From positions 1 to 47,731 of the forward strand of contig JAIXUU010000415.1 in the NCBI GenBank assembly GCA_027483405.1: 47,731 bases of DNA. Direction: 5' to 3'. The notes beneath the pieces are model-generated. The model was not told the DNA's origin, did not search any database, and worked only from the letters and a program-made list of their open reading frames with translations. The position numbers and the translations under genes are program-made. This document shows positions 1 through 47,731 of the stretch, in pieces. Source of the stretch: Planctomyces sp. (GTDB lineage Bacteria; Planctomycetota; Planctomycetia; Planctomycetales; Planctomycetaceae). Numbering within the stretch: the stretch's first letter is position 1; each line of letters opens with the position of its first letter.

Positions 1-965
1 CCGCCCTTGCCCGTCAAACAACCACGGGAAAGGCTGGTCTCTGTCAGACGATTCACCCGCTTGGCAGCAGTGATACCAGAAAGCGAGTGACAAGCCGCAC
101 AATTCAGCTCTTGAAAATATTGTCGTCCACGGTGCACGAGACGTTCGTCGGTTTTTAACGATTCGTCGACCTTACTATCTCCGGCCAGATAGGCCGCTAT
201 CGACAAAGCTTCGTCGGGTTTCAGTTTCATATCAGGCATGCGCCCTGACTGACGAACATGCAGCGGTGCGAACAGGAACTGACTCAGGGATGCGACGTTG
301 TACTTCTCTGGGACATGAACAAGACCGAAAGCGACTGGCTGGACTCGCTTTTCACGATGATCTTCGGGCTCATCATCGAAATCGTCATCCGTTTCCTTCG
401 GTTTTTCAGAGACTTGCTCGAAGACCTCCCGAGGGCCATGACAGGCAACACAACCTATAGAGTGATAGAGAGTTTTTCCACGCTGTTGATCGAACTGGCT
501 GCCTGCTGCTGGCAGAGACTTTTCTTTGGATTGATCCACCAGAAAATGGGTAATAGCCTCTGCGATCGCTGTGCGTTCAGTTTCAGGTCGCGATGCCAGG
601 AGATCAGGCATCGTTGTCCCGGGATGCTTTTGAGCGGGATGTGCGATGAACTCCTGGAGATACTTCGGGGAGACTCGCCCCCCCACGTTCGTCAAATCGG
701 GAGCGGTCTTTTCGGAGATCCTTCCGCTCTCAACCCCAGTATGACAGGCTCCGCACTTCAACTCATGAATCAGCAGACTACCCACTTGTGCTGCAGTAAG
801 TGGATGCTGTCCCGGCCACGCTGCACTCTCGGTTTCGGCCGATAAGGCAGGCTTAGCAGCACCCCATTGCATAGCCCATAACGCGATGAGATTTACAAAA
901 AGGTAGCGCCGTGTTACCTGCTGATGGGTCTTTAACAATTGAGTGCCATTCTTTGATCCGATCAC
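1..965 (-). CDS. Multihaem c-type cytochrome, 3' end outside window (partial)
   Basis: A reading frame on the minus strand is open from about 965 down to base 1 and runs off the window. Translated by hand, it has a hydrophobic export segment (RRYLFVNLIALWAMQW, then an Ala-rich cleavage region) and three c-type haem sites: CGACH near 750, CVACH near 445 and CAACH near 95. A very acidic stretch (DDDFDDEPEDH) lies between the second and third haem domains. This is the pattern of planctomycete periplasmic cytochromes that accept electrons or accompany degradative enzymes. The start is uncertain: no ATG precedes the signal peptide. GTG at 965, after the purine-rich AAGGTGGGG, and TTG at 938 are the candidates. 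The gene begins 75 nt after the SASA esterase stop, so the two are probably co-transcribed. The substrate and redox partner cannot be read from the sequence. Confidence 0.78.
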   Translation of the reverse strand, partial: MIGSKNGTQLLKTHQQVTRRYLFVNLIALWAMQWGAAKPALSAETESAAWPGQHPLTAAQVGSLLIHELKCGACHTGVESGRISEKTAPDLTNVGGRVSPKYLQEFIAHPAQKHPGTTMPDLLASRPETERTAIAEAITHFLVDQSKEKSLPAAGSQFDQQRGKTLYHSIGCVACHGPREVFEQVSEKPKETDDDFDDEPEDHREKRVQPVAFGLVHVPEKYNVASLSQFLFAPLHVRQSGRMPDMKLKPDEALSIAAYLAGDSKVDESLKTDERLVHRGRQYFQELNCAACHSLSGITAAKRVNRLTETSLSRGCLTGKG

Positions 966-1040
966 CTCGAATTGCCCCACCTTGAGAATTCTGATTCCCT
1001 AACACACCATACATCGACACAAATACTTCAAACTCATCCA

Positions 1041-2324
1041 CTATCGCGACGACTTACGATTTTGCTCATTCAGTAACTTCAGATTTGCCTCTGCAAATGC
1101 ATTGCCGATTTGAGCAAACGTCTTCGCACAGCCCAGGTAATGATACCCGGCATTGGAGGCACCCCGTTTCCATAGAGTCACCTCTGCTGGGGAAATCAGC
1201 TTTTCCTCAAATTGCTTGAGATATGCCCGCTTCTGCTCTTCCGTCATCGAACCATCTGCATTGGCATGATCTTTATGCTTTGAATTCAGGAAATAGTTCA
1301 TCTGCCGCACTTGATCGTACTTCTGAGCGATTGCTCCCAGCTCTTCCGCCCAATAAGGAGCGGTCTCAACAGCAGCGACGTTTCCACGAAACTCAGGAAG
1401 CATGGCTGGTGCAGCCATGGCTGCACGAAAGTTTGCGGTTTGAAGATTGGGTTTTTCACCATCGACTCCCAGGACACCAATCACAAATGGCATCTGTGGA
1501 GCATTGAGATCCTTGCGGACATCGCGAATAAAATGTGCCATCACCTCACTATAAGCAGCATATCCATTTGGCTCTGATCGATTGGGGTAGGTTCCGGTAT
1601 CAACGAGGTCATTCCAACCCTGCATCCAGACAAAACCAGAGAGTTCATACCCCTGCTTCTCATCGTACTTCGGGCAGACACGTGGAATATCACTCAATAC
1701 GTGCTTCACATGATCGACCATTAAGCGATAGTAGTGCCCTGTCTCTTCGGCTTTTGCCTTCTGAATCGATTCAATATCTTTGCCTTGCTTGCGGAAATCG
1801 CTGAGCTGCTTTTCATTAAAGACGTAGGGGCCGGCACTTGGCGGACGAAAATCGGTATTGAGACTTTTTCCACCCCAGGCCGTTTTAATAAGGAGGACGG
1901 GCTCCTCAAAGGCAGCATCCATGGCGATCCCGAACGTGAACTCTGGGCCGATTTTTCCACCATCCTCTTGAGGATTGCGGCGAGATCCATATCCCGCAGT
2001 CAAAGGGCCAAAGCCTTCTCCGTTCTTGTCGCCACTCCCTGTGAAGTAGGAAATCCACACTCCTTCACAAACCACAGGTTTACCATCAGCGCCACGCATT
2101 TTCTTCAACAGCGGCAGCGTGACAGGGTCGTCACCGATGTAGTCGAACGTTTCAACGCGTGCGTGCCCCTCCATATTGGATTGCCCCGCCAGAATAAACA
2201 CTTTCAGTGGCTTCGCTTCCGCGCAGGCAATCTGAAGTGTCCATGAACTGACAGCCATCAACGCGATCTGGCACAGCACAATTCTGAAAAACAGCATTTG
2301 GGCAAATCTCGAAAGGTTCGTCAT
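1041..2324 (-). CDS. SASA-domain (sialate O-acetylesterase-like) SGNH hydrolase, exported
   Basis: This is a 427-aa protein with an N-terminal signal sequence (hydrophobic residues about 12-34, ending near ACAEA). The mature part starts with the block FILAGQSNMEGHA, the nucleophile-serine motif of the SASA family (carbohydrate esterases related to CE6, PF03629). The C-terminal block around NAGYHYLGCAKTFAQIG fits the catalytic histidine region. Members remove acetyl groups from sugars or polysaccharides; the exact substrate is not predictable. Planctomycetes carry many such exported esterases for sulfated or acetylated polysaccharides. It starts divergently from the large dehydrogenase-like gene across 438 bp and is followed at 75 nt by the multihaem cytochrome gene. 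The family assignment is firm and the specificity is open. Confidence 0.88.
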   Translation of the reverse strand: MTNLSRFAQMLFFRIVLCQIALMAVSSWTLQIACAEAKPLKVFILAGQSNMEGHARVETFDYIGDDPVTLPLLKKMRGADGKPVVCEGVWISYFTGSGDKNGEGFGPLTAGYGSRRNPQEDGGKIGPEFTFGIAMDAAFEEPVLLIKTAWGGKSLNTDFRPPSAGPYVFNEKQLSDFRKQGKDIESIQKAKAEETGHYYRLMVDHVKHVLSDIPRVCPKYDEKQGYELSGFVWMQGWNDLVDTGTYPNRSEPNGYAAYSEVMAHFIRDVRKDLNAPQMPFVIGVLGVDGEKPNLQTANFRAAMAAPAMLPEFRGNVAAVETAPYWAEELGAIAQKYDQVRQMNYFLNSKHKDHANADGSMTEEQKRAYLKQFEEKLISPAEVTLWKRGASNAGYHYLGCAKTFAQIGNAFAEANLKLLNEQNRKSSR

Positions 2325-2762
2325 GGAGCCGAATTGTTTTCACCACGCAAAATACATTGTGGCGATTTTTCTCCAATTTCAATCTGTTTTTTTCAATTTT
2401 GCAGATCGCATCGGGAAATACTTATTCACTAATCTGCAATTCTCCTGATTTCTCGGGGGATCATGCTGAACCTGAGGGAAATACCTCAAGGTACGATCGC
2501 TTCTTACGAGAACAGGGAGCTTTTGGCTCAACGAGTTCTGGTTGAGTCAACCGACTTTGGCTTAACTTTGACAGACAATCGATGAACCAGAAATACAGGA
2601 TATCAAGAATGTTTCTCCACCTTTGATTCGAAACAATTGATTAGTAGATATATACAACATCTTTACTTACCCTGAGTACTGGCCACAGTAGAACTCAATG
2701 ATACGACAGCCTTTTTCATTTCAATACTCGTTTTCAATGTCTTCAATGAAGGCGGCCTATTG
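2325..2762. other. Divergent intergenic region with promoter-like elements
   Basis: This is 438 bp between two divergent genes, AT-richer than its surroundings. It contains an Rrn-like T-rich stretch near 2380-2400 and a possible plus-strand sigma-70 promoter, TTGATT at 2623-2628 and TAGATA at 2645-2650 with a 16-nt spacer. It also holds the inverted repeat listed separately. Short open frames here show no family features. The promoter call rests on consensus matching alone and is weak. Confidence 0.4.
2540..2552. promoter_or_regulatory. 13-bp palindrome, candidate operator
   Basis: GGTTGAGTCAACC is a perfect dyad around a central G. A further half-site, CTCAAC, lies just upstream at about 2527-2532 and pairs with GTTGAG inside the palindrome, so two overlapping symmetric arrangements exist. 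It sits between two divergent promoters, which suits a transcription factor operator. No regulator gene is adjacent, so the factor is unknown. Confidence 0.3.
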
Positions 2763-5700
2763 ATGCAGCGCATAGAGTTTGACGTTCTTCTGGCACCGTG
2801 CCTGACAGTTCTTCTGATGATTCAACCGGCCTGGGCTGAATCCGAACGCTATTCCATCACAGTGCCAGAAGGCTTTGAAATTCGACAGGCGGCCAGTTTT
2901 CCGCTCGTCGAACGCCCAATGTTTGCAGCACTTGATCAGTCAGGACATCTCTATGTTCTTGATTCGGGTGGATCGAATGGTGGAGATCGAATGAAGAACC
3001 CCACCGATGTCATTCGTCGCCTGACGGATACCAATGGTGACGGTATCTACGATCAAAGCACGATTTTCGCTGATAAAATCGTTTTTGGCACTGGTATTGC
3101 CTGCCGTGATGGAGCCGTTTTCATTACATCTCCACCCAGCCTGTGGAGGTTTGAAGATAACACTGGCGATGGTATTGCCGATCAGCGTATAGAGCTCGTG
3201 ACTGGTTTTGCTTTCAATCAAAGTTGTACTGATGATCTGCATGGAACAACATTGGGGCCAGATGGTCGGATCTATTTTTTACCTGGTCGATTTCACCATA
3301 AAATCCGCCTGAACGACGGTACGCCTCTACGAGATGGTGTTGGCCCGTGGCTGATGCGCTGCAGACCGGATGGAAGTGATGTCGAGTTTGTCTCGGGAGC
3401 TGTGGGAAATCCCGTCGAAGTGGCTTTTCTTCCCAACGGTGATTCTTTCATTCAGGGGACATTCTGGGCCAAACCCTCAGCGCCCGGAGGACTAAGGGAT
3501 GGTCTAATTCACGCTGTCGCTGGAGGTGAGTATTCCGTTCGAGATCGTGACTATTCCGATCGAATACGAACCGGAGATTATCTTCCCGCACTCGTCCCTT
3601 TGACGGCGACAGCCCCCAGTGGCTTGACAAGTTATCTGAGTTCCTCGTGGGGAGTCGAGTTTCAAGAGAATCTCTTCACGTCGCACTTCAACACAGGCAA
3701 AATCCTGCGGCATCAATTAAAAGTTGATGGTGCAACATATCGTTGCGAAACCGAAGAGTTTGCCTTAGCACCACAAGGAACAGTTCATTTCACGGATGTC
3801 CTTGAAGACGCTGATGGAAGTTTGCTGATCGTCGATACGGGAGGTTGGTTTATCGCCTGTTGCCCTGCCTCGGGTTCGAGCCAGCCAACAGTCAAAGGAT
3901 CAATTTTTCGAATCCATCGCACGGCCGCTACAAAGGTTCACGATCCTTATGGCAATTCAATTCCATGGATGTCTTTACCTACAGACGAGCTATTGGCCCT
4001 GCTCGATGATTCCCGGGTCATGGTGCAAGAGCGTGCTATCATGGAAGCGGCGCGAAGAAAGCAGCGGATGATTGATGCTCTGGCAACTCTTCTGAAATCG
4101 CCACATTCCACGCTCAGGCAACGAATTGGAGCTGTTTGGGCGCTTTGCCGCATGGATGACAATGCGGCACGGGCAGCGACCCGGCTGGCCTTCAGAGATC
4201 CCAGCAACAGTGTGCGACAGGCAGCTGCTTACTCGGCAGGTCTTCACCGTGATCGATTGGCACGTCAACCACTGGAAGCATTACTCGTTGATGAATCATC
4301 AGGAGTGCGACGAGAAGCTGCTAATGCCCTGGGCAGACTTCAACAGAAGGAATCCATCCCCGCTCTTCTCAAAAGCCTAGAACCACAACAAGTTTCACAA
4401 GGGGTGACTGCTGATCGATTTCTGGAGCATGCCATTACCTTCGCGCTCATCCAGATCAATCATGCAGAATCGACTCGTGCCGGCTTGTTGTCTCATTCTG
4501 CGGATGTGCAGCGAATCACTCTGATCGCACTCGATCAAATGCCATTAACAATACTTGATGCGAAAGATCTGACACCACTTTTGAGTTCTGGCAATACACC
4601 ACTCAGGCTGGCGGCCATCCACGTTTTATCACGACATCCCCAATGGACTGCTGAATCCATCGCGCTGATTGATGAATGGTTCAATAGTGACCAGATCAAT
4701 GAAGATCGAGTCCAGATAATCGCAGGATTTGTGCGCACACTTCAGCATGAGCCACAAATGCAGGAAACCATCAGCCGGAATTTTCAAGAACAGCAGTTGC
4801 GCTCGAAAACATCACGTCGAGCACTGCTTATTGCCGTTTCGAGAATGGAAAAATCGAGCATACCTCAGGGATGGCTTAACGGAATTGAGGAGTCGCTCGC
4901 AGGGGAGGATACAGAGATATGCATGGCAGCGCTTGATGCGGTCGAGAAACTTTCGCTGCTACCATTGGAGAGATCAATACGCCGGATAGCTCAAGAACCT
5001 GCCAGGGAGCCACAACTTCGACTGAAATCTCTACGAACATTAACGACTCTCGACAAGAGACTCAGTGACTCTGAATTTGAGTATCTCGTTTCGAGACTTT
5101 CGGCTGAGACACCCATCCGGGAACGCATCACGGCACTCGATATCATTGCCAATACTACACGCGATGAACATCGATTGTCTCAATTGCTTCCGTTCGTGAA
5201 AGTCGCCAATCCGGTGGAGTTGCCCTATCTATTGGCCGCCTATGTGAATTGCACGAACAAAGAGATAATCGAACAGTTAATTGAGGCCCTTGAAGTCTCT
5301 TCAGCCACTCCAGCAATCGACATGATTGAGCAAATTCTGAAACCACACGGAGAGGAAGTACAACGTGATGCGGCACCTCTTCTTGAGCGACTGAGAAAAT
5401 CGAAAAATGAACATCTCATTCGACTGAACGAATGGGAACAGCGAATCGAGAAACATAAGGGCGACAGCGAGCGAGGTCGATTGCTCTTTATGAATAAGGC
5501 TCAATGCCATTTGTGTCACGTAACAGATTCCCAGGATAAAGCGAACTCTCCAGCGAAGATCGGGCCTGATCTTGCTGCCATTGGCGAAATTCGCACCCGG
5601 CGTGAACTTCTCGAAGCGATTCTTTTTCCCAGTGCGAGCTTTGCCCGGGGGTTCGAACCGATTGTTGTCACCTTACAGGACGGTCGAGTCTTGACAGGTT

Positions 5701-5939
5701 TGGCAGGGAAAGAAACGACAGAGGAGTTCATCCTCACGACGATTCAGGACAATAAACCCGTCGAAAAGATGATTCGACGAAACGAAATCGAAGAAGTCGC
5801 CGTGGGCAGGGTTTCCGCAATGCCCAACGGGCTCGAGCAGCCGCTCACAGCGCAGGAATTTGCCGACCTCATGACATTTCTACAGAACTTAAGGGCTTCC
5901 AAAGTCACGAAAACTGTCACGGAAGGTGTTGCCAATTAA
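2763..5939 (+). CDS. PVC-type membrane-bound dehydrogenase domain / HEAT / haem c fusion protein
   Basis: This is a 1058-aa exported protein with three parts. After the signal peptide, a beta-propeller-like N-terminal half (about 30-380) begins VPEGFEIRQAASFPLVERP and carries repeated D-x-D-x-D calcium-like loops (DTNGDGIYD, DNTGDGIAD), as in the planctomycete/verrucomicrobial dehydrogenase domain (TIGR02604 type). A HEAT-repeat region (about 420-880) follows. A C-terminal haem c domain has the binding site CHLCH at residues 915-919 (TIGR02603 type). Known relatives are periplasmic and are thought to oxidise sugars or polyols, but few have been assayed. The start is taken as ATG 2763, preceded by GAAGGCGG at a good distance; a TTG directly before it would add one residue. 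A strong hairpin follows the stop. Confidence 0.9.
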   Translation: MQRIEFDVLLAPCLTVLLMIQPAWAESERYSITVPEGFEIRQAASFPLVERPMFAALDQSGHLYVLDSGGSNGGDRMKNPTDVIRRLTDTNGDGIYDQSTIFADKIVFGTGIACRDGAVFITSPPSLWRFEDNTGDGIADQRIELVTGFAFNQSCTDDLHGTTLGPDGRIYFLPGRFHHKIRLNDGTPLRDGVGPWLMRCRPDGSDVEFVSGAVGNPVEVAFLPNGDSFIQGTFWAKPSAPGGLRDGLIHAVAGGEYSVRDRDYSDRIRTGDYLPALVPLTATAPSGLTSYLSSSWGVEFQENLFTSHFNTGKILRHQLKVDGATYRCETEEFALAPQGTVHFTDVLEDADGSLLIVDTGGWFIACCPASGSSQPTVKGSIFRIHRTAATKVHDPYGNSIPWMSLPTDELLALLDDSRVMVQERAIMEAARRKQRMIDALATLLKSPHSTLRQRIGAVWALCRMDDNAARAATRLAFRDPSNSVRQAAAYSAGLHRDRLARQPLEALLVDESSGVRREAANALGRLQQKESIPALLKSLEPQQVSQGVTADRFLEHAITFALIQINHAESTRAGLLSHSADVQRITLIALDQMPLTILDAKDLTPLLSSGNTPLRLAAIHVLSRHPQWTAESIALIDEWFNSDQINEDRVQIIAGFVRTLQHEPQMQETISRNFQEQQLRSKTSRRALLIAVSRMEKSSIPQGWLNGIEESLAGEDTEICMAALDAVEKLSLLPLERSIRRIAQEPAREPQLRLKSLRTLTTLDKRLSDSEFEYLVSRLSAETPIRERITALDIIANTTRDEHRLSQLLPFVKVANPVELPYLLAAYVNCTNKEIIEQLIEALEVSSATPAIDMIEQILKPHGEEVQRDAAPLLERLRKSKNEHLIRLNEWEQRIEKHKGDSERGRLLFMNKAQCHLCHVTDSQDKANSPAKIGPDLAAIGEIRTRRELLEAILFPSASFARGFEPIVVTLQDGRVLTGLAGKETTEEFILTTIQDNKPVEKMIRRNEIEEVAVGRVSAMPNGLEQPLTAQEFADLMTFLQNLRASKVTKTVTEGVAN

Positions 5940-5943
5940 AACA

Positions 5944-5981
5944 AACACCCATGGGGAGTCCTTCGACTCTTCATGGGTGTT
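5944..5981. terminator. Long hairpin between convergent genes
   Basis: AACACCCATG at 5944-5953 pairs perfectly with CATGGGTGTT at 5972-5981. An inner stem, GAGTC-CTTC-GACTC, stacks on it through two G-U pairs, giving about 17 continuous pairs closed by a tetraloop. It begins 4 nt after the stop at 5939 and lies between convergent genes, so it could serve both strands. There is no T-run after it on the plus strand, so it may act with Rho or as an mRNA 3'-end stabiliser. Confidence 0.7.
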
Positions 5982-6029
5982 GGCATGGACAGCGACTTGT
6001 CTCGACGTTTAGATCAGCCAGTTCAGTGA

Positions 6030-6611
6030 TCAGCCAGCCAGAGGCATGGGTTCTGGAACAAGGACGAATGGGAAAATTCGAACGGGGGTCGAACCCACAA
6101 CTTTTTCGCGGAAACCCAGCTGGGCAGCACGATCCGAAGCGAATTGGAGAACCGTGAATTCGAGTCCGCAGAAGAATTCTGCATCAACTTCAGCAGCTAC
6201 ATCAGCGAAAATTTCGCCGGCCGAGGCTGAGTGCCGACGAACACCGTGGATGCTGTTTTCACGCACTTTGACACCCGCAGCAGCCAGCTTGACGAGCCCC
6301 TTCAGGAATCGACCAACCAGCGAATCAGGTGTTGAAACTCGCCACAGGCGCTCCCACTCTTCGTGAGATTCCCAGTAGTAGCCATAATTGAAGTAATCCA
6401 TGGCCAGCAAATAATTGCGATTCTCGGCCCACGATGCAGGAATCAATGGACGCGAGGGGGGATGACGCTTCTGGTAACTGTGTCCGCGAGGGTCGCGATA
6501 AGGATGTGGAGCGTCACTTCCTGGAATGAAGGTGTAAGCAGGCAGTTCAGTTGATGGGAGCAAACGGGGCGCCTGCTTCGACAGATCGAGCATGCCCTTT
6601 TCAAAAATCAT
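6030..6611 (-). CDS. DUF309-domain protein
   Basis: This is a 193-aa soluble protein. Residues around [17 protein letters not shown] and [12 protein letters not shown], followed by the conserved N..HG block, are the signature helices of the DUF309 family, a small all-alpha fold of unknown biochemical role found in many bacteria. The N-terminal 60 residues are Pro/His/Arg-rich and outside the domain. Start ATG 6611 is preferred over GTG 6617 because GAGGA lies 9 nt upstream of the ATG. It is convergent with the large dehydrogenase gene. The function is unknown. Confidence 0.85.
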
Positions 6612-6840
6612 TTTCACCAGTCCTCAAGAGAATCCGAACAGGCAGCAAGCCGTCGTTTGACTCGTTCGAAGACCAGTCAGACTTGCTTCCGCAATTCGTA
6701 TGTAGAAAGAGATCACAAGAATCTCTGATTCTACCAAAATTTTCGAAGATTGTCTTGAAATTTTGCCTGTGATTTCAGCCCAAAAATTCGAGCGTGATCT
6801 CACAATCGACAGGAATGTCGTACTCGGAATGACTGGACGT

Positions 6841-7725
6841 TCAGTTTTTCGATGGAGAAAGCTCACTGAGGAACTTGCGCACCAAAACGCCGCCCGAATC
6901 CCCCTCGATAGGAAGTTCACGATTGATCGTCGCGTGATTCTTTCCCGAAAGTCCTTCGACTGCAGCCGATACATCCGCTCGCTTCAATGCCTCTTGCAGT
7001 TTCATGGCTTGCTGCCTGCTGTCGGCCCGCGAGGCCACATAGAGGATGAGAAATGGTGGAATTCCGATTCCCTTCTGGACAGCAAGTGTCGGGCTCGCCT
7101 GCTTCTGAGTGGCTTCGTCAGCCGAAAAGATCTTCTCGTACATTTCCTTCATTCGAGGAAGCCTCGCGATACGAATCTGTTCAGGAATATCGTATCCGGC
7201 ACCGTCGAGAAGGATGACGCCAGACAGGCGATTCAACTGAACACCTGCCGCCTTCAGATATCTGGGATCGGTAGCCACCAGAGCCGCCAGATGAGCCCCG
7301 GCTGAATGCCCCATCAGCACAATCGAGGTGGGAGACTTGATCTCAGGACGATTGGCATTGACGACCCACGCGATAGCATGAGCTACATCACTGGCCATTT
7401 CCGACCATTTGACCTCAGGGTGCATGCGGTAGTTGATAGAGACCATGCCCCACCCCTGCTTGAAAAGAAAATCGGCCTTTTCCCTCGCCCCTGGAGTTTT
7501 TGAGCCAATTTCCCAGGCACCGCCATGAACCCATACAACAACCGGCGCATTCGCTGTCGGACCAGGGTAAACATCCAGGGTAGTGCGCTCATTTCGCATC
7601 TTTTCCCGATAGGGAACATCCATGACCGGTTGAGGATCGGCGGCGAGTGCTCGATTGGGAGGAAGACAAAACAGAATCCCCCAAACACAGATAGCAGTCC
7701 GAATTGAGCAAGCGATCCATTTCAT
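6841..7725 (-). CDS. Exported alpha/beta hydrolase (esterase/lipase-like)
   Basis: This is a 294-aa protein with a signal peptide (hydrophobic 9-28, cleavage near ALA). It shows the oxyanion-hole motif VWVHGGAW and the nucleophile elbow GHSAG, as in the BD-FAE/hormone-sensitive-lipase branch of alpha/beta hydrolases. The likely catalytic histidine is in KNHATINREL near the C terminus. It probably hydrolyses small or carbohydrate-linked esters in the periplasm. ATG 7725 follows GGGAGAG at about 7 nt. It is on the same strand as the DUF6807 gene, but a strong terminator separates them, so it is probably transcribed from its own promoter in 7726-7969. Confidence 0.9.
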   Translation of the reverse strand: MKWIACSIRTAICVWGILFCLPPNRALAADPQPVMDVPYREKMRNERTTLDVYPGPTANAPVVVWVHGGAWEIGSKTPGAREKADFLFKQGWGMVSINYRMHPEVKWSEMASDVAHAIAWVVNANRPEIKSPTSIVLMGHSAGAHLAALVATDPRYLKAAGVQLNRLSGVILLDGAGYDIPEQIRIARLPRMKEMYEKIFSADEATQKQASPTLAVQKGIGIPPFLILYVASRADSRQQAMKLQEALKRADVSAAVEGLSGKNHATINRELPIEGDSGGVLVRKFLSELSPSKN

Positions 7726-8149
7726 ATTTCACTCTCCCAATCACGAAATTAACTTGCCACCGTCCATAAGAAACGACTGCGGATCTTACGGGAAGCATGC
7801 CGACGCGCTTGGCTCACAAACGAATCGACTCCAGTGCCGCAGGGGACTTTCAACAATCTGAAAATGCCTTAGAAAGCCTCCACATCTCCCTCCACAGCCA
7901 GAGAGTGTCTCAGATTCACTCATCTCTCAAACCAGGATTTCCACTGAAGGTTTCGCCAAAATAAAAAAAGCGGCATGATTTCCCCCGGTAAACTCTGAGG
8001 AGCTACCCATGGAAATCTGCCGCATTCTTTGTTTTCGATGGAGACCAATCGTTACTCGGGATGAATGCTCCCCAGCATTCAGTTGGGATTGTGCCTTTGC
8101 AAATCTGTCACGCTCGCCTTGGAAATTCTATCTGAGGAAGTGAAGAACC
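7726..8149. other. Intergenic region, promoter side of hydrolase and 3' region of DUF6807 gene
   Basis: This is 424 bp without a credible gene. It holds the intrinsic terminator at 7962-8023, the presumed promoter region of the hydrolase gene between 7726 and about 7950, and otherwise nothing recognisable. Short frames here do not resemble any family. Confidence 0.5.
7962..8023 (-). terminator. Intrinsic terminator of the DUF6807 gene
   Basis: Read on the minus strand, GCGGCA-GATTTCC (8023-8011) pairs with GGAAAT-CA-TGCCGC (7983-7970), giving 6+6 pairs around a small internal loop. An inner GGTA/TACC stem sits inside. The helix is followed directly by TTTTTTTAT (7969-7962). That is the standard Rho-independent arrangement. 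It lies 126 nt after the stop at 8150. Confidence 0.85.
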
Positions 8150-9148
8150 TCATGATTTTTTGAGAGTTGCTGTGAACTGGTCATAGGCTTTCTGCAGACT
8201 TTCAGAAGTCTGAGAATTGTCAGGGAAAACCAGAATCCGGTAAGTCATTTTGAGAGGCTCGTCTGGCAACAGATCGGTTTCAAAAAATGAGCCAAAGCGT
8301 CCATAAGGTCGTTCGGAAAAGCGTCTGGGCTTAGGCAGTGAGGGATCTTCGAAGTAGGCAATGGTGTACTTGTTGTCGTTCACGGGATACGTCATCGCGC
8401 ACCAGTTGAGATTGGCATGCTTGGGTTCTGCCGGGCCATCGTTTTCCTGAACAGCTTCCGGCTGTTGGGGAAAGTTTGCGGGGCGGATGTAGCGAGCCGA
8501 GTTCGCGTCGGCGACCGACTGTGGCGCACGGAACTGAAAACCCGCATGCTGGCGATCACCAGTCAGGCGAATCTTCCCGCGCTCGGAATACAGCACTGTC
8601 GACCAGTCGATCTGCCAGCCAAACTTACCATCCGCAAGTGGCAACTTTTTGACTGAAACAGTCCGTTCTTCGCGGATCACAGGCTTGTTGTCGGCATCTT
8701 CCCAGTGAATCTCAGCGGTGGCAGTGGCTTCGACATCATTGGCCTCCTGCTTGAGAAACTTGATATGTTTCTGATGGGCACCTTTCGTACAGTGCCAGAA
8801 ATCGTAGGAGCCTTTGTCGGTTTGTGTCTTATTCCAGGCGACATACATGCCGCGATGATGGGGAAACGTGCCTCCCGGGCCTTTGGTAATCAGATCGCCT
8901 GTCCCGGGGCCGAACACATGATGAAAGACTTTATAGGTTTCGGCATTACGCTCGGGTGTCGAGGGGTCATAGGCGTGCATATATTTCAGCACGGGTTGAC
9001 CATCCAGAGTGAGATCCGTTTCCGTTCCCGCGGCATTGGTCTTCCACTCAAAACCGGCTGTACTCGTGGCAGCCGACCAGACCATCACCGAGAGAATGGC
9101 TAACACGCCTCTGGCCAGAAGTGCGGCATTGCTGATCATCAAATGCAT
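8150..9148 (-). CDS. DUF6807 (PmoA-like) exported protein
   Basis: This is a 332-aa protein with an export signal (LLARGVLAILSVMVW, cleavage near TAG). Typical family blocks are present: LKYMHAYDP, FPHHRGMYVAW, YDFWHC and GFQFRAP, and a C-terminal GRFGSFFETDL segment. This family (PF14100) is often labelled methane oxygenase PmoA in databases, but it is unrelated to copper methane monooxygenase. In planctomycetes it accompanies sugar and glycoside utilisation genes. The conserved His pair in FPHHRG could bind a metal or sugar; that is inference. It is transcribed alone and ends at a strong terminator. Confidence 0.88.
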   Translation of the reverse strand: MHLMISNAALLARGVLAILSVMVWSAATSTAGFEWKTNAAGTETDLTLDGQPVLKYMHAYDPSTPERNAETYKVFHHVFGPGTGDLITKGPGGTFPHHRGMYVAWNKTQTDKGSYDFWHCTKGAHQKHIKFLKQEANDVEATATAEIHWEDADNKPVIREERTVSVKKLPLADGKFGWQIDWSTVLYSERGKIRLTGDRQHAGFQFRAPQSVADANSARYIRPANFPQQPEAVQENDGPAEPKHANLNWCAMTYPVNDNKYTIAYFEDPSLPKPRRFSERPYGRFGSFFETDLLPDEPLKMTYRILVFPDNSQTSESLQKAYDQFTATLKKS

Positions 9149-9472
9149 GGCAGATAATCCCCGTTGTAGAATCAGAATTTTCGAGTAAAAATCAGCTGTT
9201 CGAATGAAGTATCAGATCCGTGATGGGTACATCCCCAATGCACCACAAGATCACCTAAAGATGCTAATCGCTGATTTCTTCATGCAGTGCCCTGCCCGTC
9301 AGGAGACAGACCTTTCACGGGCACATGTTCGAGAGATTAACGCAATCGAGCAGCGATTTCCTGCTCGAAACGCATAGGTGACTCGCCTCAGGATCAAGAT
9401 CTTGCGCCGGAAACGGGATGATCAGCAGACTTAACTCCACTGTCTTGATTCTACTGCCTTAATTCCACGGTC
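9149..9472. other. Intergenic region with two stem-loops
   Basis: This is 324 bp between yqgE and the DUF6807 gene. Two inverted repeats are visible. TCGAGCA/TGCTCGA lies at 9346-9368 with a 9-nt loop. GCCCGT/ACGGGC lies at 9294-9322, with an alternative GTGCCC/GGGCAC pairing at 9287-9324. They could form the 3' end of yqgE or a structured leader for the DUF6807 gene; neither is followed by a convincing T-run. The 14-bp tandem repeat lies at its yqgE-side edge. Confidence 0.4.
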
Positions 9473-9481
9473 TTAATTCCA
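9426..9481. repeat. Four tandem copies of a 14-bp repeat spanning the yqgE stop codon
   Basis: On the minus strand the units are TGGAATTAAGACCG (9481-9468), TGGAATTAAGGCAG (9467-9454), TAGAATCAAGACAG (9453-9440) and TGGAGTTAAGTCTG (9439-9426). They are contiguous, and units 1 and 2 differ at two positions. The first unit contains the last sense codons and the TAA stop of yqgE. Because 14 is not a multiple of three, gain or loss of units downstream would not alter the protein, but loss of unit 1 would. Confidence 0.85.
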
Positions 9482-10039
9482 ATGTGGATTGGGCGATGTG
9501 TGGGGCACAATCCGGTGAGATTCAAATACCACCTGAAGCATTTGCTCATAGATTTCATAAGGATCTTCGGCAAATACAATCGATTTTATGGCAGGTGCGA
9601 CATGCCAGTCGCCATGGGCGAGTTCACCCTCTAATTGACCTGGAGACCAGCCGGCACATCCGCAGAACACTCGGAAACGAACCCCAGGCTGGTGAGAATC
9701 AGAGGATTTCAGCACATCTTCGAAGGCCTCTCCAGAATTTCCTAACCACACCCCGGGAATCACTCCCGTGCCATCATGACTCAATTCTTCCAGATTGTGC
9801 AGTATGAAAAGTGCAGCAGGTTCAACGGGCCCGCCCACATGCACCAGTTCGGCGGATTCCGGCAATTGGAAGTGCTCACTAAGGGCGTGGTTGACCAGAA
9901 TCGATGAAGGCCGGTTGAGAACCAACCCCATCGAACCATTCTCGTTGTCTTCCACAATCAGAACGACCGTCTTGTAAAAGTTAGAATCCTTCAATTGCTT
10001 CGAAGCAACGAGCAATTTTCCTCGCAAAGATTCAGCCAT
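9473..10039 (-). CDS. YqgE/AlgH family protein (UPF0301)
   Basis: This is a 188-aa soluble protein that begins MAESLRGKLLVASKQLKDSN. The family blocks are VVLIVEDNENGSMGLVLNRP, HVGGPVEPAALFILH and FRVFCGCAGWSPGQLEGEL. The family (YqgE, AlgH) is widespread, often lies near RuvX, and has no settled biochemical role; in pseudomonads AlgH affects alginate-related gene expression. The frame extends 19 residues further upstream with a Cys-rich sequence, but the alignment with the family begins at the ATG at 10039. The C-terminal codons lie in a 14-bp tandem repeat. It is divergent from the ClC gene. Confidence 0.92.
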   Translation of the reverse strand: MAESLRGKLLVASKQLKDSNFYKTVVLIVEDNENGSMGLVLNRPSSILVNHALSEHFQLPESAELVHVGGPVEPAALFILHNLEELSHDGTGVIPGVWLGNSGEAFEDVLKSSDSHQPGVRFRVFCGCAGWSPGQLEGELAHGDWHVAPAIKSIVFAEDPYEIYEQMLQVVFESHRIVPHTSPNPHWN

Positions 10040-10316
10040 ACAACATCTTTTACAGCAGCGGAAAAAATCAAAACAACCTGATGAATGGCACGGCATTTAG
10101 CCAACACTGTCAATTTTTAGAGATTAAGGTCAACCCGCGGGGAGAAACCATCCTCAAACTCTTGTTGGATATCCACACAAATTGTCACGATAACGAACAA
10201 GTCCCCGACTGTCTTCGGAATTCTGGCATGACCGTTTGTTTTCTCCCCCACGAACTTGGGCGAATCAACCCTTGACTCGAACAGAATATCGAACTCATCA
10301 ACTAAAGGCGTTCCGA

Positions 10317-12134
10317 GTGTCTGCATGGCATCCCAGGATTACTGCATTCTACAGTCATGCGACGGTGAGAATCTTGATTCTTTCCGTGATTGTGGGAGTT
10401 GTCGCTGGTTTAGGAGCAGCTCTGTTTCAGACATTATGTCAGTTTGTGACGTGGGGAACACTAGAAATGTGGGCGGGCTACTCAGCTCCTGAACCCACCG
10501 GAGAACCTCGTCTGTTCCCGCCGGGAAGCCACACATTTGTCCCCTGGATGTTGGTTCTGATTACGACAATTGGCGGTCTGATCTCCGGGCTATTGGTCTT
10601 CTGCATTGCTCCGGAAGCGGAAGGACACGGAACTGACAACGTGATTGCGGCCTTTCACCACGGGCGCGGTTTGATCCGCGCCCGGGTTCCACTGGTCAAA
10701 CTGCTGGCCTCAGCCATCACGATCGGGACAGGTGGCTCCGGAGGACGAGAAGGCCCGATTGCGCAGATTGGAGCAGCATTCGGTTCGAACATGGCGCGTC
10801 TGCTACGGCTCTCCGTTCGTGAGCGACGCATCCTGATGGCTGCGGGGATGGGAGCCGGGATTGGCTCGATCTTTCGTGCCCCCCTGGCAGGAGCCATGTT
10901 CTCCGCAGAAATCATGTATCGAGATGCGGATATTGAAAGCGACGTCATTGTTCCTTCGGCCATCGCCTCGATTATTGGATATGCCACCTTTTCGCAGTTT
11001 CTGCCCGTTGAATTTCAGAATCAGCCCTTATTTGGCAACCAGACAGTCTACGTGATGTCAAGCCTGTGGGAGTTGATCCCCCTGGGATTGATGGCTCTCG
11101 TGCTGTCGGGCGCTTCATGGTTCTATGTCCGCACATTTTATGGGACAGTCCGTCTGACACATCAACTTCCACTTCCTCCACATTTTAAACCTGCGATTGG
11201 TGCAGGTTTGGCCGCTCTGATCGGTATTGGACTTTACTTTCTGTTTGATCGGAACATTCTCGCATTGGGTGTCCTGGCGACTGGCTACGGTACACTGGAA
11301 GTAGCCTTATCGAATGCCTCGACTGCAGGCATAGGCCTGTTGTGCGCTGTCGCCTTCGCCAAGATCATCACGACATCCTTAACCATCAGCAGTGGTGGTT
11401 CGGGTGGCGTTTTCGGCCCATCCATGGTGATTGGGGGTTGTCTCGGAGCTGCCTGCGGACTCTTTTTTCATCACTTTTTTCCAGGCATTGTCAAACAACC
11501 GGAACTCTTTGCGATTGTCGGGATGGCTGGCTTTTTTGCAGGTTCTGCCCGAGCCCCAATATCCACAGTGCTGATGGTCTCGGAGATTACCGGCGATTAT
11601 GGCCTGCTATTGCCCACACTCTGGGTTTCTTCACTATGTTTCGTACTTTGCAGAGGCTGGACGCTCTACCATTGCCAGGTCGAATCGAGGAGTGAGTCAC
11701 CAGTCCACCAGTATGATTGGGTTCCATCGCAACTCGCAGAAAAGTTCGTCAAAGATATCAAACTCACGCACACGCAGGTATTGCGTGTCGATGAACCTTT
11801 GACCCGGATCATGCATCTGCTGACGACATCGCACCAGAATGTTTTTCCCGTGGTGGATCACCATGGTGCGCTCGTGGGCAGAATTTCACTCGATCACCTT
11901 CTGCCCCGACTGGAAGATCAAACCAGTTGGCCAAACACTTTCGCCCGCGATCTATTCCAGCCTTTTGCCATGACCTTAACTCTTGAAACCCCTCTGGCGC
12001 AGGCCATCAGTGATCTGGCGAAAAGTGCAGATGGGGTCATCCCCGTAATCGATCCTGACGCCGCTAACCACTATCTGGGGATGCTGACATCTCAGCAAAT
12101 CATGGGATCGATCCATACCAACCATCGTGAGTAA
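10317..12134 (+). CDS. ClC-family chloride channel/antiporter with C-terminal CBS pair
   Basis: This is a polytopic membrane protein of about 605 aa. ClC signatures are present: GSGGREGPIAQIG (carrying the external gating glutamate), FRAPLAGAMFSAE and GGSGGVFGPSMVIGG. The last 120 or so residues form two CBS motifs (TQVLRVDEPLTRIMHLL..., RDLFQPFAMTLTLETPLA...), which usually sense adenine nucleotides. By eye against E. coli ClC-ec1, the gating Glu148 equivalent is kept, the Ser107 region reads GHGTD, and the internal proton glutamate Glu203 falls on an isoleucine (SAEIM). The frame is open upstream to a TTG at 10236. GTG 10317 is preferred because AAAGG lies about 9 nt before it, but the start is uncertain. 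It is convergent with the photolyase, with only 5 bp between the stops. Confidence 0.9.
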   Translation: MSAWHPRITAFYSHATVRILILSVIVGVVAGLGAALFQTLCQFVTWGTLEMWAGYSAPEPTGEPRLFPPGSHTFVPWMLVLITTIGGLISGLLVFCIAPEAEGHGTDNVIAAFHHGRGLIRARVPLVKLLASAITIGTGGSGGREGPIAQIGAAFGSNMARLLRLSVRERRILMAAGMGAGIGSIFRAPLAGAMFSAEIMYRDADIESDVIVPSAIASIIGYATFSQFLPVEFQNQPLFGNQTVYVMSSLWELIPLGLMALVLSGASWFYVRTFYGTVRLTHQLPLPPHFKPAIGAGLAALIGIGLYFLFDRNILALGVLATGYGTLEVALSNASTAGIGLLCAVAFAKIITTSLTISSGGSGGVFGPSMVIGGCLGAACGLFFHHFFPGIVKQPELFAIVGMAGFFAGSARAPISTVLMVSEITGDYGLLLPTLWVSSLCFVLCRGWTLYHCQVESRSESPVHQYDWVPSQLAEKFVKDIKLTHTQVLRVDEPLTRIMHLLTTSHQNVFPVVDHHGALVGRISLDHLLPRLEDQTSWPNTFARDLFQPFAMTLTLETPLAQAISDLAKSADGVIPVIDPDAANHYLGMLTSQQIMGSIHTNHRE

Positions 12135-12139
12135 ATCCT

Positions 12140-13621
12140 CTATTTTCCCGAGGATGCGGCAAAGCGTTTGAGATAGTCCTTTACGGGAAGTTTGCGAGCC
12201 GTATTGTCCGAACTCATATACCGGATCGTGCCAAAGATTGGACGTTCCGGCCCCCAGGCTCGGTCGTATCGACCAAAGACCCAGAAAATTCCCGAATAGG
12301 AATTCGGATTTCGTCCGTCCACTGCATATTTATTGTTCAGGTGAATCAGCGTCTCAACAGCCTGCTGCGGTGTGAGCGACCATTCGAGAACTTTTTTGCC
12401 CCAGAGCATCCGCAGGTAGTTGTGCATGCGTCCCTCGCGGACGAGTTGTCGCTGGGCGGCATTCCAGAGTTCATCATGAGTCTGTGCTGTCTCAAGCTGA
12501 TGCAGATCATAGATGGATGGGCGATGATCACCCGCATGCTTTTCTAAAGATTGCCTTGCCCAGGCCGGCAATGACTCATATTGATCATAATCTTCCCGAT
12601 GCGAAGTGAAGTTATAGCCCACTTCGCGCCAGGTAATTAACTCGTCGAGGAAAGCCTCTGCCGCCGGGGACATCTGCCACCAGCCTTCCCGACTTCCTGA
12701 AGCTTTCTCCGGGAGATGCTCCGGCTTCCATGATTCCTTGGCCGCAAGTCGCGAAAAGATCTCATGCGCAGAGACATGTCCAAAGTGAAGATAAGGCGAT
12801 AATCCGCTGGCCGCTTCTTGTTCAGGGTTGTTCCGATCATCGGCATAACGCGGCAAACGCGATTTGAAGAACCGTGCGACAGTTTCCTGAGCAGCCTTGA
12901 GCCCACCACGAAACGCAGCAGGTTGAACGGTCTGATCGATGGGCAGTTGAGCGAGAGCACTGGCATCCCGACTGAGCAGTCCAGCGGTCGCTGGCGACCA
13001 CCTTCGAGCAATGTGACCAGGAATTTCCATCGAGAGAATCGCCCCTGCCAGGGGATCGGCCACAGGGAATTCGGAAAGATAAGGTTTGATATTCTTTTGC
13101 AGGAAGCGCCGGAAAGCATGAGCTGTAGTAAAAACCTGATCGGTCGCTCGCATCGGGAATATCCCGTTGCTGTCGACACACTCCAGTGGGACATCAATTC
13201 TCTGCCCCAAAGTTTGAACCATTCTGGGCAGGAAATAGCAGGGAAAGTCATCGGTGATCACTGCTGCTGCTTTTTGAGCATAAGCTTCAACCAGACCAAC
13301 ACCATGCCCGGGTTCGGGTTCGACATAAGGATGATAGTCGATCCCCCTCTCTTGACAGAGAGCATGGTGCTCAGCCATCCCTTCAATGACAAAATGATGA
13401 AACCGTACAGACGACCATTTCGCCCGGCAGCCAATGGGCTCCAGAATGACCAGTGGAAGATTTAACGTTTGTGCCCTGTGAACGGCCTGCTGCAACCCAA
13501 AATTCCATTGGAGCCGCCGGGCCGAAATCATCCAGTAAAGCACATACTGTCCACTCTTTTTCAAAGGACAGGAATTGAGTTGCCGAACACGACTTGAGGG
13601 AGCTTCTGGAACAAACGCCAT
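12140..13621 (-). CDS. Class II deoxyribodipyrimidine photolyase
   Basis: This is a 493-aa DNA-repair flavoprotein that uses blue light to split cyclobutane pyrimidine dimers. Class II hallmarks are the early YVLYWMISARRLQWNFGLQQ block, ITDDFPCYFLPRMV, HFGHVSAHEIF, WREVGYNF, MHNYLRMLWGKKVLEW and the C-terminal FGRYDRAWGPERPIFGTIRYM. The frame continues to a GTG or ATG at 13741, but the family homology starts soon after MAFVPEAPSS, so ATG 13621 is chosen. Length fits the class. The neighbours are unrelated. Its presence suggests exposure to light in the natural habitat. Confidence 0.94.
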   Translation of the reverse strand: MAFVPEAPSSRVRQLNSCPLKKSGQYVLYWMISARRLQWNFGLQQAVHRAQTLNLPLVILEPIGCRAKWSSVRFHHFVIEGMAEHHALCQERGIDYHPYVEPEPGHGVGLVEAYAQKAAAVITDDFPCYFLPRMVQTLGQRIDVPLECVDSNGIFPMRATDQVFTTAHAFRRFLQKNIKPYLSEFPVADPLAGAILSMEIPGHIARRWSPATAGLLSRDASALAQLPIDQTVQPAAFRGGLKAAQETVARFFKSRLPRYADDRNNPEQEAASGLSPYLHFGHVSAHEIFSRLAAKESWKPEHLPEKASGSREGWWQMSPAAEAFLDELITWREVGYNFTSHREDYDQYESLPAWARQSLEKHAGDHRPSIYDLHQLETAQTHDELWNAAQRQLVREGRMHNYLRMLWGKKVLEWSLTPQQAVETLIHLNNKYAVDGRNPNSYSGIFWVFGRYDRAWGPERPIFGTIRYMSSDNTARKLPVKDYLKRFAASSGK

Positions 13622-13853
13622 GGAGATGACCGTCTTATCGAATGAAGATAACCGGGTGGTTAATTTGAGCCACAACCTTGAAGTGTAGTGCCCCGAAGCC
13701 AAGTGGCGAAGGATGCAAAGCTCAACCCATTCTCGATGCACTCGACAGGTATCAGTGTGGCATACGCCCGGTCACGGCATGCTTTACCATCAGGCGCCTC
13801 TGAAGATCGGAGTGCTTTAATCAACCGAATGCTCCATTCTCAGCGAGCACCCA

Positions 13854-14384
13854 TTAAATTCTCAGCCAATCGATCCAAGCCAGGTTGAGAGCTTCTTTCT
13901 CCACGAGAAAACGATCAGGCAGAACAACGAGAACTCCTCCCTCTGTCTGACGAACCTGGATATTCAGAACTCCTGCTGGCAACGGTGGTTTATCGCCTGC
14001 CTTGTGATTGCGAGCGGCAGGTGCCGGAGCTAACAGCACAAAAGGGAATTGTCCCGATTGCCGGCGACTGCCTGAAGTGGAAAACCGTCCCGACTCCACC
14101 TGCAGACTTTCCAATTCAGTCAACCCGGCAAAAAAGATCTCGACGCGTTCCGGCCAGTTTTTCTCTTCCGGAGTGATCGTACAACGTCCAATCCCACGGC
14201 TGGAGAGAATCGTTACCCGCAGAACTCCTCCGTCAAGCTGAGATTCGGCTAAATCCTCGGCATGCTGGAATCTGGAAAATCGGAGTTTCAGATCGGGTTG
14301 ATTCTCCTGAGCCCACAGGCACAGCCCAAGGCCCAAAAACATCAGACAGGTCACCGCAGACGATCTGAGCATGACATTTTCCAT
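13854..14384 (-). CDS. Small exported protein of unknown function
   Basis: This is about 176 aa with a clear signal peptide (MLRSSAVTCLMFLGLGLCLWA, cleavage before QENQ). The mature part is predicted mostly beta, with basic and hydrophobic alternation. It ends in the stretch VLNIQVRQTEGGVLVVLPDR and a tail with two tryptophans (LAWIDWLRI). I recognise no family. ATG 14384 is used; ATG 14372, with GGAA 8 nt upstream, is a good alternative. It lies 33 nt after the VOC gene on the same strand, so the two may be co-transcribed. Confidence 0.65.
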   Translation of the reverse strand: MENVMLRSSAVTCLMFLGLGLCLWAQENQPDLKLRFSRFQHAEDLAESQLDGGVLRVTILSSRGIGRCTITPEEKNWPERVEIFFAGLTELESLQVESGRFSTSGSRRQSGQFPFVLLAPAPAARNHKAGDKPPLPAGVLNIQVRQTEGGVLVVLPDRFLVEKEALNLAWIDWLRI

Positions 14385-14417
14385 TGACACAGGAAAACGT
14401 GGAGAATTTGAAACTAT

Positions 14418-14753
14418 TTACAGACTGGTGGGATCCATCAATTCGACCGAATTTCCGGAAGGATCCTGGATATAACAGGATCTTGTTCCGTCTCGATGCG
14501 TCTTTAAAGAGCCATACTCTCCGGCCCGATCACTCGTGAAGGCGATGTGTGGTGGGTGTTGCTCAGGAATCACCAGAGCCAGGCTGAGATTTCCAAATTT
14601 CAGCAAGGCCCAGGTACTGTCCTGATAGGCAATCCGACACTGAAAGTGAGAGGTGTACCACTCGACCGATTGAGCGACATCAGTCACTGAAATGGCAATA
14701 TGATGCAGATCGTCCAATTTGAGGGACGACGCTTCGATGACGGAAGTTTCCAT
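14418..14753 (-). CDS. VOC-superfamily (glyoxalase-like) protein
   Basis: This is a 111-aa single-module VOC protein. The N-terminal strand LDDLHHIAISVTDVAQSVEW contains the metal-ligand-type His, followed by WYTSHFQCRIAYQD. The C-terminal strand SCYIQDPSGNSVELMDP has the usual second metal-ligand Glu. Such proteins are dimeric metalloenzymes (lyases, dioxygenases, resistance proteins), and the reaction cannot be predicted here. ATG 14753 is favoured by GCAGGT a few bases upstream over the upstream GTG at 14792. It lies immediately upstream of the small exported protein gene. Confidence 0.85.
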   Translation of the reverse strand: METSVIEASSLKLDDLHHIAISVTDVAQSVEWYTSHFQCRIAYQDSTWALLKFGNLSLALVIPEQHPPHIAFTSDRAGEYGSLKTHRDGTRSCYIQDPSGNSVELMDPTSL

Positions 14754-15319
14754 GATTGACCTGCTTGCTGCGCTTTCCCAGATGGTTGACACAGAGAAGT
14801 TTGACTTGAGAGTCAGTTTCAGATTTCGATCATAAATCCTGCCCAGCGACAGGAAGCGAGTTCAAAACGAACCTTTATCCTGACGACAAGTAATTCTATC
14901 AGGCTGGTGACGATTTACGATGTGACGAAATCAGCAATGGTACGGAACCTCACGAAATCCAGCAGTCATGCAACATCAGCAGCGATTGAGTGGAAGCCGC
15001 TTTTCTCCCGAAATCTGAACTCCAAAGCCCCGCCGCCTGAATAACGAATGACGGTCTTCAGTAAAGTTCAAGGCTCGAAGTCGAGCGCCTCGTGGTGTGC
15101 CTCACCTCGACTTGTTCGCCCGGCTCATTTTGCCGCCGCTCGACTTGTCCAATTGATTTCTTTATGATTCGTCAACTTGCAGTGCTCACGGAAGCACTCA
15201 AAATGAATTAGGGGAACATGCTGCGTTCTGTTAGGCGGAGTTGTGACTTCGATCGAACACGGATCCAGATCCTGTAAGTTCAGTCAAATCAGCAAGTGAC
15301 GGTTGGATGATCGGTCGAT
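14754..15319. other. Long non-coding region upstream of metX
   Basis: This is 566 bp without a credible coding frame. It should hold the divergent promoters of the VOC gene and metX. Visible structure includes the inverted repeat GCTCGA-AG-TCGAGC at about 15072-15085, a repeated CTCGACTTGT (near 15106 and 15139), and the hairpin at 15181-15198. I compared it by eye with the consensus cores of SAM-I, SAM-II and SAH riboswitches and saw no match. A structured metX leader remains possible. Confidence 0.45.
15181..15198 (+). promoter_or_regulatory. Stem-loop in the metX leader
   Basis: AGTGCT (15181-15186) pairs with AGCACT (15193-15198) across the 6-nt loop CACGGA, about 120 nt before the metX ATG. 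It is followed by an A/G-rich segment (CAAAATGAATTAGGGG). This could be one stem of a leader regulator. No known riboswitch class was recognised. Confidence 0.3.
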
Positions 15320-16531
15320 ATGACACTCGCGTCTGCACCACCACTTCCGAGAGACGATCGCTCGGTGGGGATCGTCTCGACAAAACTGATCGATTTATTC
15401 TCTGGCGAGTCTCCGCTGAAACTCGAGAGCGGTGTGGAACTCGGGCTCGTTCGCGTCGCTTACGAGACCTACGGGCAACTCAATGAGGATGCCTCCAACG
15501 CCATTTACATCTGCCATGCACTCACGGGCGACGCACATGTGGCCGGTAAGCACAGCCCGGAGAGTAAAAAGGCCGGCTGGTGGGATGGGATGGTTGGCCC
15601 TGGCAAGACCTTCGATACCAACCGGTTCTTTGTCATCTGCTCGAATGTGCTGGGTGGTTGTAAGGGAACAACAGGCCCCTGCTCGACCAATCCCGCGACT
15701 GGCAAGCCCTGGGGGTCCACATTCCCGTTCATCACCATCGGTGACATGGTGGAAGTTCATGCTCAACTGGTGCGGTCGTTAGGCATTCGTAAACTTCTGG
15801 CCGTTGTGGGGGGAAGTCTGGGTGGCATGATGGCACTCGACTGGGCCGCTCGATTTCCAGATATGGCGCATGCGATCGTCGGCCTGGCAACATCGGCGCG
15901 ACTCACCGCACAAGGGATTGCCTTCAATGCTGTTGGCCGACGTGCGATCTACGCCGACCCCAATTACAAAAATGGTGACTACTACGACGGGGAAGGCCCG
16001 AAATTTGGCCTCGCTCTGGCGCGGATGATCGCTCACATCACTTATCTTTCGGAAACATCCATTGAAAGAAAGTTTGGCAGAAAGCTGCAAAATAGTGATC
16101 AGCTTGGTTACGTACTGCAACAAGAGATCGAATTTCAGGTTGAGAGCTACCTGCATTATCAGGGGCAAAGGTTTGTCGAGCGATTCGATGCGAACTGTTA
16201 CCTGTATCTGACGCGGGCGATGGACTACTTCGACATTTCTCAGAAGTATGGTTCTATCGGTGCCGCACTAGGCCAGACAGCGGCTCGATTCTTTCTGTGC
16301 TCTTATAGTAGTGACTGGCTGTTCCCTCCTTCGCAAAGTCGGGAGATCGTCACAGCACTGCTGGGAGCGGGAAAAAATGTGACTTACCTGGAGTTGGAAA
16401 GCGTCAAAGGCCACGATTCATTTCTGTTAGAGCTGGAAGAACTCGAATCACTGCTCAAGCCGTTTCTCAGTTCCATTTCGTCAGAAGTGATGTCCCTTGC
16501 CTCCACCCGTTCCGGGGGAAGCCACCGATGA
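15320..16531 (+). CDS. metX: Homoserine O-acyltransferase MetX
   Basis: This 403-aa alpha/beta-hydrolase-fold enzyme acylates homoserine (normally from acetyl-CoA), the first committed step of methionine synthesis. The nucleophile elbow is GGSLGGM with Ser166. The family blocks GGCKGTTGPCSTNPATGKPW and AQGIAFNAVGRRAI are intact. The catalytic Asp is in SSDWLFPP (about 332) and the His in KGHDSFLLE (about 365). Acetyl versus succinyl donor cannot be decided by eye. ATG 15320 is preceded by GGATGA at a workable distance. The stop overlaps the metW start by four bases (ATGA), the usual metXW arrangement. A long leader precedes it. Confidence 0.95.
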   Translation: MTLASAPPLPRDDRSVGIVSTKLIDLFSGESPLKLESGVELGLVRVAYETYGQLNEDASNAIYICHALTGDAHVAGKHSPESKKAGWWDGMVGPGKTFDTNRFFVICSNVLGGCKGTTGPCSTNPATGKPWGSTFPFITIGDMVEVHAQLVRSLGIRKLLAVVGGSLGGMMALDWAARFPDMAHAIVGLATSARLTAQGIAFNAVGRRAIYADPNYKNGDYYDGEGPKFGLALARMIAHITYLSETSIERKFGRKLQNSDQLGYVLQQEIEFQVESYLHYQGQRFVERFDANCYLYLTRAMDYFDISQKYGSIGAALGQTAARFFLCSYSSDWLFPPSQSREIVTALLGAGKNVTYLELESVKGHDSFLLELEELESLLKPFLSSISSEVMSLASTRSGGSHR

Positions 16532-17217
16532 GATATCTCCTTGCCGATCATGCTGCCGCGCTGATTGACCGCATCATTATGGATCAAATCCCGGCTGGCA
16601 GCCGCGTGCTGGATCTGGGGTGTGGCGATGGCCGACTGCTCTGTCGACTGCGCGACGAAATGGATGCTTCAATCCAGGGTGTGGAGCGTGATCCCAAAGC
16701 TGTGATTGCAGCCATCTCGAAGGGCGTTCCTGTCATTCAGGCAGACCTCGATCAAGGGCTGGATGAAATTCCTGACCATGCTTTTGATTATGCCGTTCTC
16801 AGTCAGACGCTTCAGCAGGTTATCCAACCTGAAAATGTCGTCAATGAAATGCTGCGTGCTGCCCAGCGGGCCATCGTCGTCGTGCCCAACTTTGGACACT
16901 GGAGAATTCGACTGCAAATTCTCGTCAATGGGCGAGTTCCGATTACCTCAGAACTCCCCTACGACTGGTACAACACGCCCAACCTGCACTTTCTCACGAT
17001 GATTGACTTCCGGGCATTGACGGAACGTCTTCAACTGCGAATCGTGCGGGAGCTTCCGATCGTCGGTGGAGTCGCAAAAGCAGGCCTGCAACTGGCGAAT
17101 CTCAGAGCAGAAAGTGCACTCTTCGTGCTCGAACGTATGACGAATGAAGTGATCCCGATTACTATTCCAGAACCTCAAAAGCCAGCGACTGAAATCGAAA
17201 GTGATTCAGCCGTGTGA
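16528..17217 (+). CDS. metW: Methionine biosynthesis protein MetW
   Basis: This is a 229-aa protein of the methyltransferase fold. Motif I is SRVLDLGCGDGRLLCRL. The MetW-specific segments SQTLQQVIQPENVVNEMLR, VVPNFGHWRIRLQ and LPYDWYNTPNLHFLTMIDF are all present. MetW works with MetX in the acylation of homoserine in several bacteria and is thought to activate it; whether it methylates anything is unsettled. The start codon overlaps the metX stop, implying translational coupling. The C-terminal 20 or so residues are a variable acidic tail. Confidence 0.95.
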   Translation: MRYLLADHAAALIDRIIMDQIPAGSRVLDLGCGDGRLLCRLRDEMDASIQGVERDPKAVIAAISKGVPVIQADLDQGLDEIPDHAFDYAVLSQTLQQVIQPENVVNEMLRAAQRAIVVVPNFGHWRIRLQILVNGRVPITSELPYDWYNTPNLHFLTMIDFRALTERLQLRIVRELPIVGGVAKAGLQLANLRAESALFVLERMTNEVIPITIPEPQKPATEIESDSAV

Positions 17218-17218
17218 A

Positions 17219-17251
17219 GCCTGAGAACCTCGCGTCTGACTCATCTCAGGC
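17219..17251 (+). terminator. Stem-loop directly after metW
   Basis: GCCTGAG (17219-17225) and CTCAGGC (17245-17251) form a perfect 7-bp stem with a 19-nt loop, starting two bases after the metW stop. No T-run follows, so it may be a weak or Rho-assisted terminator or a processing site rather than a full stop before the aspartate kinase gene. Confidence 0.45.
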
Positions 17252-17360
17252 AGTACAATCAGCGACAAGATGCCAGCAGCGACAAAACCTTAGTATTCCA
17301 TGATTTGTGGTTCTGATTGACAGCCAGGATTCTCCCGCGAAGCCCTTTTCTGACAGGAAC

Positions 17361-19166
17361 ATGATTGTGTCGATTGTTGTTCAGAAGTTTGGTGGTACCA
17401 GCGTCGCCGATGCTCAAAGAATTATGGCAGCAGCCCGTCGCATCGTGGCCACAAAGCGGCAGGGCCATCAAGTCGTAGCTGTTGTCAGTGCCCGCGGCGA
17501 AAAAACCGATGAACTTGTGGATCTCGCCAAAAGCATTTCGGCCCATCCGAGGCCGCGCGAGATGGACATGCTCCTCTCGACTGGCGAGCAGGAGTCAGTC
17601 GCACTGGTAGCCATGGCAGTGCATGAACTAGGTGAAGATGCTGTCAGCCTGACTGGTGCCCAGATTGGCATTCTCACCGACAGTACCTTTACCAAGGCGC
17701 GCATTCGGAAGATTACGACTGAGCGAATCCGTTCTGCGCTGGAAGCTGGCAAGATTGTCATTGCAGCCGGTTTTCAAGGTGTGGATGAAGATTCCAATAT
17801 CACAACTCTTGGCCGTGGTGGTAGCGATACAACAGCAACTGCTTTGGCAGCGGTTCTGGAAGCGGATGTCTGCGAAATTTATACCGACGTGGAAGGGATC
17901 TTTACGACAGACCCGAGGGCTGTCAAACAGGCCCGAAAGATGGATCGTATTTCTTACGATGAAATGCTCGAACTGACGAGCCTCGGTGGCGGGAAGATGC
18001 ATTCCCGATCCATCGAATTCGCAAAGAAGTATCGAGTTCCGCTGTTGGTTCGACCATCATTTTCGGATGGTGAAGGAACACTGATTGCCCCTCAACTTGA
18101 TGCTGAAGCACCGGTCGTTTCCGGGATCGCTCTGGTGAAGAAAGAGGCGATTGTCCATCTGAGGAACATTCCAGATCGTCCAGGTGTGCTGGCGATTGTA
18201 TTCCACTGCATGGCGAGCCGACGAATACCGATTGATATGGTGATTCAGGATATCGCCGAGGGAGGCGTAGCAAATGTTTCGTTTACCGTTCCTCAGGATG
18301 ATCTCGCCGATACATTGACCGCAGCGAATGAAGCTGCCGAGCGATTAGGGGCCGGTGATGTCGGCAGCAGCACGAATCTGGCCAAACTGAGTGTGGTGGG
18401 TGCCGGCATGCGGACACACACAGGTGTGGCTGCCCATCTGTTTCAATCGCTGGCCGAGGCTAATGTCAGTATCCGCATGATTACGACCAGCGAGATCAAG
18501 ATTTCGGTGCTGGTGAATCGCGACCAATCCCAGGAAGCTCTGGAAGCCGTTCACTCGGGCTTTTCGTTGCATCTGGATCAGTCTCCACAGCCTCGGATTG
18601 GCTTTAAGCAGATTGATCCTGAACGTCAACGGGCGGGTGTCTCCCGCGATGAACTCGAGCAGGATGTCGTGCGCCGCCTGCAAAGCATGGAAGACATTGT
18701 CGTCAGTGATGTCCAGCTCGATACGGCTCAATCTCGAATCACTGTCAAGAATGTCGCTGATCGTCCAGGGGTCGCAGCCGAGGTCTTTAAGGCCGTGGCT
18801 GAAGGTGGCGTGATGGTCGATATGATCGTCCAGAATGTGGGCCAGGAACAACGAGCCGATCTTTCGTTTACCGTCCCACGCCCCGACCTGGAACGTTGCC
18901 TGCTGTTAATGCGCGAGTTGCTCGAACCATGGCCTGAGACTTCCCTGCATTACGATAAAGATATTGCTCTGCTGGCGGTCATCGGCATTGGCTTACGCAG
19001 CCATACGGGTGTGGGCGAGAAGATGTTCACGGCTCTCGCGGAATCGGGGATTAACATCCAGATGGTCAACACCAGCGAGACTCGGATCAGCGTCGTGGTG
19101 AGCACGGCTGAAGCGGAAAAGGCATTTGGCACCCTGAATCGAGTGTTCCATAAGCAAGGCAGGTAG
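17361..19166 (+). CDS. lysC: Aspartate kinase with four ACT domains
   Basis: This 601-aa enzyme phosphorylates aspartate, the entry step to lysine, threonine and methionine. The kinase domain (1 to about 260) has KFGGTS at 9-14, the STGEQES block, [17 protein letters not shown] and [13 protein letters not shown]. Two homologous regulatory halves follow. The first (about 268-420) has [13 protein letters not shown] and [17 protein letters not shown]. The second (about 445-600) has [13 protein letters not shown] and [17 protein letters not shown]. Each contains an ACT pair, giving four ACT domains instead of the usual two. This form is known from cyanobacteria and some other phyla. Start ATG 17361 is chosen because AGGA lies just upstream; an in-frame GTG at 17307 has no such site. 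It lies 143 nt after metW on the same strand and is followed by a good terminator. Confidence 0.94.
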
Positions 19167-19233
19167 ACTCGCAGGTTCCGTGGAATCTTTTGGTTCTCAG
19201 CTTGTGGTCAAGCAGCCATTCACCGCATTGCAG

Positions 19234-19270
19234 AAGGGTTTGCCTGTCGGCAGGCCCTTTTGCTTTTTTG
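19234..19270 (+). terminator. Intrinsic terminator of the aspartate kinase gene
   Basis: AAGGG...GCCTG-TCGG-CAGGC..CCTT forms a GC-rich hairpin with a small bulge. It is followed by TTTTGCTTTTTTG. It lies 68 nt after the stop at 19166 and has all parts of a Rho-independent terminator. Confidence 0.85.
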
Positions 19271-19554
19271 AGCTCTGAGAGAAAGAAGTTTTTGGCGAGT
19301 CGGAAGTGGCTTTTGATCAATTCGAGATTGCGCCCCCCTTCACTTCATGAATCGGGATGGAAATTCTTGCCGCTAATTTTCGAAAGCTGCTCACCTGAAT
19401 CGTTTCTTCCTCAATGAAACCTTCAATACTGAAGAAATCCATCAACCCGATGTCAAAGCCTGTCGATTTTAACGATGAGTAGAAGTGTCTCTCTCAGGCA
19501 ACCGGAACACCGGCAATTCTCGCCTGTTCATAAAATGAGTCGGGAGCAAGGCTC
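19271..19554 (+). other. Porin upstream region with nested stem-loop
   Basis: Together with the terminator this makes a 388-bp gap without a gene. Near its end CAGGC (19495-19499) pairs with GCCTG (19522-19526), enclosing CCGG-AACA-CCGG (19502-19513). This nested hairpin lies 28 nt before the porin ATG, so it is likely in the 5' untranslated leader and could influence translation or mRNA stability. No promoter could be picked with confidence. Confidence 0.4.
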
Positions 19555-21237
19555 ATGGCCTGGTTCAAACGATACCCTTCAGCGATTCGATGGTCCGTGA
19601 ATCAATCGTTCGTGAGAAAACTGTTTCTCCTCGTCACGATCATTACCGGCACCGAATTCTGTGGCGTGATGGCACAGGCGCAGGAGGTTTCTGTTCCCAG
19701 TTCGATCCAGCCACCTTTTGCGCAAGAACCTGAGCCGAATTCAATACCTCAAGAATCCATACAACTTCTGTCATCACCAGTTACTCCCACTGCATCTTCC
19801 CAGATTCAGCCGGCTCAATATCTGGTTGATCCTGCGACAGACTATCAGTCGGCCTCATTTGATCCGTTTGACCCATTGATTGATTCTGACATCGGGCAGA
19901 ATTATTCAATGATGGCGTATCAGTCGCTGGCCAGTCATTACGATGATCTGGCGACTGGCCCCAAGCAATATGCCGACTACGCACCAGAGGGGTTCTATCC
20001 GCTGGATTATCAGGAGGCTCCCGGAGCATCCCTCTACACCAGGTTGACGCCTGCTCCGGCAATTTCTCCGGAGGATTTTGATCGGCTCGTCATTCGCGGG
20101 CCTGTCCCTGGTTCATTCATGGTGCCGGGCACACCAACATCCATCCGTCTGAGCGGATTTGTACGCATGGGTGCCAATTACGACTTTCAGCCGGTTGGTG
20201 CGCCGGATCTGTTTGTGACGAGAACAATTCCTGTCCCGCAGACTCCAGGACAGAACGTGAATTACAGTGCCCGGCCCACTCGCATCAGCCTCGACACGTG
20301 GACGCCAACCACTCACAACGACTGGGTGGTTCACACGTTTGTGCAGTTCGATTTTCTCAGTGGGAATCCCCCGGCTGTGGGGTCTTCCAGTAACCCCCGC
20401 CTGCGTTTTGCGTTTGTCGATTACGGCTATTTTCGAGTCGGGCAGGACACGACGGTGTTCATGGATGCCTCGGTGTTCCCGCGTACCGCAGACTTTCAAG
20501 GCCCCAATGGCATAGTGAACTCCCGGCAAGGACTAGGACGCATCACACTCCCGGTCTCAGAAAACGTTTTCGTTGCAGCAGCACTCGAACAACCATTCTC
20601 CGATATCACAACGAATGGCCTGGGCACCAATGTTCAAGATGTCCCGGATTTTACTTCCCATGTCCGATATCAGCGTGATCTTTGGCACCTGCAGGCATCG
20701 GCGATCGTCCGGTCGATCGGGTATCGCCCGACCGGAGAAGACGTTGATCGCCGTGCCGGTTGGGGTGTCAATCTGACTGGCAGTCTCCTTCCTTGGGCCA
20801 TTCTCAAAGGCGAAAATCCACTGAGAGACACTGATCCTCAACCCATCACCAGAAGTCGAGTTCTGCTGCAGTTTGCAGTGGGTTCCGGGATTGGCCGTTA
20901 CATTCAGGATACCAGCGGTATTGGTCTGGATGGAGCTGTGACAGCCGATGGCGGATTTGAAACCTTAGGAATTCGCAGCATGACGGCCTCCTACGAGCAT
21001 TGGTGGGCAGAACGCTGGATGACCAACCTGACATACTCAAATGTGCAAGTTGACAGCAGCAATGCGATGCCGGGGAGCAGCTTCGCGGGCTCGGACTATG
21101 TCGCGACCAGCCTGTGGTATGTTCCCGTCCGCAATGCATCCATAGGGATTGAGTACCTCTGGGGCCGTCGAGAAAATCAGAATGGTGAATCGGGAAGTGC
21201 CAATCGCATTCAGACGGTCTTCCAATACAACTTTTAG
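19555..21237 (+). CDS. DcaP-like outer-membrane porin
   Basis: This is a 560-aa exported protein. The signal region has a positively charged start and the hydrophobic run KLFLLVTIITGTEFCGVM, with cleavage near AQAQE. A Pro/Ser/Gln-rich linker of about 140 residues follows. The barrel starts around PGSFMVPGTPTSIRLSGFVR, a DcaP signature, and shows alternating beta strands. It ends in QTVFQYNF, with the terminal aromatic residue used by the BAM complex. DcaP relatives form trimeric channels for small acidic solutes. AAGG and GGGAG precede ATG 19555. Presence of a barrel protein supports an outer membrane of Gram-negative type. The solute is unknown. Confidence 0.88.
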   Translation: MAWFKRYPSAIRWSVNQSFVRKLFLLVTIITGTEFCGVMAQAQEVSVPSSIQPPFAQEPEPNSIPQESIQLLSSPVTPTASSQIQPAQYLVDPATDYQSASFDPFDPLIDSDIGQNYSMMAYQSLASHYDDLATGPKQYADYAPEGFYPLDYQEAPGASLYTRLTPAPAISPEDFDRLVIRGPVPGSFMVPGTPTSIRLSGFVRMGANYDFQPVGAPDLFVTRTIPVPQTPGQNVNYSARPTRISLDTWTPTTHNDWVVHTFVQFDFLSGNPPAVGSSSNPRLRFAFVDYGYFRVGQDTTVFMDASVFPRTADFQGPNGIVNSRQGLGRITLPVSENVFVAAALEQPFSDITTNGLGTNVQDVPDFTSHVRYQRDLWHLQASAIVRSIGYRPTGEDVDRRAGWGVNLTGSLLPWAILKGENPLRDTDPQPITRSRVLLQFAVGSGIGRYIQDTSGIGLDGAVTADGGFETLGIRSMTASYEHWWAERWMTNLTYSNVQVDSSNAMPGSSFAGSDYVATSLWYVPVRNASIGIEYLWGRRENQNGESGSANRIQTVFQYNF

Positions 21238-21261
21238 ATTCGATCCTGCCGATTGAATCTA
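21235..21261 (+). terminator. Stem-loop at the porin stop codon
   Basis: TAGATTC (21235-21241), which includes the TAG stop, pairs with GAATCTA (21255-21261) around a 13-nt loop. It has seven perfect pairs but no T-run, so it is a weak candidate terminator or mRNA 3' stabiliser. Confidence 0.4.
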
Positions 21262-21316
21262 TCTCTCCATTCGATGTCGTCGAGTATTGAACTGCGAGTT
21301 CTCTGATTGTCTTCAT

Positions 21317-21350
21317 CCCGTCGAACGTGATCGCCCGTCGAACGTGATCG
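21317..21350. repeat. Perfect tandem duplication of 17 bp
   Basis: CCCGTCGAACGTGATCG occurs twice with no spacer, at 21317-21333 and 21334-21350. It is non-coding and lies about 285 bp before purH. It may be a recent slippage duplication or a doubled binding site. Confidence 0.85.
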
Positions 21351-21623
21351 AGAGAGTAATTCTGAGCTATCGCTCAAACGCCACCCCTCTGGCAATCATT
21401 CGCTTCTGGACTTTCCGGAAAAGCAATCCTGCTTTCGAAGTGTCGTAAGGCATTAGGAATGCCTGTGATATTCAAACTTTCTGTCACGTTTCTATGGGCC
21501 GTTGAGTCGTATTACTCACAGGTGATATCTCAAAAGGGGCTTCCATCTCGTTTGATTGGTATCGTCGTGAAGGAGTCGGTAAACTCAATGCTCCAAGACG
21601 ATTCTGACGACTGCCGATGATTG

Positions 21624-21630
21624 AAGGAGG
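21624..21630 (+). promoter_or_regulatory. Strong ribosome-binding site of purH
   Basis: AAGGAGG lies 5 nt before ATG 21636. It fixes the start there rather than at the in-frame TTG at 21621, which would place the site inside the coding sequence. Confidence 0.85.
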
Positions 21631-21635
21631 CTGCA

Positions 21636-23213
21636 ATGGTTCGCCGCGCATTGATTTCGTGTAGTGACAAGACCGGACTTGTGCCATTTGCGCGGCGGCT
21701 GGAAGTTCTGGGATTCGAAATCCTCTCCACAGGTGGCACTGCGAAGACCCTCACTGAGGGTGGAGTCCGAGTCACGGATGTTTCAGACTATACTCAATTC
21801 CCTGAGATGATGGATGGGCGGCTCAAGACGCTGCATCCTCGGGTTCATGGTGGACTGCTCGGCCGCCCCGATCTGCCAGGCGATCGCCAGTCCATGGAAA
21901 GCCATGGGATCACTCCCATCGAACTGGCTGTGGTCAATCTTTATCCTTTTGTCGAAACGATCTCCAAGCCTGGTGTTCTCGCACAAGAGGCAATCGAGCA
22001 GATCGATATTGGCGGTCCATCGATGGTCCGCTCAGCTGCCAAAAATCACGCTCACGTCCTGATTGTCACAACACCAGACCAGTATGACCGCGTGGCGACG
22101 GCGCTCGAGCACAATTCCGTATCACTCGAATTCCGCCGTGAACTGGCCGCAGCGGCCTTCGAAATGACCGCTTTGTACGATCGGGCCATTGCTGATTACA
22201 TGAAGGGTCTGCTGACGGATTACGATTCGGAGGGGCCGGAAACAACCTTCCCTCGCAAGCTGGCATTGCAGTTCCAGCGCCATGCAACATTACGATATGG
22301 CGAAAACCCTCATCAGCAGGCCGCCATCTATCACGAGACCAGCCCTCATCCAGCGACTCTGGCTAAGGCGGAGGTTCTTCACGGCAAAGAACTTTCTTTC
22401 AATAACTATCTGGATCTTGATGCAGCCATGCAGATTGTGCGGGAGTTCTCCAAGCCCGCCGTTTCGGTCATCAAGCATAATAATCCCTGCGGCTGCGCCA
22501 TTTCTGAGTCCATCAGTGAAGCTTATGTGCAGGCCGATGCCTGCGACCCGGTGAGTGCGTTTGGATCGATCCTGGGATTCAACCGTACTCTCGATCTGGC
22601 TACAGCCGAGGAACTTTGTGCTCCGGGACGATTTATCGAAGCAATTATTGCCCCCGGTTATGAGCCAGATGCATTGACCATGCTCACCTCGGCACCCAAG
22701 TGGCGACACAGTGTTCGCCTCTTGAAGAGTCCGGCTCTCATTGATTCACGTCCACGGCAACTCGAGTACCGCAAGATCACGGGAGGCCTGCTGGTTCAAG
22801 AGCAGGATGACCGGCCTGAACAAACTCATGAGTGGCGTGTGGTGACATCAAGAACACCCACTGCGATCGAACGGGCAGATCTGGAGTTCGCCTGGGCCGT
22901 CTGCAAACATGTGAAGAGCAATGCGATTCTGCTCGCCAAAAATGGAGCCAGTGTCGGTGTGGGAGCCGGCCAGATGAGTCGCCTCGATTCAGCCCGAATT
23001 GCCTGCGAAAAAGCAGCCGATCGATCACGAGGTTCGGTCGCTGCCTCTGATGCCTTCTTCCCATTCCGCGATGGGGTCGATCAACTGCATCATGCTGGGA
23101 TTACCGCCATCATTCAGCCAGGTGGCTCCAAGCGAGATGAAGAGGTCATCGAAGCCTGCAATGAATATGGCATCGCCATGATCTTTACCGGCCGTCGTCA
23201 CTTCCGCCATTAA
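21636..23213 (+). CDS. purH: Bifunctional AICAR formyltransferase / IMP cyclohydrolase PurH
   Basis: This 525-aa enzyme of the last two steps of IMP synthesis uses 10-formyl-tetrahydrofolate. The N-terminal cyclohydrolase domain (MGS-like fold) has GFEILSTGGTAKTL, KTLHPRVHGGLLGR and IDIGGPSMVRSAAKNH. The transformylase domain has LRYGENPHQQAAIY, IKHNNPCGCA, DPVSAFGSI, GAGQMSRLDSARIA and SDAFFPFRDGVD, and ends in the usual FTGRRHFRH. Length is standard. It stands alone, convergent with the GNAT-like gene 19 bp away. Every expected block is present, so it should be functional. Confidence 0.97.
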   Translation: MVRRALISCSDKTGLVPFARRLEVLGFEILSTGGTAKTLTEGGVRVTDVSDYTQFPEMMDGRLKTLHPRVHGGLLGRPDLPGDRQSMESHGITPIELAVVNLYPFVETISKPGVLAQEAIEQIDIGGPSMVRSAAKNHAHVLIVTTPDQYDRVATALEHNSVSLEFRRELAAAAFEMTALYDRAIADYMKGLLTDYDSEGPETTFPRKLALQFQRHATLRYGENPHQQAAIYHETSPHPATLAKAEVLHGKELSFNNYLDLDAAMQIVREFSKPAVSVIKHNNPCGCAISESISEAYVQADACDPVSAFGSILGFNRTLDLATAEELCAPGRFIEAIIAPGYEPDALTMLTSAPKWRHSVRLLKSPALIDSRPRQLEYRKITGGLLVQEQDDRPEQTHEWRVVTSRTPTAIERADLEFAWAVCKHVKSNAILLAKNGASVGVGAGQMSRLDSARIACEKAADRSRGSVAASDAFFPFRDGVDQLHHAGITAIIQPGGSKRDEEVIEACNEYGIAMIFTGRRHFRH

Positions 23214-23232
23214 GCGGATTGTCAGTCGTTCC

Positions 23233-24339
23233 TCACAGTGCATCGACCTGATGAATACGCAGTGGCGTTGTCGGCTGCTGCATGTCCACACGTCGAATGG
23301 TGTGACGCTTGGCGGGTGCTGGAGCACCCAGCCATTGACGGCTGAGTTTTAGCAGACTTGTCGAGAAACGGGGACTTCGAAAGTTCGTCAAGCGACTCGT
23401 CCAGCCGACTCTGGCTCCCCAATTACCGACGCTTGATAGGTATTCCTCTCGAAAAAGAGCCGTATCGTCCCCATATTCGGGAAGCTCCAACAGAATTCTT
23501 CCCAAAAGCCATGATCTGGCAGCCTGCTGGCTGGCTGATCGTGCGGGAGAAATTGCCAGCACTTCATACCGGCCTCCATGATGATGACCAATCACCACCG
23601 CCTCAATCAATCCACCTCGACTGGCCACTGCGAGATCCAGCATTCCCAGCTTCGCAGCCCCCTCGACACAGCCTCTTAAGTAGGGCACGAGTGATTCATC
23701 AAAGTGGCCCTCGGCATGTTCCCAAAGCTGACGGGTTGCCATTGTGAATTCGTCCGGACGATGCCGCTCGATCTCCAATGAATCGTGGGCCGCTCGACTG
23801 ACTTCGATGATTTCAAGATCTCGATGAATATAGTTCGCCCAATGTTGATAACAGTCGGTTGAAAATGAGGCAAATCTTTGCCAGCGAGTATGACTGACTG
23901 GTGTACGAGCCAGTCGGCAGGCACTCATACATCGATCCAGCATGCCGGGATCATCCGGGAGATACCGCAAGTCGAGAATATCGAAATCATTTGACCCGTG
24001 GAGAGCTCGAAATGTGGGGAAGAGCGTGCTGGTGATATTCCTGCCGATCGGTCGATATCCAACCCCCCAGCTATCCAGCGGCCATGTCATTAACCGCACA
24101 TTTCCCCAGTGAGTGGGTACTTTCTTCAGGATCAACGGTGCAAACCCAACGGGCTCGTCACCGAACATGACGACGTGGCATTCGAGAAACTTATCGTGGC
24201 CAAAGCATTTCCAGTAACTTTCGAGCCACTCTAGAGACTGCGTGAACTGTGCCCGCGGATCTTCTTGAATGAGCCGAGTCCAGGCCTCGCGAAAAGGTTC
24301 CAGATGTTCGAGTTCGGTGACAGGAATCACGTGATACAT
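23233..24339 (-). CDS. GNAT/CelD-like acyltransferase-fold protein
   Basis: This is a 368-aa soluble protein. Its N-terminal part (FREAWTRLIQEDPRAQFTQS, LESYWKCFGHD, VGFAPLILKKV) matches the start of the CelD/BcsL-like GNAT group. The middle resembles the second GNAT fold (AVVIGHHHGGRYEVLAISPA, then AARSWLLGRILLELPEYG). Relatives include proteins tied to exopolysaccharide or peptidoglycan assembly (FemAB-like), but the substrate is unknown. ATG 24339 is chosen because GGAG lies about 10 nt upstream; the open frame extends 23 residues further. It is divergent from fhcC across 284 bp. Confidence 0.75.
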   Translation of the reverse strand: MYHVIPVTELEHLEPFREAWTRLIQEDPRAQFTQSLEWLESYWKCFGHDKFLECHVVMFGDEPVGFAPLILKKVPTHWGNVRLMTWPLDSWGVGYRPIGRNITSTLFPTFRALHGSNDFDILDLRYLPDDPGMLDRCMSACRLARTPVSHTRWQRFASFSTDCYQHWANYIHRDLEIIEVSRAAHDSLEIERHRPDEFTMATRQLWEHAEGHFDESLVPYLRGCVEGAAKLGMLDLAVASRGGLIEAVVIGHHHGGRYEVLAISPARSASQQAARSWLLGRILLELPEYGDDTALFREEYLSSVGNWGARVGWTSRLTNFRSPRFSTSLLKLSRQWLGAPAPAKRHTIRRVDMQQPTTPLRIHQVDAL

Positions 24340-24623
24340 GTTGCTTAATCTCCACGACCCAAGGTTCAATAGTGAAGATCGCAAGGGCTGTACCAGAATT
24401 CTGGCCAAACTGTATTCGTTGAGTTACCTTTCAACACTGCAAGAATTGGATTCCAACAGAAGGCGAAATCCCGTCAATTGTGAGGATCGATTTGTGTTCT
24501 ATGCAGAATTCGACATTTTGAGCCGGTCTTTTGAAACTTGAGCTGCATGCCAGCCTGTTGCCCAAACGCACCACAGATTGCGTTCATATTTCATTTCAGC
24601 AACATTCGCCACGGTGCATTTCG
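24340..24623. other. Divergent intergenic region
   Basis: This 284-bp gap is shared by the GNAT-like gene and fhcC, presumably with back-to-back promoters. An open frame upstream of the fhcC ATG reaches a TTG at 24531, but no family similarity exists in that part. No other element was recognised. Confidence 0.35.
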
Positions 24624-25499
24624 ATGAAGCTAACTCTTGTTCAACAACCAGTTCTCACATTGGATTTTTCACGATTCTTTGCCGAGTTAAGAACTGGCAT
24701 GACGACAGCTGACTTGATGCAGTTGCCCGTGTACGAAGGGAATCGCCTCACCGCAGCCAGGGAATGGCTTGCTTGTGAAAAAGGTGATCATGACTCCATC
24801 GAAATGGAGGGTGACCTGAGCCGATGTGATGGATTGGGTCATCAATGGTCGCAAGGCGAGCTTGTCATCCATAGTCACTGTGGCAGTTTCATTGGCTCAG
24901 AGATGTCTGGTGGCAGAATCTTCATTCATGGCGATTGTGGATCTGACTGCGGCGCGGCCATGAAAGGTGGACAGTTCTTTGTTCATGGCAATGCAGGTGA
25001 TCGATTGGGAGGGCCACGTGATGGTGCCATGGCTGGAATGGAAGGCGGAGAGATCCTGGTCGCAGGAAAAACCGGGCATCATACAGGTCAGTTCATGCGG
25101 CGAGGCTTAATCGCGGCGTGCGGAACCATGGGAGCCCAGGCAGGCCACGGAGCGATTGCCGGTACCATGGCCACGATGAAAGGATTCGGACAGGCATCGG
25201 GGTTCGAACTCAAGCGTGCGACGCTGATTTCGATGTCAGCTTTACCAATCGATGCTTCAGCCAATGAGACTTCGGCTCACCCGCTAGATGCTGTCGGTTC
25301 GTGGCGTTATGCAGGTCTGATTTCATCGAACTATTTGAATCTGCTCTTTCGACGACTGCATCGGCTCTATTCGCAATTTGACCATCAATTGGCCGAACAA
25401 TGGTTGTTCAGCGAACAGAACCCGCCCATGTTTGATCGATATCTGGGTGATCAACTGTCGATTGGTCGCGGTGAATGGCTAATCGCTCGCCAAACGTGA
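24624..25499 (+). CDS. fhcC: Formyltransferase/hydrolase complex subunit C (formylmethanofuran dehydrogenase subunit C-like)
   Basis: This 291-aa protein has the repeated G-x-x-G-x-x-M-x-G-G pattern of the FwdC/FhcC and glutamate-synthase C-terminal beta-helix: GSFIGSEMSGGRIFIHGDCG, GAAMKGGQFFVHGNAGDR and AGMEGGEILVAGKTGHHTG. In bacteria FhcC is part of the complex that releases formate from formyl-(tetrahydro)methanopterin in C1 oxidation. The N-terminal half-domain and the C-terminal RRLHRLYSQFDHQLAEQW helix favour FhcC over a glutamate-synthase fragment. The usual partners FhcA, B and D are not in this window. ATG 24624 is taken; no strong ribosome-binding site is visible. Its stop is 3 bp from the DUF58 stop. 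Confidence 0.85.
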   Translation: MKLTLVQQPVLTLDFSRFFAELRTGMTTADLMQLPVYEGNRLTAAREWLACEKGDHDSIEMEGDLSRCDGLGHQWSQGELVIHSHCGSFIGSEMSGGRIFIHGDCGSDCGAAMKGGQFFVHGNAGDRLGGPRDGAMAGMEGGEILVAGKTGHHTGQFMRRGLIAACGTMGAQAGHGAIAGTMATMKGFGQASGFELKRATLISMSALPIDASANETSAHPLDAVGSWRYAGLISSNYLNLLFRRLHRLYSQFDHQLAEQWLFSEQNPPMFDRYLGDQLSIGRGEWLIARQT

Positions 25500-25502
25500 T
25501 GG

Positions 25503-26411
25503 CTATCGAATGGCTTTGACCAGTGACCTGCGGTTCAGGTAATCGATCAAGGTTTCGGCAACAGGGATTCTTGTATCCATCACAATGTGTTCAATGCGAT
25601 TTCGCAGGCACATCTGTTTGAAGTTTTCAAGATACTCATTGAAGGCAGCTAGATACTCACGCCGCACATCTTCAGTCTGAGTAAGATACTCCTCCGGAAG
25701 TTCAAGCCCTTTGAATTTCACCATTCCCGTGAAGTCGAAAGCAACTTCATGATGGTGAAGAACATGAAATAACACGACTTCGTGATTGTTGTAGCGCATC
25801 CGCTGCAGGACAGGTTCCAGCGATTCGACATCTGTCAAAAAATCACTGAAGATCATGATGATTTCACGACGTGCAAAGCGGCTGTTGAGTTGCGACAGGC
25901 AACTGGCCATATCGGTCTTGTCAATCGCATCGCATTCATCCAGATGCCGGGCCATGCGTATGATTTGTGACATCGAGTTTCCGGCAGGAATGGAGCCGCG
26001 GACGCGATTGTCAAAAGTAGCCAAAGAGACTTTATCGTTCTGCCGGACAATCGAATAACCCAGAGTCGTTGCCAGTTGGGCTGCGAATGCAAGTTTTTGT
26101 TCGAGACCTTCGCCATATCTCATCGAAGCACTGATGTCGAGAATCAGATGGGCGACGAAGTTTGTCTCCATCTCGTACTGCTTGATGAAGTAACGATCCC
26201 TCTTGTAGTACAAGCGCCAGTCAATGTGCCGGACATCATCACCAAGCACGTACTCGCGATGACTGGCGAACTCAACCGCGAAGCCACAAAGGGGAGACTT
26301 GTGAGCACCGGCGAGATTGCCCAGCACCATGCCCCGCGGCTCAATGGTTCGATCCGCCACTCGACCGAGTGTTTCCGCATCAAGATAGCGGGATAACAGA
26401 CTGCCAGCCAT
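25503..26411 (-). CDS. DUF58 protein (VWA-like), last gene of the MoxR/Bat cluster
   Basis: This is a 302-aa cytoplasmic protein. The DUF58 core EFASHREYVLGDDVRHIDW is followed by a VWA-like domain with the metal-site motif ILDISASMRYG and IIMIFSDFLTDVE. DUF58 proteins accompany MoxR ATPases almost universally and are believed to be adaptors or substrates of the AAA+ ring. GAGGA lies about 7 nt before ATG 26411. The gene is 41 nt after moxR and is the last of seven same-strand genes. It lacks the N-terminal membrane segments of longer DUF58 proteins. Confidence 0.92.
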   Translation of the reverse strand: MAGSLLSRYLDAETLGRVADRTIEPRGMVLGNLAGAHKSPLCGFAVEFASHREYVLGDDVRHIDWRLYYKRDRYFIKQYEMETNFVAHLILDISASMRYGEGLEQKLAFAAQLATTLGYSIVRQNDKVSLATFDNRVRGSIPAGNSMSQIIRMARHLDECDAIDKTDMASCLSQLNSRFARREIIMIFSDFLTDVESLEPVLQRMRYNNHEVVLFHVLHHHEVAFDFTGMVKFKGLELPEEYLTQTEDVRREYLAAFNEYLENFKQMCLRNRIEHIVMDTRIPVAETLIDYLNRRSLVKAIR

Positions 26412-26452
26412 GGGCCATCCTCAAAGAAATGCAATTCGACGAAGCATTGACA

Positions 26453-27490
26453 CTACACCGCGACGGCTGCTGGTTTGGAGTATTTTCGGTCAGCCGGGAT
26501 TTCTTCGAGCAGCATGTCGATCAAACGATCGCTGTTGATATCCGCAGCTTGAGCAGCATAGTTCGGTGCAATTCGATGACGCAAAGCGCCCCGTGCGATC
26601 GCCTGAACATCAGCCGTGGTCGCATGATATCGACCGTAAAGGACGGCTCTGGCTTTAGCACATGTGACTAAAGTAATCACACCGCGAGGGCCGGCACCCC
26701 AATTGACCCACTTATTGACAAACTCGCGAGCTTCTTTGGAATTGGGCCGGGAACCGCGAACGAGAGCCCAGGCATATCCCAGCACCTGATCGCTGACGGG
26801 AACTCTCGTGACGAGTTTCTGAAACTCAACAATATCGGCGGCAGTCATGACAGGTTCGATGGTGCCCATTTCACCCGAAGTGACTCTCCGGGCGACTTCC
26901 CATTCGTCGGCAGCGGACGGATAATCAACGCGGATATGCAGCAGGAAGCGGTCCAGCTGTGCTTCCGGTAAAGGATAGGTGCCTTCCTGTTCAAGCGGAT
27001 TTTGAGTGGCCAGGACAAAGAACGGATTTGGCAGTTTGTGGACTTTTCCACCGGCAGAAACCTGCCGCTCCTGCATGGCTTCGAGCATCGCGGCCTGTGT
27101 TTTGGGAGGAGTTCGGTTGATTTCATCCGCAAGAATCATGTTGGCAAAGAGTGGACCGGGCAGAAATCGATACTCACGCTCGCGGGTCTGCAGATTTTCC
27201 TGAATGATGTCTGTCCCGGAGACATCACTGGGCATTAAATCGGGGGTGAACTGAATCCGCTTAAACGACAGATGCAGGGCCTGGGCTAACGAACTGACCA
27301 GCAGAGTTTTGGCGAGACCAGGCACCCCTTCCAGCAATGCATGCCCGCGTGCAAAGATAGCCACCAGCACCTGCTCAATGACATCCCCCTGCCCCACGAT
27401 TACTTTTGAAAGCTCATCACGAAGCTTGTTATACGACTGCTCACAGCGCTGTACGGTGGCAAGGTCGTCAGAGTTCTGGATCTCACTCAT
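26453..27490 (-). CDS. MoxR-family AAA+ ATPase
   Basis: This is a 345-aa ATPase. Walker A is GVPGLAKT and Walker B is MILADEINRTPPKTQAAMLEAMQE, followed by the sensor region VLATQNPLEQEGTYPLPEAQ. The C-terminal lid domain fits the MoxR proper subfamily. MoxR proteins form hexameric chaperone-like rings that help assemble or activate VWA-containing partners, and three VWA-type proteins are encoded in the same transcription unit. AAAGG precedes ATG 27490. It lies 77 nt after the giant coiled-coil gene and 41 nt before the DUF58 gene. Confidence 0.95.
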   Translation of the reverse strand: MSEIQNSDDLATVQRCEQSYNKLRDELSKVIVGQGDVIEQVLVAIFARGHALLEGVPGLAKTLLVSSLAQALHLSFKRIQFTPDLMPSDVSGTDIIQENLQTREREYRFLPGPLFANMILADEINRTPPKTQAAMLEAMQERQVSAGGKVHKLPNPFFVLATQNPLEQEGTYPLPEAQLDRFLLHIRVDYPSAADEWEVARRVTSGEMGTIEPVMTAADIVEFQKLVTRVPVSDQVLGYAWALVRGSRPNSKEAREFVNKWVNWGAGPRGVITLVTCAKARAVLYGRYHATTADVQAIARGALRHRIAPNYAAQAADINSDRLIDMLLEEIPADRKYSKPAAVAV

Positions 27491-27567
27491 GCGATAAGGC
27501 CTTTGATTCTGAATCCGACAATTCGGTGTTTGATGTAAGGCAAGTTAGGAAACTGTCAATGAGTCAA

Positions 27568-30500
27568 TCAGTCCTTGCTCTCGAAGTAGCGTTTCAGCTT
27601 TTCTTCGTAAGCCCGTGGTGCTTTCTGTTGACTGTTTGCTCGAATGGCATTTCTCAATTCGGGGGGAAGTTTGGCAAACCACGGCTGCTGTTCGACAGGT
27701 CTGGTTCCACCTGAACTGTCGCGCCCAGCCACTTTTCCTGCCTGAGTGGGAGGCACTTTATCAGCATCAGCGGGAACTTCTCCATTCGCCTTGAGGCCTT
27801 GATTCTCAGTACCCTCCCCCTGTTGTACCCCTTGAGCAGAAGTGGATTGTGCTGAACTGGCATTCGAAGCCTGGTTCGACATGGCTGCCGATTCAGGGCT
27901 GGGAGTTCCCGGAGCATCTCCCGTCGCTTCAGCCAGAGCACTCTGGCTGTCGTTCATCGCTCCCGTTTCAGAAGATGCCAGATCGGCGAGAGCGGCATTC
28001 AAAGCCTCCTGGGCTGCACTTCCCGCCATCATGCGGGCGGTGATTTCGGGCGAAGAAGGTACGAAATCACTTCCCAGATCATTCGGATAAGCACCTTCGG
28101 TTGAAGATTTCTCGGAGCCTTTTCCAGGAGCCCCCTGTGATTGAGCCTGGCTGGCTTTCCCGGAACTCTGGCCAGATGCCTGATTTGCGGGATCACTGTT
28201 CTCACTGGCAGAAGCTTGAGCGTTGCCAGCATCGGCAGCTTGACCAGCCGGTGAATTGTCCGAAGGAGAGGATGGCTGATTCGAAAGTTCGCCAGCAAGT
28301 TCTCCCGCTGATTTCAAAGCTTCCTTAAGTGCCGAATTCCCGACTGCCTGCTGTCCAGACAAGCGCGAGACCGCTTGACCAGTGGCCCGCTGGGCCTGGG
28401 CAAATTTTTGAGTGGCTTTGGCCAACTCAGCCGCGTTCATACCGGGTGCAGCAGAACCGTTCTCTGCCGCCTGTTGGGCCATTTCCCGCTGATCATTGAT
28501 CTGTTGGGCAGCCGCCTGTTGGGCTTTGGACTGGTCGGCAATGGCCTGAGCAATGGCGGCTTCCTGCCTGAGCTTCTGCTCAGCCGCAGCCAGATTCGCA
28601 GCAGCTCTCGCCAGGTCAGTTTCTACCTGATCCCGTGTTTGTGCCAAAGCTTTGGAATCAGTTGATGAAGGCGAATCTCCAGATGCTGCCTGAGTCATTG
28701 CTGTTTTCGACGAACTGGCTTGGCTTTTTGATGTTCCCGCAGCCTCCTGATCGGCTTTTGATGAGTTGGCTGCCTGCGCGCTGTCGCTGTTCGATGGATT
28801 GGATGGCGATGAATTGGCACCCGGTTGAGAGGTGTCTGTAGAAGCTGTTTGAGCAGATTTCTGGGGCAGGTTGGCGCTATCAGCGTTACCAGTACCCTGA
28901 GTCTGTGCCTCTGGGCTTACTCCCTTTGAGGCCATGCCTTGACGCGAAGCTTGTGAAGCAACTTCGTCACCTTCATTCGCAGCGTGTGCCAATGCTGCTG
29001 CAGCCGCTTCATCGATTTCAGCAGCTTTGGCAACCAGATCACCCGCCTGATCGGCTGTCCTGGCCAGTTGACTGGCCTGTTCTGCCATAGCCTGTTTGAG
29101 CGCCTGCTTCAACGAACTTTGAGCTGCTTGCAGTGCAGCTAAGGCTTCCTGCTGATTCTGGGAAGCGGTCGCTTGATCTCCCTCCTCAAGCTGACTGGCG
29201 GCTTTCTCTCCAGCAGTTTTCGCCTCTTGCAATTCCTGCAATGCCGCTTGGGGTGCAGCGTTCATTTTTTCGCCTGAATTGGCGGCTTTTTGCACGGCCT
29301 TTTGCGAAGCCTCAATAGCACGATTGGCCACCTGTTGATCCTGAACGTTACCTTTATTCCCTGCTGGATTTTTAGCTGCTGGATTTTCAGCAGCCTGATC
29401 ACGGGAGGCTTGTGCCTTCTGACGAGCGGTCTCTTGAGCCTTCTGCATCTGATCGCTGGCTTTTTGCTGTGCTTCAGCGGCCTGTATCGCTTTCGATGAT
29501 GCCAAGGCCTGTGCCGCAGCTTCCGCATTGGAAGCAGCCTGAGAGAGTTGTTCCTGCAGACCAGTTTCCATCGGAAGTTCTTTCGCGACACGACTGGCTG
29601 CCGCCTTGAGTTGATCAGCAATCTCCTGCTGTCTGGCAGCTTGTTCAACGCGATCTGCCGCGGAGAGAGCGGGAGCTGTCTCAGTTCCTGATTTCGAAGT
29701 TTCCTTACTTGCGGGATTAGCCTCGCTGGCTTTCTGCATGGCTTGCGAAAGTTGATTCAATTCCCGTTCGACGGCACTGGCTGTGGCAGCTTCTTTCGAA
29801 CCACTGGCTTTCAACTGAGCTTCAACGGCATCGCTGAGCAGTTCCTTAGCCTGAGCAATCTGCTCAACAAGATTGGAACGAGCTTCCATCTCCTGAGCGA
29901 GAACCTCTTCAGCTGCGGCTTTTACCTGAGCAGCTTCATCAGCAGCCTGTTCACTCAATTTCGCGAGAGCTTCTGCCTTTTTCTGTACGTCATCTCGTAA
30001 GGCGTTTGCCGCTTCTGCCAGTTTTTGTGCAGCGTCTTCAGCGGCCTGTCCCGCTTTCTCAAGTGATTCTTTACTGGAAGGATCGTTGGAGCTTTGATTC
30101 TTAGCCTCGTCGAATGCCTCAGTCGACTTCTGAGCAGCAGCCTGAGCTTGCATGAGTGCCGCTTGGGAAGCGACATCGGCCTCTTGCGTTGATTTCTCAA
30201 TCAACTTGGCGACATCGGCCACATCTTTCGCTCGTTCGGCCAGTTCTGTTGCAGCCTGCGCTGGCTGAGTTGGAGGAGTCTTTGCCAGATCTTGTGCTTT
30301 CGCTGCAATGGCCCGTTCTTCTGAGGCCGCCCGTTCCAGAATCTCGGCAGCGCGGGCGAGTTCTCCGATTTCCAGGGCAGAAGCTTTTCTTTCGGCAGCC
30401 GACTTTTCCCGCTTGATGGTCGCCTGCGCTAATTCGAGAGCACTTTTCGCTTCAGAGAGCTCTCCAGCGTTGAGTTCGTTCGCGGGTTTGGCGGCTGTAG

Positions 30501-31938
30501 CTGTTGTTTCGGCAGCCATTTCGATGGCGGCGTCAACATTGGGAGGTAACTGGCCGATCTCCTTGGCCTGCTGTGTTCTTTCTTTCGCCTGGGCTGCCGC
30601 TTCCACTGCACTTTCGGGAGTTGCAGCAGGAGCTTCCGCGACCTTTTCCAAGGCTGTGTCAATTCGCGATGCCGCTTCAGAGATCAGCTTTTCGGCCTGT
30701 TCGAGCCTGGCGACATCGGCTTTCAATTCAGCTGCCGCCTGATCGGTCGTTGAACTGGCGGCTTGACGAGTCAATTCGGCTTCAAGTGCCGACAGTCGTC
30801 CAATCACGGAGTTCTGTGAAGCGAGTGCAGAGTTTGTCTCATTTTCCAGCAGCTTGGCTGTGGCTTCAAAAGCAGCCTGTGCAGCCGCTTCGACGTGCTC
30901 CTGTGCCGTACGAGTTCCGGTGATCTCGCTGGAAAGTGCTGCCACCTTCTGCTGGAGAGCTGATTGCTGATTGACGATTGCTTCGGGAACTGGCTCGCCT
31001 TGATCAAGTTGAGCAACCTGATCCCGCAAAGCCTTTTCGGCTGCCAGCAACTCTCTGACTTTTTCAATCGTCTGTTGTTCGCGGGAGTCGAGAAGCCCTT
31101 GAGTTCGTTCGATCACACGCAACAAATCCTGCAGCCCTGCAATGACCAGAACCTGCTGATGACTGGCAACCGCATAATCTGCATCGCGAAGACTCTTTTC
31201 GGCCTGATCGAGATGCTTGCCCACCTGCTTTTCTGACAATAGCGCAATTCCAGCAGTTGCGCCCTCGCCAATTGTGCCCCCCCAATTGCGGACATCTGAA
31301 AGTGTCCCCACAAGTTGCACAAAGAGACCACTCACATCCCGCTGATCCTCGCGAGTACGAATGGCCAGGCTTTCTTGAAGAGTTTTCGATTCTTCGGGAA
31401 TGCGGACGGTCTGTTCCTGCACTGTGGTCTGATGTTTGATCAACCGCTTGACTTGCTCGGCCAGTTCCGCCGATTTGAGCCTGCGCAGAAGATTCTGCCG
31501 CTCGGCCGAGAGACGGATCACGATGTTGCGAATCGTTTGCCGGGCTTCGATAAAGCTGGCTTCCCGTTCTTCGGGATTTAGATCCTGAGCATCTGCCAAT
31601 TGCTGAACGACCTGTGCCATCTCGGTATCGACAAGATTACCGATGTTGCTGTGCATCACCTTGATGTCGCGATAGACCGAAATCTCCGTAAGGCCGTTTT
31701 CTTCGAGTTGTCGAAGTTGCACATCCAGGACGCTGGTTAACAGGTCGCGTGCCATGGCACGGGCACGCTGCTGATCATCCTGTTTTCGGCGCAGCATCGC
31801 GCCGTCAATCGCAGGCGGAGCAGCTAGAACCGGGCATACCGACCAGTCATCAACGACTCCGTTACTGGCCACAACCAGCAAGAGGCTCAAACCGTGACGA
31901 ACATAGACGCGATTGAACAGTGACTTCGACTCGTTCAC
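27568..31938 (-). CDS. Giant Ala/Gln/Ser-rich coiled-coil envelope protein, unknown function
   Basis: This is a 1456-aa protein. A hydrophobic segment near the N terminus (SLLLVVASNGVV) and an AAPP cleavage-like site suggest export. Residues about 60-470 look like ordinary long helices (RLSAERQNLLRRLKSAELAE, LLRVIERTQGLLDSREQQTI). From about 470 to 900 it is dominated by Ala, Glu, Gln and Lys coiled coil. From about 900 to 1400 it is mixed helix and Ser/Asn/Gln/Gly-rich low complexity, probably disordered. The last 40 residues are well ordered and rich in aromatics (PWFAKLPPELRNAIRANSQQ, then YEEKLKRYFES), a tail I associate with planctomycete DUF4175-type proteins. The start is GTG 31938, overlapping the previous stop by four bases, with GGAGG six bases upstream. 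I know no characterised homologue. Confidence 0.85.
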   Translation of the reverse strand: MNESKSLFNRVYVRHGLSLLLVVASNGVVDDWSVCPVLAAPPAIDGAMLRRKQDDQQRARAMARDLLTSVLDVQLRQLEENGLTEISVYRDIKVMHSNIGNLVDTEMAQVVQQLADAQDLNPEEREASFIEARQTIRNIVIRLSAERQNLLRRLKSAELAEQVKRLIKHQTTVQEQTVRIPEESKTLQESLAIRTREDQRDVSGLFVQLVGTLSDVRNWGGTIGEGATAGIALLSEKQVGKHLDQAEKSLRDADYAVASHQQVLVIAGLQDLLRVIERTQGLLDSREQQTIEKVRELLAAEKALRDQVAQLDQGEPVPEAIVNQQSALQQKVAALSSEITGTRTAQEHVEAAAQAAFEATAKLLENETNSALASQNSVIGRLSALEAELTRQAASSTTDQAAAELKADVARLEQAEKLISEAASRIDTALEKVAEAPAATPESAVEAAAQAKERTQQAKEIGQLPPNVDAAIEMAAETTATAAKPANELNAGELSEAKSALELAQATIKREKSAAERKASALEIGELARAAEILERAASEERAIAAKAQDLAKTPPTQPAQAATELAERAKDVADVAKLIEKSTQEADVASQAALMQAQAAAQKSTEAFDEAKNQSSNDPSSKESLEKAGQAAEDAAQKLAEAANALRDDVQKKAEALAKLSEQAADEAAQVKAAAEEVLAQEMEARSNLVEQIAQAKELLSDAVEAQLKASGSKEAATASAVERELNQLSQAMQKASEANPASKETSKSGTETAPALSAADRVEQAARQQEIADQLKAAASRVAKELPMETGLQEQLSQAASNAEAAAQALASSKAIQAAEAQQKASDQMQKAQETARQKAQASRDQAAENPAAKNPAGNKGNVQDQQVANRAIEASQKAVQKAANSGEKMNAAPQAALQELQEAKTAGEKAASQLEEGDQATASQNQQEALAALQAAQSSLKQALKQAMAEQASQLARTADQAGDLVAKAAEIDEAAAAALAHAANEGDEVASQASRQGMASKGVSPEAQTQGTGNADSANLPQKSAQTASTDTSQPGANSSPSNPSNSDSAQAANSSKADQEAAGTSKSQASSSKTAMTQAASGDSPSSTDSKALAQTRDQVETDLARAAANLAAAEQKLRQEAAIAQAIADQSKAQQAAAQQINDQREMAQQAAENGSAAPGMNAAELAKATQKFAQAQRATGQAVSRLSGQQAVGNSALKEALKSAGELAGELSNQPSSPSDNSPAGQAADAGNAQASASENSDPANQASGQSSGKASQAQSQGAPGKGSEKSSTEGAYPNDLGSDFVPSSPEITARMMAGSAAQEALNAALADLASSETGAMNDSQSALAEATGDAPGTPSPESAAMSNQASNASSAQSTSAQGVQQGEGTENQGLKANGEVPADADKVPPTQAGKVAGRDSSGGTRPVEQQPWFAKLPPELRNAIRANSQQKAPRAYEEKLKRYFESKD

Positions 31939-33770
31939 TTGGTACCTCCAATTCCCAGTTCGCGCTGGATAATGGCATCGAGTTGTCTGGCTGACTGCTG
32001 ATCGGTTTCGAGTAATCCGGCGAGAATGCCACTTTGATCAGTGACCTGAAATGTAAGTGGCTCACTGCGTCCAACCTGTGAACGGAGATTTCCCCGCTCG
32101 TCTTCAGCTTCGACGATGACACGCACTTCGTCACCTTTGGCCAGTCCCAAACTGGTGAGATCAAGAGCGGTCTGCCCTCTTTGCAAAGAATTCTGATCTT
32201 TCAGAAGGACAGGCTGTTTGATCGCGCGTTGTTGACCAGACTCTGTGGTAGCCGTCACGTGAAGTGAGACAGTTTTGAGAGCGTAATCATCAGTCGCCCC
32301 CCAGGTGATGACGGGTGACGCCTGCGGAAGAATCAGCTTGCTGATCGCCACTGCAGCGACACGCGGTGGTTTATCGAGTTTGATCCGCAGCATTCCCGTC
32401 ACAGGTTCGGCCAGTTTCAAACCATCAAGATCTTCGACATCCAATTGAAAGGTCAGATTTTCTTTCAGAGTATCCAGGGGTGAACCCGGCTCTGTCATCC
32501 AGTGCGTAAACCCTGTTGGTAGTGAACTTGAGGAACTCGACACCTGAGACTGTGAGGTGACTTTCGTAGAGTTCTTATCGACGGGTGAAAGATCAAAAGG
32601 TTGCCCATTGATCGTCATCGTCACTTTGCGTAAGGGCTTAACTGAAGAAATGTTGAGTGCCACTTTTGAGCCTTCGAGGACAGAAACCTGCAGCTGCCCT
32701 CGCGCTGGTGGACGATTGCCTTCTTTGAGACGGGTATATTCTGGTTGTTCGACAAGAACCGAAACCTCGACTACGGGGCGCATGATCAAGTCGATTATCA
32801 ATGGCTGGCTCTGGGCATCTCCGGCACGAACGATCCCTCGAACCGATTGTCGAAGTCCAGGAATGACGGCGCCATAAGTTTTCAGCTTATGATCAGCACT
32901 TTGGCTTATGGAAGCCTTGGCATCAGCAGGCTGGTGATTCTTCAGACCATCCGCTTTGAGTTCGACGATCAGGGATTCACCAGGAGCAGCCTGCATCTCC
33001 CAGGTAGCGATATGCGGATCTTCACCGGAAGTCTGCACTTCGATGGCAAGTGGTTCCCCTTCCACAATACGGAAGAGGCCTTGTTGATCAGCCGTTTTCC
33101 CATTAACGCGAATCCATTCGATCTGTGTGCGAGTCGGATAGCTCTCATGACTTAACAGGAGACGACTGAAAAAGACTCTCGTTGCCTGAGGAGCGAAGAC
33201 TGCCAGTCCGCTCCAGATCAGGAGTCCACATAAAGCTGCCAATAAACTGTTTCGAAGAGGTTGCCACGAAAATCCGTCAAAGACATTCAGTGAAGGAGTA
33301 AACTCATCGACATACTCGACGACAGCTCGCGCCAGTTCTCGTGAGCCATAACGCCGCTGAGCGGGGTTAGCAAATTGCAGAGCAGCGACCAGATCACTTT
33401 CGATCTCGTGCTGCTTTTCCACCTGCAATGCCAGAGATTCGAGATCTTCCCAATTCTTCCAGGCGGGAATGACGTAGCGAATCATCAGCGTAAGAAAAAG
33501 TGTGGCCACCACCAGACCTGAGACAAGTCTGGCAACCAACGACAAGCGGAAGGAATAGTCCACAGCAAAGAAAAACAGGCCCATCACTCCTGCCAAAGTG
33601 ATGAGATATAGGGTGGAACGCAGACCGCTGCGAAGCCACTTCCGGCTCTGCAAACGACGGAGTTCGTTCTTCAGCAAACTGAGTGGTGTTGCAGAATTTC
33701 TGACCGATGCCGACGGATTCAATTCGAGGATCGAATCTTCGCCAGAATGGGGAAAGGGAGTTGAACTCAT
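31935..33770 (-). CDS. Three-TM protein with periplasmic domain (DUF4175-like)
   Basis: This is a 611-aa membrane protein. Two helices lie near the N terminus (about 52-72 STLYLITLAGVMGLFFFAV and 78-100) and a third around 175-195 (LLAALCGLLIWSGLAVF). A long beta-rich segment of about 400 residues follows, presumably outside the membrane, with repeated immunoglobulin-like strand patterns (VEVSVLVEQPEYTRLKEGNR, ITWGATDDYALKTVSLHVT). The organisation matches the N-terminal part of DUF4175 proteins. The coiled-coil protein downstream carries the kind of C-terminal tail expected of that family. ATG 33770 overlaps the upstream stop by four bases, which fixes the start despite an open frame to 33836. 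Confidence 0.82.
   Translation of the reverse strand: MSSTPFPHSGEDSILELNPSASVRNSATPLSLLKNELRRLQSRKWLRSGLRSTLYLITLAGVMGLFFFAVDYSFRLSLVARLVSGLVVATLFLTLMIRYVIPAWKNWEDLESLALQVEKQHEIESDLVAALQFANPAQRRYGSRELARAVVEYVDEFTPSLNVFDGFSWQPLRNSLLAALCGLLIWSGLAVFAPQATRVFFSRLLLSHESYPTRTQIEWIRVNGKTADQQGLFRIVEGEPLAIEVQTSGEDPHIATWEMQAAPGESLIVELKADGLKNHQPADAKASISQSADHKLKTYGAVIPGLRQSVRGIVRAGDAQSQPLIIDLIMRPVVEVSVLVEQPEYTRLKEGNRPPARGQLQVSVLEGSKVALNISSVKPLRKVTMTINGQPFDLSPVDKNSTKVTSQSQVSSSSSSLPTGFTHWMTEPGSPLDTLKENLTFQLDVEDLDGLKLAEPVTGMLRIKLDKPPRVAAVAISKLILPQASPVITWGATDDYALKTVSLHVTATTESGQQRAIKQPVLLKDQNSLQRGQTALDLTSLGLAKGDEVRVIVEAEDERGNLRSQVGRSEPLTFQVTDQSGILAGLLETDQQSARQLDAIIQRELGIGGTK
31945..31950 (-). promoter_or_regulatory. 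Ribosome-binding site of the giant coiled-coil gene
   Basis: TGGAGG on the minus strand, six bases before GTG 31938, lies within the end of the upstream gene. It supports the unusual GTG start and the GTGA overlap. Confidence 0.8.
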
Positions 33771-36256
33771 GGCAGGTTCACTCCTTTTCTGATGGCCCAT
33801 TCGAGGCTGAGTAAAGTCACAATCAAGCCCAGGCAAAGCCAGGTGGCCCAGATCGGAAGAATCACAACCTGTTGAGCCTGGAATTGCGGCGCTCTGATTT
33901 CTTGAGCCAGCTGATCGAGTTCATTCAATTCGCAGGCTTTGCCACCGGTTTCTGTTGCCAGAGAGATCTGGAGTGCGCTGTTCCTGACGGCTGAACGTCT
34001 TTCGGCAGATGAAGAAGCCACATGAAATGAGGTCGAAACTGATTGTTTTTCAATGGGGTCGAAGATCGTTAACTGATGTTCTCCCCCTTGTGTGACCTGC
34101 AGCCTCGTTTCAAAGACACCTGGCTTCAAGGCCGGGATCAATAGCTGCTGAGGCTCCAGCCCGGGCGTTTCCAGATTACTCAATTCGGAACTCAATCGAC
34201 CATCAGGGATCTGATCTGCCCCAAGAGGATTGAAGTTCTGATCGTAGGCTTCGACAGTCACAACAATCTTTTCATCGGCGCGATAGCGGGATTTATCAGT
34301 CCGCACGACGAATCGTTTCTGGTTTCCGACAGCATGACTTAGCCCTAAACGGTGAATGAGTTGTCCCCAGAATTGGCGGTAATAAGACTCACCATAGAGA
34401 CGGCGCAGCCGCCACATTTCGTTATGGGCAATGTAAATCACTTCGCCCCGGCCATATTTGCGAATAGCGATTAAAGGCTGATGGGTCTTTCCATCCGCAC
34501 ACAGGGCCGTGGGGTGTTCTGCCAAAACCGTTGTCGAGCGTGGTTCGACTCTCAGAACAGGCTGATACCAGGGCACTTTTCCCAGATTTGCCCACGCCCG
34601 GCGATCTTCTTCGGCCGTTTGTCCTAATCGCATGAAGTCGAACTGACTGGCCAGTGGTGTCAGTTTCATCGCGAACTCCTCGCGATCATCAAGACGTCCA
34701 TCGGGATCGACGACCACGGGGAGCATGTCGGCCAAGGGTGTTTGAGCCAGTTCGCCGGGACCGAAGCGAGGCCCGGCCATCACGACCAGACCACCTCCAA
34801 ATTGACCTACAAATTCTCGTGTCAATTCGCAGAAGCGACTGGTCAGCGAGGCTGCCGGCATATCACCGAGAAAAATCACATCCGTTTGAAAGAACTCATT
34901 GCGAGGAAGCGTGAGGGACGGCAGAAAGAGATCATTGGTCTCGCGAACGACAGGATCGGCCGAGCGAAGATAAGTACGAAATCCCCGCATCCCCACGAGA
35001 CGGTCTCGATGGAAGACCTCCTTGATAAACCGCCATTCCCAGGTGGGTTCGTACTCCACAAACAGCAGTCTAAGGAAATCATCGATAACGTTGACGTCTT
35101 TCGTGACTCGATTGTTTTCAATCACCGTCTCACCGGGGATCGCCTCGACTTCTGCAACGAAGACCATCCGTCCCGCCTGATCGGGCAAGTAAGGAAACTC
35201 CACGGGGAGACTCGCCGAAGAAAGGCGAATCTGTTGTGACCCGATCAAACTGGGAGGAGTTTCGCCACTGGCAGGCTGCACACTCAACTTCACTTGAACC
35301 GTTTCGCCCTGGTTTTCGCGTTGCCTGACTGTCACAACGACCGTCGATGTTTCTGCCTTTTTCATAGTCGGAGGAACGAGCAAATCGACAGAAAGATCTC
35401 TCGCTGAAGTTGGCCCGACACCCACGGCATAGACAGGGACATTGAGCCGCCTGGCACTGGAAACGGCATTCGGGCCAGAGTTCTGATCAAAGTCACTGAC
35501 GACGACCAGCCCCGCCAGATGATCGGTCGAATATCTCCTCGCCAGATCGTCAATCGCTGCTCCGTGGGCAGAAACCTCGCCTTTCGTTTCCCACAACTTG
35601 AGTGAATTCAAGAGAAGGTTGACAGAGTCCTGTTCGTCGCTTTCGCCTGAACCCAGAAGGCCAGCGAGAGCCATGGAGTTCTGGACGGGAGTTGAGTCCT
35701 TCTTTTCCGCAGACAGGACACGAACACCCTGTTGATCGACCATGGAAAAGAGTCGAATACGAAACTTCTCAGCCAGTTCCTGAACAGCCTTTCCACCGTC
35801 CTTCTCCAAGGCCTGGCGGACTCGTTCAGATCGAGATAATAGTGGCTGAGGCGAAGAGGGAGAGGCGTCACCGGCGCCTGAGGCTTGGTTGACGGAAGGA
35901 TCTGGTTCCACCTCATTTTCGTCAGCAATTTCCATGCTTTCACTGCCATCCAGCAGCACCCAGAGCCATGGTTTGGGGTAACTGATAAACTTCAGTTCTA
36001 AAATCGGCTCTGCAAGAATGAGCACCAGCAATGCCAGGACGAGAGCACGAAACGCTGCCAATAAACCTCTGGTTTTCGACCACTTCCCGCCTTGAAAACA
36101 GAGATAATAGAGACCACTCAGCATGGCAGCGGCAGCCAGCAGGACGATGAGCAGCCAGCCATTGTCCTGCACCCAGGGAGCTGCGAAAGAGATCCTTCCG
36201 CCGGAAAGTTCGTTCAGATTATCGATCCCCAGAAGCTGTCCCAACCACTTCATCAT
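33767..36256 (-). CDS. VWA / glutamine-amidotransferase-like membrane protein
   Basis: This is an 829-aa protein with two N-terminal helices (GWLLIVLLAAAAMLSGLYYL; then a second around ALVLALLVLILAEPIL). Next comes a VWA-like domain with the metal-site motif LLDGSESM, and GLVVVSDFDQNSG. A second part (about 450-620) has the class I glutamine amidotransferase-like fold (FGGGLVVMAGPRFGPGELAQ), seen in Bat-associated proteins without a clear catalytic cysteine. The C terminus ends in a single helix (VVILPIWATWLCLGLIVTLL). The start is the first ATG of ATGATG at 36256, after GGAG, and overlaps the BatA stop. It probably exposes its VWA domain on the membrane as a partner for MoxR or DUF58. Confidence 0.85.
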   Translation of the reverse strand: MMKWLGQLLGIDNLNELSGGRISFAAPWVQDNGWLLIVLLAAAAMLSGLYYLCFQGGKWSKTRGLLAAFRALVLALLVLILAEPILELKFISYPKPWLWVLLDGSESMEIADENEVEPDPSVNQASGAGDASPSSPQPLLSRSERVRQALEKDGGKAVQELAEKFRIRLFSMVDQQGVRVLSAEKKDSTPVQNSMALAGLLGSGESDEQDSVNLLLNSLKLWETKGEVSAHGAAIDDLARRYSTDHLAGLVVVSDFDQNSGPNAVSSARRLNVPVYAVGVGPTSARDLSVDLLVPPTMKKAETSTVVVTVRQRENQGETVQVKLSVQPASGETPPSLIGSQQIRLSSASLPVEFPYLPDQAGRMVFVAEVEAIPGETVIENNRVTKDVNVIDDFLRLLFVEYEPTWEWRFIKEVFHRDRLVGMRGFRTYLRSADPVVRETNDLFLPSLTLPRNEFFQTDVIFLGDMPAASLTSRFCELTREFVGQFGGGLVVMAGPRFGPGELAQTPLADMLPVVVDPDGRLDDREEFAMKLTPLASQFDFMRLGQTAEEDRRAWANLGKVPWYQPVLRVEPRSTTVLAEHPTALCADGKTHQPLIAIRKYGRGEVIYIAHNEMWRLRRLYGESYYRQFWGQLIHRLGLSHAVGNQKRFVVRTDKSRYRADEKIVVTVEAYDQNFNPLGADQIPDGRLSSELSNLETPGLEPQQLLIPALKPGVFETRLQVTQGGEHQLTIFDPIEKQSVSTSFHVASSSAERRSAVRNSALQISLATETGGKACELNELDQLAQEIRAPQFQAQQVVILPIWATWLCLGLIVTLLSLEWAIRKGVNLP

Positions 36257-39054
36257 GGCTGTGCTCCTTTCCTGCCGGAGAACGTTCGCCGCGAAGCAAC
36301 AAACATTTCGAGGAGCAAAGACGCGATCATCAATCCAATGGCGAGTTGCCATAAGCTCTGGCCACGATTGCTGCCACCAGTCAGCAAAGGTTTTTCACCT
36401 GCGGCAAGAACACGGACATGTGTTGATGAAACCAGCTCAGCAAGTTCATCTGTGGGTAAGGTTTCGAGACTGGATTCGATCGCAGGGGCGCTGACAGCGA
36501 CAGAATAAATGGCACGCTTTTCAGTCCCGGATGCGGTCGATTGATTACCCGTTTGAGAACTATCGCCACGAGTGCTCTCATCACGAGCAGGATTTGCAGA
36601 AGCATCACTTCCTTGTGACTGAAATTCATAGAGCCCCGACATGACTGGCCGCCGAACGATGTAGCCATAGACATCGGAACTCAAGGCTTCCACGGAGACG
36701 ACATTGACAGATCCTTCGGGCCGTTTGAGAAGCAGAGAATCGCTGGTCGTGGGAGCTAACCATTGGATGCGGGAGCCAGCTTCAAAATTTCTTTGTGGCA
36801 ATGATTGAGAGGCCATCTGTGTGAGCAATCGATGGTACATGAACATCGCTGGTGAGAGGCGTATGAGGTTCCAGTCGCTGGTAATGCCGCTGGTGCAAAA
36901 GAGGACGCGCCCATCTTCGACTTGCCGCTCAATGAGAAAAGGCAGATTCTCTGTAGAGTACCTGGCGAGAACCTGAGGCGTTTCCCGCCGAGCCAACTGA
37001 GAAAGCCGCTCATCGATTTCTGTTTTGAATTGCTGAGGTGATGCCAACAGGTTGCGGGATTGCGGTTCGGACGGTGGTGTCAGATCCGTCGGCTTCTGCT
37101 GGAATTGATCGTGTTCCGTCCGTTTTAACTCCGCCAGCTTCTGAAGCTCCTGGCGAAGTGGAGTGATGGGTGCTCTCCAGTTCCACCAGTTCACCGTTTG
37201 CGCAGCAGGCAAGCGAGACTGCTGATCGGCGGATGATCCACTCCCAAGGCCGGCCTTGAACGCCAATCGCTGTTGGACGGACTGCAGGATGGCATCGATC
37301 GATTCTTGACTGGCATTAGCCTTAACGGCTTTAAAAAACAGAACTGATTCAAAGAGCGATTTGATGGCTTGAGGGTCTTCGCCCTCGACCTGAAATAACT
37401 CGCTGTTCAATGATTCTGAGGTGATTGCAAATGGCGAGAGCTGACTTGGTGATTCTTCAGGCGTCGTTCCAAGAAACTCAGTTTCCAGAGGGAGGGGCAA
37501 CAGACCTTCACCATCCAGCCAGGCATCCTCCATCCATCCACGGGGATCGAATTCACCGCCGGCACAAATCAAAAGAGGGCCACCCTGGCGGACATATTCG
37601 AGCAGTAATTGTGTTGCGACACCGGGTCGTTCAATCCCGGCGATCACGACACAACGAGCCTGAGCGAGAGTTTCCTGATCAAGCTCATCGATACGCCGGC
37701 GGATGATCTGATAGAGGGGACGATGTGCAAATTCCGAAGTTGACCTGGGGGCCAGCAGATGCTGCAAAGCCTCGGTCTCGCCGATTTGTCCTTTGGCCGC
37801 ATTGGCCTGTTCACCCCATTGATCGACAAACACAATCGGGACGGCTGTCAGCACGGGCGCCAGAATCGTACGACGATTGTCTGCCAGCAGAAGATCGGCT
37901 TCAGGAGTCTCGGAAGAGATTTCCAGTGTTAGTTCGACCCATTGCGGACGCTCTGGATCGACCTGGCCATCGTAACTCCAGAAGAATTCAGCCTCGTATT
38001 GCTGATTGGGCAATAGAGGAATGACCTGATTGGCAACCTCAGTCCGGTCGGCCAGCAAGCGGGCATACACCGTTGTGGGAGCTTGATCGGCACCCGCTTC
38101 AATTCGAGCGATGATCCGGGCCGGTGTCTCGACACTGATCAAGCCATCTTCAACCGCCAGGCTGGAAATGTGCACATTTCCAGAATCGGCAGTTCCACAG
38201 GGAACAATCTGCACATCGGCTAACTCTTCAAAACGCTCCTTGAGTGAAGCATCTTTCCAGAGCGCCCCTTGCAGATCGGAAAAGATCACGACCCGCTTGA
38301 CGGGCAGATCCGTTGAAGTTCGACTCGCTTCTAAGGCGAGTTCGGCAGCTAAACGTGGTGAGCCAATCGTATCGGCCACTCGAATCTGTTCGATCGCCTG
38401 CCGGGCATCATCCATCGAGCGAAAAGGATCTGTCGGCCAGGAGTCAGAGCTTCCCGCTAGTGGCAGGACTGTGGCACGGCTTCCGGGTGGTAAACTGCTC
38501 AAAAACTCCAGTGACGATCTTCGGGCAGCATCCCAGCGTGTTCCACTGATGACACCCGCTCCCATACTCCGACTGTTATCGAGTATCAGAATGGCATGCA
38601 CAGGATTCAGTGAGCTGGCGAGACCAGCGCCCCCTGTGTTCCCGGCTCCCAGGCTCCACCATAACCCGCAGATTGCGACCAACGAAAACAAACTGACGGT
38701 GGCAGCAATGGCGCGGGCCTTGAATCCTTGATTGATCACCATGGCGGCCATGCCTGCCATCCCAACGAGACCAGCCACAACGAATAAACTCGTCATCCAG
38801 GCAGAACCGCCAGAAACCCAGGGCCTGGCCAACGCCAGACCGAGGCAGATCAATGCACTCATCCGCAGAATGAGCAGCAGCCAGTCTCGCAAATGCAGAA
38901 TTCTCTTCTGGCGCTCAATCGCCTTACGGAGAAACTCCATAGCTGCCCACTCAACCTGTCGAAATCGACGGCGGTTGAACAAATGAATCAGCAATGGCGA
39001 CGCAGCAGCGACCAGACCAGCGATAGCGAAACTGTAGGCATCAAAACCGAACAT
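36253..39054 (-). CDS. BatA-domain / VWA membrane protein
   Basis: This is a 933-aa protein that begins with the aerotolerance-regulator N-terminal domain (PF07584): AIAGLVAAASPLLIHLFNRR, then RQVEWAAMEFLRKAIERQKR and a membrane helix. Further helices follow to residue about 130. A VWA domain comes next (VHAILILDNSRSMG with the metal-site pattern D-x-S-x-S, and VKRVVIFSDLQGALW). The large remaining part resembles the glutamine-amidotransferase-like region of its neighbour. One C-terminal helix is seen (LAIGLMIASLLLEMFV). In Bacteroides, Bat proteins were linked to oxygen tolerance, but the molecular task is unknown. It is 68 nt after the terpenoid-cyclase-fold gene. Confidence 0.9.
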   Translation of the reverse strand: MFGFDAYSFAIAGLVAAASPLLIHLFNRRRFRQVEWAAMEFLRKAIERQKRILHLRDWLLLILRMSALICLGLALARPWVSGGSAWMTSLFVVAGLVGMAGMAAMVINQGFKARAIAATVSLFSLVAICGLWWSLGAGNTGGAGLASSLNPVHAILILDNSRSMGAGVISGTRWDAARRSSLEFLSSLPPGSRATVLPLAGSSDSWPTDPFRSMDDARQAIEQIRVADTIGSPRLAAELALEASRTSTDLPVKRVVIFSDLQGALWKDASLKERFEELADVQIVPCGTADSGNVHISSLAVEDGLISVETPARIIARIEAGADQAPTTVYARLLADRTEVANQVIPLLPNQQYEAEFFWSYDGQVDPERPQWVELTLEISSETPEADLLLADNRRTILAPVLTAVPIVFVDQWGEQANAAKGQIGETEALQHLLAPRSTSEFAHRPLYQIIRRRIDELDQETLAQARCVVIAGIERPGVATQLLLEYVRQGGPLLICAGGEFDPRGWMEDAWLDGEGLLPLPLETEFLGTTPEESPSQLSPFAITSESLNSELFQVEGEDPQAIKSLFESVLFFKAVKANASQESIDAILQSVQQRLAFKAGLGSGSSADQQSRLPAAQTVNWWNWRAPITPLRQELQKLAELKRTEHDQFQQKPTDLTPPSEPQSRNLLASPQQFKTEIDERLSQLARRETPQVLARYSTENLPFLIERQVEDGRVLFCTSGITSDWNLIRLSPAMFMYHRLLTQMASQSLPQRNFEAGSRIQWLAPTTSDSLLLKRPEGSVNVVSVEALSSDVYGYIVRRPVMSGLYEFQSQGSDASANPARDESTRGDSSQTGNQSTASGTEKRAIYSVAVSAPAIESSLETLPTDELAELVSSTHVRVLAAGEKPLLTGGSNRGQSLWQLAIGLMIASLLLEMFVASRRTFSGRKGAQP

Positions 39055-39122
39055 GTGAAAAACTGCTTGCCTTGGTCGAGTACCAATCCAATCAGAGAGA
39101 AATTCTGCAATCGTCGCGGGTT

Positions 39123-40388
39123 CTACCGAGGTTTATTCGCCGCAGGTGGCCCGGATAACTGATCTTTCAAACCTTCGATCTTCCCTTCCTGGAGAATCGG
39201 GAGATATCGATTGGGCATTGCCAGAATAAAGCAGGCGACGGCTGTCCCATAGAGTTGCCCCTGTTTTCCATGCACCCAGCGGGTATCGCGCCAACTGCCG
39301 TCTTCACCGGGATTCTCCGGACGCTTGACCTGGGAAGCGACGAGATAATCTCGAAGTGCAGGATAATTCTTCTGCCAGTCGGCTCCACCTGTCTGATAAA
39401 TTGCCTGTCCGACGTAGTAGAGCGTATAAGCATCAAAAGGGACTTCACCACTACCACGATTGGGGCGAATGCGACTGACTTCTTTCGAGATCTGTTCCAT
39501 GTTCTTGGCAATCCGCCAGTCGTCGTATTGGCCAAACTCCTGTAGACAAACAACTCCACAAGCAGCCATCGCGAGCGTGGTACGATTCCCATCGTAAGTG
39601 AACTGACCGGGCCCTTCCTGAGCTTTCTCATCAAAGCCACGAGCACCATTTTCGGCTTTGTAATGATCTCGCACACTCTGTATCGCAAGGCGAACGACAT
39701 CGTTCCGCACTTCGAAACCACTATCGACAGCACTTCGAAGTGCCTTGGCCTGCATCACGACAAGGCTTAGATCATGGCCATGCTGCTGCCTTTTGGCGCG
39801 ATAATCCCATCCCCCGTCTTCGCACTGGGTATTCGATATCAGCCTTAAAGATTTATCGAGCACGCGGCCAATTTGCGGGTCGCCAGTCATGCCGTAAGCC
39901 TGCCCAAGCACAAAAGCAGCGAGCCCGTGGTTATACATATCGCGTTGGGCATCGGCGGAATTGAGAAGCCCCGAAGGTTTGGCTTTTTTGAGCACATATT
40001 TGAATGCGCGATCAACGGTATCCCCATACCGCCCCCGCTGTGGCAGGTGACCTGCCGCTAGAAACGAGAGACCGCCGAGACCGACAAGACCAAGATCTTC
40101 CGACTCCCAGTTTCCTTCAGTCCCCTGATTTCGAGCGAGCCAGGCCAACCCTTTCTGAAGTGCTGCTTCGCTCTCTGGAGTCACTTCCCAACCGGGGATC
40201 GGCTTGCTGGAACTGACTTGATTCGCTCCGTCCTGAGCAATTGCGAGCCGCTGACCCGCAACATCAAGGCATCGATCTGCTAACAGCAGTAAGCCAACCA
40301 TACCGCAGCAAAGACGCCAAGACGACTCATGGTGGTGAGGAGTTCGAATTCCAGAAAGCAGTAATGTCCAGCATGTGGCAAGGTTCAT
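39123..40388 (-). CDS. Terpenoid-cyclase-fold repeat protein, exported, first gene of the cluster
   Basis: This is a 421-aa protein with an N-terminal hydrophobic segment (CCGMVGLLLLADRCL). Alpha/alpha-barrel repeats with QW-like motifs follow: EGNWESE, EDGGWDYRA and EDGSWRDTRW, each preceded by a helix pair (LQKGLAWLARNQG, AFVLGQAYGMTG). This is the prenyltransferase/squalene-oxidase repeat fold. The DXDD catalytic acid motif of squalene-hopene cyclases is not visible, so it is unlikely to be a hopene cyclase. Many planctomycetes carry such exported proteins of unknown role. ATG 40388 opens the presumed seven-gene transcription unit; its promoter should lie in 40389-40800. Confidence 0.85.
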   Translation of the reverse strand: MNLATCWTLLLSGIRTPHHHESSWRLCCGMVGLLLLADRCLDVAGQRLAIAQDGANQVSSSKPIPGWEVTPESEAALQKGLAWLARNQGTEGNWESEDLGLVGLGGLSFLAAGHLPQRGRYGDTVDRAFKYVLKKAKPSGLLNSADAQRDMYNHGLAAFVLGQAYGMTGDPQIGRVLDKSLRLISNTQCEDGGWDYRAKRQQHGHDLSLVVMQAKALRSAVDSGFEVRNDVVRLAIQSVRDHYKAENGARGFDEKAQEGPGQFTYDGNRTTLAMAACGVVCLQEFGQYDDWRIAKNMEQISKEVSRIRPNRGSGEVPFDAYTLYYVGQAIYQTGGADWQKNYPALRDYLVASQVKRPENPGEDGSWRDTRWVHGKQGQLYGTAVACFILAMPNRYLPILQEGKIEGLKDQLSGPPAANKPR

Positions 40389-40800
40389 AAAAACTGCTTT
40401 ATTAGATTCCGCTTCAAAGAACCGGGGTCGCGTGTGAATTTCGATTTCTTAGTCAACCGGATGGGATTTCTCACTCGAAACACTCACGTTTCTCGCGATG
40501 CATTCCAGATTCTCTGGCTTCAAAACTGAGATGGCCGAGTGAATGTCTACAATAACAAAACTGTGGGAAATGAAAGGAATTCAGAACGATTGGTCACGAG
40601 TGTTTCAGAACATGAACAGAGCCATCATTCTTCGATAGGTGACTCTACAACACATTTGTGCCGTCATTGGGGTTGGTTACGCCGGAATCAGCAGCACACG
40701 CGAACTTTTTTTCATTTGTCTGTCTGGACGACAATTCTCGGATATGATGCCACCTGCGACGAAGGAATCGAAAAAAGGCATTCAGCCCGCACCATTCAGG
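40389..40800. other. Intergenic region, promoter of the Bat cluster
   Basis: This is 412 bp between the MFS gene stop and the first gene of the Bat cluster. Near the MFS side, the minus strand reads GGC-TGAAT-GCC followed by TTTTTT (about 40774-40790), a weak intrinsic-terminator pattern. Plus-strand frames here have no family features. No specific promoter could be chosen. Confidence 0.4.
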
Positions 40801-42399
40801 CTACTCAGGAAGTCCTTTTCCATTGGTTTCGGGAGCGAACCAGATCAGGATCGCACCTGCGATGTAGACCAGACAGATGACACTGCACGCGACGGCATAT
40901 CCTCCTTGAACACCCGCAAGAGTCTGCACGTCCTTAAGGAGTGCCAACAATGAACCGATCTGGAGAGCTCCAATGGCAGCGATGACACGCCCGAAATTGA
41001 AAGCAAAACCCTGACCTGTCGCACGCAGCCTCGTCGAGAAAAGTTCCGGCAGATAGAGGGGGAGCCAGCCATAGAAGGACGCCGTCATGACTCCGAGAAT
41101 AAATGAGGTGAACAGAAACATCGGGCCATACTGGTTTTGCAATTGGTAGAAACCCAGGACGGAGAACAGCGACAAAATACAAAGTGTAAAATAGCTCACA
41201 CGTCGCCCCAGCAGATTGCCAAAGTAAGCGGCCAGAATTGTCCCCACAATGGCACCGGTCGAGGTGGTGAGTTGGGTGTACTCCTTGGGATGTTGCCACA
41301 ACAGACCCAGATCCGTGCGATCAATCCCTTGTGTCAGTTGACCGGCCCAGGCCATGGCCCATTGTGTCGAACCCCAGGTACCCAGGAGTGCCACTCCACT
41401 CAGGCCAGCACCCAGGAGCATTCGTTGAATCGGAAACTGCAACGGTGGGACACGCCCTAACGCACGATCCCGCTGCACAAACCGAATCGCAGGGAACAGA
41501 AAGCCCCCTGCAGCAATCACCACACCCGCCACGATCCCGAGAATCCGCAGCGGCATGATGATTCCGGGCATCACACACATGGCAATTACGAGTGCCGGGC
41601 CTGACGTGCCGATGAGAACTCCCCATAGATCCACAGAGGACATGGAGGCCGTACTGCCACCAGCTTTCTCCTCCAGCCAGCGTTCAGATTCAGGGACAAA
41701 GATGCGAAAGAAGAATGTCAGGACAGCGGGTAATGTGCCGAGCATCATCATGATCCGCCAACCATCATAGGCCACCAGCATCTGGACGGTCGCTTCCGGT
41801 AAGCCCGCCCACAACAGGCCGCTCTCCAGCGACTTAATCACCTGGGTGAGCAAAATCCCAACAATACCAACCAGAAAATAGCCGGCATTCGCTGCAGCAC
41901 CAATGAGCCCCGCCATGAGTGCCCGCGAACGATTGGGCCAGACCTCCATGACGAGTGCGACCCCCAGCGACCATTCGCCACCCATGCCCAGGGCTGCGAT
42001 AAATCTCAAGACTCCCAGTTGCAAGGGACTTTGGGCAAAGCCACAAAGTCCAGTAAAAATGGCATAGGTGAGCACCGAAAGACTCATGGCACGCACCCGT
42101 CCGACTCGATCACCCAGCCAACCGAACAGCACTCCGCCAGTCGCTGCTCCCACGAGAAAGACGGCGATGATCATTCCAAAGACGGGGCCAATCAGCGCTT
42201 CCTGTTCTTTGGTGGCAATGAGCGGGATGCCCAACAGATCCTGAACCGCCCGGCGGCCCACCATCGAAAAGACACCCATTTCAGCGCCGTCGAACATCCA
42301 TCCCAGGAGTGCGGCTGTCAAAGCCATCCACTTGCCCCAGTCTTGCGATCGAGACGAATCAGAATTGGCATGAGATGCAGCCAGAGGGTCATGACTCAT
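40801..42399 (-). CDS. MFS transporter
   Basis: This is a 532-aa integral membrane protein with 12 likely helices. The major-facilitator loop motif GWLGDRVGRVRA lies after helix 2, with a second, weaker copy in the second half (GNLLGRRVSYFTLC). LGMGGEWSLGVALVMEVWP resembles the sugar/acid-porter (SP, AAHS/SHS) branch. A large inter-helix loop (FVPESERWLEEKAGG) sits at the middle. The substrate is not predictable; carboxylates or sugars are typical for the branch. The upstream region has a 7-bp inverted repeat. It stands alone on the strand between unrelated genes. Confidence 0.92.
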   Translation of the reverse strand: MSHDPLAASHANSDSSRSQDWGKWMALTAALLGWMFDGAEMGVFSMVGRRAVQDLLGIPLIATKEQEALIGPVFGMIIAVFLVGAATGGVLFGWLGDRVGRVRAMSLSVLTYAIFTGLCGFAQSPLQLGVLRFIAALGMGGEWSLGVALVMEVWPNRSRALMAGLIGAAANAGYFLVGIVGILLTQVIKSLESGLLWAGLPEATVQMLVAYDGWRIMMMLGTLPAVLTFFFRIFVPESERWLEEKAGGSTASMSSVDLWGVLIGTSGPALVIAMCVMPGIIMPLRILGIVAGVVIAAGGFLFPAIRFVQRDRALGRVPPLQFPIQRMLLGAGLSGVALLGTWGSTQWAMAWAGQLTQGIDRTDLGLLWQHPKEYTQLTTSTGAIVGTILAAYFGNLLGRRVSYFTLCILSLFSVLGFYQLQNQYGPMFLFTSFILGVMTASFYGWLPLYLPELFSTRLRATGQGFAFNFGRVIAAIGALQIGSLLALLKDVQTLAGVQGGYAVACSVICLVYIAGAILIWFAPETNGKGLPE

Positions 42400-42732
42400 G
42401 GATGGTCTTTCAAAGATTTCACATCAGCGAGGATGGTTGATGATGGTCGGCAATTCATTCAAATGTCTGATGCCGACTTCAAATCAGAGTTAAGTGATGT
42501 GATTCTGGCTACCTGAGTGAGCAAACGCAATTTGCAGTGGATTGAAATTCTCTCAAAACGCCCCTTCTCAACCAGTGAAATCAGCGAAGATCACCATAAG
42601 ATCATGGTGTTTTTACGTGAAGCTCGCTGCTGAAACGAATCGTCAACTGACATGCCTCATGGCGGATCGTGGAGGACGCAAGCGAAGTGAGCATGTACAC
42701 GGCACACAGGGGTGCTCAAGGTTTGGAAATCG
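42400..42732. other. Intergenic region upstream of the MFS gene
   Basis: This is 333 bp without a credible gene between the DUF455 gene stop and the MFS start. It contains the inverted repeat at 42446-42477. Nothing else was recognised; it should include the MFS promoter. Confidence 0.4.
42446..42477 (-). promoter_or_regulatory. Inverted repeat upstream of the MFS gene
   Basis: GTCGGCA (42446-42452) and TGCCGAC (42471-42477) form a perfect 7-bp dyad with an 18-nt spacer, about 50 nt before the MFS ATG. It could be an operator or a leader hairpin. No regulator is adjacent. Confidence 0.35.
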
Positions 42733-43533
42733 CTACTTTTGAGAAAGTCCTGTTTGAGAGGCTTTAAGCCTCGATACGAATTCTTCATCCATACCTGTTT
42801 TGTATCTTGAAGCTTCATCGAGTTGGTGACCGACCGATTTGGCGGGCCTCATGGGAAAGTGCAGATGCGTTTCATACGCTTCCCAATCGGTCATTGTGGG
42901 TGGTTTGAGTCTGCGCAGCCATTCGAGACCAAAACGTACATGCTCGATTTCATCTTCATGAATCCTCCGCATGATGGCGGCGCTTTTGAGATCACCAACC
43001 GATTGGAAAACGTCTTCGAGTTCCAGGCTGTGATCGAGATTGCAGCCTTCGAATGTCAAAGGGAGCCCAGCCAGGTAATCCATCACGGACGTGAAGGTCA
43101 TGGCCTGCCGCCAGATGTACGAGTTGACGGGTAGCGATCCAAACTCGATCCCGAGAGCTTTACAGCGTTCAAAGTGCATGCGGGTGTGCCGCTGTTCGTC
43201 TTTCATGACTTCCGCCAGCCCCAGACGAAACTCAGTCGGTGCCTCGGGAAATGCGAGCAATACCCACGCCATGACTTCGAGTGCCTGCAATTCATGATTG
43301 GCCATAATGTGATGGGCAATCGCACGTTGAGCAGGTTCAGAAAATCGAGGAATGGCCGGCATGGGTGGTGCCGTCCGCCGGGCACCAAAAGTGAGCTTTT
43401 CTTCGCGAGCGGGAAGTGTGAGTTTCTCTGCCATGCCAGGAGTCTGGTCGGTCAATGGCTCCCGAACGGGCTGAATTTTCTCCATGCAGGTTGGTGACTT
43501 CAGTACCTGTTCCGCAAACTCACGAAGTTCCAT
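42733..43533 (-). CDS. DUF455 ferritin-like protein
   Basis: This is a 266-aa protein of the DUF455 family (PF04305), which belongs to the ferritin-like four-helix class with a possible di-metal site. Diagnostic stretches are AHHIMANHELQALEVMAWVL, EVMKDEQRHTRMHFERC and IMRRIHEDEIEHVRFGLEWL. The E-x-x-H and D-E-x-x-H pairs are the presumed metal ligands. The reaction is unknown; tRNA-hydroxylase and demethoxyubiquinone-hydroxylase relatives share the fold. ATG 43533 is used, with AGGA close upstream; an internal Met34 is the alternative. It lies 102 nt after the small zinc-ribbon gene on the same strand. Confidence 0.88.
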   Translation of the reverse strand: MELREFAEQVLKSPTCMEKIQPVREPLTDQTPGMAEKLTLPAREEKLTFGARRTAPPMPAIPRFSEPAQRAIAHHIMANHELQALEVMAWVLLAFPEAPTEFRLGLAEVMKDEQRHTRMHFERCKALGIEFGSLPVNSYIWRQAMTFTSVMDYLAGLPLTFEGCNLDHSLELEDVFQSVGDLKSAAIMRRIHEDEIEHVRFGLEWLRRLKPPTMTDWEAYETHLHFPMRPAKSVGHQLDEASRYKTGMDEEFVSRLKASQTGLSQK

Positions 43534-43635
43534 ATCCTGAATGTTCCGAAAAGACAGATGAGCCCTGATTCAGCAAGAGTGTACCCATAAGGGCTGACGG
43601 GAAGATCCTCGACGATACCGGGAAGATCGAAGGCC

Positions 43636-43854
43636 TCAGCCGCGCCCTCCTTCACAACAGGTTTCGCAGATCGCATGACATTGCGAGCAAATGAGTTTAT
43701 GCCGGATTTCTATCAGTTGACCACCGCAAACCGGGCAACCTGGGGAACAAACCGATGCGTGAACATGGTTCGCTTCCTGCCTATCGGCGGCGGCGCTGGC
43801 AGCGAGGTCGCCAGAAGGTGCGAGATCATAAGGATGGATCGGCAGTGAACTCAT
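43636..43854 (-). CDS. 72-aa zinc-ribbon protein
   Basis: This is a short protein with a variable, Ala-rich N-terminal half and a C-terminal ribbon. The motif is CPVCGGQLIEIRHKLICSQC, then CETCCEGG: two C-x-x-C pairs plus extra cysteines. This pattern is typical of a conserved small planctomycete zinc-binding protein. AAGGAAG lies 5 nt upstream of ATG 43854, which supports translation. It precedes the DUF455 gene on the same strand. The function is unknown; metal delivery or binding to a larger complex is possible. Confidence 0.75.
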   Translation of the reverse strand: MSSLPIHPYDLAPSGDLAASAAADRQEANHVHASVCSPGCPVCGGQLIEIRHKLICSQCHAICETCCEGGRG

Positions 43855-43921
43855 GGGACTTCCTTGGATCGAGGAGACAGCTTGTCAAGATATTTGCCAA
43901 TAAGAATCCTGGCTGAAGAAC

Positions 43922-45469
43922 CTAGAATTGTGGCGGGCGATCTCCAAGGAAACGATGATTGGCCACTGTCAGTCGATGCAAACGATCAGCAAGGTCTTTT
44001 GTCAGGACACCCGGTTCATATTGCCAGATCCAGTTGCGAGCTGAGGCGCCAAAAGTTCCGGGAGTATTCATGCGGGCCGAAGCCGGGAGAGAAAGGAGAT
44101 CTTGAAGCGGTGCAATCGCGATATTCGACCGGCTCTTCCAGGCCACGGCAATCAGATCCCACGCAATGTCTTCACTCGAGAATTCGATTCGTTGACGCAG
44201 GCGATCGAAGCGATCGGCAAACGACGCCACGTGCGACTGGAACCAACCGACCGTGGTGTCGTTATCGTGAGTCCCTGTATAGCAGATCGATTCGGGAGGA
44301 AATTCTTGAGGCTGGAAAGGATCGTTATCAGCAATCATGAACTGGAGCACCTTCATCCCTGGTAAACCATAGGCAAGGCGCAGTTCATCGACCTCAGCAG
44401 TAATGGTGCCGAGATCTTCCGCAATAATCGGGAGGCGTGTCATCCCTTCGGGTATTCGCAGTTGCGACTTGAGAGCATTAAACAGGCGATGCCCCGGCCC
44501 GGGGACCCATGTACCCTGCTCGGCCGTCTCATGGCCCGCGGGAACTGACCAATAGGCTTCAAAGCCACGGAAATGATCCAGCCGCACAAGATCGACCGCT
44601 TCCATAACTGCTTGTAATCGCCTGGCCCACCAGCGGTACTCATCTTCTTCAAGTGCTCGCCAATCGTAGACCGGGTTGTTCCAGAGTTGACCTGTGGCCG
44701 AGAAGTAGTCCGGAGGTACGCCCGCGACCTGCAGAGCCTGCCCGGCTTCGTTGAGTTGAAAGAAGCGACGATTCGACCAGACATCGGCACTGTCGTGAGC
44801 CACATAAATCGGGACATCGCCAATGATGAGAATGCCTTTGTTTCTCGCATAGGCACGCAATTCGTTCCATTGCCTGAAGAACATGAACTGCTGGAACTTG
44901 GCCACGAAGATGGGCTCTTGAAGAACCGTGATGGCTTCGGGCCCAGGGTAATGCCAATGATCGACGAGATGTGTCCAAGTCGTCCAGGGGCGGCCTGCAT
45001 TGGCACCTTTCAGGGCTTCAAACAAGGCCATCTGATCGAGCCAGCCTGCCTGCGCACTGCAGAATGTTCGAAATGCCACTCGAAGTTCGTGGTCTTCATG
45101 AAGCTGATGAAACCGTTCCGCAGCGCGGTGCAGCAATGGCATTTTCCGCTCGAAGGCCAGTTCAAAGCTGGCACTGCCACTCCCATAGGCGCCGGCAATC
45201 GCTGCCTGATCGAGTTCCTCTCGAGTGAGAAGTTCGTCGTCAACCAGCTTTTCCAGACTGATGAGTAGCGGATTGCCAGCAAACGAGGAGGGACTTTGAT
45301 AGGGCGAATAACCGGCATCAACAGGATTCAGAGGGAGGACCTGCCAGTAGGATTGGCCGGCACCAGCCAGCCAATCCACAAATTGATAGGCCTCATGACC
45401 GAGATCTCCCGTACCAAAACGACTGGGAAATGATGTCGGATGCAGCAGCACACCACTCGCACGATCCAT
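43922..45469 (-). CDS. malQ: 4-alpha-glucanotransferase MalQ (GH77)
   Basis: This 515-aa amylomaltase transfers maltosyl units between alpha-1,4-glucans. The start RASGVLLHPTSFPSRFGTGD is the family signature, with SPYQSPSSFAGNP soon after. The nucleophile region is VRLDHFRGFEAYW, the acid/base region IIAEDLGTITAEV and the third acid GTHDNDTTVGWF. All residues expected for GH77 are present, and length is normal for the bacterial short type. GAGGAA lies 11 nt before ATG 45469. It is 140 nt after pgm on the same strand, so the two form a maltodextrin/glycogen pair. Confidence 0.96.
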   Translation of the reverse strand: MDRASGVLLHPTSFPSRFGTGDLGHEAYQFVDWLAGAGQSYWQVLPLNPVDAGYSPYQSPSSFAGNPLLISLEKLVDDELLTREELDQAAIAGAYGSGSASFELAFERKMPLLHRAAERFHQLHEDHELRVAFRTFCSAQAGWLDQMALFEALKGANAGRPWTTWTHLVDHWHYPGPEAITVLQEPIFVAKFQQFMFFRQWNELRAYARNKGILIIGDVPIYVAHDSADVWSNRRFFQLNEAGQALQVAGVPPDYFSATGQLWNNPVYDWRALEEDEYRWWARRLQAVMEAVDLVRLDHFRGFEAYWSVPAGHETAEQGTWVPGPGHRLFNALKSQLRIPEGMTRLPIIAEDLGTITAEVDELRLAYGLPGMKVLQFMIADNDPFQPQEFPPESICYTGTHDNDTTVGWFQSHVASFADRFDRLRQRIEFSSEDIAWDLIAVAWKSRSNIAIAPLQDLLSLPASARMNTPGTFGASARNWIWQYEPGVLTKDLADRLHRLTVANHRFLGDRPPQF

Positions 45470-45609
45470 GAATCAGTAGTTCCTCAAAAACTTATTAGAC
45501 AGTGCCCATACACCAGACGGATTGAACTGTCCATGTGATATCTGACCGGCAGGGCTGATTTCGAATCTATCGAATTCACGACTCGACACGAATAACAAAT
45601 GCCCGCGTC

Positions 45610-47256
45610 TTATGCTTTGGCCAAGGCAGCCGAGACAATATCGCGGGCTTCGCTGACAATTCGATCGAGATGATTTTTATCGCGAAAGCTCTCGGCGTAA
45701 ATCTTGTAGACGTTTTCTGTACCGGATGGGCGGGCGGCAAACCATCCGAAATCGGTGGCGACTTTTAGGCCTCCAATTGCAGCATGATTGCCAGGGGCGG
45801 AAGTCAAACGCTGCGTGATGAGATCGCCCGCTAATGTGGTCGCCTGAACATCCTGAGGTGAGAGCTTCTTGAGGATCGACTTCTGTTCGAGAGTGGCTGG
45901 CTGATCGATGCGGGTGTATTCGGGCAACCCAAATTTCGCCGCCAGTTCGGCGAAGTGCTGACTGGGATCTTTGCCAGTGGTAGCGGTGATTTCTGCGGCC
46001 AGTAAACCGAGAATCAGACCATCTTTATCGGTCGACCAGACCGAACCATCTTTTCGCAGGAAACTGGCACCGGCACTTTCTTCACCACCCAAACCGAGGG
46101 AACCGTCGAAAAGTCCGCTGACGAACCATTTGAAACCGACAGGGACTTCGACGAGCTTGCGTCCCAGAGCATGAGCGACACGGTCGATCATCGCACTGGA
46201 AACAAGTGTTTTGCCGACACCCGCTGTGGACTTCCAGTTCTGGCGATGCTTAAAGAGATACTGGATACAAACAGCGAGGTAGCTGTTGGGGTTCATCAGC
46301 CCACCCGTCGGCGTGACAATGCCGTGGCGGTCGGCATCAGGATCGTTGGCGAAAGCAATACCAAATTTGTCCTTTAAAGAAACAAGGCTCGCCATGGCCC
46401 AGGGGCTGGAGCAATCCATACGGATTTTTCCATCATGATCGACTGTCATGAAGGCAAATTGCGGATCGATGATGGGATTCACCACCTGCAGATTCAGGCC
46501 GTACTTTTCCGCGACAGGAGCCCAGTAATCGTGCGATGATCCTCCCAGGGGATCGACACCAATCGAGAGGCCACTTTTCTGGATGACGTCCATATCAATG
46601 ATGCTCCCCAGATCGTTGACATAGGGAGTGATGAGATCGACTTCAGTCACATGGCCAGACGCCATGGCGGATGATAAAGAGACCCGCTTTACGGCTTTGA
46701 GGCCATTGGAAAGAATCTCATTTGCCCGATCCTGAATGACAGAGGTGGCGTCAGTATCTGCAGGTCCGCCATTGGTTCCGTTGTACTTGAAGCCACCATC
46801 TTCGGGAGGATTGTGCGATGGCGTGATGACGACACCATCAGCAAGACCGGAGCTTCGCCCACGATTCTGAGTGAGAATCGCATGGGAGATGACGGGTGTA
46901 GGAGTGGCACGATTCTTGGCGTGAATGACCGTCGTGACGCCATTGGCGGCGAGGACTTCGATGGCCGTCAATTGTGCGGGTGTCGAGAGGGCATGAGTAT
47001 CACGGCCCATATAAAGCGGGCCCGTGACTCCTTGAGCCGTCCGATATTCGACGATCGCTTGAGTAATGGCGGCAATGTGTGCATCGGTGAACGATCCGTT
47101 TCGGGAAGTTCCCCGATGTCCACTGGTTCCAAAGGAGACCCGCTGGGCGGGATCGCTTAAGTCAGGCTGGCGGTCATGGTAATCCTGCAAGAGGCGGTCA
47201 ATATCGACAAGAATTTCAGTGGGGGCTTTCTTGCCAGCCAATTGATGCAGACCCAT
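45610..47256 (-). CDS. pgm: Phosphoglucomutase (alpha-D-glucose phosphate-specific)
   Basis: This 548-aa enzyme interconverts glucose 1-phosphate and glucose 6-phosphate, linking glycogen and glycolysis. The phosphoserine loop is [14 protein letters not shown] with Ser147. The magnesium loop is NDPDADRHG, the sugar-recognition loop GGEESAG and the phosphate-binding site [13 protein letters not shown]. Length and start ([14 protein letters not shown]) match E. coli-type Pgm. AAGGA lies about 9 nt before ATG 47256. It is upstream of malQ with a 140-nt gap that may hold a separate malQ promoter. Confidence 0.96.
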
Positions 47257-47731
47257 GAAACCAGTTTCCTTCGTTGATTTTTTATCCGTCAGCCAGCCAT
47301 AAATCCATGAGGTTTACACTTCACGCATTCAGCAGGCAAATCTTACTGCGTGAAGCGTACCAGAAAACCATCGAAAATCAGATGACATCTTCAAAACTGA
47401 GTGAAAACGCCATTTTGGGAATGCAAACTGCCGACTGAAACTGATGCCCAAATGATGACCACAGCCAAAATGCCTTGGCGTGTGACAATCAACAGGTTTT
47501 CTGTGCTATCAAATGAACGCCAGGACGGGTTTCTCATCATTTCTTCACAGAACAGAGTTCTACTCTTCCCAGGCAAAGCACATCAGGGAATTCAAGAATC
47601 ACCCGATTTCAAGCAGATGTGCGGCAGCCTGTGTGGCCTGGATCATACTGGAAAGATGCGATTGAAATCTGATGACTTTGACTCGTGAAACCTTTGATAC
47701 GCGCAAGAGTTCTCTAGAGCTACCTAGAACA
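47257..47731. other. Non-coding right edge, pgm upstream region
   Basis: This is 475 bp to the window end. It contains the inverted repeat at 47319-47355 and presumably the pgm promoter. A plus-strand frame (47401-47688, GTG start) has no recognisable domain, and its codons look no different from background. Confidence 0.4.
47319..47355 (-). promoter_or_regulatory. 9-bp inverted repeat upstream of pgm
   Basis: CTTCACGCA (47319-47327) and TGCGTGAAG (47347-47355) are perfect complements with a 19-nt spacer, about 63-99 nt before the pgm ATG. The size and distance suit a dimeric repressor site or a leader stem. Confidence 0.45.

Follow-up and report, generated by a model that had tools for sequence, protein, structure and literature searches.

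A long coiled-coil protein of a planctomycete MoxR-VWA operon as the probable exported half of a two-gene envelope protein

Operons that combine a MoxR ATPase with VWA proteins are widespread, and MoxR-VWA pairs of the NorQ/NorD and RavA/ViaA type act from the cytosol. In these and other such pairs the MoxR ATPase cooperates with a VWA partner and remodels a target, as described in the accessible part of PMC13036017. The function of Bat-type MoxR-VWA operons is called unclear in those portions of the literature available to us; the VWA domain of BB0173, the Borrelia homologue of BatA, lies in the periplasm (PMC5700661, accessible part), and a study of Rhizobium RL3499-RL3502, represented here by its title as cited in PMC5118466, reports defects of morphology and envelope.

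The locus considered here lies in a stretch of 47,731 nucleotides (contig JAIXUU010000415.1 of the Planctomyces sp. assembly GCA_027483405.1), hereafter the window, and the following genes are encoded there:

25503..26411, minus strand: DUF58 protein with a MIDAS-type DISAS motif and no TM segment (Pfam, hydropathy)
26453..27490, minus strand: MoxR AAA+ ATPase (AAA_3; Pfam)
27568..31938, minus strand: CC1456, a coiled-coil/tail protein of 1456 aa, probably exported; GTG start, stop codon at 27568-27570
31935..33770, minus strand: TM633, inner-membrane protein with three TM segments (3TM) and an Ig-like part, 611 aa from the ATG at 33770; matches the N-terminal half of a fused protein and shares a GTGA overlap with CC1456
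33767..36256, minus strand: VWA861, TM-anchored, with a MIDAS-type DGSES motif, 829 aa from the ATG at 36256; weak DUF7408 match
36253..39054, minus strand: BatA-type protein (PF07584 and VWA_2) with a MIDAS-type DNSRS motif (Pfam, hydropathy and motif)
39123..40388, minus strand: exported or anchored neighbour with a weak terpene-cyclase-like repeat match; its membership of the unit is uncertain

The order BatA-VWA, VWA861, TM633, CC1456, MoxR, DUF58 was found again in many loci of relatives, and at other loci TM633 and CC1456 were present without every other partner occurring in the stretch fetched. As in moxR-DUF58-batA operons of the Bat/MoxR (MRP) type, the locus encodes a MoxR protein (PF07726, AAA_3, E 5.7e-62), a DUF58 protein (PF01882, E 1.1e-40), a BatA-type protein with a two-TM domain and VWA (PF07584, E 2.8e-19; PF13519, 7e-7) and a further VWA protein; no TPR protein of the BatC/E type was seen among the operon proteins scanned. 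It differs from those operons, however, in that MoxR and DUF58 come last and that the 3TM-Ig and coil-tail genes are added, which the accessible parts of PMC5700661 and PMC11834572 do not mention. The two junctions upstream of that between TM633 and CC1456 are ATGA overlaps with AAGGAG-like sites, while the GTG of CC1456, preceded by the Shine-Dalgarno sequence TTGGAGG, overlaps the TM633 stop by 4 bp (GTGA); because of these overlaps and ribosome-binding sites, BatA, VWA861, TM633 and CC1456 look translationally coupled. Both neighbours named in the initial annotation of CC1456, a 3TM protein and MoxR, are correct.

The composition of CC1456 (A 21.6 %, Q 10.5 %, S 9.5 %) bears out the earlier description of a 1456-residue Ala/Gln/Ser-rich reading frame, and such low complexity could in itself point to a spurious reading of a repetitive stretch. 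That explanation is refuted. Against the two closest genomes, dN/dS in the N-terminal domain is 0.06-0.07 and nonsynonymous differences are absent from the tail (dN = 0), the S-rich insert being far looser in the same comparison; these values, together with the Shine-Dalgarno site, the coupled start, homologues in dozens of loci and a tail that recurs in 69 loci, argue against a chance open reading frame. A search for DNA tandem repeats gave none of note. CC1456 is a genuine protein-coding gene under purifying selection. Compared with its homologue in a genome of the same genus (L027), the protein is 77 % identical over the N-terminal domain, 49 % over the main coil and 87 % over the tail, the S-rich part reaching 23 %. 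The domain layout is as follows:

31813..31938, minus strand: probable signal peptide, residues 1-42 (VRHGLSLLLVVASNGVV...VLAAP), from sequence and hydropathy; the N-termini of homologues are hydrophobic too
30667..31812, minus strand: N-terminal helical domain, residues 43-424 (alignment A1), from conservation, a pLDDT of 82 and dN/dS of 0.06-0.07
28963..30663, minus strand: Ala/Glu/Gln-rich coil, residues 426-992, from composition and homologue alignment
28645..28962, minus strand: S/A-rich segment, residues 993-1098, poorly conserved and missing from many homologues (66-85 % gaps)
28291..28644, minus strand: second conserved coil, residues 1099-1216, from conservation, dN/dS and the model
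28003..28071, minus strand: short conserved motif FVPxSPExTAxxMAG, residues 1290-1312, within a disordered linker
27571..27705, minus strand: C-terminal tail, residues 1412-1456 (WFAKLPPELR...PRAYEEKLKRYFES), from conservation, with two predicted helices

In the AlphaFold model residues 43-424 are all-helical with a mean pLDDT of 82. Disordered linkers are predicted between the second coil and the tail, and the one ahead of the tail has a pLDDT of 34-47; in the tail itself the model places two helices (1426-1437 and 1442-1455, pLDDT 71-78). A long Ala-rich coil followed by an ordered tail had been proposed for this protein and both elements stand, although the first ~380 residues of the mature protein (43-424) are a conserved helical domain rather than low-complexity sequence; the expectation of a compact, ordered terminus agrees well with the modelled helices and their conservation.

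Topology and signal peptides were read from hydropathy and by inspection, not with dedicated predictors. TM633 has three hydrophobic segments, an Ig-like remainder and a conserved end by hydropathy and alignment, and a positive-inside pattern judged by eye suggests an extracytosolic position for both the Ig part and the coil. A coil detached from such a membrane protein would then need a signal peptide of its own, and CC1456 appears to have one, so that the protein is probably exported; with the helical model this agrees with the earlier view of a long, helical molecule beyond the inner membrane. MoxR and the DUF58 protein, on the other hand, are probably cytosolic, as neither has a TM segment by hydropathy. 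While NorQ/NorD, RavA/ViaA and similar pairs act from the cytosol, the window's two VWA proteins apparently face the periplasm, and an exported coil accompanies them. These topologies bear on the possibility that CC1456 or its tail is a client remodelled by MoxR, which the adjacency and shared order of the genes across many genomes, together with the described action of MoxR with VWA partners on targets (PMC13036017, accessible part), might suggest. We regard it as unlikely, since the probable signal peptide would place CC1456 across the membrane from MoxR, and since tail-bearing 3TM proteins occur at three loci (L216, L219 and L222) that have no recognised MoxR within ~8 kb. Of the earlier proposal that the protein is a substrate or rod of the MoxR system, membership of the MoxR/3TM cluster holds, whereas a substrate role is disfavoured.

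The nature of CC1456 becomes clearer on comparison with the rest of the class, most of which encodes the 3TM protein as a single longer chain (about 1100-1400 aa). An HMM of the TM633 family aligns with the greater part of residues 1-550 in nine single-chain proteins (1073-2065 aa) at E-values of 1.8e-48 to 9.8e-11, shuffled sequences giving 0.05 or weaker, and profile-profile comparison of TM633 gave 3.5e-49 against the tail-bearing and 1e-54 against the tail-less fused set. The remainder of the single chain is matched by CC1456: it aligns with residues 536-1247 of the tail-less fused set at E 4e-10, its coil with the tail-bearing fused set at 1.4e-5 and its tail with the last 35 residues of the tail-bearing set at 2.5e-9 (all hhalign), while a column-permuted profile of the N-terminal domain did not match the fused sets. 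Coil-to-coil homology is moderate, the match being weaker than the others, open to coiled-coil effects and exposed to compositional bias. TM633 matches are present in 240/248 genomes of the class and are bimodal. Strong matches fall in stand-alone frames of ~570-730 aa and extend almost to the last position of the model; weaker ones are mostly in frames of 1100-1430 aa, and frames of ~700-850 aa make up a third group. In many genomes fused paralogues coexist with the split pair.

One of these single chains provides a link to a described family. The protein at L085 (2065 aa, with a tail and with BatA and VWA neighbours) passes the cutoff of PF13779, DUF4175, with 49.3 bits against 27.3, and the TM633 HMM matches it at E 7.8e-24 over residues 51-543, overlapping the PF13779 match at 349-621. 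TM633 is thereby related to DUF4175 through a profile match, but neither it nor CC1456 matches PF13779 above the Pfam gathering cutoff, the other fused proteins scanned also miss the Pfam model, and in the window there are two genes with an exported coil. As TM633 and CC1456 match successive parts of the fused protein, CC1456 is apparently the periplasmic half, here detached, of a protein distantly similar to DUF4175. Both fission and a derived fusion are compatible with the two-gene form.

At the level of sequence, the evidence establishes TM633 and CC1456 as homologues of two halves of one protein, encoded by apparently coupled genes, with the tail retained in every main architecture. We therefore favour, with a probability of about 0.6, the reading in which a 3TM-Ig-coil-tail envelope protein is here divided over two genes, TM633 being its membrane half and CC1456 its exported, periplasmic C-terminal half. 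Neither this homology nor the modularity of the tail had been recognised in the initial annotation. That CC1456 is instead a stand-alone structural protein of the wall or surface, merely sharing the operon, seems very improbable; its extreme low-complexity composition would suit such a role, and planctomycetes have many unusual wall proteins, but the CC1456 gene keeps strict synteny and is translationally coupled, and its product is homologous to the C-terminal half of the fused 3TM protein, all of which speaks against such a role.

The tail is the best conserved part of CC1456. Its alignment over 15 homologues is gapless with nine invariant residues (W, L, P, P, Y, E, L, Y, F), and the tail profile was detected in 69 loci of the GTDB collection, so that the lack of conservation once named as grounds for rejecting a functional tail does not apply. 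The tail may end the fused protein, a separate coil as in the window, or a small exported protein encoded directly downstream. The last architecture was seen at 15 loci, where a tail-less single-chain 3TM protein is followed by the gene for a small protein ending in WGHLPPELR...LPxYxxLIxRYY; this gene is adjacent to the 3TM gene and on the same strand in 14/14 measured loci, and its product mostly has a visible signal peptide. The tails of the small proteins match that of CC1456 at E 2.2e-9, and those of the fused proteins match the CC1456 and small-protein tails at 6.4e-13 and 1.5e-11 (hhalign), all 20 column-permuted controls remaining below 4 % probability.

A search with the tail alone through the whole of each of 16 other genomes, mostly picked for their TM633 matches, gave 26 matches. 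On examination of 22 of them at gene level, 21/22 were in a 3TM protein (6) or in a separate protein directly after one (15), with the preceding 3TM protein itself in two pieces at some of the latter loci; the exception (L215) is encoded next to MoxR, DUF58 and BatA, on the opposite strand. Two further matches adjoin a 3TM gene by coordinates, and the remaining two (G358) are outside the 22. As a genomic marker of the 3TM partner the tail is nearly exact, and it has been kept through rearrangement into separate genes, which points to one short, testable contact.

Most likely, CC1456 is the exported coil or strut subunit of a MoxR-VWA envelope complex and is held there by its tail, a role for which we infer both partner and function. 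Its N-terminal helical domain would re-associate with TM633 and the VWA proteins on the periplasmic side of the inner membrane, a long strut or tether would be formed by the coil with its flexible linkers, and the tail could act as a docking element that keeps the exported piece in the complex, while cytosolic MoxR and DUF58 might drive or gate the assembly with ATP from the other side. The ordered, conserved tail is as expected of the docking site proposed earlier, docking itself being putative. The tail most likely binds one of the membrane proteins of the complex itself, either the 3TM/Ig or a VWA protein, and such a target is favoured over the wall or outer membrane, since the 3TM protein consistently accompanies the tail.

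The other direction recalls TolA, in which a long helical periplasmic segment linked to the inner membrane ends in a C-terminal docking part. The resemblance is one of working principle only, as CC1456 lacks a membrane anchor of its own and has no Pfam match to TolA. With the N-terminal domain held by the 3TM/VWA complex, the tail would span the periplasm to a peptidoglycan or outer-membrane component, as TolA does to Pal; the long helical body, the disordered linkers ahead of an ordered tail and a second conserved helix in the small tail proteins, possibly an inner anchor, are consistent with this. We consider such an outward strut rather doubtful, since the one constant companion of the tail is the 3TM protein, and since Pfam and NCBIfam gave no match to a family known to bind peptidoglycan or the outer membrane.

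Returning to docking within the complex, the tail could tentatively be seen as serving generally for docking in an ATP-driven envelope machine of Planctomycetota, as yet undescribed, that is composed of cytosolic MoxR/DUF58, VWA and 3TM-Ig proteins of the inner membrane and an exported coil. It is equally speculative that this machine may be built from one, two or three polypeptides, provided that one exported C-terminus bears the tail, and that Planctopirus genomes hold several; the window appears to derive from a Planctopirus-like species, and further such operons lie on contigs C220, C258 and C230 of the window's genome. By analogy with related operons, the role of the complex is likely to be envelope integrity. 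For P. limnophila, apparently of the same genus, a genome-wide transposon study is available (PMC10632474), which makes the prediction directly testable in a bacterium with an unusual envelope.

CC1456 belongs to no family in Pfam or NCBIfam, and the small tail proteins scanned gave nothing above cutoff in either. Searches of PDB sequences returned weak helical or unrelated matches for the N-terminal domain and the tail, and one weak match for TM633. Foldseek with the N-terminal domain gave nothing at E 0.001 or better, and its top matches were not interpreted because they are generic helical bundles (vinculin/catenin, GPCRs). A tail glutamate was considered as a MIDAS ligand and dropped, the residue after the conserved Tyr being E, Q, K or R in relatives. 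Our literature search found no paper pairing DUF4175 with MoxR, nor P. limnophila with MoxR, and this operon is not discussed in the accessible parts of the essential-gene papers on P. limnophila and Verrucomicrobium or of the Tuwongella proteome paper. Absence from Pfam, NCBIfam and the searched literature is not proof of novelty.

As to distribution, homologues of the N-terminal domain occur in 22-23/59 related genomes, and the CC1456 homologues in complete loci of relatives are 1081-1579 aa long. In the searches run, relatives of CC1456 were confined to Planctomycetota except for three oddly labelled MAG contigs. The 69 tail loci are likewise nearly all titled as planctomycetes; the few exceptions, some of them possibly mis-binned, are labelled Kiritimatiellia, Candidatus Nealsonbacteria or simply 'bacterium'.

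Three additional operons of the VWA/3TM kind are carried by the genome from which the window derives, namely loci L166 (contig C230), L213 (C220) and L214 (C258). The first listed encodes a fused, single-chain 1545-aa protein ending in RSQVPEQYRQRFEAYTRG and a short stretch, the second a separate 294-aa tail protein, and the third a 3TM protein split in two together with a 388-aa tail protein.

An additional, three-piece architecture was observed at seven loci (L214, L217, L220, L224, L227, L228 and L229), comprising, in this order, a 3TM protein (757-833 aa), a second protein of 637-712 aa which likewise matches the fused profile, and a tail-bearing protein of 183-407 aa. The tail is also present in the fused 3TM proteins of L216 (1431 aa), L219 (2143 aa) and L222 (1748 aa), where no VWA or MoxR gene was recognised within ~8 kb.

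The sole exception to the rule that the tail lies in, or directly after, the 3TM protein is L215, whose 212-aa tail protein, probably exported, is encoded on the opposite strand and adjoins MoxR-DUF58-BatA.

Two further features of the window were noted:
28003-28071, conserved FVPxSPExTAxxMAG motif (residues 1290-1312 of the 1456-aa coiled-coil protein) in an otherwise disordered linker
39123-40388, 421-aa protein just upstream of BatA, with a weak squalene-hopene-cyclase-like repeat match

Homologues of the 421-aa protein occur close to some MoxR/3TM loci (L028, L084, L085). Planctomycete-type operons were also found, perhaps through mis-binning or transfer, on MAG contigs (L117, L156, L158) with record labels reading Candidatus Nealsonbacteria and Kiritimatiellia.
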